Source of the DNA: Pseudonocardia sp. EC080619-01
Lineage (GTDB): Bacteria > Actinomycetota > Actinomycetes > Mycobacteriales > Pseudonocardiaceae
DNA: 64,000 nt
Assembly (NCBI RefSeq): GCF_001420995.1
Contig: NZ_CP012184.1
Location: 3,766,501 to 3,830,500, forward strand
Reading direction: 5' to 3'
Of the stretch, positions 1-64,000 are shown one piece after another (position 1 is the first letter of the stretch; every line of letters starts with the position of its first letter). A program made the translations under genes and the position numbers. The notes under the pieces were generated by a model that was given only the letters and a program-made list of their open reading frames with translations, made no database searches and was not told where the DNA came from.

Positions 1-303
<303 letters not shown>

Positions 304-314
304 GGCGTACGACC

Positions 315-358
315 GACGACGCGCGGGTCCCGGGAACTCCGGGGGCCCGCGCGTCGTC
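315..358 (+). terminator. Intrinsic terminator-like hairpin after sucD
   Basis: A perfect 13-bp stem pairs 315-327 with 346-358, with a further CCCGG/CCGGG pairing inside the loop. It begins 12 nt after the sucD stop. There is no T-tract, which is usual for high-GC actinomycete terminators. Confidence 0.8.
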
Positions 359-456
359 GTGTGTACGGCGCCCGTCGGGCGTCACCCGGCCGTGGAGCGG
401 AATCGACTAGCGTGCGGCCCGGAGTCCTGTCACCGACGCCCGCGGGAGTAGTCGTC

Positions 457-1875
457 ATGTCCAGTAACCAGCCGCCCTCCCCCGGGGCCGGCCCCGACGA
501 CGCGGTGACCCCACCTGCGGGCACGGTGCGGCTCGCCGTGCTGGGCGGCGCGGCCGCCGCGCTGCTCGTCCTGGTCACGGCCTTCTTCGGGCTCCCCCCG
601 GCCGCCGCCTACGCGCTCGCCATGGTCGTGGCGGGCGGGATCGCGGGTGGGCTGTCGCTGCTGCCCGGGACGGGCCGGGTGCTCGTCGCCGGGACCGTGC
701 TGTCCGGGACCGGGTTCCTGACGCTGCTGTTCCTGTTCACCGCCAGCGGCAGCCCGGTCGCGGCCGGGGCCGTCGGGTGGGTGGCCGTGGCGTTCGCGCT
801 GCTGTCGGTCGCCGGCCTGTTCTACGGCCAGCTGCTGCTCTCCGGTGTCCTCGCCGCCCCCGCCCCGCGCGCGGCGCGGCCGGCGCACGCGCCGTCGAAC
901 GAGCCGCCGTGGGCGACGCCCGGCCTGCCCCAGCAGCCCGGTCACGGCCGCCCCGGGCAGGCGGGCGGGTACGACGCGTACGGCCCCGGCCGGGGCGGAC
1001 ACCCGGGAGCCCACGAGGGCCCGGGTCAGTACGCCCAGCAGCCGGGTCACTACGGCGCCCAACACGGTCAGTACGCCGCCGAGCCGGGTCAGTACGGCGG
1101 CCAGCCGGGTCAGTACGGCGGCCAGCCGGGTCAGTACGGGATCCAGCCCGGGCAGTTCACCCAGCAGCCCGGTCAGTATGGCGCGCAGGCCGGTCAGCCC
1201 GGTGCCCAGCCCGGCGCTCCGGCGGGTCAGTACGGCATCCCGGCGGCGGACCAGTACGGCGGTCAGCCCGGTCAGTACGGCCAGCAGCCCGGTCAGTACG
1301 GCGAGCCCGGTCAGTACGGGCAGCAGCCGCAGGGGGCCGGGCAGGCCGTCCCGGGGTCGTACGCGCCGTCCACGGCCGCCTCGGGCGGGGCGTTCTCCGG
1401 GGTCGCCTACGGCGAGCGCGCGGCCGACCCCGGGCGCGGCCACGGCGGCGGCGCCGTCCCCGCCGTGCCCGGTCAGCAGGCTGCAGGTGCCGACGCACCG
1501 GGTGCCCCGGGGCAGGGTGGCCCCGCCGGGCCGGCGGAGTTCGGGCAGCAGGGCCCCGCCGAGCAGCCGGCTCAGGGTGCGGCGCAGCACACCCCCGACG
1601 AGGTCGCCGGGCAGCACCTTCCCGGCGAGCCCGCGGTCGGGCAGACCGCGCATGGCGTCCCGGGTGCCGGGCAGAACGGGCCCGGTGGCCAGGCCGTGGA
1701 CCCGAACGCTCCGGGCGTGCCGGCAGCCGGGGCCCGCGGGCAGTCCGGGACGCCGGAGCAGCAGGCGTCCGGGGAGCAGTCGCCGGGGCACGACCCGGCC
1801 CGGCAGACCCCGGTGACCGACGACGACGCCACCCGGGCCTTCCGTGCGGGTGGCGGCCGGCCGCCGTCGTCCTGA
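457..1875 (+). CDS. DUF5336-like four-helix membrane protein with long Gln/Gly/Tyr/Pro-rich tail
   Basis: About 472 residues from an ATG preceded by CGGGAG at 442-447; in-frame codons upstream reach back to 361 but overlap the sucD terminator. Residues 1-23 are a Pro-rich cytoplasmic leader. Four hydrophobic segments follow at roughly 24-44, 49-68, 75-95 and 103-133. Residues ~140-472 are low complexity, built from units such as GQYGGQP, QQPGQYG and EPGQYGQQ in the first part and Gly/Gln/Ala/Pro-rich sequence after. The architecture and the position between sucD and a PerM-like gene match the mycobacterial 34-kDa antigen family (Rv0954, DUF5336), an envelope protein of unsettled function. The family call rests on topology plus synteny; the tail probably is disordered. 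Confidence 0.75.
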
Positions 1876-2066
1876 CTCCGGTCGTCCAGGGCGCCGGTCG
1901 TCACGGCCCGGTGGTCGTGACGCCGGGTGCCCGGCCCCGCCGGTCGTGACCCGCGTCGGCCCTGTCCGGTCGTCCGCGTCAAGCTGGGACCCGGGCGGTC
2001 CCGTGGGGCCGGGCACGTGCGGCGTGCCTGCCGCCGCGGGCGCCCCGGCGCTGCGACCCTGACCGG

Positions 2067-3815
2067 GTGAGCACCCCGCCCCGCCCCGCCCGCGGCCGTC
2101 CCGCGTCCCGCTCCCGGCCGTCCGGTCCCGGCGCGTCCCGGTCCCGGGACGACGCGGCCGCGCGCGACGGCCGGGGCGGCGTCGCCGAGCGGGAACGGCC
2201 CCGTGCCACGACCCGGCGGCCCGCACCGGACCGGCGCCCGGGCGACGGCAACGGCCTCGACCGCCTGCGGATCCTGCTCGCGTCGACGATGGGCGCGGTG
2301 CTGGCCGGCTACACGCTGCTGGTGCCGGTCGCGGCGCTGATCGCCGGCACCGGCGGTGTGCCGGTGACGGCCGACGCCGCGCTGGCCACCGCCGTCCCGA
2401 TGTGGCTGGCCGCGCACCAGATCCCGATCGCACTCGACGGCCGCCCGCTCGGGGTGCTGCCGCTGCTGCCGACCCTCGTGATCGTGGCCGTCGTCGCGTG
2501 GTTCTCCCGCTGGGCGGTCCGGCGGCTGGGTGGCCGGGTCCGGCACGACGCGGGCGCCGTCGTCGCCGCGCAGGCGGGCGCGGCGGCCGCGGTCGCCGTC
2601 CTGGCGGGTGCGCTGCTGCCCAAGGAGATGGCGGTGACCGCACCGTGGGCCTCCCTCCTCGGCGCCGGCCTGATCGGTGGCGCCGCGGCCGGTGCGGGCG
2701 TCGTCCACGCCTGCGGGATGCCCGCCGCGTGGAAGCGGGTGCTCGCGGGGTGGCCCGGAGCCGCGCTCGCCGGGGTCCGGGTCGCCGCGACCTCCCTGCT
2801 GCTGACCGGCGCGCTCGTGCTGACGGGGGCGCTGCTGCTCACCGCGACCGCCGTGAGCGACGCCGCTGCCCGTCTCGGACCGGGCATCGGAGCGGGCTTC
2901 GGCGTCCTGGTGCTCGCCGTGGGGTATCTGCCGAACGCGCTGGTCGGGGCGGTGTCCTGGATGCTCGGCGCGGGTGTCTCGGTCGGGGTCGCGACGTCCG
3001 GTCCGCTGCTCGCGGAGCCCGGGCCGCTCCCGGCGTTCCCGCTCACGGCCCTGCTGCCGGTGACGACGGTGCCGCCCGCCGCGCCCCTGGTCCTGCTGCT
3101 CCCGGTCCTCGCCGGTGTGCTGACCGGGCTCGCCTGCCGCCGCGCGCTGGCGGACGGCGCCCCGATGGCGGAGCGGGCGGTGGCCCCGGCGACGGCGGCG
3201 GTCGTCGTCGCGACCGGGGCCGGAGCGCTGGCCACGGTGGCCGGCGGGCCCCTCGCCGGCGGGCCCTACGACCCGGTGTCGTTCCACCCCGGGGCGGTGC
3301 TCGGCGCCGTGCTGCTGCTGGTGGGGCTGCCCGCGCTGCTGACCTGCGCCGGACCCGAGCTGGCCCGGCACGTGCCGATGGGCGGTCCCGCCGGTGGGCG
3401 GGCCGGCCGGGCCCCGGGCACGGGGTCGCGGGCGGTGCGGCGCGAACGGTCGTCGACGGTCGCCGATCTCGTCGAGGGGCGCCGCCGGTCCGGCGCGAGC
3501 AGCCGCTCCGGCGGGAGCGGGGGACGGGACGGGCGCGTCCGGCGGGAGGGTCGCCGCGATCCCGCCGGGGCCGTGGGCGACGGGGCGGCGCGGGTCGGGG
3601 ACGCTCCGCACGACGACCCCGATCACGACCACCCCGATCACGACCACCCCGATCACGAGGGCCCCGGTGATCCCGGCACCGCCGACCACGACGGCCCTGC
3701 CGACCACGCCGACCACGACGGCCCCGACCACGACGACCCCGGCCACGACCCCGGCCCCGATCGGGACGGCCCCCGGCGGGGCTCCCGCGGCGACGACCGG
3801 GACCCCACCGGCTGA
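2067..3815 (+). CDS. PerM/DUF6350-like multi-pass membrane protein with Asp/His-rich C-terminal tail
   Basis: 582 residues from GTG. Residues 1-72 are Arg/Pro/Ser-rich and probably disordered. A polytopic region of about eight or nine hydrophobic helices runs from ~73 (beginning LDRLRILLASTMGAV) to ~435. The last ~110 residues are charged and end in a series of Asp-His units such as DPDHDHPDHDHPDHEGP. Synteny with mycobacterial Rv0955 (PerM, a cell-division membrane protein that supports FtsB in M. tuberculosis), between the DUF5336 gene and purN, supports the assignment. The Asp/His tail is not something I associate with the family and is encoded partly by a tandem DNA repeat. Membrane location is clear; a division role is inferred from the family. 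Confidence 0.75.
   Translation: MSTPPRPARGRPASRSRPSGPGASRSRDDAAARDGRGGVAERERPRATTRRPAPDRRPGDGNGLDRLRILLASTMGAVLAGYTLLVPVAALIAGTGGVPVTADAALATAVPMWLAAHQIPIALDGRPLGVLPLLPTLVIVAVVAWFSRWAVRRLGGRVRHDAGAVVAAQAGAAAAVAVLAGALLPKEMAVTAPWASLLGAGLIGGAAAGAGVVHACGMPAAWKRVLAGWPGAALAGVRVAATSLLLTGALVLTGALLLTATAVSDAAARLGPGIGAGFGVLVLAVGYLPNALVGAVSWMLGAGVSVGVATSGPLLAEPGPLPAFPLTALLPVTTVPPAAPLVLLLPVLAGVLTGLACRRALADGAPMAERAVAPATAAVVVATGAGALATVAGGPLAGGPYDPVSFHPGAVLGAVLLLVGLPALLTCAGPELARHVPMGGPAGGRAGRAPGTGSRAVRRERSSTVADLVEGRRRSGASSRSGGSGGRDGRVRREGRRDPAGAVGDGAARVGDAPHDDPDHDHPDHDHPDHEGPGDPGTADHDGPADHADHDGPDHDDPGHDPGPDRDGPRRGSRGDDRDPTG
3617..3661 (+). repeat. Three tandem 15-bp units encoding the Asp/His tail of the PerM-like protein
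   Basis: The unit CCCCGATCACGACCA occurs at 3617-3631 and 3632-3646, with a third slightly diverged copy at 3647-3661. In frame it encodes repeating Pro-Asp-His-Asp-His. Related, more degenerate GAC/CAC-rich units continue to about 3760. Confidence 0.85.
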
Positions 3816-4005
3816 GCACCGGGCCGGGAGGGTGACAGCCATCCCGCCTCGGCCCGGACCGGGCCCGGCGACGATCCGGCCGACGGTGACGGGGCCTGCG
3901 CGGAGCGTTCCCCGGAGCAGGGGGACGCCGGGCGGGGTGCCCCGCGCGTCTACGCTGGTCACCGGCCGCCACCGCGGCCGCAGCGACGGCGTCGGAGGGA
4001 CAGCG

Positions 4006-4620
4006 GTGCACGCCCAGGAACAGGCCGGACCGTTCCGCGTCGTCGTACTCGTCTCCGGGGCCGGCACGTTGCTGCAGGCCCTGCTCGATGCGTCGCCCGC
4101 CGGCCCGTCCGGCTACCGGGTCGTGGCCGTCGGCGCCGACCGGCCCGGCGCGGCCGGACTGGACCGCGCCCGGGAGGCCGCGCTGCCGACGTTCGTCGAG
4201 CGGGTCGCCGACCATCCCGACCGGGACGCCTGGAACGCCGCCCTCGCCGCTGCCGTCGTCGCGCACCGGCCGGACGTCGTCGTCGGGGCGGGCTTCATGA
4301 AGCTGGTCGCACCGGCCTTCCTGGACGCGATCGGATGCCCGATGCTGAACACGCACCCGGCCCTGCTGCCGGCGTTCCCCGGTGCGCACGCCGTGCGTGA
4401 CGCGCTGGCCGCCGGTGTCCGGACCACCGGAGCGACCGTGCACGAGGTCGACGCCGGGCTGGACACGGGGCCGGTGCTCGCGCAGGTGGAGGTGCCCGTC
4501 CTCCCGACCGACGACGAGACCGTCCTGCACGAGCGGATCAAGACCGAGGAACGACGGCTGCTGGTCGAGACGGTGCTGCGTCTCGCCGCGGCCGGGAGAA
4601 CGCACGAGGTGAGTCAGTGA
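4006..4620 (+). CDS. purN: Phosphoribosylglycinamide formyltransferase
   Basis: 204 residues from GTG 4006, with GGAGGGA at 3994-4000 as ribosome-binding site; the open frame extends far upstream but only this start gives the family length. The N-terminal Rossmann segment [18 protein letters not shown] binds GAR. The catalytic region has [12 protein letters not shown], then [17 protein letters not shown] (the N, H and following residues of the formyl-transfer site), and [16 protein letters not shown] with the catalytic Asp. It transfers a formyl group from 10-formyl-THF to GAR, the third step of de novo purine synthesis, in the cytosol. It overlaps purH by 4 bp (GTGA), so the two are translationally coupled; folD downstream in the window makes the folate donor. 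Confidence 0.96.
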
Positions 4621-6179
4621 GTGAGCGCAGGCCGGTCCGCCGGGCCCTGATCAGCGTCTACGACAAGGCCGGGCTGCTGGACCTGGCGACCGGGCTGCAC
4701 GCGGCCGGTGTGGAGATCGTCTCGACGGGATCCACCGCGCAGCGGATCGCCGACGCGGGGGTCCCCGTGACGCCCGTCGAGGAGGTCACCGGTTTCCCCG
4801 AGTGCTTCGACGGCCGGGTGAAGACCCTGCACCCCCGGGTGCACGCGGGGCTGCTCGCGGACACCCGCAAGGACGAGCACGTCGTGCAGCTCGAGCAGCT
4901 GAACATCGCGCCGTTCGACCTGCTGGTGTCGAACCTCTACCCGTTCCGGGAGACCGTCGCGTCCGGCGCGAGCCGCGACGAGGCCGTCGAGCAGATCGAC
5001 ATCGGTGGCCCGGCGATGGTGCGGGCCTCGGCGAAGAACCACGAGAGCGTCGCCGTGGTCGTCGAGCCGTCCCGCTACGAGTGGGTGCTGGAGCAGGTCG
5101 CCGCCGGCGGGTTCGTCGTCGCCGACCGGCGCCGGCTGGCCGCGGACGCGTTCCGGCACACCGCCGCGTACGACGTCTCGGTCGCCACCTGGATGGGCGA
5201 GCAGTTCCCGGCGGGCGACGGGACCGAGGCGACGCCGGAGTGGTTCGGCGCCACCTGGACCCGCGAGCGGGCGCTGCGCTACGGCGAGAACCCGCACCAG
5301 GCCGCCGCGCTGTACGCCGACGGCGGCGCCACCGGCCTCGCCGGTGCCGAGCAGCTGCACGGCAAGGAGATGTCCTACAACAACTACGTCGACGCCGACG
5401 CCGCCTGGCGGGCCGCGCACGACCACGGCGACCGGCCGACGGTCGCGGTGATCAAGCACGCGAACCCGTGCGGGATCGCGGTCGGCGCGGACGTCGCCGA
5501 GGCGCACCGCAAGGCGCACGCCACCGATCCGGTGTCCGCGTTCGGCGGTGTCGTGGCGGTCAACGGCGAGGTGTCGGTCGCGATGGCCGAGCAGGTCGCG
5601 GAGATCTTCACCGAGGTCGTCGTGGCCCCGTCCTACGCCGACGGTGCGCTGGAGGTCCTGCAGCGCAAGAAGAACGTCCGGCTGCTCCGCATCCCGGGCG
5701 AGGTCGCCCGTGGCGGCACCGAGCTGCGGCCGATCTCCGGCGGGGTCCTCGTCCAGCAGCGCGACCTGGTCGACGCCGCCGGCGACGACCCGGCCGCCTG
5801 GAAGCTCGTCACCGGCGACCCGGCGTCCCCGGAGCTCCTCGCCGACCTGGCGTTCGCCTGGCGGGCCTGCCGCGCGGTGAAGTCGAACGCGATCCTGCTC
5901 GCGCACGACGGCGCCGCGGTCGGCGTCGGCATGGGCCAGGTCAACCGGGTGGACGCCGCGAAGCTGGCGGTCGAGCGGGCCGGTGACCGGGTGCGTGGTG
6001 CGGTCGTGGCGTCGGACGCGTTCTTCCCGTTCCCGGACGGCCTGGAGGTGCTGCTCGACGCCGGTGTCGCGGCCGTCGTGCAGCCGGGTGGTTCGGTGCG
6101 CGACGAGCAGGTCGTGGCCGCGTGTGCGAAGGCGGGCGTCCCGATGTACCTCACGGGGACGCGGCACTTCGCCCACTGA
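4617..6179 (+). CDS. purH: Bifunctional AICAR formyltransferase / IMP cyclohydrolase
   Basis: 520 residues, the usual PurH length. The N-terminal MGS-like IMP cyclohydrolase domain (to ~200) shows [31 protein letters not shown] and [12 protein letters not shown]. The AICAR transformylase domain follows with [28 protein letters not shown], the [11 protein letters not shown] motif containing the catalytic Lys-His pair, and [14 protein letters not shown]. It carries out the last two steps to IMP. The GTG start overlaps the purN TGA, and a strong hairpin follows the stop, so purN-purH form a two-gene unit. Confidence 0.97.
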
Positions 6180-6194
6180 TCCCCGGCACGTCCC

Positions 6195-6231
6195 GGACGG
6201 CCCGGACCGCCTCGCGCGGTCCGGGCCGTCC
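6195..6231 (+). terminator. Strong hairpin terminator after purH
   Basis: A perfect 16-bp stem (6195-6210 with 6216-6231) closes a 5-nt loop 15 nt after the purH stop; the downstream sequence CTGTGTCTG is only mildly T-rich. Confidence 0.85.
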
Positions 6232-6260
6232 TGTGTCTGCTCCCAGATCTGCGGACCCGT

Positions 6261-6317
6261 CGAGATGCAGCTCAGCGCGCTCATCCGCTCCCCACGGCGA
6301 CGCTGAGCTGCATCTCG
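6261..6317. repeat. Perfect 17-bp inverted repeat with 23-nt spacer
   Basis: CGAGATGCAGCTCAGCG at 6261-6277 is exactly reverse-complemented at 6301-6317. It is less GC-rich than its surroundings and separate from the purH terminator (6195-6231). It could be a second terminator, a protein-binding dyad, or a copy of a dispersed palindromic element; the sequence alone does not decide. Confidence 0.85.
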
Positions 6318-6449
6318 GCGGGGGCACCTCGGTGGTGGCTCTCGCGGCGAGGGTGCGCGGCCCGGAACTGTCGGGGGTGCGTGCGACGGTGCTTCGCGCC
6401 GGTCCACGGATCCCCCGACCGGGGGCTGCGGCAGGGCCGGCACAGGCCC

Positions 6450-6471
6450 TATGATTCGAACGTCAGTTCGA
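6450..6471 (+). promoter_or_regulatory. LexA (SOS) box and -10 element upstream of imuA'
   Basis: TCGAAC-GTCA-GTTCGA at 6456-6471 is a perfect match to the mycobacterial-type LexA box TCGAAC-N4-GTTCGA. A -10-like TATGAT lies directly upstream at 6450-6455, so bound LexA would cover the transcription start. A second perfect box lies before dnaE2. Confidence 0.93.
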
Positions 6472-6553
6472 GTACGCACCACCTTCCCCGTGGTGCGCCG
6501 GGCAGGTTCCGACCGGTCGGCAGGCCGGTCGCGGTGCGACGGGGGAGGTCCGT

Positions 6554-7729
6554 GTGGGCAGGGCTGCGCCGAGCGGGACGGTCTCGGACGAGAGGGTCAC
6601 GGTCGTCGGGGGAGCGGCGGCGGTGGGCCGGGTGATCGGATCCGCGCCGGACGGTGCGGGGGAACCGGGCGGGGGCCCGGAACCCCGGTACCGCCCGGAG
6701 ACCGGGGAGCCGCATCCCGGTCCGGAGGAGGCGGCCGGGCCGGTGATCGGGGCCGGTGTGCGGAGCGCGGGGACGGACGGGGAGCCCGTCCCCGCGGGCC
6801 GTGCCGGTTCCGGGGCCGGACCGCGGGCCGGGCTCGCCGGGTCCCGTGACCCCGGGAGCGGGCGGGAGCCGCTCCACGGGGCACGGGGCCCGGTCGGGGG
6901 GCCGGTGTCGGACCGGCTCGCCCGGGCCCGGCAGGTGCTGCACCGGGTGGAGACCCGGGCCGACGTCGAGCGGTCCCGTCCGGTTGCCCGTCCCGGGTGC
7001 GGGGCGACGGCGGCCGACGCGGGCCCCGCGCGCACCACCGGTACGGCCGATCCCGACGACGCCGTGCTGCTCCCGGTCCCCGGCCCGCTGGCCGGGTTGC
7101 TGCCGGCGGGCGGCCTGCGCCGGGGGTCCACGGTCGCGGTGGGAGCGGGCGCCGGCGCGGGGTCGTTGCTGTTCGCGCTGCTCGCCGCTGCGTCCGCGGA
7201 GGGATGCTGGGCGGGTGTCGTCGGGCGTCCCGGGCTGGGGGCGGCGGCCGCGGCCGAGGCGGGCGTGCGGCTGGACCGGCTCGCGCTGGTCCCGGATCCC
7301 GGTGCCGACCTGGTCGGGGTCACCGCGGCCCTGCTCGACGGGCTGGACCTGGTCGTGGTGGCGGGTCCGGAGCGGGCCGGGCTCCGTGCCGGTGACCGGC
7401 AACGTCTGACGGCGCGGGCCCGGCAGCGCGGGGCGGTGCTGCTGGCGCTGGGGTCCTGGCCCGGGGCGGACCTGCGGCTGCACTGCGAACGTCCACGCTG
7501 GGAGGGCGTGGGCCGCGGGGAGGGCCGGTTGCGGTACCGCCGGATCGAGGTGCGGGCGTCCGGGCGCGGGATCGGGCCCGCGGGCCGGGGCGCCGAGGTG
7601 CTGCTGCCGGGGCCGGGCGGGGCGGTACTCGCCGCCCCGGAGCAAGTGCCGGCCGGGAGCCGGCCGACGCCCGTCGCCGCCCCCGGGCAGGTGCTCCCCG
7701 GCCGGCCGGTCGTACAGGTGGCCGGATGA
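6554..7729 (+). CDS. imuA': ImuA' SOS mutasome accessory protein
   Basis: 391 residues from GTG, preceded by GGGGGAGG at 6541-6548. Residues 1-110 are Gly/Pro/Arg-rich and poorly conserved. From ~116 (VSDRLARARQVLHRVE) the protein resembles the actinobacterial ImuA' family: a RecA-like core with a degenerate nucleotide loop (GLRRGSTVAVGAGAGAGSLLFALL, lacking a proper GKT Walker A) and a Walker-B-like hydrophobic strand GLDLVVVAGPERAG. ImuA' works with ImuB and DnaE2 in damage-induced mutagenic translesion synthesis. It overlaps imuB by 4 bp (ATGA) and sits behind a LexA box, which strengthens a call the divergent sequence alone would leave moderate. Confidence 0.85.
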   Translation: MGRAAPSGTVSDERVTVVGGAAAVGRVIGSAPDGAGEPGGGPEPRYRPETGEPHPGPEEAAGPVIGAGVRSAGTDGEPVPAGRAGSGAGPRAGLAGSRDPGSGREPLHGARGPVGGPVSDRLARARQVLHRVETRADVERSRPVARPGCGATAADAGPARTTGTADPDDAVLLPVPGPLAGLLPAGGLRRGSTVAVGAGAGAGSLLFALLAAASAEGCWAGVVGRPGLGAAAAAEAGVRLDRLALVPDPGADLVGVTAALLDGLDLVVVAGPERAGLRAGDRQRLTARARQRGAVLLALGSWPGADLRLHCERPRWEGVGRGEGRLRYRRIEVRASGRGIGPAGRGAEVLLPGPGGAVLAAPEQVPAGSRPTPVAAPGQVLPGRPVVQVAG

Positions 7730-9372
7730 GCGCGGCGGGCAGCGCGGCGGACGTCGCCGACCCGGCCGCCCGGGGGCCGGGCGGTGCGGGGGCGCGGGTG
7801 CCGGACCCGCGGGTGCTGGCGGTCTGGTCCCCGGACTGGCCGGTCACCGCGGCGGCCCGGGCCGCCCACGTCCCGGCGCACCGCCCTGCGGCGGTGTTCC
7901 ACGCCAACCGGGTGCTGGCCTGTTCGGCCATCGCCCGCAGGCACGGGGTGCGCCGGGGGCTGCGACGGCGCGAGGCGCAGGCCCGGTGTCCCGACCTGGC
8001 GGTGCTCGCACCGGACCCGGGGCGGGACGCCCGGCTGTTCGAGCCGGTCGCGGCCGCGGTCGAGGGGCTCGCGCCGGGTGTGGAGGTCGTCCGTCCCGGG
8101 TTGCTCGTGCTGCCCGCCCGCGGCCCGGTCGGCTGGTTCGGCGGGGAGCGGGAGGCGATCGAGCGGCTGATCGACCAGGTCGCCCTGCACGCCGCGACGG
8201 AGTGCCAGATCGGTGTCGCCGACGGCATGTTCGCCGCCGAGCTCGCCGCCCGCCGGGGGCGCGGGGTGCCGTCCGGCCGGTCGGCGGAGTTCCTCGCACC
8301 GCTGGAGGTCGCCGAGCTCGACCGGGACCCGGAGACCGACCGCTCCGCGCTGATCGACCTCCTGCGCAGGCTCGGGCTGCGGTCGCTGGGTGCGTTCGGC
8401 GCGCTGACCGAGGCCGACGTCGCCTCCCGGTTCGGTGCCGACGCGGTGGCGGCGCACCGGCTCGCCCGCGGGCTCGATCCGCGGCCTCCGGTGCGGCGGG
8501 TCCCGCCGGAGGAGCTCGCCGCGGCGATCGAGCTGGATCCGCCGGTGGACCGGGTGGACGCGGCGGCGTTCGCCGCCCGCGGGCTGGCCACCCGGCTGCA
8601 CGAGGCGCTCGCCGGGCACGGCCTGGCCTGCACGCGGCTCGGCGTGCACGCCCGCACCGACAGCGGAGAGGATCTGCTGCGGGTGTGGCGGTGCGCCGAA
8701 CCGCTGACTCCCGCGGGCACCGTCGACCGGGTGCGCTGGCAGCTCGACTCGTGGCTCGGCCGCGGCGGCTCCGGCACCCTGGTCGCCCTGCGCCTCACCC
8801 CGGAGGACACCGTGGTGGCCGGCGCGCTGCAGCGCGGGTTGTGGGGCGACGTCGGTGAGAACGACGAACGCGCCGGTCGCGCGCTGGTCCGGGTGCAGGC
8901 GCTGCTCGGCCCGGAGTCCGTGGTCACCGCGGTCCCGACCGGTGGCCGGGATCCCGGGGAGCGGGTCCGGCTGGTGCCCTGGGGTGAGGAACGGGTCGTC
9001 GAGGCGCCGGCACCCCCGCGGTCGGGGGTGCCGAAGGATCCGCCGGCGTCGTGGCCGGGCCGGTTGCCGGCGCCGTCACCGGCGACGGTCCTGCCGGACC
9101 CGGCGCCGGTCCGGCTGCTCGACGCCGATGGCTCCGAGGTGTCCCTGCCGGCCCCGGACCTGCTCGACGGGGACCCGCACCGGATCTCCGGTGGAGGTGG
9201 TCCGGACCGCGAGATCGCGGGCTGGGCCGGCCCCTGGCCGGTGCACACCCGCTGGTGGGCCCCCGACGCCCCCGGCCCCACGGCCCGGTTGCAGGTCGCG
9301 CTCGCGGACGGCGCGGCGTTGCTGCTCGTCCACCGCGGGACGCGCTGGGAGGTGGCCGGTGTCTACGACTGA
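7726..9372 (+). CDS. imuB: ImuB, catalytically inactive Y-family polymerase of the SOS mutasome
   Basis: 548 residues. Y-family fold segments are visible: PDPRVLAVWSPDWPV where active enzymes have the first catalytic Asp cluster (VDMDAFF), then VFHANRVLACSAIARRHGVRRGLRRREAQARCPDL, and a second site region LLVLPARGPVGWFGG in place of YSIDEAFLD. The metal-binding carboxylates are missing at both sites, as expected for ImuB, which is thought to act as hub linking DnaE2 to the beta clamp. The helix-hairpin region (LIDLLRRLGLRSLGAFGALTEADVASRFG) and little-finger domain follow. Translation is coupled to imuA'; the gene ends 22 bp from the convergent M28 peptidase gene. Confidence 0.9.
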   Translation: MSAAGSAADVADPAARGPGGAGARVPDPRVLAVWSPDWPVTAAARAAHVPAHRPAAVFHANRVLACSAIARRHGVRRGLRRREAQARCPDLAVLAPDPGRDARLFEPVAAAVEGLAPGVEVVRPGLLVLPARGPVGWFGGEREAIERLIDQVALHAATECQIGVADGMFAAELAARRGRGVPSGRSAEFLAPLEVAELDRDPETDRSALIDLLRRLGLRSLGAFGALTEADVASRFGADAVAAHRLARGLDPRPPVRRVPPEELAAAIELDPPVDRVDAAAFAARGLATRLHEALAGHGLACTRLGVHARTDSGEDLLRVWRCAEPLTPAGTVDRVRWQLDSWLGRGGSGTLVALRLTPEDTVVAGALQRGLWGDVGENDERAGRALVRVQALLGPESVVTAVPTGGRDPGERVRLVPWGEERVVEAPAPPRSGVPKDPPASWPGRLPAPSPATVLPDPAPVRLLDADGSEVSLPAPDLLDGDPHRISGGGGPDREIAGWAGPWPVHTRWWAPDAPGPTARLQVALADGAALLLVHRGTRWEVAGVYD

Positions 9373-9394
9373 GACGGCCGGGACGCGGGCCCCG

Positions 9395-10921
9395 CTACCG
9401 GGCGGGGACCCCCGTCATGTCCACCGCGAAGCGACCGATCGCGTTGCCCATCGCCGTGACGTTCCGGTCCAGCGCCACCCGGTCGATGTTGGTCAGCCGG
9501 TCGCACGGCGTGTGGTAGCAGGCGTCGTAGGACTGGCCGGGCGTCCCGCCCCACTTCTGCGCCTGCTCCGGGGTCTTCCGCTCCTCGGCGCCGGTGAACA
9601 GCCCGCCCGCCGGGATCCCCGCCTCGATGAAGGGGCCGTAGTCGGAGCGGCCGTCGAACGCGGTGCCCTCCGGGCCCTGCACACCGGCGGCGACCAGCGA
9701 CTCGGTCAGGACCTGCTCCGCGGCCCCCGAACCGGGCGGTCCGGCCTCGCCGCCGAGGCGGTCCGAGTCGTCGCCGTCGTAGACCAGGTACGCCGCGTTC
9801 GGCGAGGCCACCATGTCGAAGTTCAGGTAGAGCCCGACCTTCGCCCGGTCCTGCTGCGAGAGCGACTCGACGTAGCGCGTCGCCCCGACCAGGCCGATCT
9901 CCTCGGCGCCCCACCAGGCGAAACGCACCTTCTGTCCGGCGGGCGGGGCCGCGCCGAGCTTCTGCGCGACGTCCAGCAGCGCGGCACTGCCGCTGCCGTT
10001 GTCGTTGATCCCCGCGCCCTCCGGCACGGAGTCCAGGTGTGCCCCGGCCATCACGACCCGGTCCGGGTCACCGGTGCTCGTCTCGGCGATCACGTTGCGG
10101 GAGGTCTGCTGCTGGATCGTGGTGTCCAGCAGGAGGGTGGCCTGCTGTCCGTCCCGGAGGGCGGCGCCGGCGGTCCTCTGCACGGCGGCGGTCGGCACGA
10201 CGCCCGGTGTCTCGCCGAGGGTGGCGGGCAGCGCCGCGTCCTCGGTGTTGGTGACGATCACGGCCACCGCTCCGGCGGCCCCGGCCAGCCGCGACTTCTG
10301 CCCGAACTCGCAGACGCCCCGCTCGACGACGGCGATCGCGCCGGCCGGCATCTCGGCGTAGTCCTCGGCCTCGCACCCCGGGCTCGGATCCTGCGGGGCG
10401 CGCGGCCGGACCGACAGCGGTGCGGTCAGGCCGCCGGGCGGGGTGGCCGGCGAGAAGCTCAGCACCTCGGTGGGCACCGGCGCGCCCGCCACCGTCAGCC
10501 GGGCGTCGCCCGCGGTGAAGGTGCGGACGTCGAACGACGGCGTCTGCACGTCGTAGCCCGCCTCGCGCAGCGTGCGCGAGACGTAGTCGACGCTCGCGTC
10601 GTAGCCGGGGGTGCCGATCGCCCGGTTGCCGTCGTTCGCGTCGGCGATCTTCTGCAGCTGCTCGAGGTGGGCGTAGGCGGCGTCACCGCTCACCGCCCCG
10701 GCCAGCCGGGCGGGCAGGCCCGGATCGGACTGGGGTGTGGCGCCGTCGGTGCCGGCGGCCCCCGGCGGGAGGACGGCCGTGCCCGGTCCGGCCGGGACGT
10801 TCGCGCAGGCGGCCAGCGCGGCCACCGCCACACCGGCTCCGAGCACCCGAGCCAGGCGGCGGCCGGCCACCCGGCGCCGGGTGCTGCCGCCCGGCGTCGT
10901 TCCCGTCGTTGCCGTCCTCAT
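9395..10921 (-). CDS. Secreted M28-family zinc aminopeptidase lipoprotein with PA domain
   Basis: 508 residues from ATG 10921, preceded on its strand by a G-rich GTGGGGGG site; upstream codons in frame lack a signal sequence. The N-terminus RRLARVLGAGVAVAALAAC is a lipoprotein signal peptide with lipobox LAAC. A PA-type insert follows at ~170-300. The M28 catalytic core has AGAHLDSVPEGAGINDNGSG (zinc His-Asp and bridging Asp), FAWWGAEEIGLVGATRYV (catalytic Glu-Glu) and YLNFDMVASPN. The C-terminal CYHTPCDRLTNID supplies the last zinc His. Related enzymes are Streptomyces aminopeptidase S-type exopeptidases for neutral N-terminal residues. It lies between the two SOS units on the opposite strand and shows no LexA site of its own. 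Confidence 0.92.
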   Translation of the reverse strand: MRTATTGTTPGGSTRRRVAGRRLARVLGAGVAVAALAACANVPAGPGTAVLPPGAAGTDGATPQSDPGLPARLAGAVSGDAAYAHLEQLQKIADANDGNRAIGTPGYDASVDYVSRTLREAGYDVQTPSFDVRTFTAGDARLTVAGAPVPTEVLSFSPATPPGGLTAPLSVRPRAPQDPSPGCEAEDYAEMPAGAIAVVERGVCEFGQKSRLAGAAGAVAVIVTNTEDAALPATLGETPGVVPTAAVQRTAGAALRDGQQATLLLDTTIQQQTSRNVIAETSTGDPDRVVMAGAHLDSVPEGAGINDNGSGSAALLDVAQKLGAAPPAGQKVRFAWWGAEEIGLVGATRYVESLSQQDRAKVGLYLNFDMVASPNAAYLVYDGDDSDRLGGEAGPPGSGAAEQVLTESLVAAGVQGPEGTAFDGRSDYGPFIEAGIPAGGLFTGAEERKTPEQAQKWGGTPGQSYDACYHTPCDRLTNIDRVALDRNVTAMGNAIGRFAVDMTGVPAR

Positions 10922-11247
10922 GGTCCCCCCACTGTCCGGCCCGGTCCCGGGCGTCGTCGGCACCGGCGGTCCGGTGCTCGTGGTGCGCGGCCGGACACGG
11001 TCCGGGTGCACGGCGTCGCACCAGGATCCGTCATCAGGTGTGGACGTGTCGTGAACTCTCGATCTCGACACGGGGTCCCCGATCGGGCGGTATGTCCCGG
11101 GAACCGGACGAACGGAGCGGATCCACGGTCGGTTCACGGTCCTGTCTCAGGACTTCCACAGGTTCGGCTGGTGGACTCGTTCCTGTCGGTGAGGCACTCG
11201 CGAGCAGCCCGCCGACATCCGACAGGGCCCTCCGGGTGGCCCCGCGG

Positions 11248-11327
11248 CCCGGCGCTGGGGAGCGGCCGGTGCCGTGGAGGAATCCGGTACCGCCGTGCGG
11301 GGCCGCCCGGCGCTGGGGAGCGGCCGG
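11248..11327. repeat. 22-bp direct repeat (two copies, 58 bp apart)
   Basis: A 22-bp GC-rich sequence beginning CCCGGCGCTGGGG occurs at 11248-11269 and again at 11306-11327 with no mismatch, in the noncoding region before dnaE2. Confidence 0.8.
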
Positions 11328-11387
11328 CCGGTCCCCGCACGGCACGCCCGTCGCCTCCCTCCGGTCCCGCGCGGGAGCACTCGCGCA

Positions 11388-11410
11388 TCGAACTGACGTT
11401 CGAGTACTCT
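11388..11410 (+). promoter_or_regulatory. LexA (SOS) box and -10 element of dnaE2
   Basis: TCGAAC-TGAC-GTTCGA at 11388-11403 is a perfect LexA box. A -10-like TACTCT at 11405-11410 is followed only 6 nt later by the dnaE2 GTG, so the transcript is probably leaderless. The flanking GTTCGAGTAC is identical to that downstream of the imuA' box. Confidence 0.93.
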
Positions 11411-11416
11411 CGGGCC

Positions 11417-14400
11417 GTGGGCTGGCAGAATCCGGACGTCCCGTGGTCCGAGCTGGAGGGTGCGCTCTCGGGCCGGTCCGTCCGCGACGGTTCGAGCCTG
11501 CGCGGTGGCCCGGAGGCCGACGGCGGCGACGCCCCGGCCTGGTCCGCCCACCGCGGACCGTACGAACCGCCCGCGGGCCTGCGGGCCGGTGCGGCGACCG
11601 TCCCGTACGCCGAGCTGCACTGTCACTCGCACTTCAGCTTCCTGGACGGCGCGAGCGCCCCCGAGGAGCTCGTCGAGCGGGCCGCCGAGCTGGGGCTCGA
11701 GGCGATCGCGCTCACCGACCACGACGGCATGTACGGCGTGGTCCGGTTCGCCGAGGCGGCCCGGGCGCTCGGCATCCGGACCGTGTTCGGCGCCGAGCTG
11801 AGCCTGGGCCTGTCCGCCCCGCAGAACGGTGTCGCCGACCCGGAGGGGGAGCACCTGCTCCTGCTCGCCCGCGGGCCCGATGGCTACCGCGCGCTGTGCC
11901 GCACGATCTCCACCGCGCAGATGCGCGGCGGTGAGAAGGGCCGCCCGGTCTACGACCTCGACGAGGTCGTCGCCGACACCGCGGGCCGGGTCGTCGTGCT
12001 CACCGGCTGCCGCAAGGGCGCGGTGCGCCGGGCGCTGGACCGGCACGGACCCGGGGCGGCGGCCGCCGCGCTGGAGCGCCTCGCGGAACGGTTCGGCCGG
12101 GAGAACGTGCGGGTGGAGCTCACCGTGCACGGCGAGCCGTGCGACACCGAGCGGAACGACGCGCTGGCCGCGCTCGCCGCCGCGGCCGGTGTCGCGACCG
12201 TCGCCACCACCGCCGCGCACTACGCGGCCCCGGACCGGGCGCCGCTGGCCGCCACGGTCGCCGCGGTGCGGGCCCGGCGCAGCCTGGACGAGATCGACCC
12301 GTGGCTGCCCGCGGCGGGCACGGCACACCTTCGGTCCGGCCGGGAGATGACGCGCCGGTTCGAGGACCGGCACCCGGGCGCGGTGGCCCGGGCGGCCGGG
12401 CTGGGCCGGGAGCTGGCGTTCGAGCTGCACCTGGTGGCGCCGGACCTGCCGCCGTTCGACGTGCCGGAGGGGGAGACCGAGGCCTCGTGGCTGCGGGCGC
12501 TCACCGAGCGCGGGCGGCTGCAGCGTTACGGCAGCCACGACGAGAACCCGTTCGCCGCGTACACCGTCGAGCGCGAGCTGGCGATCATCGAGGAGAAGAA
12601 CTTCCCCGGCTACTTCCTGATCGTGCACGACATCGTGGACTTCTGCCGCCGCGAGGACATCTTCTGCCAGGGCCGGGGATCCGCCGCGAACTCCGCGGTC
12701 TGCTACGCGCTGGGCATCACCAACGTCGACGCCGTCCGGCACGGCCTGCTGTTCGAGCGGTTCCTGTCCCCGGACCGCGACGGCTACCCCGACATCGACC
12801 TGGACATCGAGTCCGGACGGCGGGAGGAGGCGATCCAGTACGTCTACCGGCGCTACGGCCGGCTCTTCGCCGCACAGGTCGCGAACGTGATCACCTACCG
12901 GCCGCGGTCGGCGGTCCGCGACACCGCCCGTGCGCTCGGGTTCTCACCCGGCCAGCAGGACGCGTGGAGCAAGCGGGTGGAGCGGTGGCACGCGCTGGAG
13001 GCGTCCGAACTCGGGACGGGCGGGGAGCAGACACTGCAGATGCCGCCGCTGCTGCTCGATCTCGCCGGGCAGCTCATGGGCGCACCCCGGCACCTCGGCA
13101 TCCACTCCGGCGGCATGGTCATCTGCGACCGTCCGGTGTCCGAGGTCGTCCCGGTGGAGTGGGCCCGGATGGAGGACCGCACGGTCGTCCAGTGGGACAA
13201 GGAGGACTGCGCGGCGGCCGGCCTGGTCAAGTTCGACCTGCTCGGCCTGGGCATGCTCACCGCCCTGCACCTGATGGCCGACCTGGTCGAGCGGAACGAC
13301 GGCACCCGGATCGAGCTGCACCGGATCGGTGAGTCCGACCCGGAGGTGTACGCGATGCTCTCCCGCGCCGACTCGGTCGGGGTGTTCCAGGTCGAGTCCC
13401 GCGCCCAGATGGCGACGCTGCCGCGGCTGCGCCCCCGCGAGTTCTACGACCTGGTCGTCGAGGTCGCGCTGATCCGGCCGGGCCCGATCCAGGGCGGCTC
13501 GGTGCACCCCTACATCCGGCGCCGCAACAGGATCGACGACTGGGAGCACGACCACCCGCTGCTGAAGCCCGCGCTGGACAAGACCCTGGGCATCCCGCTG
13601 TTCCAGGAACAGATGATACAGATCGCCGTCGACGTCGCCGGGTTCTCCGCCGCCGAGGCCGACGAGCTGCGCCGCGCGATGGGCGCCAAGCGCTCCACCG
13701 AGAAGATGGAGCGGTTGCGGGGCCGGTTCTTCGACGGGATGGCGGCCAACGGGATCACCGGCGAGCTCGCGGAGACGATCTTCACGAAGATGCTGGCCTT
13801 CGCGAACTTCGGTTTCCCGGAGAGCCACTCGATCAGCTTCGCGGCGCTCGTCTACTACTCGGCCTGGTTCAAGCTCTATCACCCGGCGGCGTTCTGCGCG
13901 GCGCTGCTCAACGCCCAGCCGATGGGGTTCTACTCACCGCAGTCGCTGGTCGCCGACGCCCGCCGGCACGGCGTGCGGGTCCGCCGTCCGGACGTGAACG
14001 AGGGCCGGGCCGACGCGATCCTGCAGCCCGACCCGGACAGCACCGGCGGGTGGGCGGTCCGCCTCGGGCTGTCCGGGATCCGCACGATCGGCACCGACCT
14101 CGCCGGTGCGGTCGACGCCGTGCGGGCGTCCGCGGGGCCGTTCGCCGATCTCCCCGACCTGGCCCGCCGGGTCCGGCTGACCGGGCCGCAGGCCGAGGCG
14201 CTGGCCACCGCGGGGGCGTTCGGCTGTTTCGGGGTGGAGCGCCGGGAGGCGCTGTGGGCGGCCGGCGTCGTCGCGGGGGTCCGGCCCGAGCACCTGCCCG
14301 GCACCGCCGTCGGCTTCGACGCACCGGCGCTGCCCGGGATGACCGACGCCGAGCTGACCGTCTCCGACGTCTGGGCCACCGGCGTCTCACCGGACAGCCA

Positions 14401-14773
14401 CCCGGTGCAGCACCTGCGGGGGAAGCTCGACGGGCTCGGTGCGGTCCGGATCGACCGGCTCGACGACGTCGGCCGTCGCGCCGGGCCGGACGCGCCGCCC
14501 CGGGTCCTGGTCGGCGGCCTGGTCACGCACCGGCAGCGCCCGGCGACGGCGCGCGGGGTGACGTTCGTGAACCTGGAGGACGAGTCCGGGATGCTGAACG
14601 TGACCTGCTCCGAGGGCCTGTGGGCGCGGTACCGGTCGGTGGCGCTGGGCAGCGCCGCGCTGCTGGTGCGCGGACGGCTGGAACGCAGCCCCGAGGGCGT
14701 CCTCAACCTGCTGGCGGACCGGCTCCAGCGGATGCCGCTGGCCGTCCCCGTGCAGTCCCGCGACTTCCGCTGA
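11417..14773 (+). CDS. dnaE2: Error-prone DNA polymerase DnaE2
   Basis: 1118 residues. I chose GTG 11417 because its N-terminus MGWQNPDVPWSELEGALSG matches mycobacterial DnaE2 and lies just after the SOS promoter; the frame stays open far upstream without coding character. A PHP domain (YAELHCHSHFSFLDGAS, ALTDHDGMYGV) starts near residue 65. The C-family polymerase palm has GYPDIDLDIE (~460) and a third Asp in VVQWDKED (~592). An OB fold occupies ~1030-1070. It replaces DnaE1 at lesions, with ImuB and ImuA', giving damage-induced mutagenesis. LexA control is direct. No shine-dalgarno is visible, consistent with a leaderless mRNA. Confidence 0.96.
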   Translation: MGWQNPDVPWSELEGALSGRSVRDGSSLRGGPEADGGDAPAWSAHRGPYEPPAGLRAGAATVPYAELHCHSHFSFLDGASAPEELVERAAELGLEAIALTDHDGMYGVVRFAEAARALGIRTVFGAELSLGLSAPQNGVADPEGEHLLLLARGPDGYRALCRTISTAQMRGGEKGRPVYDLDEVVADTAGRVVVLTGCRKGAVRRALDRHGPGAAAAALERLAERFGRENVRVELTVHGEPCDTERNDALAALAAAAGVATVATTAAHYAAPDRAPLAATVAAVRARRSLDEIDPWLPAAGTAHLRSGREMTRRFEDRHPGAVARAAGLGRELAFELHLVAPDLPPFDVPEGETEASWLRALTERGRLQRYGSHDENPFAAYTVERELAIIEEKNFPGYFLIVHDIVDFCRREDIFCQGRGSAANSAVCYALGITNVDAVRHGLLFERFLSPDRDGYPDIDLDIESGRREEAIQYVYRRYGRLFAAQVANVITYRPRSAVRDTARALGFSPGQQDAWSKRVERWHALEASELGTGGEQTLQMPPLLLDLAGQLMGAPRHLGIHSGGMVICDRPVSEVVPVEWARMEDRTVVQWDKEDCAAAGLVKFDLLGLGMLTALHLMADLVERNDGTRIELHRIGESDPEVYAMLSRADSVGVFQVESRAQMATLPRLRPREFYDLVVEVALIRPGPIQGGSVHPYIRRRNRIDDWEHDHPLLKPALDKTLGIPLFQEQMIQIAVDVAGFSAAEADELRRAMGAKRSTEKMERLRGRFFDGMAANGITGELAETIFTKMLAFANFGFPESHSISFAALVYYSAWFKLYHPAAFCAALLNAQPMGFYSPQSLVADARRHGVRVRRPDVNEGRADAILQPDPDSTGGWAVRLGLSGIRTIGTDLAGAVDAVRASAGPFADLPDLARRVRLTGPQAEALATAGAFGCFGVERREALWAAGVVAGVRPEHLPGTAVGFDAPALPGMTDAELTVSDVWATGVSPDSHPVQHLRGKLDGLGAVRIDRLDDVGRRAGPDAPPRVLVGGLVTHRQRPATARGVTFVNLEDESGMLNVTCSEGLWARYRSVALGSAALLVRGRLERSPEGVLNLLADRLQRMPLAVPVQSRDFR

Positions 14774-14786
14774 CCTGCACCGGACA

Positions 14787-14837
14787 CGGCTCGAGGAGCC
14801 CAGGTCCGGTGACACCGGACCGGAGCTCCTCGAGCCG
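14787..14837. terminator. Bidirectional two-stem terminator between dnaE2 and the transporter gene
   Basis: A 13-bp outer stem (14787-14799 with 14825-14837) encloses a second hairpin GGTCCGGT/ACCGGACC. It lies 13 bp after dnaE2 and 18 bp beyond the convergent transporter stop, so it can serve both. Confidence 0.8.
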
Positions 14838-14854
14838 CGGATCCCGCGGATGCG

Positions 14855-15514
14855 TCAGGACTTGACCAGCGGGTTGCCCATCGCCATCGCGCGTCCACCG
14901 AGGGTCTGGCCGAAGGCGTCGAACAGGATATACGCGAACACGATGCAGAACCCGAAGGTCGTGATCCCGGCGATCGGGAACAGCCCCGCGTTCCCGGCCG
15001 TGACGCCGAGGTAGGCCAGCACGAAGGTGATGTCCACCAGTACGAAGCCGATCGTGAACATCAGCGGCAGGCGCAGGGTGGCCAGCGTCAGCAGGATGAA
15101 GACCAGGGTGAACGACAGCAGGTAGGCCGACTGGATCGACCCGATCTGGTCGGTCGCCAGTGGTCCGCCCGTGCCGGCGTCGATGATCCAGCCGTTGTTC
15201 AGCGCCATCAGGAGGACACCGAAGCTGGTCCAGAACGCGGAGAACACCCCGAAGATCGCGGCGGTGACACTGTCCCCGACCCGCAGTGCGGACATCGCGG
15301 CCAGCAGCAGGAACAGGCCCGCGGAGAAGGTGACGATCGGGATCATGCCGCCGGGCAGCGCGGTGGTGTCCAGGTAGCCGACGAACCAGAGGCCCAGCGT
15401 GATGCCCGAGGGCAGGAAGCAGATCAGGCCCATCAGGGCGGGGTTGGCGGCCGGCGCGGCCGCCGCGGGCGGGGCGGCCGTCTGGGCCCCAGCGGTCTCG
15501 CTCTCCACACTCAT
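14855..15514 (-). CDS. GPR1/FUN34/YaaH-family acetate/succinate transporter
   Basis: 219 residues from ATG 15514, with GAGGAG at suitable spacing upstream on its strand, which decides the start over a GTG nine codons earlier. After a short Ala/Pro-rich leader comes the family signature [24 protein letters not shown], then six predicted helices: ~25-47, 55-75, 80-103, 128-147, 151-172, 176-200. [20 protein letters not shown] is the conserved third-helix/loop region. Homologues such as SatP move acetate and succinate in symport with protons. It is monocistronic and convergent with dnaE2. Substrate is inferred from the family. Confidence 0.88.
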
Positions 15515-15745
15515 CGCAGACTCCTCGTCGAGTTCGGTCACCGGTCCGGCACCGGCCGTGTGATTCTGCTCTCGTCGAGATCGTTTCCGGCCCCTCCGGA
15601 CGACCAGACCGCATCCCCTACCCCGGTTGCACGCAGAAAGCCTGTTCTCCCAGGTCGGACCGCCCGGATCCTCTACCTCGGCGGCACGTCCGCGTCCTTC
15701 GGTCAGGTTCGGCGGCCCGTACCCGCACCTGCGAGGATGCCTGAT

Positions 15746-16597
15746 GTGAGTGCAACGGTCATGGACGGCAAGGCGACCCTGGCGGAACTGCTCGAGGATC
15801 TGCGGGTCCGCGTCGAGAAGCTGACGGCGGCCGGGCGGACCCCCGGCCTGGGAACCGTCCTGGTCGGTGACGACCCCGGATCACACGCCTACGTCCGCGG
15901 CAAGCACCGCGACTGCGCGAAGGTCGGGATCACCTCCCTGCAGCGCGAGCTGCCGGCCGACGCGAGCCAGGCCCAGGTCGACGACACGATCGACGAGCTG
16001 AACGCCGACCCGTCGTGCACGGGGTTCATCGTCCAGCTCCCGCTCCCGGCCGGGCTGGACTCGGGTGCCGCGCTGGAGCGCGTCGACCCGCTCAAGGACG
16101 CCGACGGCCTCCACCCGGTCAACCTCGGCCGGCTGGTGCTCGGTGAGCCCGGTCCGCTGCCGTGCACGCCGCGCGGGATCGTCGCGCTGTGCCGGCGCTT
16201 CGGTGTCGAGCTGGACGGCGCGCGGGTCGTAGTGGTCGGGCGCGGGGTCACCGTCGGCCGTCCGCTGGGCCTGCTGCTGACCCGGCGCAGCGAGAACGCC
16301 ACCGTGACCCTGTGCCACACGGGTACGACGGACCTGACCGCGCACCTGCGGGAGGCCGACGTCGTCGTCGCGGCCGCGGGCAGGGCGGGACTGATCACCG
16401 CGGACCAGGTCAAGCCGGGGGCGGCGGTGCTCGACGTCGGCGTGACCCGGACCGATCTCGGCCTGGTCGGCGACGTCGCACCGGAGGTCGCGGAGGTGGC
16501 CGGGCTGCTGGCGCCGATGCCGGGTGGTGTCGGCCCGATGACCCGCGGGATGCTGCTGACGAACGTGGTCGAGGCCGCGGAGCGCGCGGCGGGCTGA
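15746..16597 (+). CDS. folD: Bifunctional methylenetetrahydrofolate dehydrogenase / methenyltetrahydrofolate cyclohydrolase
   Basis: 283 residues from GTG 15746 ([15 protein letters not shown]), with GAGG at 15733-15736; an in-frame ATG at 15737 would add only three residues and overlap that site. The catalytic [14 protein letters not shown] contains the family Tyr and Lys. [12 protein letters not shown] and [16 protein letters not shown] follow, then the NADP Rossmann region [18 protein letters not shown] and [17 protein letters not shown]. It interconverts 5,10-methylene-, methenyl- and 10-formyl-THF, the formyl donor for PurN and PurH nearby. The downstream DUF3017 gene is probably co-transcribed. 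Confidence 0.96.
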
Positions 16598-16631
16598 GCG
16601 TCCGGCACCCGGCCGGGGCGGAGGAGCACCG

Positions 16632-16940
16632 ATGGCGACGACCCGGAGCGGGTTCGGGCTGCGAGCGCGGCTGCGCGCGTACTGGCCGCTGCTCACCGTC
16701 CTCGCGATCGCCCTGATCGGGCTGCAGCGGGTGGCCACCGAGCACTGGCGGGAGGGATCGGCCGCCCTCGGTGTCGCGATGCTCGTCGCGGCCGTGCTGC
16801 GGGTGGTGCTGCCGCCGGACCGGGTGGGGCTGCTCGCCGTCCGCGGCCGCTACGTCGACGCGCTCGTCTACGGCGGGTTCGGCCTCGCCGTGCTGGCGCT
16901 GGCCCTGACGATCACCCGGGGCTCGCTGACCGTCAGCTGA
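16632..16940 (+). CDS. DUF3017 small membrane protein
   Basis: 102 residues with a basic N-terminus and three hydrophobic helices (approximately 18-35, 44-62 and 76-95), joined by the conserved LPPDRVGLLAVRGRYVDALVYGG segment. DUF3017 genes usually follow folD in actinomycetes, as here, 34 bp downstream; GCGGAGGAG precedes the ATG. Function unknown. Confidence 0.85.
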   Translation: MATTRSGFGLRARLRAYWPLLTVLAIALIGLQRVATEHWREGSAALGVAMLVAAVLRVVLPPDRVGLLAVRGRYVDALVYGGFGLAVLALALTITRGSLTVS

Positions 16941-16946
16941 GCCCGC

Positions 16947-17153
16947 TCAGCGCCGGGCGCCGCCGGGAGTGGCGGGTCCGGCCGGGCGACGGGTGGGCGG
17001 GCGCCGCGGACCGGCCGGGCGCTTGCTGCCCGGGCGCCCGGGGCCGGTGCTGGTGGCCCGGGGGCCGTGCGACGTCCCGGGCGTACGACGGTCCGGCCGG
17101 GCGGGGCCGGTGGCCCCGGGCGGCACGGCGGTCGGCTGCTTGATAATGATCAT
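16947..17153 (-). CDS. Possible small basic Pro/Gly/Arg-rich protein, leaderless from a Fur/Zur-like box
   Basis: A 68-codon frame from ATG 17153, beginning MIIIKQPTAVPPG and continuing as Pro/Gly/Arg-rich sequence with no recognised domain and no metal-binding Cys or His cluster. The ATG lies inside a Fur/Zur-like box, and a -10-like TAGAAT (minus strand, 17169-17164) ends 10 nt before it, so a leaderless transcript is plausible. The stop is 7 bp beyond the convergent DUF3017 gene. The biased composition is also what random GC-rich DNA gives, so whether it is translated is uncertain; I could not assign a family. Confidence 0.3.
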   Translation of the reverse strand: MIIIKQPTAVPPGATGPARPDRRTPGTSHGPRATSTGPGRPGSKRPAGPRRPPTRRPAGPATPGGARR

Positions 17154-17160
17154 CGCTAAC
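17141..17160. promoter_or_regulatory. Fur/Zur-family operator-like site
   Basis: TGATAATGATCATCGCTAAC lies in a strikingly AT-rich patch. It contains the 8-bp palindrome ATGATCAT and matches the Fur consensus GATAATGATAATCATTATC at about 15 of 19 positions and an actinobacterial Zur-type box at about 11 of 15. It overlaps the start of the possible minus-strand gene at 17153. Confidence 0.5.
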
Positions 17161-17240
17161 AGAATTCTACCGGGCGCTACGCACGCTGGGTGACGGGGGA
17201 TGCCGCCGGACGGGTCCAAGATCGTCCCCGTCGGCCTCCG

Positions 17241-17278
17241 GGTCACCCGATGATCGCAATGGTGATCATCCGGGTGGC
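17241..17278. repeat. Inverted repeat with GATGATC/GATCATC arms
   Basis: GATGATC at 17249-17255 pairs with GATCATC at 17264-17270, extended outward by CACCC/GGGTG with one bulged base. It lies 90 bp from the Fur/Zur-like site and could be a second operator half or a hairpin. Confidence 0.55.
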
Positions 17279-17310
17279 CGTATGTGAGCAGGGGTCGCCC
17301 CGTATGCGCC

Positions 17311-17345
17311 GAGGGCCCGTCCCGGCGATGCGGGTACGGGCCCTC
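17311..17345 (-). terminator. Terminator downstream of icd
   Basis: GAGGGCCCGTCCCG (17311-17324) pairs with 17331-17345 with a single bulged T and a 6-nt loop, 21 bp past the icd stop. Confidence 0.8.
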
Positions 17346-17366
17346 GTGCGGAGGTGGTGCGCGGGA

Positions 17367-19598
<2,232 letters not shown>

Positions 19599-19847
19599 CG
19601 CGTGTCTGGCCTGCCTCGGGCTCGTCGGGTGTGTGCTGCGGCCCTGCCGCGACGCCGACGACCTGCCCGGGGTGACCGGGCGGGGGCCCCGGCGCGGCGG
19701 CCCGCTTTCCGCGGCACACGCTATCTCGTTCGGACCCCCGTCCGCCCGCAGGAGTAACCCGTCCGACACCCCGGCCGGTGGATCTGCGGAACGTGCCGGA
19801 CCGGCTACCGTACGCACGACGACGACGGCGGGGAGGGGACGGACCGC

Positions 19848-20180
19848 GTGGCGAAGGTGAAGATCCCGGGGCTCACGAGGACGACGTTCCTGAGCGGATG
19901 GCCCCTGGTGGCGCTGATCGCGGTCGGGCTGACCGCCGTGGCCCTGCTCTACGGCGGCGCCACCGACGAGTTCGGCAGCACCTGCCGGGTGACCGTGCAG
20001 GCCGCCGAGGTGACGGTCCGTGCGGCGCCCGCGGCGTCCGCGCAGCCGGTCGACACGCTCACCCGGGGCGAGGAGGTCGGCGCCGAGACGATCGTCGACA
20101 GCGGCTTCCGCAAACTCACCGGCGGCGACCGGTGGGTGCCGTCGAACAGCGTCGCCGCGACCGCGGGCAGCGTGTGCTGA
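19848..20180 (+). CDS. Small membrane-anchored SH3-like (SH3b) domain protein
   Basis: 110 residues from GTG, with GGGAGGGG at 19831-19838. A single N-terminal hydrophobic helix (about 17-36) follows a basic start. The rest ([35 protein letters not shown]...RWVPSNSVA) has the pattern of a bacterial SH3 domain: VRAAPS-like strand, LTRGEEV turn, and a closing RWVP strand. Two Cys (one at the domain start, one the final residue) could pair outside the membrane. A cell-wall or extracytoplasmic binding role is inferred from the fold only. It lies 43 bp before xthA with no terminator between. Confidence 0.7.
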
Positions 20181-20222
20181 GGGGGTTGCAGCGCGTGACC
20201 TCCGGTACGGGAGGGTAGGGGC

Positions 20223-21068
20223 GTGCCTCCTCCCGTCCGTGCCCTCGCCACCGCGAACGTCAACGGTGTCCGGGCGGCCACCGGCAAGGGGCTGCTCGAC
20301 TGGCTGGCGGTCACCGACGTCGACGCCGTCTGCCTCCAGGAGGTCCGGGCGCGGCCCGAGGAGCTGCCTGCGGCCCTCACCGACGCGCTCGCGGCCGCCG
20401 GATGGCACCTGCGTCTCGCGCCGTGCGAGACGGCGAAGGGGCGCAACGGCGTCGCCGTCCTGAGCCGGTCCGAGCCGGAGGCGGTGCGCATCGGCTTCGG
20501 CGACCCGGCCACCGACCTCGATGGCCGCTACCTCGAGGTCGACCTGCCCGGTGACCTCACCGTCGCCTCGCTGTACCTGCCCAAGGGCGTCGCGGGCACG
20601 GACAAGCAGGACGCCAAGGACGCGTTCCTCAAGACCTTCGGCGACCACCTGCGCACCGCGTTCGCGCGGTGCGCCGCCACCGGCCGCGAGATGGTCGTCG
20701 CCGGTGACTGGAACATCGCTCCCACCGAGCAGGACCTGCGGAACTGGCGCAACAACCAACGCAACTCCGGGTTCCTGCCGCACGAGCGCGAGTGGTTCGC
20801 CGGACTCCTGGAGCACGGCTGGACCGACGTCGTCCGCGCCCTGCACCCCGGCACCGACGGGCCGTACTCGTGGTGGACCTACCGCGGCCGCGCGTTCGAC
20901 AACGACGTCGGCTGGCGGATCGACCACCTCCTGACGACGCCGGGGCTCGCCGCGGCCGCGCACGAGGCCGTCGTGGAGCGCGCGCCGTCGCACGACACCC
21001 GCTGGTCGGACCACGCGCCCGTGGTGGTCCGGCTCGGCCCCGGCGCCCCGGCCGGAGGTACCGAGTGA
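20223..21068 (+). CDS. xthA: Exodeoxyribonuclease III family AP endonuclease
   Basis: 281 residues of the endonuclease/exonuclease/phosphatase superfamily. Catalytic features: Glu40 in [13 protein letters not shown], Asp162/Asn164 in [13 protein letters not shown], the RIDHLL segment at 232-237, and Asp263-His264 in SDHAPVVV. ExoIII-type enzymes cleave abasic sites and remove 3' blocks in base-excision repair. Its TGA overlaps the GTG of the next gene, coupling a DNA repair enzyme to a membrane pseudokinase. Confidence 0.92.
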
Positions 21069-21898
21069 TCGAGAGCAGGGTCGTCGGGGGTCGCTACCTC
21101 CTGCTCGACGAGCTCGACCGGCGCGGGTTCGGCCCGTCCCGGCGTGCCGAGGACCGGATCACCGGCCGGACCGTGGCCGTCACCGAGATCGTGATGCCCG
21201 CCGACGGTGCCGCGCGGCAGCGGCTGCTCGCCGAGGTCCGGGCCGCGGGCCGGCTGCGGCACCCGGGCGTCGTCGGCGTCCTGGACCTGATCACCGACCG
21301 GGCCGCGGACGGCGGCATGCGCGAGTACCTGGTCACCGAGCACCCCGACGCCCGCCCGCTCGGGCGGCTCGTCGCCGGTGACGATCCGCCGTCGCTGCGC
21401 GCCGTCGCCGGGATCGGCCGCGAGGTGCTGGCCGCACTGCGCGACGTGCACGCCGGCGCGGGCACGCACGGCGGTCTCGACCCGGACTGCGTCCTGATCA
21501 CGCCGGACGGCCGCGCGCTGGTCACCGACGTCGGGCTGAGCCGGGCCGTCGGACCGCGGGCCGCCGGCGCCGACACCGGGGCCTTCACCGCGCCCGAACG
21601 CGACGGCGGCACCGGGGACACCCCGGCCGCGGACCTGTGGAGCCTCGGCGCGGTGCTGCACCACGCCGGCGGCCGGGAGGCCGCCCCGGGCAGCCCGCTG
21701 GCGCAGGCGATCACCGGTTTGACCGCGGCCGACCCTGCGGAGCGACTGGGGCCGGACGACGCCGACGCGCTGCTGGGACGGGCCGCCGGGCCCCGTGGGA
21801 GCGGCGGTGACCTGGGGCGGAACCGGTGGATCCTGCTGGTCGTGGCCGCGTTGCTGGCCGTCGCCGTCGTCGCGATGCTCCTCTGGGTCGTGCGTTAG
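21065..21898 (+). CDS. Membrane-anchored protein-kinase-like protein, probable pseudokinase
   Basis: 277 residues. Residues ~8-240 follow the Ser/Thr kinase fold: [20 protein letters not shown] in place of a glycine loop, TVAVTEIV where the ATP Lys should be (Thr40), [12 protein letters not shown], the catalytic-loop position [12 protein letters not shown] (HGG instead of HRD), TDVGLSR for DFG, and TGAFTAPE as activation-segment APE. A single hydrophobic helix spans 254-275, followed by an Arg end. Loss of both the beta3 Lys and the catalytic Asp argues against kinase activity. Start and stop overlap xthA by 4 bp. The partner or sensor role is unknown. Confidence 0.82.
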
Positions 21899-21939
21899 GC
21901 CACCCGGAAACCGCTCGCCCGCACCACCAGGATGGAGTC

Positions 21940-22449
21940 ATGAGCGAGACCACCGGCGCCGCCGAGCACCCCGCCGACCACCCCCGCGTCGCGTCCGTGA
22001 AGGAGTCGTTGCGCCGGGCCGGCGCCGACCCGGCGTCGATCGCCGGGCTCGCCCTGCTGCCCGACGCGGTGACGACCGCGGCCGCCGCGGCCGCCGCGCT
22101 GGACGTCGAGGTCGGCCAGATCGCGAACTCGCTGGTGTTCGACGCCGGCGGGGAGCCGCTGCTCGTCCTCACCTCGGGCCGGCACCGGGTGGACACCGAC
22201 CGGGTCGCGGCACTCCTGGGGGTGGCCGTCGGGCGGGCCGACAAGGAGTTCGTGCGGACGGCGACCGGGCAGGTCATCGGCGGTGTGGCGCCCGTCGGGC
22301 ACCCGGCGCCGCTGCGCACCCTGGTCGACGTCGCCCTCGACGACTACGACCGCGTCTGGGCCGCGGGTGGTGTCGCGCGGTCGGTGTTCCCGACGACCTT
22401 CGCCGAACTCGTCGCGGTCACCGGTGGCACGGCGGCCGAGGTCGCCTAG
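21940..22449 (+). CDS. YbaK/aminoacyl-tRNA-editing-domain protein
   Basis: 169 residues from ATG 21940, 41 bp after the pseudokinase. The YbaK fold is visible: AAAALDVEVGQIANSLVFDAGGEPLLVLTSG, RHRVDTDRVAALLGVAVGRADKEFVRTATGQVIGGVAPVGH, and the C-terminal DVALDDYDRVWAAGG. The Lys in the ADKEFV segment and the GGVAPVGHP motif are conserved in editing enzymes that hydrolyse mischarged tRNA such as Cys-tRNA(Pro). Substrate is not determinable from sequence. Nothing obvious ties it to the preceding genes besides same strand. Confidence 0.85.
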   Translation: MSETTGAAEHPADHPRVASVKESLRRAGADPASIAGLALLPDAVTTAAAAAAALDVEVGQIANSLVFDAGGEPLLVLTSGRHRVDTDRVAALLGVAVGRADKEFVRTATGQVIGGVAPVGHPAPLRTLVDVALDDYDRVWAAGGVARSVFPTTFAELVAVTGGTAAEVA

Positions 22450-22530
22450 ATCTATTCCCGGCAGTGAGGAGATGCTCCGTAGTCGATCGGAGGGTCGCTG
22501 CGCCGTTCCGGGGTACCTAGTGTGGATCCC

Positions 22531-25119
22531 ATGGCCGACACTCCTGCCGCCCCCGTCCCGGCCGAGGCCGCCCCGTCGGACTCCGCCCTGCGCCGGGCGC
22601 TGCGCCGGGTACGGGACGGGTCCACGCTGGACGTCACCGAGGCCGCCGTGCTGCTCGCCGCGCGTGGTGAGCATCTCGACGAGCTGCTCTCCCACGCCGG
22701 CCGCGTCCGCGACGCGGGCCTGGTCGAGGAGGGGCGCCCGGGCGTCGTCACGTACTCCCGCAACGTCTTCATCCCGCTGACCCGGCTGTGCCGGGACCGG
22801 TGTCACTACTGCACGTTCGCGACCGTCCCGCACCGGCTCGACTCGATGTTCCTGGAGCGCGACGAGGTCGTCGAGATCGCCCGGCAGGGTGCGGCGCAGG
22901 GGTGCAAGGAGGCGCTGTTCACCCTCGGGGACCGGCCCGAGGAGCGCTGGCCGCAGGCCCGTGAGTGGCTCGAGGCCCGTGGCTACGACTCGACGCTGGA
23001 CTACGTCCGGGCCTGCGCGATCGCCGTGCTCGAGGAGACCGGGCTGCTGCCGCACCTGAACCCGGGGGTCATGTCCTGGGAGGAGATCACCCGGCTCAAG
23101 CCGGTCGCGGCCAGCATGGGGATGATGCTGGAGACCACCTCGCAGCGGCTGTTCGAGAAGGGCGGCCCGCACTTCGGCAGCCCCGACAAGGAGCCCGCGG
23201 TCCGGGTGCGCGCGCTCGCCGACGCCGGCCGCGTCGGCGTCCCCTTCACCACCGGGATCCTGATCGGGATCGGGGAGAACCGCACGGAGCGGGCCGAGTC
23301 GCTGTTCGCGATCCGGTCCGCCGCCCGCCAGCACGGGCACGTGCAGGAGGTCATCGTCCAGAACTTCCGGGCCAAGCCCGACACCGCGATGGCGAACGAC
23401 CCGGACGCCGATCTCGACGACCTCGCCGCCACCATCGCCGTCTCCCGGCTCGTCCTGGGGCCCAAGGTCCGGCTGCAGGCACCGCCGAACCTGGTCGGCG
23501 ACGAGCAGGCGCTGATGCTGCGCGCCGGGATCGACGACTGGGGCGGCGTGTCCCCGGTGACCGTCGACCACGTGTCCCCGGAGATGCCGTGGCCAGCCGT
23601 CGACGAGCTGGCCCGGGTCACCGCGGAGGAGGGCTTCGAGCTGCGCGAACGCCTCACCGCCTACCCGAAGTACGTGCGGGCCGGGTCGCCCTGGATCGAC
23701 ACCCGGCTGCACGGCCACGTCGCCGCGCTCGCGACGCCGGACGGCCTGGCCGACCCCGGCGCCGTCGTGCAGGGGCTGCCCTGGCAGGAGCCCGACGGCG
23801 GCTTCGAGTCCACCGGGCGGACCGACCTCCACACCGCCGTCGACACCGAGGGGCGGACCGACGACCGGCGCAGCGACTTCGGTTCGGTCTACGGCGACTG
23901 GGACGAGGTCGCGGCCGAGCTGGAGTCCCAGCGGGCGCGGGCGCCCGAGCGGCTGGCGGGGGACGTGAAGGCGGGGCTGGAGCTCGCCGCGTCCGACCCG
24001 GCCGCACTGCTGGACCCGGCGAACGAGGCCGCCGCGATGGCCGTCCTGACCGGCGAGGGGCCCGCGCTGCGGGAGCTGACCCGGCTCGCCGACGACGTCC
24101 GCAGGCAGGTCAACGGCGACGACGTCACCTACGTCGTCAACCGCAACATCAACTTCTCGAACGTCTGCTACGTCGGCTGCCGGTTCTGTGCGTTCGCCCA
24201 GCGCGAGCGCGACGCCGACGCCTTCCGGCTCTCGCTCGACGAGATCGCCCAGCGTGCCGCCGAGGCCGCCCGCGACGGTGCGACCGAGGTGTGCGTGCAG
24301 GGCGGCATCGACCCGCAGCTGCCGGTGTCGTTCTACGCCGACCTGGTGCGCGCGGTGCACGAGGCGGTGCCGGGGATGCACGTGCACGCGTTCTCCCCGA
24401 TGGAGATCGTCTCCGCCGCCGCGAAGGCCGGGGTGTCGATCCGGGAGTGGCTGAGCGAGCTCAAGGCCGCCGGGCTCGGGTCGATCCCGGGTACGGCCGC
24501 GGAGATCCTCGACGACGAGGTCCGCTGGGTGCTGACCAAGGGCAAGCTGCCGGCGTCGCAGTGGATCGAGGTCGTGTCGACCGCGCACGAGCTGGGGATC
24601 CCGTCGTCGTCGACGATGATGTACGGCCACGTCGACGAGCCCCGGCACTGGCTGGGACACCTGCGCACGCTCGCCTCGGTCCAGGACCGGACCGGTGGGT
24701 TCACGGAGTTCGTCCCGCTGCCGTTCGTGCACCACAACGCGCCGATCTACCTCGCCGGGATCGCCCGGCCGGGGCCGACGGAGCGCGACAACCGGGCCGT
24801 GCACGCGTTCGCCCGGCTGGCCCTGCACGGCCGGATCGACCATGTCCAGGTGTCCTGGGTGAAGCTCGGTGACGAGCTGGCCGGCCAGGTGCTGAACGGC
24901 GGCGCCGACGACATGGGCGGCACGCTCATGGAGGAGACCATCAGCCGGATGGCCGGGTCGGAGAACGGCTCGGAGCGTTCGGTGGAGGAGCTGACGGAGA
25001 TCGCGCACGCGGCCGGGCGCCCGGTGCGGCAGCGGACGACGACCTACCGCGGCGAGCCGTCGGTGCTCACCCCGGCGCGTCCGTCGGGTCCCCGGATGCT
25101 GCCGCTCGCCCCGGCCTGA
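22531..25119 (+). CDS. fbiC: FO synthase, fused CofG/CofH radical SAM enzyme of coenzyme F420 biosynthesis
   Basis: 862 residues from ATG 22531 (a GTG at 22522 would add three). Two radical SAM halves each carry CX3CX2C: CRDRCHYC at about 87-94 (CofG-like half, with [10 protein letters not shown] before it) and CYVGCRFC at about 546-553 (CofH-like half, preceded by [11 protein letters not shown]). It makes 7,8-didemethyl-8-hydroxy-5-deazariboflavin from tyrosine and the riboflavin precursor. The fused form is typical of actinobacteria. It appears monocistronic, with a hairpin 13 bp after the stop. A -10-like TACCTA at 22514-22519 suggests a very short or absent leader. Confidence 0.96.
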
Positions 25120-25131
25120 CCTCGTCGCGGG

Positions 25132-25156
25132 CGGACACGGCCGGGCGCCGTGTCCG
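25132..25156 (+). terminator. Hairpin terminator after fbiC
   Basis: CGGACACGGC (25132-25141) pairs perfectly with GCCGTGTCCG (25147-25156) around a 5-nt loop. Confidence 0.75.
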
Positions 25157-25169
25157 TACCGTGGCCTGC

Positions 25170-25394
25170 ATGGGTGTACTCGGAGAGATGTTCCCGCGGA
25201 AGCGGATCCACGAGGACTCGGACGCGGCTCAGGGCGGGGAGCAGTGGCGCCTGGGGCCGATCGACCTCGACAAGGGTGTCGTGACGGTGGAACCCGCGGC
25301 CGCGTCCGGCAGCGCCGACGACGACACCGACGCCGCCGACGACACGGCCGGTGACGGCGGCGACGAGACGGCCCCCCGGAACCGTCCCGCCTGA
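25170..25394 (+). CDS. Small acidic protein, DUF6191-like
   Basis: 74 residues from ATG 25170 (a GTG at 25161 would add three). The sequence MGVLGEMFPRKRIHEDSD followed by LGPIDLDKGVVTVEP resembles the short actinomycete DUF6191 proteins, which begin with a hydrophobic-basic stretch and contain a G-PIDL-G--V motif. The C-terminal half is a run of Asp/Ala residues and likely disordered. No function is known. No strong ribosome-binding site is visible; the call rests on that motif and codon use. Confidence 0.6.
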   Translation: MGVLGEMFPRKRIHEDSDAAQGGEQWRLGPIDLDKGVVTVEPAAASGSADDDTDAADDTAGDGGDETAPRNRPA

Positions 25395-25598
25395 CCGCAC
25401 GACCGGCGGGAGTGCGGCGGCGTCCCCCTCTGCGCCGCCACGCGTCCCGACCGGTCGTGGACGGGTGGACCGCGCGCTCGGCGCGGACCCACCTTCCGCT
25501 CACACCCGGCGCGCGCTCCCCGCTGCACACCCGGCTTCGATGAGCAGAGTCAGACGCAGAGTACGATCATGGTCGGTCCAGGTCAAGGAGGAGGGTGC

Positions 25599-26501
25599 GT
25601 GCAGTCGCAGTCACTGGGTGCCGTCGGGCGCGGTCTCGGGCTGCTCGCCGACACCTGGACGCTGCTCATCCTGCAGCGCGCCTTCCTGGGAGTCCGCAGG
25701 TACGCGGGGTGGCGCGAGACCCTCAACATCTCCGACGCCACCCTGTCCGCGCGGCTGCGCTCGCTCGTCGAGGCCGGCCTGCTGGAGACCCGTCCTTATC
25801 GTGAGGGTGGCCGCGAGCGGCGCGAGTACGCGCTGACCCCGCGCGGCGAGGACGTCTGGAAGCTGTTGATCACCACGTGGGACTGGGAGAAGACCTGGGT
25901 GCCGCGGGAGGTGCCGCTGCCGGACATCGTGCACCGGGCGTGCGGCGAGCCGTCGCGGCCGCAGCTGCGGTGCGTCTCGTGCGGGGACGTCGTCGGTCCG
26001 CGGGACACCGAGTTCCACCGGGTCCCGGGGTCGCCCGGCCTGGAGGTCCTCGCCCGGCAGCACCCCCGGCGCACCCGCGGGACGCTGCCCGACGACCCGC
26101 TGTCGTTCCTCCCCGGTGCGATGGAGATCATCGGCGACCGGTGGGGGGTGACGGTGCTGGGCGCGGCGCTCACCGGCATCACGTCCTTCAGCTGCTTCAC
26201 CACCGAGCTGGGGATCTCGCCGGAGGTGCTCTCCGACCGGCTGCGCCGGTTCGTGGAGCTGGGCGTGCTGGTCCGCACCGGGACGGGCAGCTACCGGCTG
26301 ACGGACAAGGGACGCGCGTCGTTCCCGCTCCACGCCTGCCTCGTCGACTGGTCGCACCGCTGGATCGGCGGTGACGGCGCACCGATCGACATCGTCATCC
26401 GGCACGTGGGTTGCGGCGAGAACCTGCAGGTCCGGCTGGACTGTGACCGCTGCGGCCGGGCGTTCGACCGGGGCTCGGTGTCCCCGGTCCAACCCCGTTG
26501 A
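25599..26501 (+). CDS. Transcriptional regulator with two HxlR-type winged-helix domains in tandem
   Basis: 300 residues from GTG 25599, fixed by AAGGAGGAG at 25585-25593. Domain 1 (~1-95): LGLLADTWTLLILQRAFLGVRRYAGW, SDATLSARLRSLVEAGLLE, and YALTPRGEDVW, a classic HxlR winged helix. A linker holds a C-X2-C pair (C125, C128). Domain 2 (~165-265): EIIGDRWGVTVLGAALTGI, SPEVLSDRLRRFVELGVLVRT, YRLTDKGRASF, followed by a second C-X2-C (C282, C285). HxlR proteins normally have one such domain and bind DNA as dimers; here the dimer seems fused. The Cys pairs could bind a metal or sense redox state or electrophiles. Targets unknown; its neighbour trpS is housekeeping. Confidence 0.85.
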   Translation: MQSQSLGAVGRGLGLLADTWTLLILQRAFLGVRRYAGWRETLNISDATLSARLRSLVEAGLLETRPYREGGRERREYALTPRGEDVWKLLITTWDWEKTWVPREVPLPDIVHRACGEPSRPQLRCVSCGDVVGPRDTEFHRVPGSPGLEVLARQHPRRTRGTLPDDPLSFLPGAMEIIGDRWGVTVLGAALTGITSFSCFTTELGISPEVLSDRLRRFVELGVLVRTGTGSYRLTDKGRASFPLHACLVDWSHRWIGGDGAPIDIVIRHVGCGENLQVRLDCDRCGRAFDRGSVSPVQPR

Positions 26502-27539
<1,038 letters not shown>

Positions 27540-27582
27540 CCACCGCCCGGGGCGGGCGAGCACGACCGAACCCGGGGGAACC

Positions 27583-28647
27583 ATGGCCGACAACCGTCCG
27601 ACCACGACGGCGCACCGGTTCGACGAGGACGAGGAGGAGGGCCCGACCTTCCTCGAGCGGCAGCGGGAGCAGCGCCCGTGGCTGGACCACCTGGTGCGCG
27701 CCGGTGCGCGGTACACCGAGAACCACGGTGACCACTACGCGGCGGCCATCACCTACTTCTCGGTCCTCGCACTGGTGCCGCTGCTGATGGTCGCGTTCGC
27801 CGCGGCCGGGTTCGTGCTGCGCGGGAACGAGGAGCTGCTGCAGTCGCTGCAGGACGGGATCGCGTCGGCCGCGCCGGGGGAGATCGGCCAGTTGCTCAGC
27901 GGCGTCGTCGACACCGCGATCAAGCAGGCGGGGGCGATCGGCCTGATCGGCCTCGTCGGTGCGCTCTACTCCGGGATCGGCTGGATGAGCAACCTCCGCG
28001 AGGCGCTCACCGAGCAGTGGGGACAGCGCGACGACGCGCCGCCGATGATCAAGCGGCTGGCGTTCGACCTGCTCTCCCTGGTCGGACTGGGGCTGGCCCT
28101 GGTCGCCTCGTTCGCGATCGCGTCGGTCGGCGGCGCGGCCGGTGCCTACCTGCTCGACCTGGTCGGACTCGGCGAGGTCGGGTGGGCCCGGTTCCTGCTG
28201 GGGGTCGCGGCGTTCCTGCTCGGTCTCGCCGGGAACTGGCTGGTCTTCCTCTGGGTGATCGCCCGGCTGCCGCGCGAGCCGGTCAGCTTCCGCAGTGCCG
28301 CCAAGGCCGCGCTGATCGGCGCGATCGGGTTCGCGATCCTGCAGCAGGTCATGGTCGTCTACCTGGGGACGATCGGTAACTCGCCGGCCGGTGCCGCGTT
28401 CGGGTCGATCCTCGGTCTGCTGATCTTCATCTTCTTCACGTCGCGGTTCCTGCTGTTCGTCACCGCCTGGGCGGCGAGCGCCGAGGAGAACGACCAGGGC
28501 CCGCGCGACGTCCCGGCCCCTGCCGTCATCCGCCCGCAGTACGTCGTGCGGGAGGGGCCCGGCGCGCTCGCGTCGGCGGGGCTGGTCACCGCCGGACTCC
28601 TCGGCGGGGTGCTCGGCCTGCGGGCCTGGGGCCGGCGCCGCCACTGA
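27583..28647 (+). CDS. YihY/BrkB-family inner-membrane protein (YhjD-like)
   Basis: 354 residues from ATG, preceded by GGGGGAA. A charged leader of ~45 residues is followed by the family hallmark HYAAAITYFSVLALVPLLMVAFAAAGF (first helix) and five further helices, with LIGLVGALYSGIGWMSNLREALTEQWGQ and LIGAIGFAILQQVMVVYL typical of the family. The C-terminus ends in basic residues. YhjD homologues have been implicated in lipid or LPS-related export in Gram-negatives; in actinomycetes the role is unclear. Convergent with the carboxypeptidase gene across a repeat-rich spacer. Confidence 0.85.
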   Translation: MADNRPTTTAHRFDEDEEEGPTFLERQREQRPWLDHLVRAGARYTENHGDHYAAAITYFSVLALVPLLMVAFAAAGFVLRGNEELLQSLQDGIASAAPGEIGQLLSGVVDTAIKQAGAIGLIGLVGALYSGIGWMSNLREALTEQWGQRDDAPPMIKRLAFDLLSLVGLGLALVASFAIASVGGAAGAYLLDLVGLGEVGWARFLLGVAAFLLGLAGNWLVFLWVIARLPREPVSFRSAAKAALIGAIGFAILQQVMVVYLGTIGNSPAGAAFGSILGLLIFIFFTSRFLLFVTAWAASAEENDQGPRDVPAPAVIRPQYVVREGPGALASAGLVTAGLLGGVLGLRAWGRRRH

Positions 28648-28684
28648 GCGGTACTCGTCCCGGTCCCGCACCCGTGTTGATCGG

Positions 28685-28840
28685 CATCGCCGCACACGGA
28701 GGGGGTACTCCGCACAGGTAGAGGGATCACCGCACAGGTTGACGGCATGCCGCACAGGACTAGCCCTGTGCGGCTGCCGCAGATGGTGTGCGGCTGACGG
28801 GGAAGAAGCGCGGCTGACACAGAGGGTGTGCGGCTGGCGC
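28685..28840. repeat. Cluster of short CCGCACAGG-type direct and inverted repeats
   Basis: Four plus-orientation copies of CCGCACA(C/G)G lie near 28689, 28710, 28732 and 28750; inverted copies (C/G)TGTGCGGCTG lie near 28766, 28785 and 28827, with a decayed one between. Spacing is 17-22 bp in the first group. The central pair 28750-28758 / 28765-28773 forms a perfect 9-bp hairpin that can terminate both convergent genes. Confidence 0.8.
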
Positions 28841-28861
28841 GGACGGGGGCGGTCCGGCGGG

Positions 28862-30184
28862 TCAGCCGCGGCGGCGACGGGTCAGCGTCAGGAGGAGTGC
28901 CACAACCCCCACCGCCGCGGCCACCGCGCCGACGGCGATCGCGGATCCGGGGTCGGCGCCCTCCCGATCCGGATCGGAAGCAGGATCCGAGCCCGAGCCC
29001 GAGCCCGAGTCCGAGCCCGGAGCCGGAGCGGGGGCCGGCTCCGCCCCCGCCGCGAGATCGGCGACGGGCGTGTCGTCGCCCGGTGCGACGAGCGTCCCGA
29101 GCGAGCCCTGCGGGGCGCCGAAGCCCCAGTCCAGCAGCGATCGTGCCTGGTCCACCATCCGCACCGGCTGCGACTCGCCGCGGACGAGGGCGACGACCAG
29201 CCGTCGTCCGTCGCGTTCGACGGCGCCGACGAAGGTGTGCCGGGCGGCGTCGGTGAACCCGTTCTTCCCACCGAGGAAGCCGGGGGTGCCGAGCATGCGG
29301 TCGTCGTTGCCGAGTTCGAAGCCCGGACGGTCGGCGAACCCGGGGAAGGGGATGCTCGGGGTGCGCAGCGCCGCCGCGATCCGGGGCCGGTCGAGCGCCG
29401 CCCGCAGGATCAGTGCGAGGTCGTATGCCGATGACGACATCCCCGGACCGTCCAGCCCGGACGGCGTCGCGGGCCGGGTGTCGCGGGCCCCGAGGTGCGC
29501 GGCGGCGTCCTGCATCGCGGCCAGCGTCGCCTGGTCCCCGCCGAGCTCGCGGGACAGCGCGTGCGCCGCGTCGTTGCCGGAGGCCAGCAGCAGGCCGTGC
29601 AGCAGCTGGTCGACGGTGTAGCGGCCGCCGGGGCCGACACCGGCGCGGCTGCCGTCGATGTTCGCGTCCTCCACCGTGCCGACGACGACCCGCTCCGGCG
29701 GGAGCACCTCGTCGGCCACGAGCGCGAGCAGCAGCTTGATCGTGGACGCCGGCCGCTCCCGGGCGTGCGGGGCGCGTGCGGCGAGGACCTCGTGCGAGTC
29801 CAGGTCGGCGACCACGTAGGACGCGACGCCGACCGGGGGCGGCGGCACCGGGCCGACGTGGGCGTCGGCGCAGACGGCCAGGCCGCCGACGGGCGGCGAC
29901 GGCACCGGGAGCGGCGCCACGGGGACGGTCTCCTCGGCCGCGGGCGGACCGGGCGGGGCGGCCTGACCGGGACAGCCGGCTGCGGCGGCCGGGACCGGGC
30001 CGACGAGCCGGGTACCGCCCGGTGCGAGGTCGGCGAGCCAGGAACCGCCCGGCCCGGAGGCGGAAGCGTCCGGTGCTGCGACCGCCGCACCCGCCGTCAG
30101 CAGGAGCAGCCCGGGCACCAGCAGGGCCGTCGCGCACCGCCGCCACCGGCGGGCCGTCGTCGTCACACGCGCAGCATGCCCCAT
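28862..30184 (-). CDS. dacB1: D-alanyl-D-alanine carboxypeptidase (serine-type, DacB1-like)
   Basis: 440 residues from ATG 30184, 8 bp after the SRPBCC stop. A signal peptide (LLVPGLLLLTAGAAVAAPDA) is followed by a Pro-rich linker. The S11 transpeptidase motifs are S147-T-I-K150, S202-G-N204 and K307-N-G309 (KNG in place of KTG, as in related mycobacterial enzymes). A Gly/Ser/Asp repeat linker precedes a C-terminal hydrophobic helix (AIAVGAVAAAVGVVALLLTL) with basic end, anchoring the enzyme on the outer face. It trims the terminal D-Ala of peptidoglycan stem peptides. The symbol rests on family and synteny. Confidence 0.9.
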   Translation of the reverse strand: MGHAARVTTTARRWRRCATALLVPGLLLLTAGAAVAAPDASASGPGGSWLADLAPGGTRLVGPVPAAAAGCPGQAAPPGPPAAEETVPVAPLPVPSPPVGGLAVCADAHVGPVPPPPVGVASYVVADLDSHEVLAARAPHARERPASTIKLLLALVADEVLPPERVVVGTVEDANIDGSRAGVGPGGRYTVDQLLHGLLLASGNDAAHALSRELGGDQATLAAMQDAAAHLGARDTRPATPSGLDGPGMSSSAYDLALILRAALDRPRIAAALRTPSIPFPGFADRPGFELGNDDRMLGTPGFLGGKNGFTDAARHTFVGAVERDGRRLVVALVRGESQPVRMVDQARSLLDWGFGAPQGSLGTLVAPGDDTPVADLAAGAEPAPAPAPGSDSGSGSGSDPASDPDREGADPGSAIAVGAVAAAVGVVALLLTLTRRRRG

Positions 30185-30192
30185 GGTGGGGC

Positions 30193-30645
30193 TCAGCCCT
30201 CGACGATGCTCCGCACGCGGTCGAGGCTGCGCTGCAGGCCGTCCCGCATCATCCCCTCGCGGTCCCGCCCCAGCAGACCGCTGCGCTGCAGCAGCCGGAC
30301 CGGCAACGGGGGCCGCCCGACGCTCTCCCGCCAGGCGGTGAGCTGCGTGGCCGCGCCGCCGTCGGCCGGGGTCAGCACCCAGCCCCACGCGGTCCGCGAC
30401 TCGGAGACGACGAAGGTGAACCGGCGGGCCGGCTCGCACTCGGTGACCCGGCAGTGGGTCGACCAGCGGATCGCGCCGTGCCGGTTCCCACCGACGAACC
30501 GCCCGCCGACGGCGGGTCCGGTCGCGCCGTCGCGCCAGCGCCCGCCGGTGGCCTCCGGGCTCCACTCGCCGGCCCGGGTGATGTCCGAGACCAGGTCCCA
30601 CACCTTCTCGGGCGGGGCGTCCACGGTCACTTCGGCACGGTCCAC
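30193..30645 (-). CDS. SRPBCC (START-like) family protein
   Basis: 150 residues from GTG 30645, with GAGGAGG upstream on its strand; the ATG at 30672 would include that site. The fold pattern is clear: AEVTVDAPPEKVWDLVSDITRAGEWSPE at the N-terminus, GGRFVGGNRHG, CRVTECEPARRFTFVV, GWVLTPADGGAATQLTAW, and a long C-terminal helix QRSLDRVRSIVEG. These helix-grip proteins bind hydrophobic ligands such as lipids or polyketides; the specific ligand cannot be inferred. It is the first gene of a two-gene unit with the carboxypeptidase and is divergent from the BMP transporter operon. Confidence 0.85.
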   Translation of the reverse strand: MDRAEVTVDAPPEKVWDLVSDITRAGEWSPEATGGRWRDGATGPAVGGRFVGGNRHGAIRWSTHCRVTECEPARRFTFVVSESRTAWGWVLTPADGGAATQLTAWRESVGRPPLPVRLLQRSGLLGRDREGMMRDGLQRSLDRVRSIVEG

Positions 30646-30848
30646 GACGGTTCGTCCTCCTCGACGAGGCATACGGCGGCACCCGGCCCAGGAGCTGCTC
30701 CGGGTGGGTGAACCGTACCGTCCGTCAACCGCTCGACGATTCCGCGTCACGACGATGTTTCGACTCTGCCGCCGGACCCGGTGAACGATTACCGTCCCGC
30801 GGGAACGTGCGCCGCCGACCGAGCGGTGCCGGAACGGGGAGGACGTTC

Positions 30849-32000
30849 GTGCGGATCAACCAGCGCATCGGACGGCGTGGCCGGTTCGCGACCGCGATCG
30901 CCGTCGCTGCCGTCGCGGCACTCGCACTGTCGGGCTGTGCCCGCGACACCGGCGGCGGTGGGGGGACCGCGCAGGGCGGGGAGTGCGAGCGCGTCGCGCC
31001 GCCGTCCGTCCCGGCGGCGAGCGCGCAGCCGGCACCGGAGAAGCCGAAGGCGGACGCGAGCCCGCTCAAGGTCGGCCTGGCCTACGACATCGGCGGGCGG
31101 GGCGACGCGTCGTTCAACGACGCCGCCGCGGCCGGCCTGGACCGGGCCGTCGCCGAGCTGGGCCTGCAGAAGGCCAACACCCGCGAGGCGACCGCGCAGC
31201 AGGGCGAGAGCGAGGACGCCGGCACGAACCGGCTCCGTCAGCTCGCGCAGGGCGGTTTCGACCCGATCATCGCGGTCGGCTTCAACTACGCCACCGGCGT
31301 GGGCACGGTCGCGAAGGAGTTCCCGCAGACGCAGTTCGCGATCGTCGACGACGACACCGTCGACCTCCCCAACGTCACCCCGCTGGTGTTCGCCGAGGAG
31401 CAGGGCTCCTTCCTGGTGGGTGCCGCAGCCGCGCTCAAGACGGCGACCTGCAAGGTCGGTTTCGTCGGCGGCGTCGACAACCCGCTGATCCAGAAGTTCG
31501 AGGCCGGGTACGAGCAGGGCGCCACGGCCGTCGCGCCGGACGTCCAGGTCGACGCGTCCTACATCTCGCCGGCCGGAGACTTCTCCGGCTTCAACGACGC
31601 CACCCGCGGCACCGAGATCGCCTCCGGCCAGTACGACAGCGGCTCGGACATCTCCTTCGCCGCCGCGGGGCAGTCGAACCAGGGCGTCTTCGCGGCCGCG
31701 CAGACCGCGCAGAAGAAGGCGATCGGGGTCGACTCCGACCAGTACAACTCGCCGCAGCTGACCGAGGTCCGCGACACGATCATGACGTCGATGATCAAGC
31801 GGGTCGACGTGGCGGTGTACGACTACGTCAACGCCGTCGCCGGCAACACGGTCGACCAGCTGCCCGAGCGGTTCGACCTCAAGAACGACGGCGTCGGCTA
31901 CTCCCTCTCCGGTGGACAGGTCGACGACATCCGGCCGCAGCTCGAGGCGTACAAGGCCGCGATCATCGCCGGGCAGATCCAGGTCACCTCGACGAAGTGA
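30849..32000 (+). CDS. BMP-family nucleoside-binding lipoprotein of an ABC transporter
   Basis: 383 residues from GTG 30849, with GGGGAGGAC at 30837-30845. A signal peptide ends in lipobox LSGC (Cys30), followed by a Gly/Pro-rich linker. The BMP (PnrA/Med) domain shows KVGLAYDIGGRGDASFNDAAAAGLDRA, GFDPIIAVGFNYATGVGTVAKEFPQTQFAIVDD, LVGAAAALKT, VGFVGGVDNPLIQKFEAGYEQGA, and AIGVDSDQYN. PnrA-type proteins bind purine and pyrimidine nucleosides. Translationally coupled (GTGA) to the ATPase, and followed by two permeases, cdd and deoA, which supports nucleoside uptake. Confidence 0.93.
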   Translation: MRINQRIGRRGRFATAIAVAAVAALALSGCARDTGGGGGTAQGGECERVAPPSVPAASAQPAPEKPKADASPLKVGLAYDIGGRGDASFNDAAAAGLDRAVAELGLQKANTREATAQQGESEDAGTNRLRQLAQGGFDPIIAVGFNYATGVGTVAKEFPQTQFAIVDDDTVDLPNVTPLVFAEEQGSFLVGAAAALKTATCKVGFVGGVDNPLIQKFEAGYEQGATAVAPDVQVDASYISPAGDFSGFNDATRGTEIASGQYDSGSDISFAAAGQSNQGVFAAAQTAQKKAIGVDSDQYNSPQLTEVRDTIMTSMIKRVDVAVYDYVNAVAGNTVDQLPERFDLKNDGVGYSLSGGQVDDIRPQLEAYKAAIIAGQIQVTSTK

Positions 32001-33508
32001 CACAGGAGCCGTACGCGGTCGAACTGCGCGGGATCACCAAGCGGTTCCCCGGCGTCGTCGCCAACGACGGCGTGGACCTCGCCGTGGCCACCGGTGAGGT
32101 CCACGCCCTGTGCGGCGAGAACGGGGCCGGCAAGTCGACCCTGATGAAGATCCTCTACGGGATGCAGCCGCCCGACGAGGGCACGATCGCCGTCGGTGGG
32201 GCGGAGATCCGCTTCCGTAATCCCGCCGACGCGATCGCCGCCGGGATCGGGATGGTCCACCAGCACTTCATGCTGGCCGACAACCTCACCGTCGCCGAGA
32301 ACGTGCTGCTCGGGGCAGAGCGGTTGCACGGCATCGGGCGCGCCGGCCGGGCCCGGATCGCGGAGCTGTCCGCGACCGTCGGGCTCGGGGTGCGGCCGGA
32401 CACGCTCGTCGAGCACCTCGGCGTCGCCGACCGGCAGCGCATCGAGATCCTCAAGGTGCTCTACCGGGGCGCCCGCACGGTGATCCTCGACGAGCCGACC
32501 GCCGTGCTGGTCCCGCAGGAGGTCGACGAGCTGTTCGCGACCGTGCGCTCGATGCGGGCCGACGGCTACACGTTCCTGTTCATCTCGCACAAGCTCGACG
32601 AGGTGCGCGCCATCGCCGACCGGATCACGGTCGTCCGGCGCGGCCGCACGGTCGGCACCGCCGACCCCGGCTCGGTCACCAATCGCGAGCTCGCCGAGAT
32701 GATGGTCGGCTCCGAGCTGCCGTCGCCGGAGACCCGCGACTCGACCGTCACCGACCGCGAGGTCCTCCGCGTCGAGGGGCTCGGCCTGCCCGACCCGCAC
32801 GGCGGCCGGGACCTGCTCGACGGCGTCGATCTCGTCGTGCACGCCGGTGAGGTCGTGGGCATCGCCGGCGTCGAGGGCAACGGTCAGACCGAGCTGGTCG
32901 AGACGGTCATGGGGATGCGCAGGCACGCCCGCGGCCGGGTCCTGCTCTCCGGCGACGACGTCTCCGGGCTGTCCACGATGGCCCGCCGCGAGCGCGGCGT
33001 CGGCTACGTCCCCGAGGACCGGTCCCGGCACGCCCTGCTCGGCGAGCAGCCACTGTGGGCGAACCGGGTGCTCGGCTTCCAGTCCCGGCCGCCGATCGGG
33101 CGGCGCGGGCTGATCGACCGGGCCGCGGCCCGCGCCGACACCGCACGGATCGTGAGCGACTTCGACGTCCGCACGCCCGGCATCGACGTCATGGCGTCGG
33201 CGCTCTCCGGGGGCAACCAGCAGAAGCTCGTCGTCGGGCGGGAGCTGTCCGGTGAGCCGGTGCTGCTGATCGCCGCGCACCCGACCCGCGGCGTCGACGT
33301 CGGCGCGCAGGCCGGGATCTGGGCCGAGCTGCGCCGGGCCCGGGCCGCGGGCCTCGCCGTGCTGCTGGTCTCCGCCGACCTGGACGAGCTGATCGGGCTG
33401 TCCGACACGCTCGCCGTCATCCTGGACGGGCGGCTGGTCGGCACCGCCGATCCCGCCACCGTCACCCCCGAGGAGCTGGGCACGAAGATGACCGGGGCCG
33501 CGACATGA
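31997..33508 (+). CDS. Nucleoside ABC transporter ATPase with two nucleotide-binding domains
   Basis: 503 residues. The first domain has Walker A GENGAGKST (~38-46), a degenerate signature VADRQRIEI and Walker B VILDEPTAVL. The second has GVEGNGQTELVE in the Walker A position, a full LSGGNQQKLVVGRELSG signature and VLLIAAHPTRGVDVGAQ as Walker B. Such asymmetric twin ATPases are the rule in ribose/nucleoside (YufO/RbsA-type) importers. It overlaps the binding-protein gene (GTGA) and the first permease (ATGA). Confidence 0.95.
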   Translation: MTQEPYAVELRGITKRFPGVVANDGVDLAVATGEVHALCGENGAGKSTLMKILYGMQPPDEGTIAVGGAEIRFRNPADAIAAGIGMVHQHFMLADNLTVAENVLLGAERLHGIGRAGRARIAELSATVGLGVRPDTLVEHLGVADRQRIEILKVLYRGARTVILDEPTAVLVPQEVDELFATVRSMRADGYTFLFISHKLDEVRAIADRITVVRRGRTVGTADPGSVTNRELAEMMVGSELPSPETRDSTVTDREVLRVEGLGLPDPHGGRDLLDGVDLVVHAGEVVGIAGVEGNGQTELVETVMGMRRHARGRVLLSGDDVSGLSTMARRERGVGYVPEDRSRHALLGEQPLWANRVLGFQSRPPIGRRGLIDRAAARADTARIVSDFDVRTPGIDVMASALSGGNQQKLVVGRELSGEPVLLIAAHPTRGVDVGAQAGIWAELRRARAAGLAVLLVSADLDELIGLSDTLAVILDGRLVGTADPATVTPEELGTKMTGAAT

Positions 33509-34584
33509 TCCGGCTGCGGGGCGCGATCGTGGCGCCCGCGCTGGCGATCGGCGTCGCCGCGCTGCTGTGCGCGGTCGCGCTGCTGATCAGCGGCGCCTCA
33601 CCGTGGACGGCGATCACCACGATCCTGTCCCAGCTCGGTTCGGGCACGGTCGCGGTGGACACGGTGAACTCCGCCGCCGTCTACTACATCGCCGCGCTGG
33701 CGGTCGCGATCGGCTTCCAGATGCGGTTGTTCAACATCGGCGTCGAGGGGCAGTTCCGGGTCGCCGCCTGCGTGGCGGCGATCGTCGGCGGGACCGTGGT
33801 CCTGCCGCCGGTGCTGCACACGCTGCTGATCATGGTCGTGGCGGTGCTGACGGGGGCGGCGTGGATCGCGATCCCCGCCCTGCTCAAGGCCTACCGCGGC
33901 GTCTCCGAGGTCATCTCGACGATCATGCTGAACGCGATCGCCACCGGGCTGATCGCCTTCCTGATCCGGGCCGAGACCTTCGGCGAGCTGCGCGGCAACA
34001 ACATCACCACCCCGCCGATCCCGGAGTCCGGCTGGTTCCCGGGGATCTCGGTCGGCAACGGGACGATCTTCGGGATGGTCTTCGTCGCCGGGGCGCTGGG
34101 AGCGGGCTACTGGTTCCTGCTGGCCCGCACCCGGTTCGGCTTCGAGCTGCGTGCCTCCGGCGAGTCGGCGACGGCGGCGTCGGCGGGCGGGGTGAACGCC
34201 CGCCGGACGATCGTCGTCGCACTGCTGCTCTCCGGCGCCGTCGCCGGCCTGATCGGGCTGCCCGAGCTGCTCGGCCGCGACCACGCCTACACGCTCACGT
34301 CGCCGCAGGGGTACGGCTTCACCGGCATCGCGATCGCGCTGCTGGGCCGCAACCACCCGGTGGGCATCGCGCTCGGCGCGCTGCTCTGGGCGTTCCTGGA
34401 CAAGTCCGCGGTGGCGCTCGACGTCGTCGGGATCCCGCGGGAGATCGTGCTGATCATGCAGGGGCTGATCGTGCTGTCGGTGGTCGTCGCCTACGAGCTG
34501 GTACGACGGGTGGAGCGGCGCGCCGAGCAGCGGCGGGTCGCGGACTCCGCACCCGCTCCGGAACGGGTGGAGGCGACGACATGA
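33505..34584 (+). CDS. Nucleoside ABC transporter permease (YufP/RbsC-type), first subunit
   Basis: 359 residues with about eight to nine hydrophobic helices. FQMRLFNIGVEGQFRVAACVAAIVGG and KAYRGVSEVISTIMLNAIATGLI are hallmarks of the BMP-type permease, the latter containing the cytoplasmic coupling helix (the permease EAA-like segment GESATAASAGGVNARR follows). ATGA overlaps on both sides couple it to the ATPase and the second permease, so it forms the heterodimeric channel. Confidence 0.94.
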   Translation: MIRLRGAIVAPALAIGVAALLCAVALLISGASPWTAITTILSQLGSGTVAVDTVNSAAVYYIAALAVAIGFQMRLFNIGVEGQFRVAACVAAIVGGTVVLPPVLHTLLIMVVAVLTGAAWIAIPALLKAYRGVSEVISTIMLNAIATGLIAFLIRAETFGELRGNNITTPPIPESGWFPGISVGNGTIFGMVFVAGALGAGYWFLLARTRFGFELRASGESATAASAGGVNARRTIVVALLLSGAVAGLIGLPELLGRDHAYTLTSPQGYGFTGIAIALLGRNHPVGIALGALLWAFLDKSAVALDVVGIPREIVLIMQGLIVLSVVVAYELVRRVERRAEQRRVADSAPAPERVEATT

Positions 34585-35819
34585 CCGCCGCCGTCCTGGA
34601 ACGCGCCGGGCGGCTGCCCGGCTGGGCGCGGTCCGCGCTGATCGCGGCGGGGCTGGTGCTCGTCCTGTCGATCACGGTGACGCTGACCGGGCAGACCCAG
34701 CTCGCCTCGTCCGGCACGTCGGAGGCCGCCGTCCGGCTCGGCCTGCCGATCCTGTTCGCGGCGCTCGGCGGGCTCTGGGCCGAGCGCGCGGGCATCATCA
34801 ACATCGGTCTCGAGGGCATGATGGTGCTCGGGACCTGGGGTGCCGCCTGGGCCGGCTACCAGTGGGGGCCGTGGGCTGCGATGCTCGGCGGGCTCGCGTT
34901 CGGCGCGCTCGGCGGGCTGGTGCACGCGGTCGCGACGGTCACGTTCAACGTCAACCACATCGTCTCCGGTGTGGCGATCACGCTGCTCGGTACCGGGATC
35001 ACCAAGTACCTGGCGACGCTCGTCTTCGCACCGGTCTCGCAGAACCCCCGCCAGTCCCCGCGGCTCGACGGGTTCACCGAGTTCTCCGTACCCGGCGTCT
35101 CGCAGGGGTTGCAGGCGCTGGAGGCACAGCAACGGGTGTTCGTGTCGGACCTCGCCGGGCTGCTGTCCGGCCTGGTCACCGGGCTGACGCCGATCGTCGT
35201 CCTCGGGTTCGCGCTGGTCCCGTTCAGCTTCTGGGTCCTGTGGCGGACACCGTTCGGGCTGCGCCTGCGGTCGTCGGGCGAGTCGCCGGTGGCGGCCGAG
35301 TCGCTGGGCGTCGACGTCGTGCTGCACAAGTACGCCGCGGTGATCGTCTCCGGCGGGCTCGCCGGGCTCGGCGGCGCGGCGCTGGTGCTCAACCCCGGCC
35401 AGCTCGGCTACCTGGAGAACCAGGTGGGCGGCCGCGGCTACATCGGCCTCGCCGCGATGATCTTCGGCAACTGGCGGCCCGCCGGGCTGCTGGTCGGCTC
35501 GGCGCTGTTCGGCTACGTCGACGGCCTGCAGCTGCGGGCCGGGGGCGAGGCGGTGCACGCGCTCCTCTACGCCGCGACCCTCGTCGCGGTCGTCGTCGCC
35601 GTGCTGTGGGCGATCCGGCGGATGTGGACGGCCGCCGCGGTCGCGCTGGGCGCCGGCGTCGCGGTCTACGCGCTGTACTGGTCGATCGAGTCGGTGCCGT
35701 CGGAGTTCGCGTCCTACGCCCCGCAGCTGGTCACGCTGATCGTGCTCGCGGCAGCGTCCCAGCGACTACGACCACCGGCCCGGCTCGGCGATCCGTACCG
35801 GCGCGGGGAGGGCCGCTAG
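34581..35819 (+). CDS. Nucleoside ABC transporter permease (YufQ-type), second subunit
   Basis: 412 residues, ~10 hydrophobic segments. GGLWAERAGIINIGLEGMMVLGTWGAAW and VNHIVSGVAITLLGTGITKYL are typical, and RLRSSGESPVAAESLGVDV matches the coupling region of the first subunit. It is somewhat longer than usual, with a C-terminal pair of helices (IRRMWTAAAVALGAGVAVYAL, APQLVTLIVLAAASQ). The cdd GTG starts immediately after its TAG, which implies transport and deamination are co-expressed. Confidence 0.93.
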   Translation: MTAAVLERAGRLPGWARSALIAAGLVLVLSITVTLTGQTQLASSGTSEAAVRLGLPILFAALGGLWAERAGIINIGLEGMMVLGTWGAAWAGYQWGPWAAMLGGLAFGALGGLVHAVATVTFNVNHIVSGVAITLLGTGITKYLATLVFAPVSQNPRQSPRLDGFTEFSVPGVSQGLQALEAQQRVFVSDLAGLLSGLVTGLTPIVVLGFALVPFSFWVLWRTPFGLRLRSSGESPVAAESLGVDVVLHKYAAVIVSGGLAGLGGAALVLNPGQLGYLENQVGGRGYIGLAAMIFGNWRPAGLLVGSALFGYVDGLQLRAGGEAVHALLYAATLVAVVVAVLWAIRRMWTAAAVALGAGVAVYALYWSIESVPSEFASYAPQLVTLIVLAAASQRLRPPARLGDPYRRGEGR

Positions 35820-36260
35820 GTGGCGGGCGGCGGACCGTCCGGCGCCGGTGCGGACATGGTGCGCCCGGACCCGCCGGTGCCCGGCTGGGACGCGTTGCGC
35901 GCGGCCGCGGTCGAGGCCGCGGCCTGGGCGTACGCCCCGTACTCGGGCCTGCGGGTGGGCGCCGCGGCACTCGTCGACGACGGCCGGGTGATCACCGGCT
36001 GCAACGTCGAGAACGCCTCCTACGGCCTCGGCGTCTGCGCCGAGGTGACCCTCGCCGGGCAGCTGCGGCTCTCCGGCGGCGGACGGCTGCTGGCGGTCGC
36101 GTGCCGGTCCGGCGGCGGCGACCTGCTGATGCCGTGCGGCCGGTGCCGGCAGGTCCTGTACGAGTTCGGCGGACGGGAGCTGCTGTGCGACACCCCCCGG
36201 GGCGTGCTGCCCTTCACCGAGGTGCTGCCCGACGCGTTCGGCCCGGAGCACCTGCCGTGA
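35820..36260 (+). CDS. cdd: Cytidine deaminase
   Basis: 146 residues from GTG 35820; an internal ATG at 35856 would also give a complete domain. Zinc-site motifs: the C73-A-E75 triplet in CNVENASYGLGVCAEVTL and C106/C109 in MPCGRCRQVLYEFG. Core sequence YAPYSGLRVGAAALVDDG is standard for the small homotetrameric enzyme that deaminates cytidine and deoxycytidine to uridine forms. The gene abuts the nucleoside permease and precedes deoA by 28 bp. Confidence 0.96.
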   Translation: MAGGGPSGAGADMVRPDPPVPGWDALRAAAVEAAAWAYAPYSGLRVGAAALVDDGRVITGCNVENASYGLGVCAEVTLAGQLRLSGGGRLLAVACRSGGGDLLMPCGRCRQVLYEFGGRELLCDTPRGVLPFTEVLPDAFGPEHLP

Positions 36261-36288
36261 CGGTCGACGGGGACGCCGGGAGGTCGCG

Positions 36289-37617
36289 ATGATCCGCGGG
36301 GTGGGATGGGCCGACGCGCCGGAGCCGGCGCCGTCGTTCAGAGCGGTCGAGATCATCGCCGCCAAGCGGGACTGCCGCGAGCTGACCCGCGACCAGATCG
36401 AGTGGGTGGTGGGCGCCTACACCCGCGACGAGGTCGCCGACGAGCAGATGTCCGCGCTCGCCATGGCGATCCTGCTCAACGGGATGGACGCGGCCGAGAC
36501 GGCGCACTGGACCCAGGCGATGATCGACTCCGGGGACGTCCTGGACTTCGGCGACGTCGGGCGCCCGCTGGTCGACAAGCACTCCACCGGCGGGGTCGGC
36601 GACAAGATCACCCTGCCGCTGGCGCCGCTGGTCGCGGCCTGCGGTGCGGCCGTCCCGCAGCTGTCCGGGCGCGGGCTCGGGCACACCGGCGGCACCCTGG
36701 ACAAGCTGGAGGCGATCCCCGGCTGGCGGGCGTCGCTGTCCACCGCGGAGATCCGGGAGCAGCTCGCCGAGGTCGGCGCCGTGATCTGCGCGACGACCCC
36801 GACGCTGGCACCGGCCGACCGGCGGCTCTACGCGCTGCGCGACGTCACCGGCACCGTCGAGTCGGTCCCGCTGATCGCCAGCTCGATCATGAGCAAGAAG
36901 CTGGCCGAGGGCACCGGCGGGCTGGTGCTCGACGTCAAGGTCGGGTCCGGTGCCTTCATGAAGAGCCTCGGCCGCGCCGGGGAGCTGGCCGACGCCATGA
37001 CCGGGATCGGCGCCGCGCACGGCCTCCCGACGACGGCGCTGATCACCGACATGGCCCGCCCGCTCGGCCGGTGCGTGGGCAACGCGCTCGAGGTCGGGGA
37101 GTCGGTGGAGGTGCTCCGCGGCGGCGGACCCGCCGATCTCGTCGAGCTGACGGTCGCGCTGGCCCGCGAGATGCTGGACCTGGCCGGGATCACCGACGCC
37201 GATCCGGCCGCGGTGCTCGCGTCCGGCAAGGCCCACGCGGTGTGGGAACGGATGATCGCCGCGCAGGGCGGCGACCCGGACGCGCCGCTGCCGGTCGCCC
37301 GGCACGTCGAGCAGGTCACCGCCGACCGGTCCGGCGTGTTCTCCGGGGCCGACGCGCTCGCCGTCGGCACCGCGGCCTGGCGGCTCGGTGCCGGGCGGGC
37401 CCGCAAGGAGGACCCGGTGCAGGCCGCGGCAGGGGTGCGGTTGCTGGTGGAGCCCGGCGACGAGGTCCGGGCCGGGACTCCGCTGCTGGAACTGCACACC
37501 GACACCCCGGAGCGGATCCCGGACGCACGGAGGCTGGTCGCCGGTGCGGCGCTGCTGATCACGGCGGACCCGCCGCCGGAGCGGGACCTCGTGCTGGACG
37601 TGCGCCGGGCGGAGTGA
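36289..37617 (+). CDS. deoA: Thymidine (pyrimidine-nucleoside) phosphorylase
   Basis: 442 residues from ATG 36289, with GGGAGG at 36278-36283. The glycosyltransferase family 3 signature is complete: VDKHSTGGVGDKITLPLAPLVA (phosphate loop) and LSGRGLGHTGGTLDKLEAIPG, plus SSIMSKKLAEGTGGLVLDVKVGSGAFMK. It phosphorolyses thymidine/deoxyuridine to the base and 2-deoxyribose-1-phosphate. Uridine and deoxyuridine produced by Cdd are natural inputs along with imported nucleosides. It closes the transporter-salvage unit; no clear terminator precedes the next gene. Confidence 0.95.
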   Translation: MIRGVGWADAPEPAPSFRAVEIIAAKRDCRELTRDQIEWVVGAYTRDEVADEQMSALAMAILLNGMDAAETAHWTQAMIDSGDVLDFGDVGRPLVDKHSTGGVGDKITLPLAPLVAACGAAVPQLSGRGLGHTGGTLDKLEAIPGWRASLSTAEIREQLAEVGAVICATTPTLAPADRRLYALRDVTGTVESVPLIASSIMSKKLAEGTGGLVLDVKVGSGAFMKSLGRAGELADAMTGIGAAHGLPTTALITDMARPLGRCVGNALEVGESVEVLRGGGPADLVELTVALAREMLDLAGITDADPAAVLASGKAHAVWERMIAAQGGDPDAPLPVARHVEQVTADRSGVFSGADALAVGTAAWRLGAGRARKEDPVQAAAGVRLLVEPGDEVRAGTPLLELHTDTPERIPDARRLVAGAALLITADPPPERDLVLDVRRAE

Positions 37618-37702
37618 CCCGCGGGCCGGCGTCCGGACGGGGCCACGGTCCTGCGCCGGGCGGCTCGGGGCGGACGATTCCGATCCGGCACGATGGTGCG
37701 CG

Positions 37703-39553
37703 ATGCGTGAGGACCGACGGGTGGAGCGGGACCCGATACCCCGACCGGTGATGCCGGAGCGGGGCCGCCCTGCACCCCCGGAGACCGCCGGGGAGGTCAC
37801 CCGCCCGGTCGGGCGACCGGTGCGGCCGGACGACGGCCCGGAGACCACCCCGATCGACCCGGTCGCCGCCCCCGGTCGGCGCGAGCCGGAGACCCCGACC
37901 CAGGGGATCCCGGCCGCGGCACCGGGCGCGGACCCGGGGACCCCGGCGAAGGGGACCGAGAACGCGGGCTCCCTCGTCCGGTCCTCCGGGATGATCGCGA
38001 TCGCCAGCCTGGTCAGCCGGGTCACCGGGTTCGTCCGGAACCTGGCGCTGGTCGCGGTGCTGGGCCTGGCCGTCGTCAACGACTCGTACAGCGTGTCCAA
38101 CACGCTGCCGAACATCGTCTACGAGCTGCTGCTCGGCGGTGTCCTCACCAGCGTGATGATCCCGGTGCTGGTCCGGGCCCAGGCCGAGGACGCCGACGGC
38201 GGCGAGCACTTCACCCGCAAGCTGCTGACGGTCGTCGGTGCGGCGCTGCTGGTCGCCACGGCGATCGCCATGCTCGCCGCGCCGCTCCTCACCGCGCTCT
38301 ACATCAGCTCGGACACGGGCCGGGCCAATCCCGAGCTGGCGACGGCGTTCGCCTGGCTGCTGCTCCCGCAGATCTTCTTCTACGGCATCGGGGCGCTGCT
38401 CGGCGCGATCCTGAACTCCAAGCAGGTGTTCGGGCCGTTCGCGTGGGCGCCGGTGCTGAACAACGTCGTCGTGCTGGGCGTGCTCGCCGTCTACGTGCTG
38501 GTACCGGGGGAGATCTCCACCGACCCCGTGCAGATGGGCGACCCGAAGCTGCTCGTCCTGGGGCTGGGTACGACGCTGGGCATCGTCGTCCAGGCGCTCG
38601 TGCTGATCCCCTTCATGCGGCGGATCGGGTTCCGGTACCGCCCCGTGTGGGGCTGGGACCCGCGCCTGTCGCTGGCCGGCGGGATGGCGTTGTGGATCGT
38701 CGGCTACGTCCTCGTCGGGCAGGCCGGCTACGTCGTCACCACCCGGGTGGCCACCCAGTCCGACGGCGGCTCGTTCGCCACCTACATGAACGCGTGGCTG
38801 CTGCTGCAGGTCCCGTACGGCGTGCTCGGCGTCTCGCTGCTGACCGCGCTGATGCCGCGGATGAGCCGGGCCGCCGCGAACGGGGACACGGCGCAGGTCG
38901 TCACCGATCTCTCGCTCGGTGCCCGGCTCTCCACGGTCGGGCTGCTCCCGATCGCGGCGATCATGACGGCGTTCGGCGGAGCGCTGGGCACCGCGCTGTT
39001 CTCGGTCGGCGCGGGCAGCGGCACGGGGGCGGCCCGGCTCGGCGAGACCGTCGCCTGGTCGGCGTTCGGGCTGCTGCCGTACGCGGTGACGATGCTGCAG
39101 ATGCGGGTCTTCTACGCGATGACCGACTCGCGGACCCCGACGCTGATCCAGGTCGGCATGGTCGGCGTGAAGATCCCGCTGCTGCTGCTGTGCCCGCTGC
39201 TGCTGCCCCCCGAGCAGGTCGTGCTGGGCCTCGCCGCGGCGAACGGGCTGTCGTTCGTCGGCGGTGCCGTGATCGGGCAGTGGCTGCTGCGCAGGCGGCT
39301 GGGCCGGGTCCGCACCGCCGAGGTGCTGAACACCCTGTTCCGGGTCGCGTTCGCGTCCGCCGCGGGCGCGGCGATCGCCTGGGGTCTCGCGCAGCTCGCG
39401 GAGCCTGCGATGGCCGACTGGCCGGTCGTCGCCCGGGCCTGGACGATCCTGGTCGGCGGCACCCTGGTCGCGCTGCCGCTCGCGGTCGTGGGCATGCGGC
39501 TGCTGAAGGTCGCCGAGCTCGACGCGGTCTTCCGGCGCCTCGCACGGCGGTGA
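37703..39553 (+). CDS. MurJ/MviN-family lipid flippase with Pro-rich N-terminal extension
   Basis: 616 residues. Residues 1-~88 are Pro/Arg/Glu-rich and unrelated to the transporter fold. From SLVRSSGMIAIASLVSRVTGFVRNLALVAVLG the MOP-superfamily fold begins, with NTLPNIVYELLLGGVLTSVMIPVLVRA matching MurJ, and about 14 helices to the end. MurJ proteins flip lipid II for peptidoglycan synthesis. The actinomycete housekeeping murJ usually lies near the origin with trxB; this copy sits in a nucleoside salvage neighbourhood, so it may be a paralogue with another lipid-linked substrate. A short C-terminus lacks the kinase-like domain of mycobacterial MurJ. Confidence 0.85.
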   Translation: MREDRRVERDPIPRPVMPERGRPAPPETAGEVTRPVGRPVRPDDGPETTPIDPVAAPGRREPETPTQGIPAAAPGADPGTPAKGTENAGSLVRSSGMIAIASLVSRVTGFVRNLALVAVLGLAVVNDSYSVSNTLPNIVYELLLGGVLTSVMIPVLVRAQAEDADGGEHFTRKLLTVVGAALLVATAIAMLAAPLLTALYISSDTGRANPELATAFAWLLLPQIFFYGIGALLGAILNSKQVFGPFAWAPVLNNVVVLGVLAVYVLVPGEISTDPVQMGDPKLLVLGLGTTLGIVVQALVLIPFMRRIGFRYRPVWGWDPRLSLAGGMALWIVGYVLVGQAGYVVTTRVATQSDGGSFATYMNAWLLLQVPYGVLGVSLLTALMPRMSRAAANGDTAQVVTDLSLGARLSTVGLLPIAAIMTAFGGALGTALFSVGAGSGTGAARLGETVAWSAFGLLPYAVTMLQMRVFYAMTDSRTPTLIQVGMVGVKIPLLLLCPLLLPPEQVVLGLAAANGLSFVGGAVIGQWLLRRRLGRVRTAEVLNTLFRVAFASAAGAAIAWGLAQLAEPAMADWPVVARAWTILVGGTLVALPLAVVGMRLLKVAELDAVFRRLARR

Positions 39554-39575
39554 CGGCCGTGCCAGCATCGGGCCT

Positions 39576-40700
39576 GTGGACCCTCTCGAGTTCCCGCCGC
39601 TGAGCGAGCTGCGCCGCCGCACGAGCATGAAGTGGCGGACCTACGACGACGACGTCCTCCCGCTGTGGGTGGCGGAGGCCGACGTCGGGCTCGCCCCCGC
39701 CGTCGTCGACGCGGTCACCGGGGTGCTCCGGCGCGGCGACACCGGCTACCCGGCCGGCTCCGGCTACGCCGAGGCGTTCGCGCGGTTCGCCCGGGACCGG
39801 TGGGGCTGGGACCTCGACCCGCGGCGGGCGCTGGTCGTGCCGGACGTGATGCAGGGTGCCGTCGAGACGCTGCGGGTCGTCGCCCCGGACGGCGGTGTCG
39901 TCGTCACGCCGCCGGTGTACCCGCCGTTCCACTCCCACCTGCGTCAGGCGGGCCTGGAGCCGGTGCCGGCGCCGCTCACCGCCGACGGCCGGCTCGACCC
40001 GGACACCCTCGCGACGGCGTTCGCACGGCCGGGCGTGGGTGCGTTCCTGCTGTGCTCGCCGCACAACCCGACCGGCACCGTGCACACCGCCGCCGAGCTC
40101 GCGGTCGTGGCGGAGCTCGCGCGCCGGCACGGGGTCACCGTCGTCGCCGACGAGATCCACGCCCCGCTGGTCGACCCGGGCACGCCCTTCACACCGTGGC
40201 TGACCGTGCCGGGTGCCGAGGACGGCGTCGCACTGCTGTCGGCGTCGAAGGGATGGAACCTGGCCGGGCTGAAGGCGGCGATCGCCGTCGTCGGGCCGGA
40301 GGCCGATCCGGGACGCCTGCCCGCGGAGATCCTGGAGGTCGGGGCGAGCCACGTCGCCGTGCACGCGCACGTCGCGGCGCTCGACGACGGCCGGGACTGG
40401 CTGGACGGCTTCGTCACCGCGATCGCCGGCAACCGGGCGCTGCTCGGCGAGCTGCTGGACGGGTGGCTCCCGGACGTCCGGTACCGGCCGGGAGCCGCGT
40501 CGTTCCTGGCGTGGCTGGACTGCCGGGCCCTCGGGCTCGGCGACGATCCCGCGGCCGTGTTCCTGGAGCGGGGCCGGGTGGCACTCAACGCGGGCCTGCC
40601 GTTCGGGGCGGGTGGAGCCGGGCACGCCCGCCTGAACCTCGCGACGCACCCGGACGTCCTCACCGAGGCGGTGCGCCGGATGGCCGGCGCGCTGCGCTGA
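39576..40700 (+). CDS. PatB/MalY-type PLP-dependent aminotransferase or C-S lyase
   Basis: 374 residues, fold-type I. N-terminal [19 protein letters not shown] is typical of the MalY/PatB group (cystathionine beta-lyase activity), distinguishing it from aspartate aminotransferases. Other motifs: [24 protein letters not shown] (PLP Asp and Tyr/His region) and [14 protein letters not shown] with the Schiff-base Lys. Family members cleave cystathionine or C-S conjugates or transaminate. It starts 22 bp after the murJ-like gene, so the two may be co-transcribed. Substrate is unknown. Confidence 0.88.
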
Positions 40701-40726
40701 CCCGCCCGGCACCGGCCCGGGACGCA

Positions 40727-40762
40727 CGAACGCCGCGCCCCGGGTGCGGGACGCGGCGTTCG
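40727..40762. terminator. Bidirectional hairpin terminator
   Basis: CGAACGCCGCG (40727-40737) pairs perfectly with CGCGGCGTTCG (40752-40762) between the convergent PatB-type and coiled-coil genes. Confidence 0.75.
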
Positions 40763-40777
40763 CGGGGATCGACCGGC

Positions 40778-42115
40778 TCAGTCGTCCGGGTCGTCGTTCA
40801 CCAGGTCGGCCGCCGAGGCGCCGTTCTGGCTCTTCACCGCCACCTTCTGGCGGCCGCGGCGCTGGGCCGGGCGCGGCGGGGGCGGCGGGGCCGACTGCTG
40901 GGCGTACTGGCCGCCCCGGCCCATGATCAGCTCCGCGAACGTGGCCATGGCCTCGTCCAGCTGGCTGGCGTTGCGGCGCTCGGACTCCGCGTTGGCGCGG
41001 GTCACCAGGTCGGTCACCGAGCCGGCGTCCGGGCGGTCCCGCAGCACCGCGTCGAGCTCGCCGAGCCGGGTGCCGACGTCGCCCGACACCTTGTCGACGT
41101 CGCCGGAGAGCTTCTCCAGGCGGGAGTCGACGTCACCGGTGAGCTTGTCCAGCCGCCCGTCGACGCTCTCGGAGAGCCCGTCGAAGCGGCCGTCGACGTC
41201 GGTCGAGAGCTTGTCGAGCCGCTGGTCGAAGCCGGTGAGCTTCTCGTCGACGCCGGTGAGACGGTCACCGACCGAGCCGTCGAGCTCGCCGAGGCGGTCC
41301 TTGAGCGAGCCGCCGAGCTTGCCGACCCGCTCCTTGACCGACCCGTCGAGGTCGGCCAGCTTGCCGTCGAGCCCGGTCTCGACCGAGTCCAGACGGGTGC
41401 CGACCTCCTCCAGCCGTGCGGACAGCGCCTCGAGACGCTCGGTGAGGCCGTCGAACGCGGGGGTCGGGTCCACCGCCGGGCGCTGGGACAGCTCCTCCAG
41501 CCTGCGGTGCAGGCCGACGGAGGTGTCGCCGAGCAGGTTGCGCAGGCCCTCGCCGGTCTCCTCGAACGAGCTCACCGCGCCGTCGAGCTGCTCCTTGACC
41601 TGACGCTCGATGCCGTCGACGCGCTCCTTGATCGGGGAGGCGACGGCGTTCGGCATCGCGTCCAGCCGCATCTCGTGCCGGTCGAGCCGGTTGTCGAGGT
41701 CGTCGAGGCGCTTGTGCAGGCCGCCGAGGCGGTCGTCCAAGCCGTCCATCCGGCCGGAGACGCCTTCGAGGCGGCCGCCCATGCCGTCGAGCCGGCCGTC
41801 GAGCTGGGCGATCGGCTTGGCCAGCTTGTCCGGCAGCGACTCGATCGCCCGGGTGATCGCGCCGAGCACGATCTCCTGGTTGTCGAGCTTCGTGACCGTC
41901 TCGTCGAGGCGCTCGGACAGGACGTTGAGCTCGGTCCGGTCGGGGAGCTCGGTGAGCTTCTTGCGCACGGTGCCGATGGCGTCCAGTGCGGCCAGCCGGG
42001 CGTGGATCTCGTCGAGGGAGTCGAAGATCTGTTGCTGTTCGCTGTCACGGATCTCGGCCGCCCGCATGAGCATGCCGCGCATCCGGTCGAACGAGAGGTT
42101 CGAAGTGTCGCTCAT
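40778..42115 (-). CDS. Long amphipathic-repeat / coiled-coil protein, function unknown
   Basis: 445 residues from ATG 42115. Residues ~1-95 are helical ([20 protein letters not shown], then [18 protein letters not shown]). From ~100 to ~350 short helical repeats dominate, with units such as [24 protein letters not shown] and [13 protein letters not shown], spaced 7 or 11 residues, resembling apolipoprotein- or tail-fibre-like helices. After ~390 the chain becomes Pro-rich then basic ([14 protein letters not shown]) and ends in DDPDD. No signal peptide or membrane helix is visible, so it is probably cytoplasmic and rod-like. I do not recognise a family; cell-pole or nucleoid scaffold roles would be guesses. 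Confidence 0.8.
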
Positions 42116-42379
42116 GGCACCTGCTGCGCTTCCTCTGAGCCAAGTGGGGAGTGCCCAGAGGGTAGCGACCGCCGTTCGAGCGTCGACGGACGGTGTTGGG
42201 TTGAGCCGTCCGGGGCATGTCTCGCGCCCGGATCGGGGACGATCATGGCAGGTCGGGGCGGCCGGTGGCGCGCGCCACGCCGGTCCGGGGCGGATCCGGG
42301 CCGGGACCGGCGTGGGGTCGGTCACGGTCGCGGCCCGGCCCGTGCCGTTGCGGCCGGGTCCGCTCGGTACCGTCTGGCC

Positions 42380-43537
42380 GTGGCAGCTCCCGCGGACCCG
42401 AGCCCGACGCCCGTCAGCCGCGAGACCGTGCGCGAGGCGCCCAAGGTGCTGCTGCACGACCATCTCGACGGCGGCCTGCGCGTCGGGACGGTCGTCGACC
42501 TGGCCCGCGAGATCGGCTACGACCGGCTGCCGACGACCGACCCCGGCGAGCTCGCCGCGTGGTTCCTCGGCGCCGCCCACTCCGGGTCGCTGGAGCGGTA
42601 CCTGGAGACGTTCGGCCACACCGTCGCCGTGATGCAGACCCGGGAGGCGCTGAGCCGGGTGGCGGCCGAGGCGGCCGAGGACCTCGCCGGCGACGGCGTC
42701 GTCTACGCCGAGGTGCGGTTCGCCCCCGAGCTGCACGTCGAGGGCGGCCTCGACGTCGATGCCGTCATCGACGCCGTGCTCGACGGGTTCCGGATCGGCA
42801 CCGAGCGGGCCGCCGCGGCCGGGCGGACGATCCGGATCGGCGTCCTCCTCACCGCGATGCGGCACGCCGCCCGGTCGCGGGAGATCGCCGAGCTGGTGGT
42901 GCGGCACCGCCCGCCGCTCGACGCACCGGCGCCGGGCGGTGTCACCGCACCGGCCCCGGTCGCCGTCGTCGGCTTCGACATCGCCGGGGCCGAGAAGGGG
43001 TTCCCGCCCACCCGCCACCTCGACGCCTTCGAGTACGTCCGCCAGCAGAACGCGCACGTCACCATCCACGCCGGCGAGGCGTTCGGGCTGCCGTCGATCT
43101 GGGAGGCGATCCAGTGGTGCGGCGCCGACCGGCTCGGGCACGGCGTCCGCATCGTCGACGACATCGAGGTCCGTGCCGGCGAGGCACCCCGGCTGGGCCA
43201 GCTGGCCGCCTACGTCCGCGACAGCCGGGTGCCGCTGGAGATGTGCCCGACGTCGAACCTCAACACCGGCGCGGTGGCGTCGCTGGCCGAGCACCCGATC
43301 GGCCTGCTCACCGAGTTGCGGTTCCGGGTCACCGTGAACACCGACAACCGGCTGATGTCGGGCTGCACGATGACCAGCGAGATGACCGATCTCGCCGAGA
43401 CCTTCGGCTACGGCTGGGACACCCTGCAGTGGTTCACGGTGAACGCGATGAAGTCGGCCTTCATCGGCTTCGACGAGCGGCTCGCCCTGATCGACGAGGT
43501 GATCAAGCCGGGGTACGAGGCGCTGGCGCGCCCGTGA
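42380..43537 (+). CDS. add: Adenosine deaminase
   Basis: 385 residues from GTG 42380; the open frame extends upstream through unrelated sequence, but [19 protein letters not shown] is the conserved N-terminal zinc His-X-His region in the actinomycete form. Further motifs: [26 protein letters not shown] (catalytic Glu), [23 protein letters not shown], and [12 protein letters not shown] (zinc/catalytic Asp). It converts adenosine and deoxyadenosine to inosine forms, feeding the purine nucleoside phosphorylase encoded at 49-50 kb. Its stop codon lies within the arm of a strong terminator hairpin. Confidence 0.95.
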
Positions 43538-43573
43538 GTGGAAAAGTCGGCCGGGACCGACTTTTCCACTCAC
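43534..43573. terminator. Strong bidirectional terminator overlapping the add stop codon
   Basis: A perfect 17-bp stem (43534-43550 with 43557-43573) with 6-nt loop contains an A4 run in one arm and T4 in the other, unusual in this GC-rich window. The add TGA (43535-43537) is inside the left arm; the convergent gene stops at 43577. Confidence 0.9.
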
Positions 43574-43576
43574 GAG

Positions 43577-44851
43577 TCAGTGGGTTCGCAGCCGTGCCTC
43601 GAGCCCGGCGACCAGCTCGCCCCAGGACTGCGCCTCCTGGCTGAACGGTGGGCTCGGAGCCATCCGGGTCGGGTCCGGGCGGACGACGAACGACACCAGC
43701 CAGCCCAGGCTGTTCGACTCGGCCAGCGAGTCGGCGGGCTCGGGGTCCCCGGCCCACTCGCCGACGTCGGTCAGCAGCTCGGACGCCAGGTCCAGCTGCA
43801 CCGGGTCCAGGTCGAGCACGCCCTCGGCCAGGTCCGGGCCGATGCCGGTCAGCACGTAGGTGTTCATGTCGTCGACGCCCTCGTCGAGGTCGCCGGTCCC
43901 CGCGGCCTCCAGCACGTCGGTGAAGGTGACGGCCGCCGCGAGATCGGTGCCGTGCACCGCGGGGTGCTCCGGATCGGCCAGCGCGCGGAACATCGCCCGC
44001 TCGGAGCCGAAGACGTCGATCTTCCCGTCGGAGCCGAGGAAGACCGGCTTGTCGTCCAGGTAGCACCGCAGGGTCACGACCGAGCGGTCGCCGGACTCGA
44101 TCCGGATCGGGTCGATGCCGACCCGCGTCCAGAACCCGTCCGGGGCCTCGTCCTCGTCGTCGGCCTCCGCCGCACCGGCCTCGAGCGCGGCGGCCTCCAG
44201 GGCCTCGTCGTCGTCGGCCTCCGCGGCGCCGAAGGCGGCCTCGCGGGCCGCCTCCCACTCGGTGGCCTCGGTCCGCGCCTTCTCCAGCGCGCCGGCGTCG
44301 ACGTCGGGGGTGGAGACGAGCCCGTCGACGGTGTCGACGATCTCGTCCCAGTGCCGGGTGAGCGCCTCGGAGAGGGCGGACCAGTGCTTCGCGCCCTCGC
44401 GGCCACCGAAGGCCTGCTCGCCCTCGCGCAGCAGCGCGAACGACGGCTCACCGTCCAGCGCGGTGATCACGTTCTCGAGATCGCAGACGTCGGCGAGCGA
44501 GCGGACGATCGAGACGGCCTCGTGCAGCTCCTGCACGGTGAACGCGTCCGGGTCGCCCGCGGCGAGCTCGGGCAGCCCGACGAGGTCGTAGCGGTGGGCC
44601 TCGTCCGGGGTCAGCTCCCCGACGGCGAGACCGGGGACCGCGGCCCACGCGGGATGGTCCTCGAGGTCGTGCCCGGACGCGGTACGGACGAACGCGGCGA
44701 GGCCCGCGACCTCGTCGAAGACGAACACGTGTTCGTCGTCGCCGAGGAAGGCCTCCCACTCCTCGCCGTCCTCGCGCCACGGAGGTGCCCACAGGGTGAC
44801 CACGTCGCCCCGTGTGAGGGCGAGCCGGATCGGGACGATGTCGCTTGCCAC
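43577..44851 (-). CDS. Conserved hypothetical protein (Rv3311-like), acidic
   Basis: 424 residues from GTG 44851 (VASDIVPIRLALTRGDVVTLWAPPW). N-terminal region is rich in Trp/Asp/Glu (GEEWEAFLGDDEHVFVFDEVAGLAAFVR), with a helical middle (EIVDTVDGLVSTPDVD...EATEWEAAREAAF) and a strongly acidic linker (EADDDEALEAAALEAGAAEADDEDEAP) before a second domain FWTRVGIDPIRIESGDRSVVTLRCYLDDKPVFLG. Length and position beside add match mycobacterial Rv3311, of unknown function. No motif, signal or membrane helix is evident. Confidence in the family is synteny-based. Confidence 0.7.
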   Translation of the reverse strand: MASDIVPIRLALTRGDVVTLWAPPWREDGEEWEAFLGDDEHVFVFDEVAGLAAFVRTASGHDLEDHPAWAAVPGLAVGELTPDEAHRYDLVGLPELAAGDPDAFTVQELHEAVSIVRSLADVCDLENVITALDGEPSFALLREGEQAFGGREGAKHWSALSEALTRHWDEIVDTVDGLVSTPDVDAGALEKARTEATEWEAAREAAFGAAEADDDEALEAAALEAGAAEADDEDEAPDGFWTRVGIDPIRIESGDRSVVTLRCYLDDKPVFLGSDGKIDVFGSERAMFRALADPEHPAVHGTDLAAAVTFTDVLEAAGTGDLDEGVDDMNTYVLTGIGPDLAEGVLDLDPVQLDLASELLTDVGEWAGDPEPADSLAESNSLGWLVSFVVRPDPTRMAPSPPFSQEAQSWGELVAGLEARLRTH

Positions 44852-44917
44852 GTCGCCGACCCTATCGTCGGTGCGGACGACCGGCCGGGCCGACCGCCCG
44901 GGTGTCGCCGACAACGG

Positions 44918-44944
44918 CTGCGGCACCGGTCACCGGTGCCGCAG
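44918..44944. repeat. 27-bp perfect palindrome (13-bp arms, one-base centre)
   Basis: CTGCGGCACCGGT (44918-44930) is mirrored by ACCGGTGCCGCAG (44932-44944). It lies upstream of the Rv3311-like gene and downstream of a small minus-strand gene, so it may be the small gene's terminator or an operator. A one-base loop makes a simple RNA hairpin strained and a DNA-binding dyad attractive. Confidence 0.8.
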
Positions 44945-45051
44945 AAGTCGGTGCGCGCCCGCCGTCGCGGGATCGGGGCCCGGTGGTGCGGCGGGACGCG
45001 CGTCTGTTCTCCGTGTGTCTCCGCGGGGCCTCGGGGCGGCCCCGCCGGGGG

Positions 45052-45288
45052 TCAGGCCTGGCTGTGCAGTCGGACCACGCCGATCGAGACGTCCTCGAGA
45101 CCGCCACGGTCGAAGTCCCGCCGCAACTGGTCGGCCTTGATGGTCGCCGTCATCCCGTCGAACGGGCCGTGCGCGTCCACCTCCCCGGTCTGCGGGTCCA
45201 CCGCCAGAACGACGTACCCGTCGCACTGCGTGAGCTTTTCCGCAGCAGCGATCAACGTCTGCTCCTCGGAAGTCGTGTTCTCCGGCAT
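45052..45288 (-). CDS. Small conserved-looking hypothetical protein
   Basis: 78 residues from ATG 45288, with an ideal GAGGAGGT ribosome-binding site 6 nt upstream, which supports expression. The sequence begins MPENTTSEEQTLIAAAEKLT and alternates acidic and hydrophobic residues with a possible beta-strand pair (GYVVLAVDPQTGEVDAHGPF), ending in DVSIGVVRLHSQA. No domain, metal site or signal recognised. It is less GC-rich than neighbours at its 5' end. Confidence 0.65.
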   Translation of the reverse strand: MPENTTSEEQTLIAAAEKLTQCDGYVVLAVDPQTGEVDAHGPFDGMTATIKADQLRRDFDRGGLEDVSIGVVRLHSQA

Positions 45289-45709
45289 CGGATCACCTCC
45301 TCGTCATCTAGTACAGCGTCGCCGGAGGCCTCGGTGTGACACCGTTTCGGCCATACCACCCGTTCGGGTCAGGTGAATCCCGAAAATCAGCGACCACGAG
45401 TGCTGATCGTGGCACCGGGCGTACAGGGTCACGCGAAGAGGGGAACGCGGCGTGTCGCGAGCGCCACCCGTGGTGATCACGAGATCGATCGGGGATCGAC
45501 TGTCACGCAAGGTCTGCGGAGGTGTCCGGGGCCTCACCCGGGCGGACGAGAAGGGTCCGTGGAGGTGTCTCGACATCACCCGTCGGTGCAGGTCCAGGCC
45601 TCACTCTTCGTGAACCGTGACACGCATCCGTGTCAACGTCGTGCCGGTGGTCGAGGGCACCGATCGCGGGGGCTCCGCCGGCGGCCGGGCGTCCGTAGGC
45701 TGTCCGCTC
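45289..45709. other. Intergenic region before upp; contains an inverted repeat
   Basis: 421 bp between the divergently read small gene and upp, with no supportable gene; open frames here lack ribosome-binding sites and coding bias. TGACACG-CATC-CGTGTCA at 45618-45635 is a perfect 7-bp dyad 75 bp upstream of upp and could be an operator. Confidence 0.5.
45618..45635. promoter_or_regulatory. Dyad upstream of upp, candidate operator
   Basis: TGACACG and CGTGTCA form a perfect 7-bp inverted repeat around a 4-bp spacer, the layout of TetR/GntR-type operators. No regulator gene is adjacent. Confidence 0.4.
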
Positions 45710-46333
45710 GTGGACACGATCGTCGTCGACCACCCGCTGGCGCGGGCTCGGCTGAGCACCATGCGGGACGCGCGGACCGACAACGCCACCTTCCGGGCGG
45801 CGCTGCGGGAGCTGACCCTCATGCTGATCTACGAGGCCACCCGCGCGGCCCCGCTCGCGGAGGCCCAGATCCACACCCCGGTCTCCCGGACCGTCGGCTA
45901 CCGGCTCGCGACGCCGCCGGTGCTCGTCCCGGTGCTGCGGGCGGGGCTGGGGATGGCGGAGGCCGCGCTGAACCTCGTCCCGGAGGCCCAGATGGGCTTC
46001 GTCGGCATGGCCCGGGACGAGACGACCCACCAGCCGGTGCCGTACATGGAGTCGCTGCCCGACTCGCTCGTCGGGCGGCCGGTGTTCGTGCTGGACCCGA
46101 TGCTGGCCACCGGCGGGTCGATGGTGCACACCGTCGAGCTGCTGACCCGCCGCGGCGCCGACGACGTGACCGTCGTCTGTGCACTGTCCGCGCCCGAGGG
46201 GGTGCGGCGGTTGGAGGAGTCGGGGCTGCCGGTCCGGATGGTGACGGCCAGCATCGACGAGCGGCTCAACGACTCCGCCTTCATCGTCCCCGGCCTCGGC
46301 GACGCCGGGGACCGCCAGTTCGGCTCGGTCTGA
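45710..46333 (+). CDS. upp: Uracil phosphoribosyltransferase
   Basis: 207 residues from GTG 45710, the family length; upstream in-frame codons are discounted because they are not conserved. [39 protein letters not shown] is the characteristic N-terminus, [18 protein letters not shown] follows, and the PRPP loop is [13 protein letters not shown]-terminal [13 protein letters not shown] is the uracil-binding end. It converts uracil plus PRPP to UMP, completing salvage of uracil released from pyrimidine nucleosides by the phosphorylase upstream in the window. A 5-bp gap separates it from the SGNH hydrolase gene. Confidence 0.96.
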
Positions 46334-46338
46334 GCCCC

Positions 46339-47109
46339 GTGCCCCGCCGTCCGGGGCGCCGCTGGGCCCGGCGTCTCCTCTCCGCCGCGGTGGTCCTCGC
46401 CGTCGCCGGCACCGTCTCGGTGCTGCCCGCGGCGGACCGGCCGGAGGAGATCGACGTCCCGGCGGCCTCGGCGCCGGGGACCCTCAAGGTGATGCCGCTC
46501 GGGGCGTCGTCGACGGTCGGGGTCGGCAGCACGGCCACCGCCGGGTACCGGCTGCCGCTGTGGGAGCGGCTCACGGCACGCGGTGTCCGGCTCGACTTCG
46601 TCGGCTCCCGGAACGGCGGCCCGGACGCACTGCCCGACGGCGACCACGAGGGCCGGTCCGGCTGGACCGCCGCCCGGATGCTCCCCATGACCGGCGGGTG
46701 GGTGCTGGCCGCCGAGCCGGACGTCGTCCTGCTGCACGCGGGCACGAACGACCTGCTGAACGGTATGTCGGCCCGGGACACCGCGACGACGCTCGACCGG
46801 ATGCTGGACCGGATCTTCGCCGCGGCACCCCGCACCCACGTGATCATGGCGGGGGTGTGGGCGCCGCTGACGAAGCAGCGCGCGCAGCGTGCCGAGCTCG
46901 GACGGCGGCTGCCCGGCGTCGCGGCGAAGCACCGGGCGGCCGGTCACTCGGTGGAGTACCTGGACGTCTCGGGCCTGTTCCCGGCCACCCGCACCGCCGA
47001 CGGCCTGCACGCCGGGCAGGCCGCCTACCGGGAGATCTCCGAGGCGTGGGCCGAGCGGATCGAGGCGTGGCTGGAACGCCCGCCCGACCGCCGCCGCGCC
47101 GCCGGGTAG
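46339..47109 (+). CDS. Secreted SGNH/GDSL hydrolase
   Basis: 256 residues from GTG. A basic start and hydrophobic stretch RRLLSAAVVLAVAGTVSVLPA form a signal peptide or anchor. SGNH blocks are present: MPLGASSTVG (nucleophile Ser), an oxyanion Gly in DGDHEGRSGWTAARM, LLHAGTNDLLNG (Asn) and DGLHAGQAAY (Asp-X-X-His). These enzymes are extracellular esterases acting on acetylated sugars or lipids. Its close spacing after upp suggests co-transcription but no metabolic link is obvious. Confidence 0.88.
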   Translation: MPRRPGRRWARRLLSAAVVLAVAGTVSVLPAADRPEEIDVPAASAPGTLKVMPLGASSTVGVGSTATAGYRLPLWERLTARGVRLDFVGSRNGGPDALPDGDHEGRSGWTAARMLPMTGGWVLAAEPDVVLLHAGTNDLLNGMSARDTATTLDRMLDRIFAAAPRTHVIMAGVWAPLTKQRAQRAELGRRLPGVAAKHRAAGHSVEYLDVSGLFPATRTADGLHAGQAAYREISEAWAERIEAWLERPPDRRRAAG

Positions 47110-47110
47110 C

Positions 47111-47569
47111 TCAGCCGTCGGGCATGACGGTCGCGGCGAGCACCGCCCCCAGCTCGCGGCAGGCCTCCCGGGCGGCCCGGTCCGGCGCCCCGGTGACCTC
47201 GACCGGGGCGGTGGCCGCGCTCCAGCCCATGCCCTCGGCGATCGCCGTCACCGACCGGGTGGCCCCCGAGGTGTCCGACCCGCCGTGCACCCACAGGCCG
47301 TAGGGCAGGCCCCGGGTGTCCTCGCCGCAGACGTAGTAGACCTGGTCGAGGAAGTGCTTCAGCGCCCCGGACATGTAGCCGATGTTGGCCGGGGTGCCGA
47401 GCAGCACCGCGTCGGCGGCCAGCAGGTCCGACGCGGTCGCGGCGAGCGCGGCGCGGGCGACGGTCTCCACCCCGGTGATCTCCGGGTCGGCGGCACCGGC
47501 CGTCACCTCGGCCAGCAGCTCGGCGGTCGCGGGGGACGGCGTGTGGTGCACGATCAGCAGCGTCGTCAC
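47111..47569 (-). CDS. Flavodoxin-family NAD(P)H-dependent oxidoreductase
   Basis: 152 residues. Flavodoxin-like fold: TTLLIVHHTPSPATAELLAEV (phosphate loop), DAVLLGTPANIGYMSGALKHFLDQV (FMN loop), and GLWVHGGSDTSGA. The second loop lacks the aromatic pair of classical flavodoxins, so it is more like the NADPH-dependent FMN reductase/flavodoxin-like group. Its GTG overlaps the phosphohexomutase stop by 4 bp (GTGA), making it the last gene of the deoD-pgm unit. Confidence 0.82.
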   Translation of the reverse strand: MTTLLIVHHTPSPATAELLAEVTAGAADPEITGVETVARAALAATASDLLAADAVLLGTPANIGYMSGALKHFLDQVYYVCGEDTRGLPYGLWVHGGSDTSGATRSVTAIAEGMGWSAATAPVEVTGAPDRAAREACRELGAVLAATVMPDG

Positions 47570-49188
47570 GGCCCCAGCATCCCCGCGACCTCGGCCCGCA
47601 GCGCGGCGAGCCGCCCGGCGGCCCGCTCCCGCGACCCCGACACCAGCGCGACGTCACCGACCGGCTCGCCGACGACCTCCAGGTACGCCTTGAGCTTCGG
47701 CTCGGTCCCGGACGGGCGGATCACCACGCGGACGCCGTCGCGCCGCAGCCGCAGCACGTCCGGGGCCGGCCGGTCGGCATCCCACCCGGCGGGCGGGTCG
47801 TCCCGCAGCCGCCGCACCGCCGCGTCCCGGACGGCGGGGTCCATCCGCAGCGAGATCCCCTCGGTGAGGTGCACCCCGAACTCGGCAGCCAGCTCGTCGA
47901 GCCGTTCCGGCACCGACGACCCGTCGGCCGCCAGCCCGCGCACGAGGTCCGCGGCGACGACGGCGGCGGAGATCCCGTCCTTGTCCCGCACCCCGCCGGG
48001 GTCGACGCACAGCCCGATGGCCTCCTCGTAACCGAAGACGAGGCCGTCGCCGCCGCGGACGATCCACTTGAACCCGGTCAGCGTCTCGGCGAAACGGGCC
48101 CCGCGGGCGGCGGCGACCCGGCCCAGCATCGACGACGACACCACGGTCGTCGCGACCAGCGGATCGGAGTACGTGCCGGTGCGCAGCAGGTGGTCGCCGA
48201 GCAGGACGCCGGTCTCGTCGCCGGAGAGCATCCGCCACCCGTCACCGGTCGGGACGCCGATCGCGCACCGGTCGGCGTCCGGGTCCAGGGCGACCGCGAG
48301 ACCGGCCCCCGACGACGCGGCCAGCTCCAGCAGCGCGTCGGTCGCGCCGGGCTCCTCCGGGTTGGGGAACGCGATGGTCGGGAAGTCGGGGTCGGGCCGC
48401 GCCTGGCTCGCCACCACGCGGACGTCGTGGACGCCGGTGCGGGCCAGCGCGGCCGTCGCGAGGGCGCCCCCGACGCCGTGCATCGGGGTCAGCGCGATCC
48501 GCGGTGCCGGGCCCCGCGGCGTCCGCGGAAGCGTCGCGACCCGGTCCAGGTAGGCCTCGGTGACGTCCAGCGGCGCGGGTGCGGTGCCGAGCGGCACCGA
48601 CACGGCGGCCGGGGCGGCGTCGATCGCGGCCTCGATGCCGGCGTCGTCCGGCGGGACGAGCTGCGCCCCGTCGGCGAGGTAGACCTTGTAGCCGTTGTCG
48701 GCGGGCGGGTTGTGCGAGGCGGTCACCGCGATGCCCGCCGCCGCCCCCAGGTGCCGGACGGCGAACGCGACGACCGGCGTCGGCACCGGCCCGTCCAGGA
48801 CGACCGGGGTGAACCCGGCCCCGGCGAGCACCCGCGCGGTGGCCTCGGCGAACGCGGCGGACCCGTGCCGCGCGTCCCGCCCGACGACGACCCGGCCGCC
48901 CGGTCCGCCGTCGCGCGCGGCGAGCCAGGACGCCAGCCCCGCCGTTGCCCGGGTCACCACGGCGACGTTCATCCCGGACGGGCCCGCCCGCACCGGGCCG
49001 CGCAGGCCCGCCGTGCCGAACCGCAGCGGCCCGGACATCCGCCCGGCGAGCTCGGCGTCGGCCTCGACGGCGGGCGGACCGCCCGCCAGCGCCGTCGCGA
49101 GGACCCGCTGCAGCTCGGCGCGGGTGGCGGGGTCCGGGTCGTCGGCGATCCAGCGCAGCGCGGCGTCGCGCAGCTCGGGGGCGGGCAC
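47566..49188 (-). CDS. pmmB: Phosphohexomutase (phosphomannomutase/phosphoglucomutase; PmmB-like)
   Basis: 540 residues from GTG 49188, two bases after the deoD stop. All alpha-D-phosphohexomutase loops are present: phosphoserine loop TASHNPPADNGYKVY, metal loop DPDADRCAIG, sugar loop GYEEAIG (as FGYEEAIGLC) and phosphate loop RPSGTEPKLK. FGTAGLRGP at the N-terminus is typical of the PmmB/ManB group. In the salvage context it can convert ribose-1-P or 2-deoxyribose-1-P, released by nucleoside phosphorylases, into the 5-phosphate, the reaction known for PGM2-type mutases; this is inferred from gene pairing with deoD. Confidence 0.92.
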   Translation of the reverse strand: MPAPELRDAALRWIADDPDPATRAELQRVLATALAGGPPAVEADAELAGRMSGPLRFGTAGLRGPVRAGPSGMNVAVVTRATAGLASWLAARDGGPGGRVVVGRDARHGSAAFAEATARVLAGAGFTPVVLDGPVPTPVVAFAVRHLGAAAGIAVTASHNPPADNGYKVYLADGAQLVPPDDAGIEAAIDAAPAAVSVPLGTAPAPLDVTEAYLDRVATLPRTPRGPAPRIALTPMHGVGGALATAALARTGVHDVRVVASQARPDPDFPTIAFPNPEEPGATDALLELAASSGAGLAVALDPDADRCAIGVPTGDGWRMLSGDETGVLLGDHLLRTGTYSDPLVATTVVSSSMLGRVAAARGARFAETLTGFKWIVRGGDGLVFGYEEAIGLCVDPGGVRDKDGISAAVVAADLVRGLAADGSSVPERLDELAAEFGVHLTEGISLRMDPAVRDAAVRRLRDDPPAGWDADRPAPDVLRLRRDGVRVVIRPSGTEPKLKAYLEVVGEPVGDVALVSGSRERAAGRLAALRAEVAGMLGP

Positions 49189-49190
49189 GG

Positions 49191-49985
49191 TCAGATCCGG
49201 CCGATCAGGTCGCGGAGCAGCGAGCCCATCCGGGTCGCGGCGGCCTGCCCGGCGTCGAGGACCTCCTGGTGGTCCAGCGGCTGCCCGGACAGCCCCGCCG
49301 CGAGGTTCGTGACCAGCGAGATCCCGGCGACCTCGCACCCCTCGGCACGGGCGGCGATCGTCTCCATCACCGTCGACATGCCGACCAGGTCGGCGCCGAG
49401 GGTGCGCAGCATCCGGATCTCCGCGGGCGTCTCGAAGTGCGGGCCCGGGAGCCCCGCGTAGACGCCCTCGACCAACGACGGGTCCAGCGCGCGGGCGGCG
49501 GCGCGCAGCCGCGGCGAGTACGCGTCGGTGAGGTCGACGAAGTGCGCGCCCTCCAGCGGGGAGCGGGCCAGGAGGTTCAGGTGGTCGGAGATCAGCACCG
49601 GCTGCCCGACGGACAGCCCGTCGGTGATCCCGCCCGCGGCGTTGGTGAGGACGACCGTGCCCACCCCGGCGGCGGCCGCGGTGCGGACGCCGTGCACGAC
49701 CGGATCGGCGCCGTGGCCCTCGTAGAGGTGGGTGCGGCCGAGCAGGACCAGGACCTTCGTCCCGCCCACGGTCAGGGACCGGACGGTGCCGCCGTGTCCG
49801 ACCGCGGACGGCGGCACGAACCCGGGCAGCTCCGACATCGGCACCTCGGCGTCGGCGGGGCCCAGGACGTCGGCGGCGGGGCGCCAGCCGGAGCCGAGCA
49901 CGACCGCGACGTCGTGGGAACCGGACCCGGTGCGACGGGCGAGCTCGGCGGCGGCCTTCTGGGCGAGCGTCACGGGAGCGGACAT
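49191..49985 (-). CDS. deoD: Purine nucleoside phosphorylase (trimeric, MTAP/PNP type)
   Basis: 264 residues. Motifs of the low-molecular-mass trimeric family: [71 protein letters not shown] and [10 protein letters not shown]. It cleaves inosine, guanosine and deoxy forms with phosphate. Substrates come from import plus Add. It heads a minus-strand unit with the phosphohexomutase (2-bp gap) and the flavodoxin (GTGA). In mycobacteria the corresponding gene is named deoD, although by fold it is PNP type I. Confidence 0.95.
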
Positions 49986-50009
49986 GCGGCCAGCCTAGAT
50001 CCGCCCCGC

Positions 50010-50215
50010 GGCGGCGATCTCCCGCCGCACCCCGCGCCGGGCCGCCGCACCCCGTGCCAGGCCGCCGCACCCTGCGCGTGGGGTGCCGCAGGCGGCGAGG
50101 GGGTGCGCGGCGTCCCCGGGGGCCCGGCACCCCGTGCCGGGTCGCGGCACCCCGTTGCGGGTCGGCGCACCCTGCGCGTGGGGTGCCGCGGGCGGCTACG
50201 GGGTGCGTGGGGCGG
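50010..50215. repeat. Degenerate GCACCCCGTGCCGG tandem/inverted repeat cluster
   Basis: Between deoD and the kinase gene, units of about 18-22 bp resembling GCACCCCGTGCCGGGTCGC recur at least five times. A 20-bp hairpin sequence GCACCCTGCGCGTGGGGTGC occurs identically twice (about 50069-50088 and 50168-50187), each followed by CCGC(A/G)GGCGGC. The organisation is like the cluster at 28.7 kb but with a different unit. Confidence 0.75.
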
Positions 50216-50238
50216 TCGGAGCGGGTCCGGGCCTCGGG

Positions 50239-51945
50239 TCAGCTCGACGTCGTCCGGAAACCGGCGGCGATCGCGGCGAACAGCCCGGAGGCGGCGGACT
50301 CGGCCTGTCCGGCCGGAGACGTCAACTGCAGGACCCACACGCCGTCGGGGGTGCGGCCCGGGACGATCCGCAGCAGCGTGCTGCGCTCCGCAGGACCACT
50401 GGTCGTGGTGAGCGTGACCTCGCTGCTGCCGTCGGGCTCCCGGGTGGCGGGTGTCGCGTCGACGGTGTCGACGCCGAGCGCCTCCGGGGTGAGGGCGTCG
50501 GTCACCGCGGCCGCCGACGCCGCCGCGCGGACCGACAGCTCCTGCCGGCCGTCCGGGCTGACGAACCGCACCACGGCAGAGCCGTCGCCGGCGGGGGACC
50601 GGTACTGCGTCCAGTCCTGCGGGATCGCCACGGTGAAGCCCAGCGGGTCCGGGTGCGCGACCCGCGGCGTGCGCTCGGTCGCGACGGTGATCGTGCTCAG
50701 CGCCTCCTGGCCGGCCAGGGTACGGACGCCGGTGAACCCGCCCAGCGCTCCCAGCAGCACCAGCAGCGCGCCACCGAGCACCAGCGGGATCCCGCCGAGC
50801 ACCCCGGCGACACCGCCGGGCCGCCCCGACGGGGCCCGGGTACCGGCGGCGCGGGCGCGCGCCGGGGCCGACGGAGCCGGTCGCGCGGGCGCGGGGCGCG
50901 GCGGTTCGGGGGCCGCGACGGGCGGCGGCGGAGGGGCCGGGGCCGGCTCGGCGAGCGGCGCCCCGCCCCGCGGGTACGTGCCGGTCCCGGTGGGGGTCAC
51001 GCCGCGGGGCGGCCGCTGGACCTGCGGGCCGGACGGCGTGGTCGGCGCCGGGACCCTCGCCATGATCGTCGGGACGTCCGGCGACCCGGGGAAGATCGGG
51101 TCGTCGGGGTCGGCGAGCAGCGGCCGCAGCCGGGCGCGGACCTCGTCGAGCGGCATCCGGCCGGCCGGCTCCTTGACCATGAGACCGCTGATGACCTCGG
51201 CGATCGGCCCGGTCATCGTCGGGACCGGCACCGGGCCGTCGACGACCTCGGTGATCGTCTTGACCGGGTCGCCGTCCACGTCGTAGGGCGGGCGGCCCTC
51301 GACGGCGGCGTACAGGGTCGCGCCGAGGCCCCACAGGTCGGCGGCCGGCGTGACCGGCTGACCGGCGGCGACCTCCGGTGCGATGTAGGCGGGCGAGCCG
51401 AGCACGAGGCCGGCCGACGTCATCGGTGCGTCGGACTCGTTGCGGGCGATGCCGAAGTCGGTGAGCTTGATCCGGCCGTCGTCCGAGATGAGGACGTTCC
51501 CGGGCTTGACGTCGCGGTGGGTGATCCCGGCGCGGTGCGCCGCGCGCAGGGCGGCCGCGGTACCGAACCCGACGACGCCGGCCTGCGCGGAGTCGAGCCT
51601 GCCCAGCTCGGAGATCGCCGACGCGAGGTTCTTCGACGGCACCAGCTCCATGATCACCAGCGGCTCCTCGCCGCCGGAGTCGAGCACGTCGAAGACGGTG
51701 ACCACGTTGGGGTGCGAGAGCCCGGCCAGTGCACGGGCCTCGCGCATGATCCGCTCGCGCAGCTCCTGCTTCTCGCCGTCGGGGATCCCGTCCGGGATCT
51801 TCAGCTCCTTGAGGGCGACCCGCCGCTGCAGGACGTCGTCGAAGCCGGACCACACCGTGCCCATCGCGCCGCTGCCGAGCGGGCCGTCGACGCGGTACCG
51901 CCCGGCTATCTGGCGGCGCTGGACCTCGCCTTCGGAAACGGACAC
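50239..51945 (-). CDS. Receptor-type Ser/Thr protein kinase with extracytoplasmic C-terminal domain
   Basis: 568 residues from GTG 51945. Complete kinase: glycine loop GPLGSGAMGTVW (21-32), Lys46 in VALKELKI, ITHRDVKPGNVLI (Asp145), DFG (163-165), GSPAYIAPE. After ~280 comes a Pro/Ala-rich juxtamembrane region, then a single helix (GGIPLVLGGALLVLLGALGGF) and a ~140-residue outside domain starting TITVATERTPRVAHPDPLGFTVAIPQDWTQYR. That domain is not PASTA or a recognised sensor but resembles lipoprotein-like domains of mycobacterial-type secreted proteins. Divergent from the M20 amidohydrolase gene. Confidence 0.93.
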   Translation of the reverse strand: MSVSEGEVQRRQIAGRYRVDGPLGSGAMGTVWSGFDDVLQRRVALKELKIPDGIPDGEKQELRERIMREARALAGLSHPNVVTVFDVLDSGGEEPLVIMELVPSKNLASAISELGRLDSAQAGVVGFGTAAALRAAHRAGITHRDVKPGNVLISDDGRIKLTDFGIARNESDAPMTSAGLVLGSPAYIAPEVAAGQPVTPAADLWGLGATLYAAVEGRPPYDVDGDPVKTITEVVDGPVPVPTMTGPIAEVISGLMVKEPAGRMPLDEVRARLRPLLADPDDPIFPGSPDVPTIMARVPAPTTPSGPQVQRPPRGVTPTGTGTYPRGGAPLAEPAPAPPPPPVAAPEPPRPAPARPAPSAPARARAAGTRAPSGRPGGVAGVLGGIPLVLGGALLVLLGALGGFTGVRTLAGQEALSTITVATERTPRVAHPDPLGFTVAIPQDWTQYRSPAGDGSAVVRFVSPDGRQELSVRAAASAAAVTDALTPEALGVDTVDATPATREPDGSSEVTLTTTSGPAERSTLLRIVPGRTPDGVWVLQLTSPAGQAESAASGLFAAIAAGFRTTSS

Positions 51946-52384
51946 GTCGACGATTGTCCCATCGCACGCCGAGCGGCCCGCCGCCACACCTGCCGTCACG
52001 GCCCGTTCCCGCTGGTCACGATGTGTCACTGGTCCGGTCGGTCCACGACGCCGGACGGTGCGCGCCGCGGGCCGGGCGCCGGTCGCCGCGACGAGCGTCC
52101 GCGCCCGGGCCGGCGCGGGGACCGGCCGTCGTGCGACGAGGCCCCGGACCGCCGGTGAACGGCGAAAACGGCCGCTCGTCGCGCCTCCGCCCGCCCGCTC
52201 GTCAGAACTGCCGATCCCGCTGGCAGCACCCCGCCGACCCCTCGCCGCCCGGAGCCGTGAACGGCCGATTTCGACTGGAACACCGCCGGACGGGTGAGCA
52301 CCATTTCTCTCGTACGGGCACCGTGGTGCGACGTCGGAGTCGACACCGCACCGGTCCCGGGCTTTCCCTGACGAGGAGGACAAG
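51946..52384. other. Divergent promoter region, kinase / M20 amidohydrolase
   Basis: 439 bp. No supportable gene. The right end has GAGGAGGAC (about 52373-52381) serving the amidohydrolase; the rest shows no repeats, motifs or clear -10/-35 pairs that I would defend. Confidence 0.5.
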
Positions 52385-53629
52385 GTGACTGCGCTGCAGA
52401 CCCGCACCGAGCTCCCCGAGATCGCCGATCTCGCTGTCGACGACCTCGGTGAGGGCACGGGTCCGGCCTGGCTGGAGTCGTGGATGCGGGCGCACAAGGG
52501 CGAGATCGTCGGCTGGCGCCGTGCGATCCACGCCCAGCCCGAGCTCGCCCGGCGCGAGCACCTCACCACCGCACGCGTGTCCGAGACGCTGCGGCGCGCC
52601 GGTCTCGAGCCGCGGACCCTGGCCGGAGGCACCGGCGTCGTGTGCGACGTCGGGCACGGCGGTCCGCTGGTGGCGCTGCGCGCCGACATGGACGCGCTGC
52701 CGCTGCAGGAGCAGAGCGGTGTGTCGTTCGCGTCCGAGATCCCCGGCGTGATGCACGCCTGCGGGCACGACGGGCACACCGCGATGCTGCTCGGTGCCGC
52801 GCTGGCGCTGAACTCGGCGCCGTCGCTGCCCGGGCGGGTGCGGCTGGTGTTCCAGCCGGCCGAGGAGGTGCAGCCCGGCGGCGCGCTCGACGTGTGCGAC
52901 CAGGGCGTCATGGAGGAGGTGCAGCGGATCTTCGCGCTGCACTGCGACCCGCGCCTGGAGGTGGGGAAGCTGGGCACCCGGGTCGGGCCGATCACCTCGG
53001 CGTGCGACCTCATCGAGGTGCGCCTGACCTCCCCGGGCGGGCACACCTCGCGCCCGCACCTGACGGCCGACCTCGTCCAGGCGCTCGGCCTGCTCGCCAC
53101 CCAGGTCCCGCTGCTGCTGACCCGGCACGTGGACCCGCGGTCGGGCACCGTCCTGACCTGGGGCGCGGTGCACGCCGGCGACGCGGCGAACGCGATCCCG
53201 CAGTCCGGGATGCTGCGCGGCACGCTGCGCACCGCCGACCACGCGACCTGGACCGAGCTCGAGGACACGCTGCGCGCGCTCGTCGCGTCGGTGCTGGCCC
53301 CGACCGGCGTCGGGTACGTGCTGGACCACGTCCGCGGCGTCCCGCCGGTCGTCAACGACGAGGCCTCCACCGGGATGCTGCGTGACGCAGCGGTCACCGT
53401 CGGGGGCGACGCGGCCGACGCGAGCACCGAGCAGTCCTCCGGCGGCGAGGACTTCGCCTGGTACCTGGAGCACGCGCACGGCGCGATGGCCCGGCTCGGC
53501 GTGTGGTCGGGCAGCGGCCCGAAGCGCGACATCCACCAGCCGACGTTCGACCTCGACGAGCGGGCGCTCCCGTTCGGGTCCCGGGTGCTGGTGCACGCCG
53601 CGCTGGCGGCACTGGCCGACGCGTCCTGA
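52385..53629 (+). CDS. M20-family amidohydrolase (N-acyl-amino-acid/peptidoglycan-type AmiA/AmiB-like)
   Basis: 414 residues from GTG 52385 with GAGGAGGAC upstream. M20D core: IHAQPELARREHLTT, LVALRADMDALPLQEQSG (metal Asp), HACGHDGHTAMLLGAALAL (metal His, Asp), VFQPAEEVQPGGA (catalytic Glu pair), ALHCDP and the C-terminal metal His near SSGGEDFAWYLEHAHG. Typical members hydrolyse N-acyl amino acids or small amides. Position beside the PNP/kinase group equals mycobacterial amiA1/amiB1. Substrate is not assignable. Confidence 0.9.
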   Translation: MTALQTRTELPEIADLAVDDLGEGTGPAWLESWMRAHKGEIVGWRRAIHAQPELARREHLTTARVSETLRRAGLEPRTLAGGTGVVCDVGHGGPLVALRADMDALPLQEQSGVSFASEIPGVMHACGHDGHTAMLLGAALALNSAPSLPGRVRLVFQPAEEVQPGGALDVCDQGVMEEVQRIFALHCDPRLEVGKLGTRVGPITSACDLIEVRLTSPGGHTSRPHLTADLVQALGLLATQVPLLLTRHVDPRSGTVLTWGAVHAGDAANAIPQSGMLRGTLRTADHATWTELEDTLRALVASVLAPTGVGYVLDHVRGVPPVVNDEASTGMLRDAAVTVGGDAADASTEQSSGGEDFAWYLEHAHGAMARLGVWSGSGPKRDIHQPTFDLDERALPFGSRVLVHAALAALADAS

Positions 53630-53656
53630 CGCCCCACGGCCCCCCGTACGACGACG

Positions 53657-53693
53657 AGCGGCCCGGTCCCGGATCACTCCGGGCCGGGCCGCT
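53657..53693. terminator. Hairpin between M20 and cyclotransferase genes
   Basis: AGCGGCCCGG (53657-53666) pairs with CCGGGCCGCT (53684-53693) and an inner CCCGG/CCGGG extends it, a bidirectional terminator for the convergent genes. Confidence 0.8.
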
Positions 53694-53707
53694 CGGCCGT
53701 TCGCGGG

Positions 53708-54166
53708 TCAGGTGCCGGGCGAGGACTTGCGGCTCGGCCGGCTGCGGAGCTCGTTGACGTAGTCGTCGGGCGCGCCGGCGGTCTCGGCCGCGTCGGCGAT
53801 CACCCCGAGGTAGCGGGCCGACGGCTCGCCGCCCTCGTAGGCGTTCAGCACGTAGATGAAGGCGAGCACGCTGCCGTCGAGGGTGGCGACGCGCAGGCGC
53901 AGCTTCTTGTGCATCCCGAGCTCACCGCCCTCCCAGCGGTCGAGCTGACGCTCGTCGTGCTCGGGGACGTCGTAGAGCACGACGAAGACCTGCGAGCCCG
54001 GCTCCTCCACCACGGTGGAGAGCGCGCCCTCCCAGGTGTAGTCCTCACCGCCGAACGTCAGCCGCCAGCCCTGGAGCCACCCCGTCCCGGCCATCGGCGA
54101 GTGCGGGGCGCGCTCCTTCATCTGCTCGGGGTCCAGGTTCGACCCGTACGCGGCATACAGCGGCAC
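53708..54166 (-). CDS. Gamma-glutamylcyclotransferase-like protein
   Basis: 152 residues from GTG 54166. The AIG2/GGCT fold is marked by MPLYAAYGSNLDPEQMKERAP (the GSNL loop), the RLTFGG strand, VFVVLYDVPEHDERQLDRWEG (catalytic Glu equivalent in the DERQLDRWEG helix) and AFIYVLNA. It resembles gamma-glutamylamine or GGCT-like enzymes, which release 5-oxoproline. Divergent from lpdA with 143 bp between, as in mycobacterial Rv3304/Rv3303c. True substrate unknown. Confidence 0.8.
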   Translation of the reverse strand: MPLYAAYGSNLDPEQMKERAPHSPMAGTGWLQGWRLTFGGEDYTWEGALSTVVEEPGSQVFVVLYDVPEHDERQLDRWEGGELGMHKKLRLRVATLDGSVLAFIYVLNAYEGGEPSARYLGVIADAAETAGAPDDYVNELRSRPSRKSSPGT

Positions 54167-54309
54167 GTGAGAAGGGTAATGGCCGTCGTCCGGGCGCTTC
54201 GACCCGCCCGGCCGAAAGAATCGGACACGCGTACTGTGAGCGGCGTCGACGCCGGTGGCGAGGCCGCCATCGGCCCACCACCACCGACATCTCCAGGGGG
54301 AACCTTCCC

Positions 54310-55713
54310 GTGACCCGCATCGTCATCATGGGCGGCGGACCGGCCGGGTACGAGGCCGCGCTCGTCGCGGCCCAGCACGGCAGCGACGTGACCGTCGTCG
54401 AGCGGGACGGGATGGGCGGCGCGTGCGTCGTCCACGACTGCGTCCCGTCGAAGACCTTCATCTCCTCCGCCGCCGTGCGGGTGGACCTGCACCGCGCCGA
54501 GGACCTGGGCGTGCTCGTCGACCGCGGCAACTCCGCCGTCGACCTGCCCGCGGTCAACGAGCGGGTGAAGTCGCTCGCGCTGGCCCAGTCGGCCGACATC
54601 CGCGCCCGGCTGGAGGGCGAGGGTGTGCGGATCGTCCCCGGCACGGCACAGTTCAGCGGGCCGGCCGAGGCCCGGGCGGCGCACGAGCTCGTCGTCACCC
54701 ACCCGGACGGCTCGACCGAGGCCGTCCTGGCCGACATCGTGCTCGTCGCGACCGGCGCCACCCCGCGGGTGCTGGACTCCGCCCGGCCGGACGGCGACCG
54801 CGTCCTCGACTGGCGCCAGCTCTACGACCTCGAGGAGCTGCCCGAGCACCTGATCGTCGTCGGCTCCGGTGTGACGGGTGCCGAGTTCTGCTCCGCCTAC
54901 GTCGAGCTCGGCTGCCGGGTCACCCTGGTCTCCAGCCGGGACCGGGTGCTGCCGCACGAGGACGCCGACGCCGCCGCGGTGCTCGAGGAGGTCTTCGCCG
55001 AGCGTGGCGTGGAGATCCTGCCGAACACCCGCGCCGACAAGGTCGAGAACACCGGCGACGGGGTGCGGGTCACGCTGTCCGACGGCCGCACCGTCGAGGG
55101 CTCGCACGCGCTGATGACGGTCGGGTCGATCCCGAACACCGGCGACCTGGGGCTGGAGAAGGTCGGCATCGAGACCGACCGCGGCGGCTTCGTCCCGGTG
55201 GACAAGGTCTCCCGGACGTCCGAGCCCGGCGTCTACGCGGCCGGTGACTGCACCGGCGTGCTGATGCTCGCCTCGGTCGCGGCGATGCAGGGCCGGATCG
55301 CGATGTGGCACGCGCTCGGCGAGGGCGTCGCCCCGATCCGGCTGCGGACCGTCGCGGCGAACGTCTTCACCCGCCCGGAGATCGCGACCGTCGGCATCAG
55401 CCAGAACGCGATCGACTCCGGCGAGGTCCCGGCGCGGACCGTCATGCTGCCGCTGTCGACGAACCCGCGGGCCAAGATGCGCGGACTGCGGCGCGGCTTC
55501 GTGAAGCTGTTCTGCCGTCCGGCGTCCGGCGTGGTGATCGGCGGCGTCGTCGTGGCCCCGGTCGCCAGCGAGCTGATCCTGCCGATCGCGATGGCCGTCC
55601 AGAACGGACTGAACGTGGACGACCTCGCGCACACGTTCTCGGTGTACCCGTCGCTGTCCGGGTCCATCACCGAGGCCGGTCGTCAGCTGATGCAGCACTC
55701 CGACCTGGACTGA
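54310..55713 (+). CDS. lpdA: Flavoprotein disulfide-reductase family quinone reductase (LpdA-like)
   Basis: 467 residues. FAD motif VIMGGGPAGYEAALVAAQHG, the active-site loop GGACVVHDCVPSKTF with Cys39 and Cys44 both present, NAD motif IVVGSGVTGAEFCSAYVELG, and a late FAD segment VYAAGDCTGVLMLASVAAMQG. Mycobacterial LpdA is an NAD(P)H:quinone reductase that lacks a functional disulfide pair; here both Cys are kept although the loop is shifted from GGTCLNVGC. The terminal His-Glu dyad of true lipoamide dehydrogenases is replaced by VYPSLSGSI, so a Lpd role is unlikely. Confidence 0.9.
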   Translation: MTRIVIMGGGPAGYEAALVAAQHGSDVTVVERDGMGGACVVHDCVPSKTFISSAAVRVDLHRAEDLGVLVDRGNSAVDLPAVNERVKSLALAQSADIRARLEGEGVRIVPGTAQFSGPAEARAAHELVVTHPDGSTEAVLADIVLVATGATPRVLDSARPDGDRVLDWRQLYDLEELPEHLIVVGSGVTGAEFCSAYVELGCRVTLVSSRDRVLPHEDADAAAVLEEVFAERGVEILPNTRADKVENTGDGVRVTLSDGRTVEGSHALMTVGSIPNTGDLGLEKVGIETDRGGFVPVDKVSRTSEPGVYAAGDCTGVLMLASVAAMQGRIAMWHALGEGVAPIRLRTVAANVFTRPEIATVGISQNAIDSGEVPARTVMLPLSTNPRAKMRGLRRGFVKLFCRPASGVVIGGVVVAPVASELILPIAMAVQNGLNVDDLAHTFSVYPSLSGSITEAGRQLMQHSDLD

Positions 55714-55726
55714 GCACCCACCGGTG

Positions 55727-55751
55727 GAATCGCTGCCTGAGGCAGCGATTC
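55727..55751 (+). terminator. Hairpin terminator after lpdA
   Basis: GAATCGCTGCC (55727-55737) pairs perfectly with GGCAGCGATTC (55741-55751) around TGA. Confidence 0.85.
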
Positions 55752-55902
55752 TGCCCGGCCCCACGGCGTGGTCTCGTCCCAGAGCGGCGCCCCGCACCCC
55801 GTCCCGCGCACCGGCCGCCGTCGTGAACCGGCCCGGACACGGCGACACCCCCGCCCGCGCCGGTCGCGAACCGGCGCGGACGGGGGTGCGTCCGTGGGTG
55901 AC

Positions 55903-56385
55903 TCAGGCCGCCGGGGCGGTACGGAGGTCGCCGGCCGTCCGGCACCCGCTGAGCGGGCACGGCGGCGGCGACCACGACCGGTCCGGTCCGTCGGACGCGG
56001 GGACGAGCCCCGCGAACGGCCACCGGCCTGCGAACCGCTGCAGGTACCAGTAGCAGAACAGGTGGTCCGGGTCCTCCGGGGCGGTGACGAACACCGGCCG
56101 TCCGCCGAGGGACTCCACCCAGGCGGCGTAGGCGTGCGCGACCTGGGCCGGCGGGCGTGCGGCTCGCCGGGGCCAGAGCCAGTCCTCCGCCCGGTCCCGC
56201 CAGGTCTCCAGCGAGGACGGGTGCAGGGTGGCCCCGGGCAGTTCCCGGAGGTTGGCGGTGAAGGTGCCGATCGGGACACCGTCCGCGCGGTACGCGGACG
56301 AGGCCAGGGTGAGCAGGGAGTGCGGGCCCGGGATCGGGCCGTCGGTGTGGACGTGTGTCGTCACGTACAGCGATGTGGGGGGCAT
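55903..56385 (-). CDS. Degenerate DEDDh-type exonuclease-like protein
   Basis: 160 residues from ATG 56385. The sequence matches the actinomycete exonuclease family whose normal start is VSTDVEADGPIPGPYSML; here it reads YVTTHVHTDGPIPGPHSLL, with both Asp and Glu of the first metal motif replaced by His. ANLRELPGA, HPSSLETWRDRAEDW, GGRPVFVTAPEDPDHLFCYWYLQRFAG follow, but the later D and H-X4-D motifs are missing and the protein is truncated after residue ~128 into a Pro/Ser-rich end. Nuclease activity is unlikely. It may bind nucleic acid, or be a pseudogene in the making, though the reading frame is intact. Confidence 0.7.
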   Translation of the reverse strand: MPPTSLYVTTHVHTDGPIPGPHSLLTLASSAYRADGVPIGTFTANLRELPGATLHPSSLETWRDRAEDWLWPRRAARPPAQVAHAYAAWVESLGGRPVFVTAPEDPDHLFCYWYLQRFAGRWPFAGLVPASDGPDRSWSPPPCPLSGCRTAGDLRTAPAA

Positions 56386-56542
56386 GACGGATCCTGTGCG
56401 TCTCGGTCGAGCTGATGACGGCTCACGGCGCGGCCGGGCTGCGTGGTGAGTGGATCCGCGGCGCGGTACTCCGCGTGGCGGTGGTTCCGGGCCCCGTGGA
56501 TCGGGCACACGGGTCGGCTCTGTGCAGTTGTGGTGCAGTCGT

Positions 56543-56589
56543 CGTGCTGCTGCCACGGGCACCTGCGCGGTGTGCGTGGCAGCAGCACG
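56543..56589 (-). terminator. Hairpin terminator downstream of accA3
   Basis: A perfect 14-bp stem pairs 56543-56556 with 56576-56589, 43 bp past the carboxylase stop, with a 19-nt loop. Confidence 0.7.
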
Positions 56590-56631
56590 CTAGATCGACC
56601 GGCGCCGCCGGTCAACGGGCGTCGAGCCGGC

Positions 56632-58407
56632 TCAGTCCTTGATCTCGCAGATCACGGTGCCCTGGGAGATCGAGGCGCCCTGCTCGGCGTCGAGGCCGGT
56701 CACGGTGCCGTCCTTGGAGGCGGTGACCGGGTTCTCCATCTTCATCGCCTCGAGGACGACGATCAGGTCGCCCGCCGAGACGGTGTCGCCGTCGACCACG
56801 GCGACCTTGATGATCGTGCCCTGCATCGGCGCGGTGACGGCGTCGCCGGACACCTTGGTCCCGCCGCCCTTGCCGGTCCGCTTGCGCGGCGCGGCCTTCG
56901 CCTGGCCGCCACCGCCGCTGCCGCCGCCCAGGGCGAGATCACCGGGCAGCGAGACCTCGAGCCGCCGGCCGCCGACCTCGACGACCACGGACTGCCGCTC
57001 GCCGGTCTCGGCGTCGGCTCCGGCGCCGCCCTCGAACGGGGGGACCGTGTTGTCCCACTCGGTCTCGATCCACCGGGTGTGCACGGCGAAGTCGTCGCCG
57101 GTCTCCGCGGCGTAGGCCGGGTCGGAGACGACGAGCCGGTGGAAGTCGAGCACGGTGGCCATGCCCTCGACCTGGAACTCCGCCAGCGCGCGGCGGGACC
57201 GCTCCAGCGCCTGCTTCCGGTCCGCGCCGGACACGATCAGCTTCGCCAGCAGCGAGTCGAACTGCCCGCCGATGACGGAGCCGTCCTCGACACCGGCGTC
57301 CATCCGCACGCCCGGGCCCGACGGGTACCAGATCCGCTCGACGGTGCCGGGGGCCGGAAGGAAGTTGCGGCCGGCGTCCTCGCCGTTGATCCGGAACTCG
57401 ATCGCGTGCCCGCGCGGCGCCGGGTCCTCGGTGAACTCCAGCTCCTTGCCCTCGGCGATGCGGAACATCTGACGGACCAGGTCGATGCCGGTGGTCTCCT
57501 CGGAGACCGGGTGTTCGACCTGCAGCCGGGTGTTCACCTCGAGGAAGGTGATCATCCCGTCCTCGCCGACGAGGAACTCGACGGTGCCGGCGCCGTAGTA
57601 GCCGGCCTCCTTGCAGATCGCCTTGGACGCGTCGTAGAGCGTCTTCTCCTGCTCCTCGGTGAGGAACGGCGCGGGCGCCTCCTCGACGAGCTTCTGGAAG
57701 CGGCGCTGCAGCGAGCAGTCGCGGGTCCCGACCACGACGACGTTGCCGTGCTGGTCGGCGATCACCTGGGTCTCGACGTGCCGCGGGCGGTCGAGGTAAC
57801 GCTCGACGAAGCACTCGCCACGGCCGAACGCGGCGGTCGCCTCACGGACGGCGGACTCGTACAGCTCGGCGACCTCGGAACGCTCGCGGGCGACCTTCAT
57901 GCCACGGCCACCGCCGCCGAACGCGGCCTTGATCGCGACCGGCAGGCCGTACTCGTCGGCGAAGGCGAGCACCTCGTCGGCGCCGGAGACGGGGTCCTTG
58001 GTGCCGGGCACCAGCGGGGCGCCGGCGCGGGTGGCGATGTGCCGGGCGGTGACCTTGTCACCGAGATCGCGGATGGACTGCGGGGACGGGCCGATCCAGG
58101 TGATGCCGGCGTCGATCACGGCCTGGGCGAAGTCGGCGTTCTCCGACAGGAAGCCGTAGCCGGGGTGGATCGCGTCGGCACCGGCCTGCTTCGCGGCGCC
58201 GATGACCTTGTCGATGTCGAGGTAGGACTCTGCGGCGGTGGACCCGCCCAGCGTGAACGCCTCGTCGGCGAGACGCACGAACATCGCGTCCCGGTCCGGG
58301 TCCGCGTAGACGGCGACACTTCCCAGGCCCGCGTCCTTCGCAGCCCGGATCACACGGACGGCGATCTCGCCGCGGTTGGCGACGAGCACTTTGCTCAGTG
58401 CGGGCAC
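56632..58407 (-). CDS. accA3: Acyl-CoA (acetyl/propionyl) carboxylase alpha chain: biotin carboxylase + BCCP
   Basis: 591 residues from GTG 58407, preceded by GGAGGAG. Biotin carboxylase domain: [38 protein letters not shown]-grasp loop [12 protein letters not shown], and [13 protein letters not shown] Gly/Ala-rich linker (~505-525) leads to the biotinyl domain with EAMKMENPV, biotinylated Lys at residue 556. Length and order match AccA3-type alpha subunits, which with AccD subunits make malonyl- or methylmalonyl-CoA for lipids. It is monocistronic and preceded by its own promoter region. Confidence 0.97.
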
Positions 58408-58561
58408 GGTCGAACTCCTCCGGTCGCGAGCGCCGGCCCGATGCTCCGGCGCAGGGTTACCGGGGAGTGTAGGAGCGAGATCCCGGATAAACCCCGGGAG
58501 GGAGTGTGGTGATGGCAACGTCACCACCCGTCCGTGGTCCCCGCACCTGGTCGTGATCGGT

Positions 58562-59035
58562 TCAGAGGTGAGACGGGCCACCCCGCCACCACCGGTGGAA
58601 CCCCCGCGACACCGCCGACCGGCGGGACGGGGCGGTACGGCCGTCGTAGCGGAACGTGTGCTCCCGGTCGGCCAGCTCCCGGGACGCACCGGGACCGAGC
58701 GCCCCGGCGGCGTCGAGCTCGCGGGCCAGATCCCAGCCCTCGCGCTCCGCGCCGTACGGCGGCACACCCGCGAACCGGTCCGCGAACAGCCGTGGCCACT
58801 CCGGGCCGATGCCGGCCGCGAGGAGCGGCCACGCGGCCGCGGCGGCACCGGCCCGCTTCCGCAGCAGTGCCGTGCGGGTCGCGGTGAGGAGGTGGGTGGG
58901 GACACCCGCGGGGTCCGGCCCGCCGGCGACGAGTGCCGCGACGAGTGCGGCCTGCCGTCCGGCGAGGGAGCCGGCGGCCGGGGCCGGCCCGGGCGGCCGC
59001 GGGTCGTCGGAGCCGGGGCTCCACAGGGCGTTCAT
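58562..59035 (-). CDS. Small SCO6045-like protein, putative MNIO partner
   Basis: 157 residues from ATG 59035, overlapping the DUF692 stop by 4 bp (ATGA), so translation is coupled. The sequence is helical: [80 protein letters not shown], ending in a short Arg/Trp-rich tail. It resembles the C-terminal domain of SCO6045-type proteins, which are attached or adjacent to DUF692 enzymes. By analogy with MbnC/DUF2063-type partners of MNIO oxidases, it may recognise and present the substrate. Family assignment is from memory of the pattern, without a search. Confidence 0.65.
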
Positions 59036-59883
59036 CCCGGCCGCACCCGCCCGCGCCGGGCCGGGCCGCACGGTGACGGGTGCCCGGCCGCCGCCGCGAT
59101 CGCCGCCAGCTCCGCCCGCAGCTCGGCGGCCGGCGGGTAGCGGCCGTCGCGCTCCAGCATCACCGGCGGCGGCTCCGGCAGCCGGTCGACGGCGTGTGTC
59201 AGCAGGTCGAGGACGGCGGCCGGGACCGGACCGGTGTGCGTGTCGTGGACCAGGCCGTCGTGCTCGGCGCCGCCCGCGACGTGGCAGTACGCGATCGCCC
59301 CCGGCGGGAGCCCGGCCAGCAGCGCGTCCATCTCCGCCCGCGGTTCGCGACCCCGGTTGCGGGCGTTGACGTGCACGTTCGCCACGTCGAGGAGGAGCGG
59401 CGCGCCGGTCCGCTCGTGCAGGCGTTGCAGGAACTCGGCCTCGCCGAACTCGTCGTCGGGCCAGTCGAAGAGGGCCGCGATCGGTTCGAGGGCCAGCGGC
59501 ACATCGAGCTCGGCGCGGGTGCGCGCGACGTTCGTGGCCAGCACGTCGAGCACCTCCCGGGTCCGCGGCAGCGGGAGCAGGTGACCGGCCTCCAGGCCAC
59601 CACCCCGGACGAACGCGACGTGCTCGCTGACCAGCACCGCCCGGGTCGCGGACGCGCAGGCGGCGAGGTGCGCGACCCGTGCCGGGTCGGGGGCCTCCGG
59701 CGATCCGAGCGACAGCCGCACCCCGTGGACGACGACGTCGCGCTGCACCAGCGACGCGGGCACGGCGTCCGGCCGGATCGACTCGGCGATCACCTCGTGG
59801 AACCCGAGATCCGGCACGTCGTCCAGGACGGCCGCGATCGGGCTCCGCCAACCCGCGCCGGTGCCCCTCGGGCCCCCGCTCAT
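59032..59883 (-). CDS. DUF692 multinuclear iron-dependent oxidase (MNIO), MbnB/TglH-like
   Basis: 283 residues from ATG 59883 (a GTG at 59892 is also possible). A TIM-barrel MNIO pattern with the metal ligands kept: VVHGVRLSLGS (His53), SEHVAF (Glu87, His88), LEPIAALFDW (Glu133), LLLDVANVHVNARN (Asp166, Asn169), YCHVAGG (His201), VHDTHTGPV (Asp214, His216) and LERDGRYPP (Glu244). Characterised relatives (MbnB, TglH, ChrH) oxidise cysteines in peptide substrates, with a partner protein. It lies between a protein with a Gly/Cys tail and a partner-like protein, all co-directional, which points to modification of that tail. Substrate is inferred from context. Confidence 0.92.
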   Translation of the reverse strand: MSGGPRGTGAGWRSPIAAVLDDVPDLGFHEVIAESIRPDAVPASLVQRDVVVHGVRLSLGSPEAPDPARVAHLAACASATRAVLVSEHVAFVRGGGLEAGHLLPLPRTREVLDVLATNVARTRAELDVPLALEPIAALFDWPDDEFGEAEFLQRLHERTGAPLLLDVANVHVNARNRGREPRAEMDALLAGLPPGAIAYCHVAGGAEHDGLVHDTHTGPVPAAVLDLLTHAVDRLPEPPPVMLERDGRYPPAAELRAELAAIAAAAGHPSPCGPARRGRVRPG

Positions 59884-59920
59884 CGCCGCCACCCGTGACC
59901 ACGCGGACGTGCACGGCCCG

Positions 59921-59970
59921 GGCCGTCCCCGCAGCTCCACACCCCCACAGGAGGAGCTGCGAGGACGGCC
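59921..59970 (-). promoter_or_regulatory. Long hairpin between the tail-bearing gene and the MNIO gene (attenuator candidate)
   Basis: An 18-bp stem (59921-59938 with 59953-59970) closes a 14-nt loop. The one non-complementary pair is C-A in the plus-strand RNA but a G-U wobble in the minus-strand RNA, so the hairpin is fully paired only in the direction these genes are read. It has no U-tract, so it may act as a partial terminator or 3' stabiliser favouring the upstream membrane gene over the enzyme. Confidence 0.6.
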
Positions 59971-60023
59971 ACCCCGATCCCCCGGGGCAGTCCGTCGGGC
60001 GGTGCCCGGTCGCGGCGCCCACG

Positions 60024-60953
60024 TCAGCCGCCGCACCCACCGCCGCCGCCACCGCAGCCCCCGCCGCCACCGCTGCTACCGCCGTCGCCGCCGGAGAAGC
60101 CGGAGAAGCTGGTCGAGCCACCGGAGCCGGACCAGCCGCCGCCGAGCGCCGCCATCTTCTGCGCGGCGAGCTCCTCGGCGAACGCGGGCTCGGCCGCGAG
60201 CATCGCCCCCATGCCGAACGCGCCGACGCTCAGCGCCGCGGCGGTCGCACCGGCCGCGGTCCAGTCCGGGCGCATCGTGGGTGAGAGCGACTCGTGCAGC
60301 ACCCGGACGGAGCCGAGTGCGGCGGTCCCGGCCGCGGTCCGGTGCGGGACCCGCGCGGCCAGCACCGCCGTGACCACCCCCAGCACGACGACCGTCAGGA
60401 ACAGGTAACCGACCGGACGGCCTGCGCCGAGCCCGGCCCCGATCCGCACCACCCCGACCAGCGCGACGGCCCCCGGCAGCCATGCCGCGGCCCGGTACCG
60501 GCGCCGGTCTGCGGGGGAGAGGAGCAGGCCGGCCGTCTCCAGCCGCTGCGCGATCCGGGCCAGCTCGGTGCGGACCGGCTCGTGGGTGCGCAGGGCCCGG
60601 CCGGGCGTCAGCCGCTGTGCCGAACGGTGGATGGCGCGCTGCAGCGGGGTCGCCGCCCGGGTGAGCGGGCCCCCGGCCCGGACCTGGCCGGTCGTGCGGC
60701 CGGAAGTGATCACGGTCCCGTCGACGTGCATCGCCGACAGCGCCGCGTACACGGCGAGATCGGGGCCGCCGTTGAGGTAGGCGACGTCCTCCGGGCGGGT
60801 GTCGAGCCCGCGCCCGCCGCGGCGGTCGCCCGCCGCGATCCGGTGCCGCCGGTGGACCGCGGCCACGACGGCGGCCGACCCGGCGACCAGGACGAGGACC
60901 AGGAACGTCGGACCCGGGATCCCCCAGGTCGCGTCGGTGAGGTTCGTGCCCAT
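60024..60953 (-). CDS. TIGR04222-like membrane protein with Gly-rich, two-cysteine C-terminal tail
   Basis: 309 residues from ATG 60953, with AGGGGG upstream; a GTG at 60962 leaves no room for that site. Helices: 15-33, ~156-201 (a pair) and 235-252. Residues 48-75 (GLDTRPEDVAYLNGGPDLAVYAALSAM) match the conserved start of the TIGR04222 domain. After a segment MLAAEPAFAEELAAQKMAALGGGWS, residues 271-309 are Gly/Ser with Cys300 and Cys307 (GGGGGCGGGGGGCGG) at the very end. The tail sits after an odd or even number of helices that I cannot fix, so its side of the membrane is open. The cysteines are likely targets of the downstream DUF692 oxidase. Confidence 0.88.
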   Translation of the reverse strand: MGTNLTDATWGIPGPTFLVLVLVAGSAAVVAAVHRRHRIAAGDRRGGRGLDTRPEDVAYLNGGPDLAVYAALSAMHVDGTVITSGRTTGQVRAGGPLTRAATPLQRAIHRSAQRLTPGRALRTHEPVRTELARIAQRLETAGLLLSPADRRRYRAAAWLPGAVALVGVVRIGAGLGAGRPVGYLFLTVVVLGVVTAVLAARVPHRTAAGTAALGSVRVLHESLSPTMRPDWTAAGATAAALSVGAFGMGAMLAAEPAFAEELAAQKMAALGGGWSGSGGSTSFSGFSGGDGGSSGGGGGCGGGGGGCGG

Positions 60954-61068
60954 CTCCACCACCCCCTGCGGCGACGTGACACTTCGTCGTTCGAAGTAGT
61001 GTGCGCCCGGTCACGGCGGTGACCATCCGATTTCACCGAGACTTGAGGTTCCGCGGAGACGAACGGAC

Positions 61069-61095
61069 GGGGCCGCATCCGCGGCCCCGCCCGTC
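61069..61095 (-). terminator. Terminator downstream of sufE
   Basis: GGGGCCGC (61069-61076) pairs with GCGGCCCC (61081-61088), extended with imperfect pairing on the outside; it follows the sufE stop by about 21 bp on the minus strand. Confidence 0.6.
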
Positions 61096-61116
61096 GGCGT
61101 GAGGTGTCCTGCCCGG

Positions 61117-61566
61117 TCAGGCGGTGGCGGCCCGGACCTGGTTCTTGATCCGGGCGAGCATCGCCGAGATGCCGCGGAGCCGCAGCGGGCTCACGGCCTC
61201 GGCCAGGCCGAGATCGGTGTAGAAGTCGTCCTGGACGGCCAGGACCGTCGCGGCCGGCTGCCCGTCCAGGCCGGTGTACATGATCGACGCGAAGCCCCGG
61301 GTCGTCGGTGCCTCCCTGGGCGCCGAGAAGAACAGGTGGACCGGGCGGTCACCGCCGTCGTCGACCTCGACGGTCAGGAACAGCGGCGACTGGCACTCGT
61401 GCACCTGCTCCATCGTGTCCGCGGCGTCGGCGTAGCGCTCCGGCAGGTCCGGCAGCTCCTGGGACAGCTCCAGCAACAGCTGCAGACGGTCCTTCGGGCC
61501 GACGGCGGCGAAGTCGTCGACCAGCTCGGCGAGCTTCGGGGGGAGCGTCTCGGTACGGTCCGTCAC
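61117..61566 (-). CDS. SufE-family sulfur acceptor protein
   Basis: 149 residues from GTG. Fold markers: [37 protein letters not shown], then the catalytic region [17 protein letters not shown] with the sulfur-accepting Cys, [14 protein letters not shown], and [19 protein letters not shown]. SufE accepts persulfide sulfur from cysteine desulfurases for Fe-S assembly. Here it overlaps the sseA stop (GTGA), suggesting it may take sulfur from, or give it to, the rhodanese. The same pairing occurs in mycobacteria (Rv3284/Rv3283). Confidence 0.93.
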
Positions 61567-62453
61567 GCCGACCCGCGCCCCTCACCCTGCACGATCGGGA
61601 CCCGCACGGCGTTGCCCCACTCGGTCCAGGAACCGTCGTAGTTGCGGACCGAGTCGAAGCCCAGCAGGTAGGTCAGCACGAACCAGGTGTGGCTGGAACG
61701 CTCACCGATCCGGCAGTAGGCGACGACGTCGTCGGAGGGCTTCAGGCCCTGCTCCTGCTCGTAGATCGCCGACAGCTCGGCACGGGTCCTGAACGACCCG
61801 TCCTCGGCGGCGGCGCGGGCCCACGGCACGCTCGCGGCGCCCGGGATGTGGCCGCCGCGGACGGCGCCCTCCTGCGGGTAGTCCGGCATGTGCAGCTTCT
61901 CGCCCGTGTACTCCTGCGGGGAGCGCACGTCGACGAGCGGCTTGCCCAGGTGGGCGAGCACGTCGTCCTTGAACGCGCGGATCCGCGCGTCGTCGCGCTC
62001 GACGACCGGGTAGTCGGCCGGCTGCGGGGAGGGGGTGTCGGTGGTGGTCTCGCGGCCCTCGGCGATCCACTTGGCGCGGCCGCCGTCGAGCAGCCGGATG
62101 TCGGCGTGGCCGAACAGCTGGAACACCCACAGCGCGTAGGCGGCCCACCAGTTGTTCTTGTCGCCGTAGACGACGATCGTGGTGTCCCGGCCGATCCCGC
62201 GCTCGGACATGATCTCGGCGAAACGGGTGCCGTCGACGTAGTCGCGGGTGACGGGGTCGTTCAGCTCGGTGTGCCAGTCGACCTTCACCGCGCCGGGGAT
62301 GTGGCCGGTCTCGTAGAGCAGGACGTCCTCGTCGGACTCCACGACCACGAGGCCGGGATCCTTCAGGTGCTCGGCCAGCCAGTCCGTGGTGACCAGGCGC
62401 TCGGGGTGCGCGTACTCGGCGAGCTTCGGGTCGGAGTCGTTCGCGACAGCCAT
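61563..62453 (-). CDS. sseA: Thiosulfate/mercaptopyruvate sulfurtransferase (SseA-like, tandem rhodanese)
   Basis: 296 residues from ATG 62453. Domain 1 (to ~145): [41 protein letters not shown], without a Cys. Domain 2 (~165-290): [29 protein letters not shown], and the active-site loop [13 protein letters not shown] with the nucleophile Cys. Tandem architecture and the CRIGERSS loop are typical of thiosulfate sulfurtransferases. Coupled to sufE. Confidence 0.94.
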
Positions 62454-62482
62454 GGCGCGAGGGTAACCGCGGGGCCCGACAC

Positions 62483-62941
62483 TCACACCGGGATGTCGGA
62501 GTCGTCCCCGTCGGCGCGCGGTCCGTGGATGCGCCGCTCGGACTCGTCGATCCGCAGATCGTCGATGCTCGCCTCGCGCCGGTGCATCAGGCCGTTCTCC
62601 GCGAACTCCCAGTTCTCGTTCCCGTAGGAGCGCCACCACTGCCCGTCCGCGTCCCGGCACTCGTACTGGAACCGGACGGCGATCCGGTCGCCCCGGAAGG
62701 CCCAGAGCGACTTGCGCAGCGCGTAGTCGAGCTCCCGCTCCCACTTGGCGGTCAGGAACGCGACGACCTCCTCGCGGCCGTGCACCCAGGTGTCGCGGTT
62801 CCGCCACACCGTGTCGGGTGTGTAGGCGAGCGCCACCTTCCGCGGGTCCCGGGTGTTCCAGGCCGCCTCGGCGGCGAGCACCTTCGCCCGTGCGGACGCC
62901 TCGCCGAACGGCGGGAACGGGGGACGCGACTCGTCGGTCAC
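62483..62941 (-). CDS. DUF1348/NTF2-like protein
   Basis: 152 residues from GTG 62941, overlapping the maf stop (GTGA). NTF2-like alpha-beta fold with conserved DUF1348 blocks: [89 protein letters not shown], and [11 protein letters not shown]. Small-molecule binding or hydrolase roles are possible. It links maf with sseA in a compact operon. Confidence 0.9.
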
Positions 62942-63567
62942 GGGTTCTCCTTGCTCCAGAGGTCGACCACGCTCACGCCGATCCCGCCGAGCAGCCGGCG
63001 GACCAGCGGGAGGCTGATCCCGATCACGTTCGACGGGTCGCCGTCGATGCCCTCGACGAACCACCCGCCCAGCCCGTCCAGTGTGAAGGCCCCGGCGACC
63101 TTCAGCGGCTCGCCGCTCGCGAGGTAGGCGTCGAGCTCGGCGTCGGTCGGCTCGGCGAAGCGCACCCCGGTGCCCGCGTGGCCCTCGGCCTCCCGCACGA
63201 CGGCGCCGCCGGACAGCCGGAGCACCGCGTGCCCGGTGAGCAGCTCGCCGTCGCGGCCCGCCATCGCCTTCCACCGGCGTCGTGCGGTCTCGGCGTCGTG
63301 CGGCTTGCCGACCAGGTCGCCGTCGACGAGCAGCATGGAGTCGCAGCCGATCACCACGGCGTCCGGGTGGTCCCCGGCGATCCGCTCCGCGACGGCGGCG
63401 GCCTTGGCGGCGGCCAGCAGCGTCACGGTGCGGGCGGGGTCGGCGTCCTGGTGGTCGGCGAGGAGGGCGTCCTCGTCGACGTCGGAGACCTCGACGAGCG
63501 GGTCGGCGCCCGCGGCGCGGAGGACTCCGAGGCGGGCGGGGGAGGCGGAGGCGAGGACCAGGCGCAC
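62938..63567 (-). CDS. maf: Maf-family nucleoside triphosphate pyrophosphatase
   Basis: 209 residues from GTG 63567. [19 protein letters not shown] opens the active site; [19 protein letters not shown] follows with the conserved Asp; [50 protein letters not shown] is the conserved C-terminal half. Maf enzymes hydrolyse non-canonical or canonical dTTP/UTP-like nucleotides and are linked to septum control. Starts 10 bp after the LuxR-type gene. Confidence 0.94.
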
Positions 63568-63577
63568 CCGCCGGACG

Positions 63578-64000
63578 CTACCGGGCGCGCGTGAGTCCGT
63601 GCCGGTAGGCGTACCCGACGGCCTGCGCGCGGTCCCGCAGCCCGGCCTTCGCGAACAGGTGGTTGACGTGCGTCTTCACCGTTGCCTCGCCGACCACGAG
63701 CCGGCGGGCGATCTCGGTGTTCGACAGCCCCTCCGCGATCAGCGCGAGCACCTCGACCTCGCGCGGGGTGAGCCCGTCCGGGGGCTCCCGCTCCGCGACC
63801 GGCGCTCCGGCCGGGCGGGACGCCACCAGCCGGGCGAGCACCGCGGCGTCCACGGTGGACACCCCGTCCGCTGCCGAGCGCAGCGCCCGGCCGATGGCCT
63901 CGGCGTCGGCGTCCTTGGACAGCCAGCCGGACGCACCGGCGGCGATCGCGTCGACCACGGCGTCGTCGTCGACGTAGGTCGTGAGCACGACGACGGCGGT
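63578..64000 (-). CDS. NarL/LuxR-family response regulator, C-terminal part (5' end outside window)
   Basis: 141 codons to the right edge; the beginning is cut off. The visible receiver end AVVVLTTYVDDDAVVDAIAAGASGWLSKDADAEAIGRALR contains the conserved Thr and Lys. The HTH is LTPREVEVLALIAEGLSNTEIARRLVVGEATVKTHVNHLFAKAGLRDRAQAV. A sensor kinase gene would be expected beyond the window. It may share a transcript with maf. Confidence 0.95.
   Translation of the reverse strand, partial: TAVVVLTTYVDDDAVVDAIAAGASGWLSKDADAEAIGRALRSAADGVSTVDAAVLARLVASRPAGAPVAEREPPDGLTPREVEVLALIAEGLSNTEIARRLVVGEATVKTHVNHLFAKAGLRDRAQAVGYAYRHGLTRAR

Follow-up and report, generated by a model that had tools for sequence, protein, structure and literature searches.

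What does an MNIO (DUF692) enzyme act on when the gene next to it encodes a membrane protein? This question is raised by three consecutive minus-strand genes at positions 58562-60953 of the window, the 64,000-nucleotide stretch of Pseudonocardia sp. EC080619-01 DNA analysed here, which encode a TIGR04222 protein, an MNIO and a small protein. An earlier note on this DNA had described these adjoining genes, and their order was confirmed. That MNIO enzymes modify the tails of TIGR04222 proteins is a hypothesis already published, as set out in the consulted sections of Antoine et al. 2025 (PMC12452194), and the genome comparisons presented here strengthen it. The trio was found at the same place in other Pseudonocardia, and since it recurs there and the gene for the small protein is nearly constant across MNIO loci, the arrangement is more than chance.

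The membrane protein (60024..60953, minus strand, 309 amino acids) matches TIGR04222 with an E value of 3.6e-37 and 128.2 bits against a curated cut-off of 43 (NCBIfam). Hydropathy and the AF2 model point to three transmembrane helices at about residues 14-41, 158-177 and 182-200, with a helix/strand domain at 54-155 in the interval between TM1 and TM2. As to a possible Sec signal peptide, the basic residues come after and not before the first helix. No bufferin or oxazolin precursor family was matched by the protein: TIGR04222 was the only hit in NCBIfam and none was above the cut-off in Pfam, where DUF2207_C gave a sub-threshold match (E 0.026). A fold search of the PDB returned nothing at E 0.001 or below (best E 2.2). 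The pLDDT of the model is 86; starting at residue 271 it declines from 56 to 42. This predicted disordered Gly/Ser tail (60024..60140, minus strand) closes with GGGGGCGGGGGGCGG, ending in CGG, and carries the proposed target residues Cys300 (60056-60054) and Cys307 (60035-60033), both encoded by TGC codons amid GGN codons. As the earlier note had described, the two lie in the Gly/Cys tail, and they are the sole cysteines of the protein; Cys307 is invariant in 54 homologues and Cys300 is present in at least 90%.

The MNIO gene (59032..59892, minus strand) likely begins at a GTG at 59892, the listed open frame beginning at 60036. Its product matches PF05114 with an E value of 3.5e-68 and 230.2 bits against a cut-off of 25 (Pfam), and profile matches were obtained to 3bww (E 1.9e-42), TglH (8hci, E 5.1e-34) and MbnB (7dz9, E 3.9e-13). 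As to the complete ligand set claimed earlier, H56, H91, E136, D169, N172, H204, D217, H219 and E247 are invariant in 20 homologues and present in the window enzyme, and alignments with TglH and MbnB were compared visually at these residues. We take these nine residues to be the metal ligands. The window MNIO is the only one found in its genome.

The small protein (58562..59035, minus strand, 157 amino acids) starts within the stop of the MNIO gene, the two sharing ATGA as noted earlier. On its own it matches no Pfam or NCBIfam family, including DUF2063 (PME-type 1) in Pfam, which exceeds its cut-off in only 3 of 292 genomes of the class, the own genome not among them. Its AF2 model is all-helical (pLDDT 88), and this predicted fold finds MbnC at rank 1 in a Foldseek comparison with the PDB, a weak match (E 0.99; VIA Z 3.8); by sequence no PDB relative was found, the best hit (E 0.11) being unrelated. 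A PME-type 2 partner would have a DUF2063/NGO1945- or TglI-like fold but lack the Pfam DUF2063 signature. Among 24 relatives DUF2063 is the most often matched Pfam family (4 relatives, best E 0.0067), with an unrelated family reaching E 0.0056, and profile comparison gave P 7.5e-4 and a probability of 25% for A2 and P 0.12 for A3. The earlier description of the protein as partner-like is borne out by its distribution: of the 118 survey loci with an MNIO, 115 also have the gene, and so do all 80 GTDB loci, which were picked through similarity to the MNIO, and 31 of another 36 MNIO loci. In 31 survey loci enzyme and partner are fused into one chain, not counting a thirty-second, L124, whose MNIO is frame-broken.

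The tail mostly follows the enzyme across genomes. The 180 fetched survey loci comprise, from the matches listed, the majority of TIGR04222 places above the cut-off, together with 11 MNIO loci without a nearby TIGR04222; most weak matches and other MNIO enzymes, for example bufferin-like ones, were left out. When the 54 genera with TIGR04222 genes are classified by majority, 40 have both tail cysteines and an MNIO, 12 have neither, two have the MNIO only and none has the tail only (Fisher 2.7e-10). Independent-pairs tests on a tree, which are underpowered, point in the same direction (about 4.5 pairs agreeing to 0.1 opposite, median p 0.125; 1.3 to 0.1 and 0.7 to 0.0 in further tests, median p 1) and are not significant. 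Gly-rich tails contain at least two cysteines in 129 of 130 genes from MNIO loci, the sole exception being L124 beside its frame-broken MNIO, versus 20 of 34 genes from other loci. Among 99 genomes with Cys tails, four (G104, G096, G198 and G401) are without a PF05114 match, and in G198 a fragment of an MNIO lies where a contig ends (L236). The GTDB loci, a sample that leans to the window MNIO type through its choice by MNIO similarity, contain TIGR04222 in 74 of 80 cases, five of the six misses beginning at a contig end and one (L382) being genuine. A Cys tail is present in 71 of these 74; one of the others is broken by masked letters (L337), one has its tail in another frame (L361) and one is a genuine absence (L338). 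By such comparison enzyme, partner and tail can be shown to be linked, and it is quite likely that the enzyme acts on the tail.

It might instead be that MNIO and partner modify an unlinked peptide and that the membrane protein works in export, as an anchor or as a receptor, while its cysteines stay unmodified and bind metal or form disulfides. A configuration that the earlier note had named as speaking against its own proposal, TIGR04222 beside an MNIO without a tail cysteine, does occur: 11 loci of genus g68, which is probably Streptomyces, have kept the fused enzyme next to a TIGR04222 protein lacking tail cysteines. In the same direction, the tail is missing from 15 of the 110 MNIO genomes whose TIGR04222 genes were fetched, and G104 retains TIGR04222 without MNIO and partner. 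Altogether the MNIO loci contain 179 TIGR04222 genes, of which 40 are without a tail, many of them being paralogues beside a tailed one. On the other hand, where TIGR04222 is replaced beside the enzyme it is the tail that persists, in 15 of the 23 loci without TIGR04222, and clustering of small open reading frames in 13 loci whose TIGR04222 protein is Cys-less or missing (the 11 g68 loci, L292 and L293) gave no convincing hidden Cys-rich peptide or other clear substrate, which leaves the unlinked peptide a rather improbable explanation. The general clustering of neighbours gave mostly noise in GC-rich frames. Two clusters of small frames with 2-6 cysteines (52 amino acids in nine loci, antisense, and 59 amino acids in eight loci) have the look of overlapping frames. 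Eight of those 13 loci share a clustering gene that resembles DUF4142 (E 6.7e-20 in L206).

The composition of the tail also bears on whether it has a function at all. Gly follows 827 of 1,036 tail cysteines and the preceding residue is Gly in 510 cases and Ser in 479; in 132 of 235 tails the last cysteine is exactly two residues from the C-terminus. Low-complexity drift without function would fit the variable tail length and the variable number of cysteines (1-10 in the last 60 residues). However, Cys makes up 10.3% of the last 40 residues, compared with Ala (3.7%), Asp (3.1%), Val (0.9%) and Arg (0.7%), which are likewise one base from a Gly codon; Ser, another such residue, is common throughout at 24.6%. 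Furthermore, the invariance of Cys307 in the homologues argues against drift, as does the origin of the 15 Gly-rich tails with fewer than two cysteines, 14 of which come from loci without an MNIO (nine with no cysteine, five with one). We therefore regard drift as highly improbable.

The 23 loci without TIGR04222 belong to the 36 further MNIO loci, which were drawn from two families picked for holding odd carriers and partly repeat survey loci (L398=L297, L405=L298, L408=L299, L422=L300 and L416=L296, among others). Beside the enzyme pair, the Gly/Cys tail is found there in 13 loci on short single-helix proteins of 84-119 residues and in two loci on a protein for which no helix is predicted, neither type matching TIGR04222; the remaining eight have no tail or TIGR04222 gene, and five of these also lack the partner. 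On an MNIO tree of 134 rows, parsimony requires 12 changes of carrier and places the single-helix carriers in four groups, which is suggestive of repeated carrier change. Since single-helix and helix-less proteins outside TIGR04222 also bear the tail next to this enzyme pair, the tail looks like a portable module. Comparison supports in part the earlier proposal that the tail is the substrate: tail and this type of MNIO are found together, as seen in their co-occurrence, in the invariant Cys307 and in the other carriers, but the intact polytopic membrane protein of that proposal is only one carrier among several.

Adjacency in the window could also suggest that sulfur genes (SufE, sulfurtransferase) feed the system, which would then be related to Fe-S or persulfide chemistry, since a SufE-like gene (61117..61566, minus strand; PF02657, E 1.3e-30) lies directly beside the trio. 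On the other side lies a gene (56632..58407, minus strand) whose product, judged from its translation, is presumably an acyl-CoA carboxylase alpha chain, accA3-like. Among the 80 GTDB loci SufE is present in seven and the carboxylase gene in all of the eight Pseudonocardia loci, and neither in the 72 others. We thus rejected SufE and the sulfurtransferase as functional partners, their adjacency being confined to Pseudonocardia; both flanking genes are judged to be syntenic neighbours outside the system, and a supply from the sulfur genes is most improbable.

The side of the membrane on which the tail lies is read differently by Antoine et al. 2025, who in the consulted sections place it outside, in the periplasm, from the predicted topology of selected models (PMC12452194). 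Lys and Arg per 10 residues amount to 2.0 after TM1, 1.8 before TM2 and 2.1 after TM3, compared to 0.6 before TM1 and 0.5 in the TM2-TM3 loop, and their density per protein is greater on the predicted inside in all 155 proteins tested (two skipped); the raw count of positive residues (156 of 157) used stretches of unequal length. Judged by charge, the third helix ends on the inner side, which makes a cytoplasmic tail probable, contrary to the published reading. A fourth hydrophobic segment, if it spanned the membrane, would put the tail outside. This segment is borderline and leaves some doubt, scoring 1.58 in the window protein and reaching 1.6 or more in 47 of 157, while 108 of the 155 density-tested proteins remain below 1.6, and AF2 splits it in the window protein into helices at 236-246 and 248-254. 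The 13 single-helix carriers likewise have 4-8 basic residues within 25 residues after the helix and 0 or 1 before it in 12 of them (five in L390, for which the chosen start is uncertain). Modification by the MNIO followed by a final location outside, as for bufferins, is in our view an unlikely though published variant.

The reading that we favour, and consider somewhat likely as a whole, is that MNIO and partner oxidise the tail cysteines in the cytoplasm. The enzyme would assemble with the small protein into a complex, and this complex would act on the Gly/Cys tail at the C-terminus of the adjacent membrane protein during its time in the cytoplasm. The tail would be the substrate module, and the TIGR04222 part its carrier and membrane anchor, leaving a modified, membrane-tethered tail as the product. 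By analogy to HvfBC and BufBC, each Cys-Gly might be turned into a sulfur-containing heterocycle binding copper or another soft metal, a product and metal role that we consider less likely than not. With a little less than even confidence, we propose more generally that the tail serves as a modification tag, portable between the C-termini of different proteins: a single machine of MNIO and partner, at some loci a natural fusion in one chain, would modify it in the cytoplasm on any resident carrier, whether a TIGR04222 protein, a minimal single-helix anchor or a protein lacking a membrane helix, giving fixed intracellular, mostly membrane-tethered metal-binding groups and not a released peptide. 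To our knowledge, characterised MNIO enzymes yield peptide products, many of them exported. If true, our proposal would extend the range of MNIO enzymes to protein modification inside the cell, on resident membrane proteins, and this would be widespread in actinobacteria. The portable tail on carriers of 84-119 residues offers a small test substrate, and the natural fusions a ready-made single-chain enzyme.

In the literature searched, TIGR04222 turned up in PMC12452194 and PMC5183585. Among known systems the trio resembles the TIGR04222-MNIO clusters, as far as described in the consulted sections of PMC12452194, in the membrane protein family, the MNIO, the lack of a DUF2063 gene and the cysteines in a Gly/Ser tail: Cys300 and Cys307 lie in such a tail beside the MNIO, and the own genome has no DUF2063 match. 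For these clusters PME-type 2 partners are reported in at least 10% (Antoine et al. 2025, PMC12452194), whereas here almost every MNIO locus examined has a partner of a single family; naturally occurring fusions of enzyme and partner, further carriers of the tail and a tail that is cytoplasmic by charge are further differences from that account. The single-helix carriers may in part coincide with the adjamnio-I family of that paper. HvfABC and BufABC, the oxazolin and bufferin systems, are similar in that an MNIO and a partner act on several cysteines. In HvfA, six C-terminal cysteines become copper-binding 5-thiooxazoles, the targets lying in EGKCG repeats (PMC12668002, PMC13419390, in the sections consulted). 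In these systems the precursors are small and exported by Sec, and the partner is a DUF2063-RRE protein (PMC12452194), in contrast to the TIGR04222 protein and the absence of a DUF2063 match here. For HvfBC an artificial fusion was needed and gave high activity, according to the consulted part of PMC13419390. MbnBC and TglHI share with the trio an MNIO with a structural partner, and MbnC ranks first, though weakly, among the fold matches to the partner encoded in the window; they make peptide products, whereas the substrate proposed here would be a resident membrane protein.

The three genes of the window stand on the minus strand in the order described by the earlier note, with the overlap it reported. 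The membrane protein gene (60953-60024) encodes a TIGR04222 protein (128 bits against a profile cut-off of 43) and is followed by the MNIO enzyme (59892-59032; PF05114, 230 bits against a cut-off of 25). Next comes a 157-residue protein (59035-58562), which overlaps the enzyme gene by ATGA and by itself gave no family match in the profile search. Cys300 and Cys307, the sole cysteines of the membrane protein, are set in a tail of Gly codons. Searching the window's genome revealed one MNIO, one TIGR04222 protein above the cut-off and one weak match (G000:C1:4234848-4235117, L002; 21.7 bits, below the cut-off). The TIGR04222 protein of the window (60024-60953) also has a sub-threshold match (E 0.026) to DUF2207_C, another membrane family; DUF2207 proteins presumably likewise end in Gly-rich tails.

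The family search covered 120 genomes (TIGR04222 in 68, MNIO in 60) and the class search 296 (100 and 66, respectively). We fetched 180 loci, and profiles derived from the window's three proteins were then run against these loci and the window. A Gly/Cys tail was defined as at least two Cys in a stretch of 20-40 residues, 70% G/S/C, within the last 80 residues. Tail and MNIO occurred together in 93 of the 168 loci with TIGR04222, the tail alone in 22, the MNIO alone in 13 and neither in 40; the corresponding numbers were 95, 4, 15 and 21 for 135 genomes (Fisher 2e-11, kinship ignored) and 40, 0, 2 and 12 for 54 genera scored by majority (Fisher 2.7e-10, kinship ignored). Counted by gene, TIGR04222 proteins carried the tail in 139 of 179 cases where the locus has an MNIO and in 23 of 66 where it has none. 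Independent pairs drawn from a tree of 231 such domains, about 4.5 to 0.1 in the expected direction, were not significant, and with the MNIO scored genome-wide too few differing independent pairs were found on the tree.

The two genera with MNIO only were g145, in which the MNIO adjoins a DUF2063 gene, and g68, probably Streptomyces, in which 12 of 21 genomes have no tail. Eleven g68 loci (L194, L196, L197, L202, L205-L208, L210, L214, L215) combine an enzyme-partner fusion with a TIGR04222 protein that lacks tail Cys and carries three or four Cys outside the tail, one of the results that the earlier note named as refuting its idea. A DUF4142-like gene recurs in 8 of 13 loci examined with Cys-less or absent TIGR04222.

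Fewer than two Cys were found in 15 of the 164 survey genes with Gly-rich ends, and 14 of these are in loci without MNIO (nine with no Cys, five with one). The remaining one is L124 (genome G050, same genus as the window), in which the membrane protein gene is kept with one tail Cys instead of two and the MNIO is split over three frames, possibly by a sequencing error, its neighbours occupying one frame each. A further genome of the genus (G104, L126) has neither enzyme nor partner and keeps the membrane protein with three tail Cys. In Pseudonocardia, the trio is located between a SufE-like gene and a carboxylase gene; in L304 the carboxylase gene lies about 5 kb further along, and in L358 the sequence is cut off before SufE. 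At 56632-63567 of the window, the trio is inserted into a housekeeping block of Maf, sulfurtransferase, SufE-like and acyl-CoA carboxylase alpha genes. Their order is one which we take to be identical, without the trio, in Mycobacterium tuberculosis. The small gene between sulfurtransferase and Maf (62483-62888) is, judged by eye, presumably DUF1348/NTF2-like.

The composition of the tail was determined for 235 Cys tails (162 from the survey, 73 from GTDB). Their last 40 residues contain 10.3% Cys, 3.7% Ala, 3.1% Asp, 0.9% Val and 0.7% Arg. Cys spacers are mostly 3-7, and of 1,036 Cys, 827 are directly followed by Gly and 510 and 479 are preceded by Gly and Ser, respectively. Across 54 aligned homologues, Cys307 never varies and Cys300 is conserved in at least 90%, low complexity flattering both figures; the terminal CGG is independent of this alignment, and the final Cys lies two residues from the C-terminus in 132 of the 235 tails.

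The small protein was put forward as a partner of the enzyme, and its distribution supports this. Of the 118 survey loci that have an MNIO, 115 gave a match to its profile, whereas loci lacking the enzyme gave none; the misses are L236, at a contig end, and L296 and L302, both without TIGR04222. All 80 named GTDB loci and 31 of 36 further MNIO loci also matched, the five misses (L411, L413-L416) having neither TIGR04222 nor tail. In 31 survey loci (L124 excluded), and likewise in the Mycobacterium locus L375, enzyme and partner are fused in a single open frame, with the enzyme first. The top PDB match to the structure model (pLDDT 88) is MbnC, from the MbnABC complex, a weak one (E 0.99; VIA Z 3.8, rmsd 5.4, 115 aligned), and the sequence comparison with DUF2063 is borderline. 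We regard the protein as a putative DUF2063-like partner.

Contrary to the published reading, the tail is predicted to be in the cytoplasm, on the same side as the enzyme, because of hydropathy, K/R density, the modelled helices and the basic residues of one-helix carriers, which are located after the helix. The TIGR04222 family has three helices and a lower-peaking fourth segment (median 1.33; 47 of 157 proteins reach 1.6 or more, and the window protein has 1.58), which is broken in the three-helix AF2 model of the window protein. K/R residues are concentrated behind TM1, ahead of TM2 and behind TM3, with few in the other stretches. By their density, all 155 proteins tested (2 skipped) fit N-out with the TM3 end inside, and 108 of them have a fourth segment below 1.6; the placement is least sure for the 47 with a stronger one.

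The earlier note had a polytopic membrane protein carry the tail, but this is one of several carrier types. TIGR04222 was found in 13 of the 36 further MNIO loci, which come from two families, and another 13 (L388, L390, L391, L400, L405, L407, L408, L417-L422) encode short one-helix proteins with basic residues and a Gly/Cys tail (84-119 residues for the starts chosen). In two (L389, L398) the tail is on a longer protein without Pfam match, its hydropathy always below 1.6, and in eight no tail carrier or TIGR04222 was found. The alternative carriers gave no significant TIGR04222 match, three one-helix ones matching only at E 1.3-3.7. By these sequences the tail appears portable, and since it is common to all carrier types, we judge it to be the putative MNIO substrate.

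The idea that the MNIO modifies the tail is a hypothesis already in print: Antoine et al. 2025 (PMC12452194) describe TIGR04222 proteins together with MNIOs and propose the Cys tail as the enzyme's target. They report DUF2063-like 'PME-type 2' partners for at least 10% of the clusters. The window adds a member to this group. The likeliest reaction, as judged from HvfBC, would be oxidation of Cys-Gly units of the tail in the cytoplasm by the MNIO-partner complex. HvfBC requires its partner and converts six C-terminal Cys to copper-binding 5-thiooxazoles (PMC13419390), with EGKCG repeats as targets (PMC12668002). The product of the tail reaction and its metal we infer by the same analogy.
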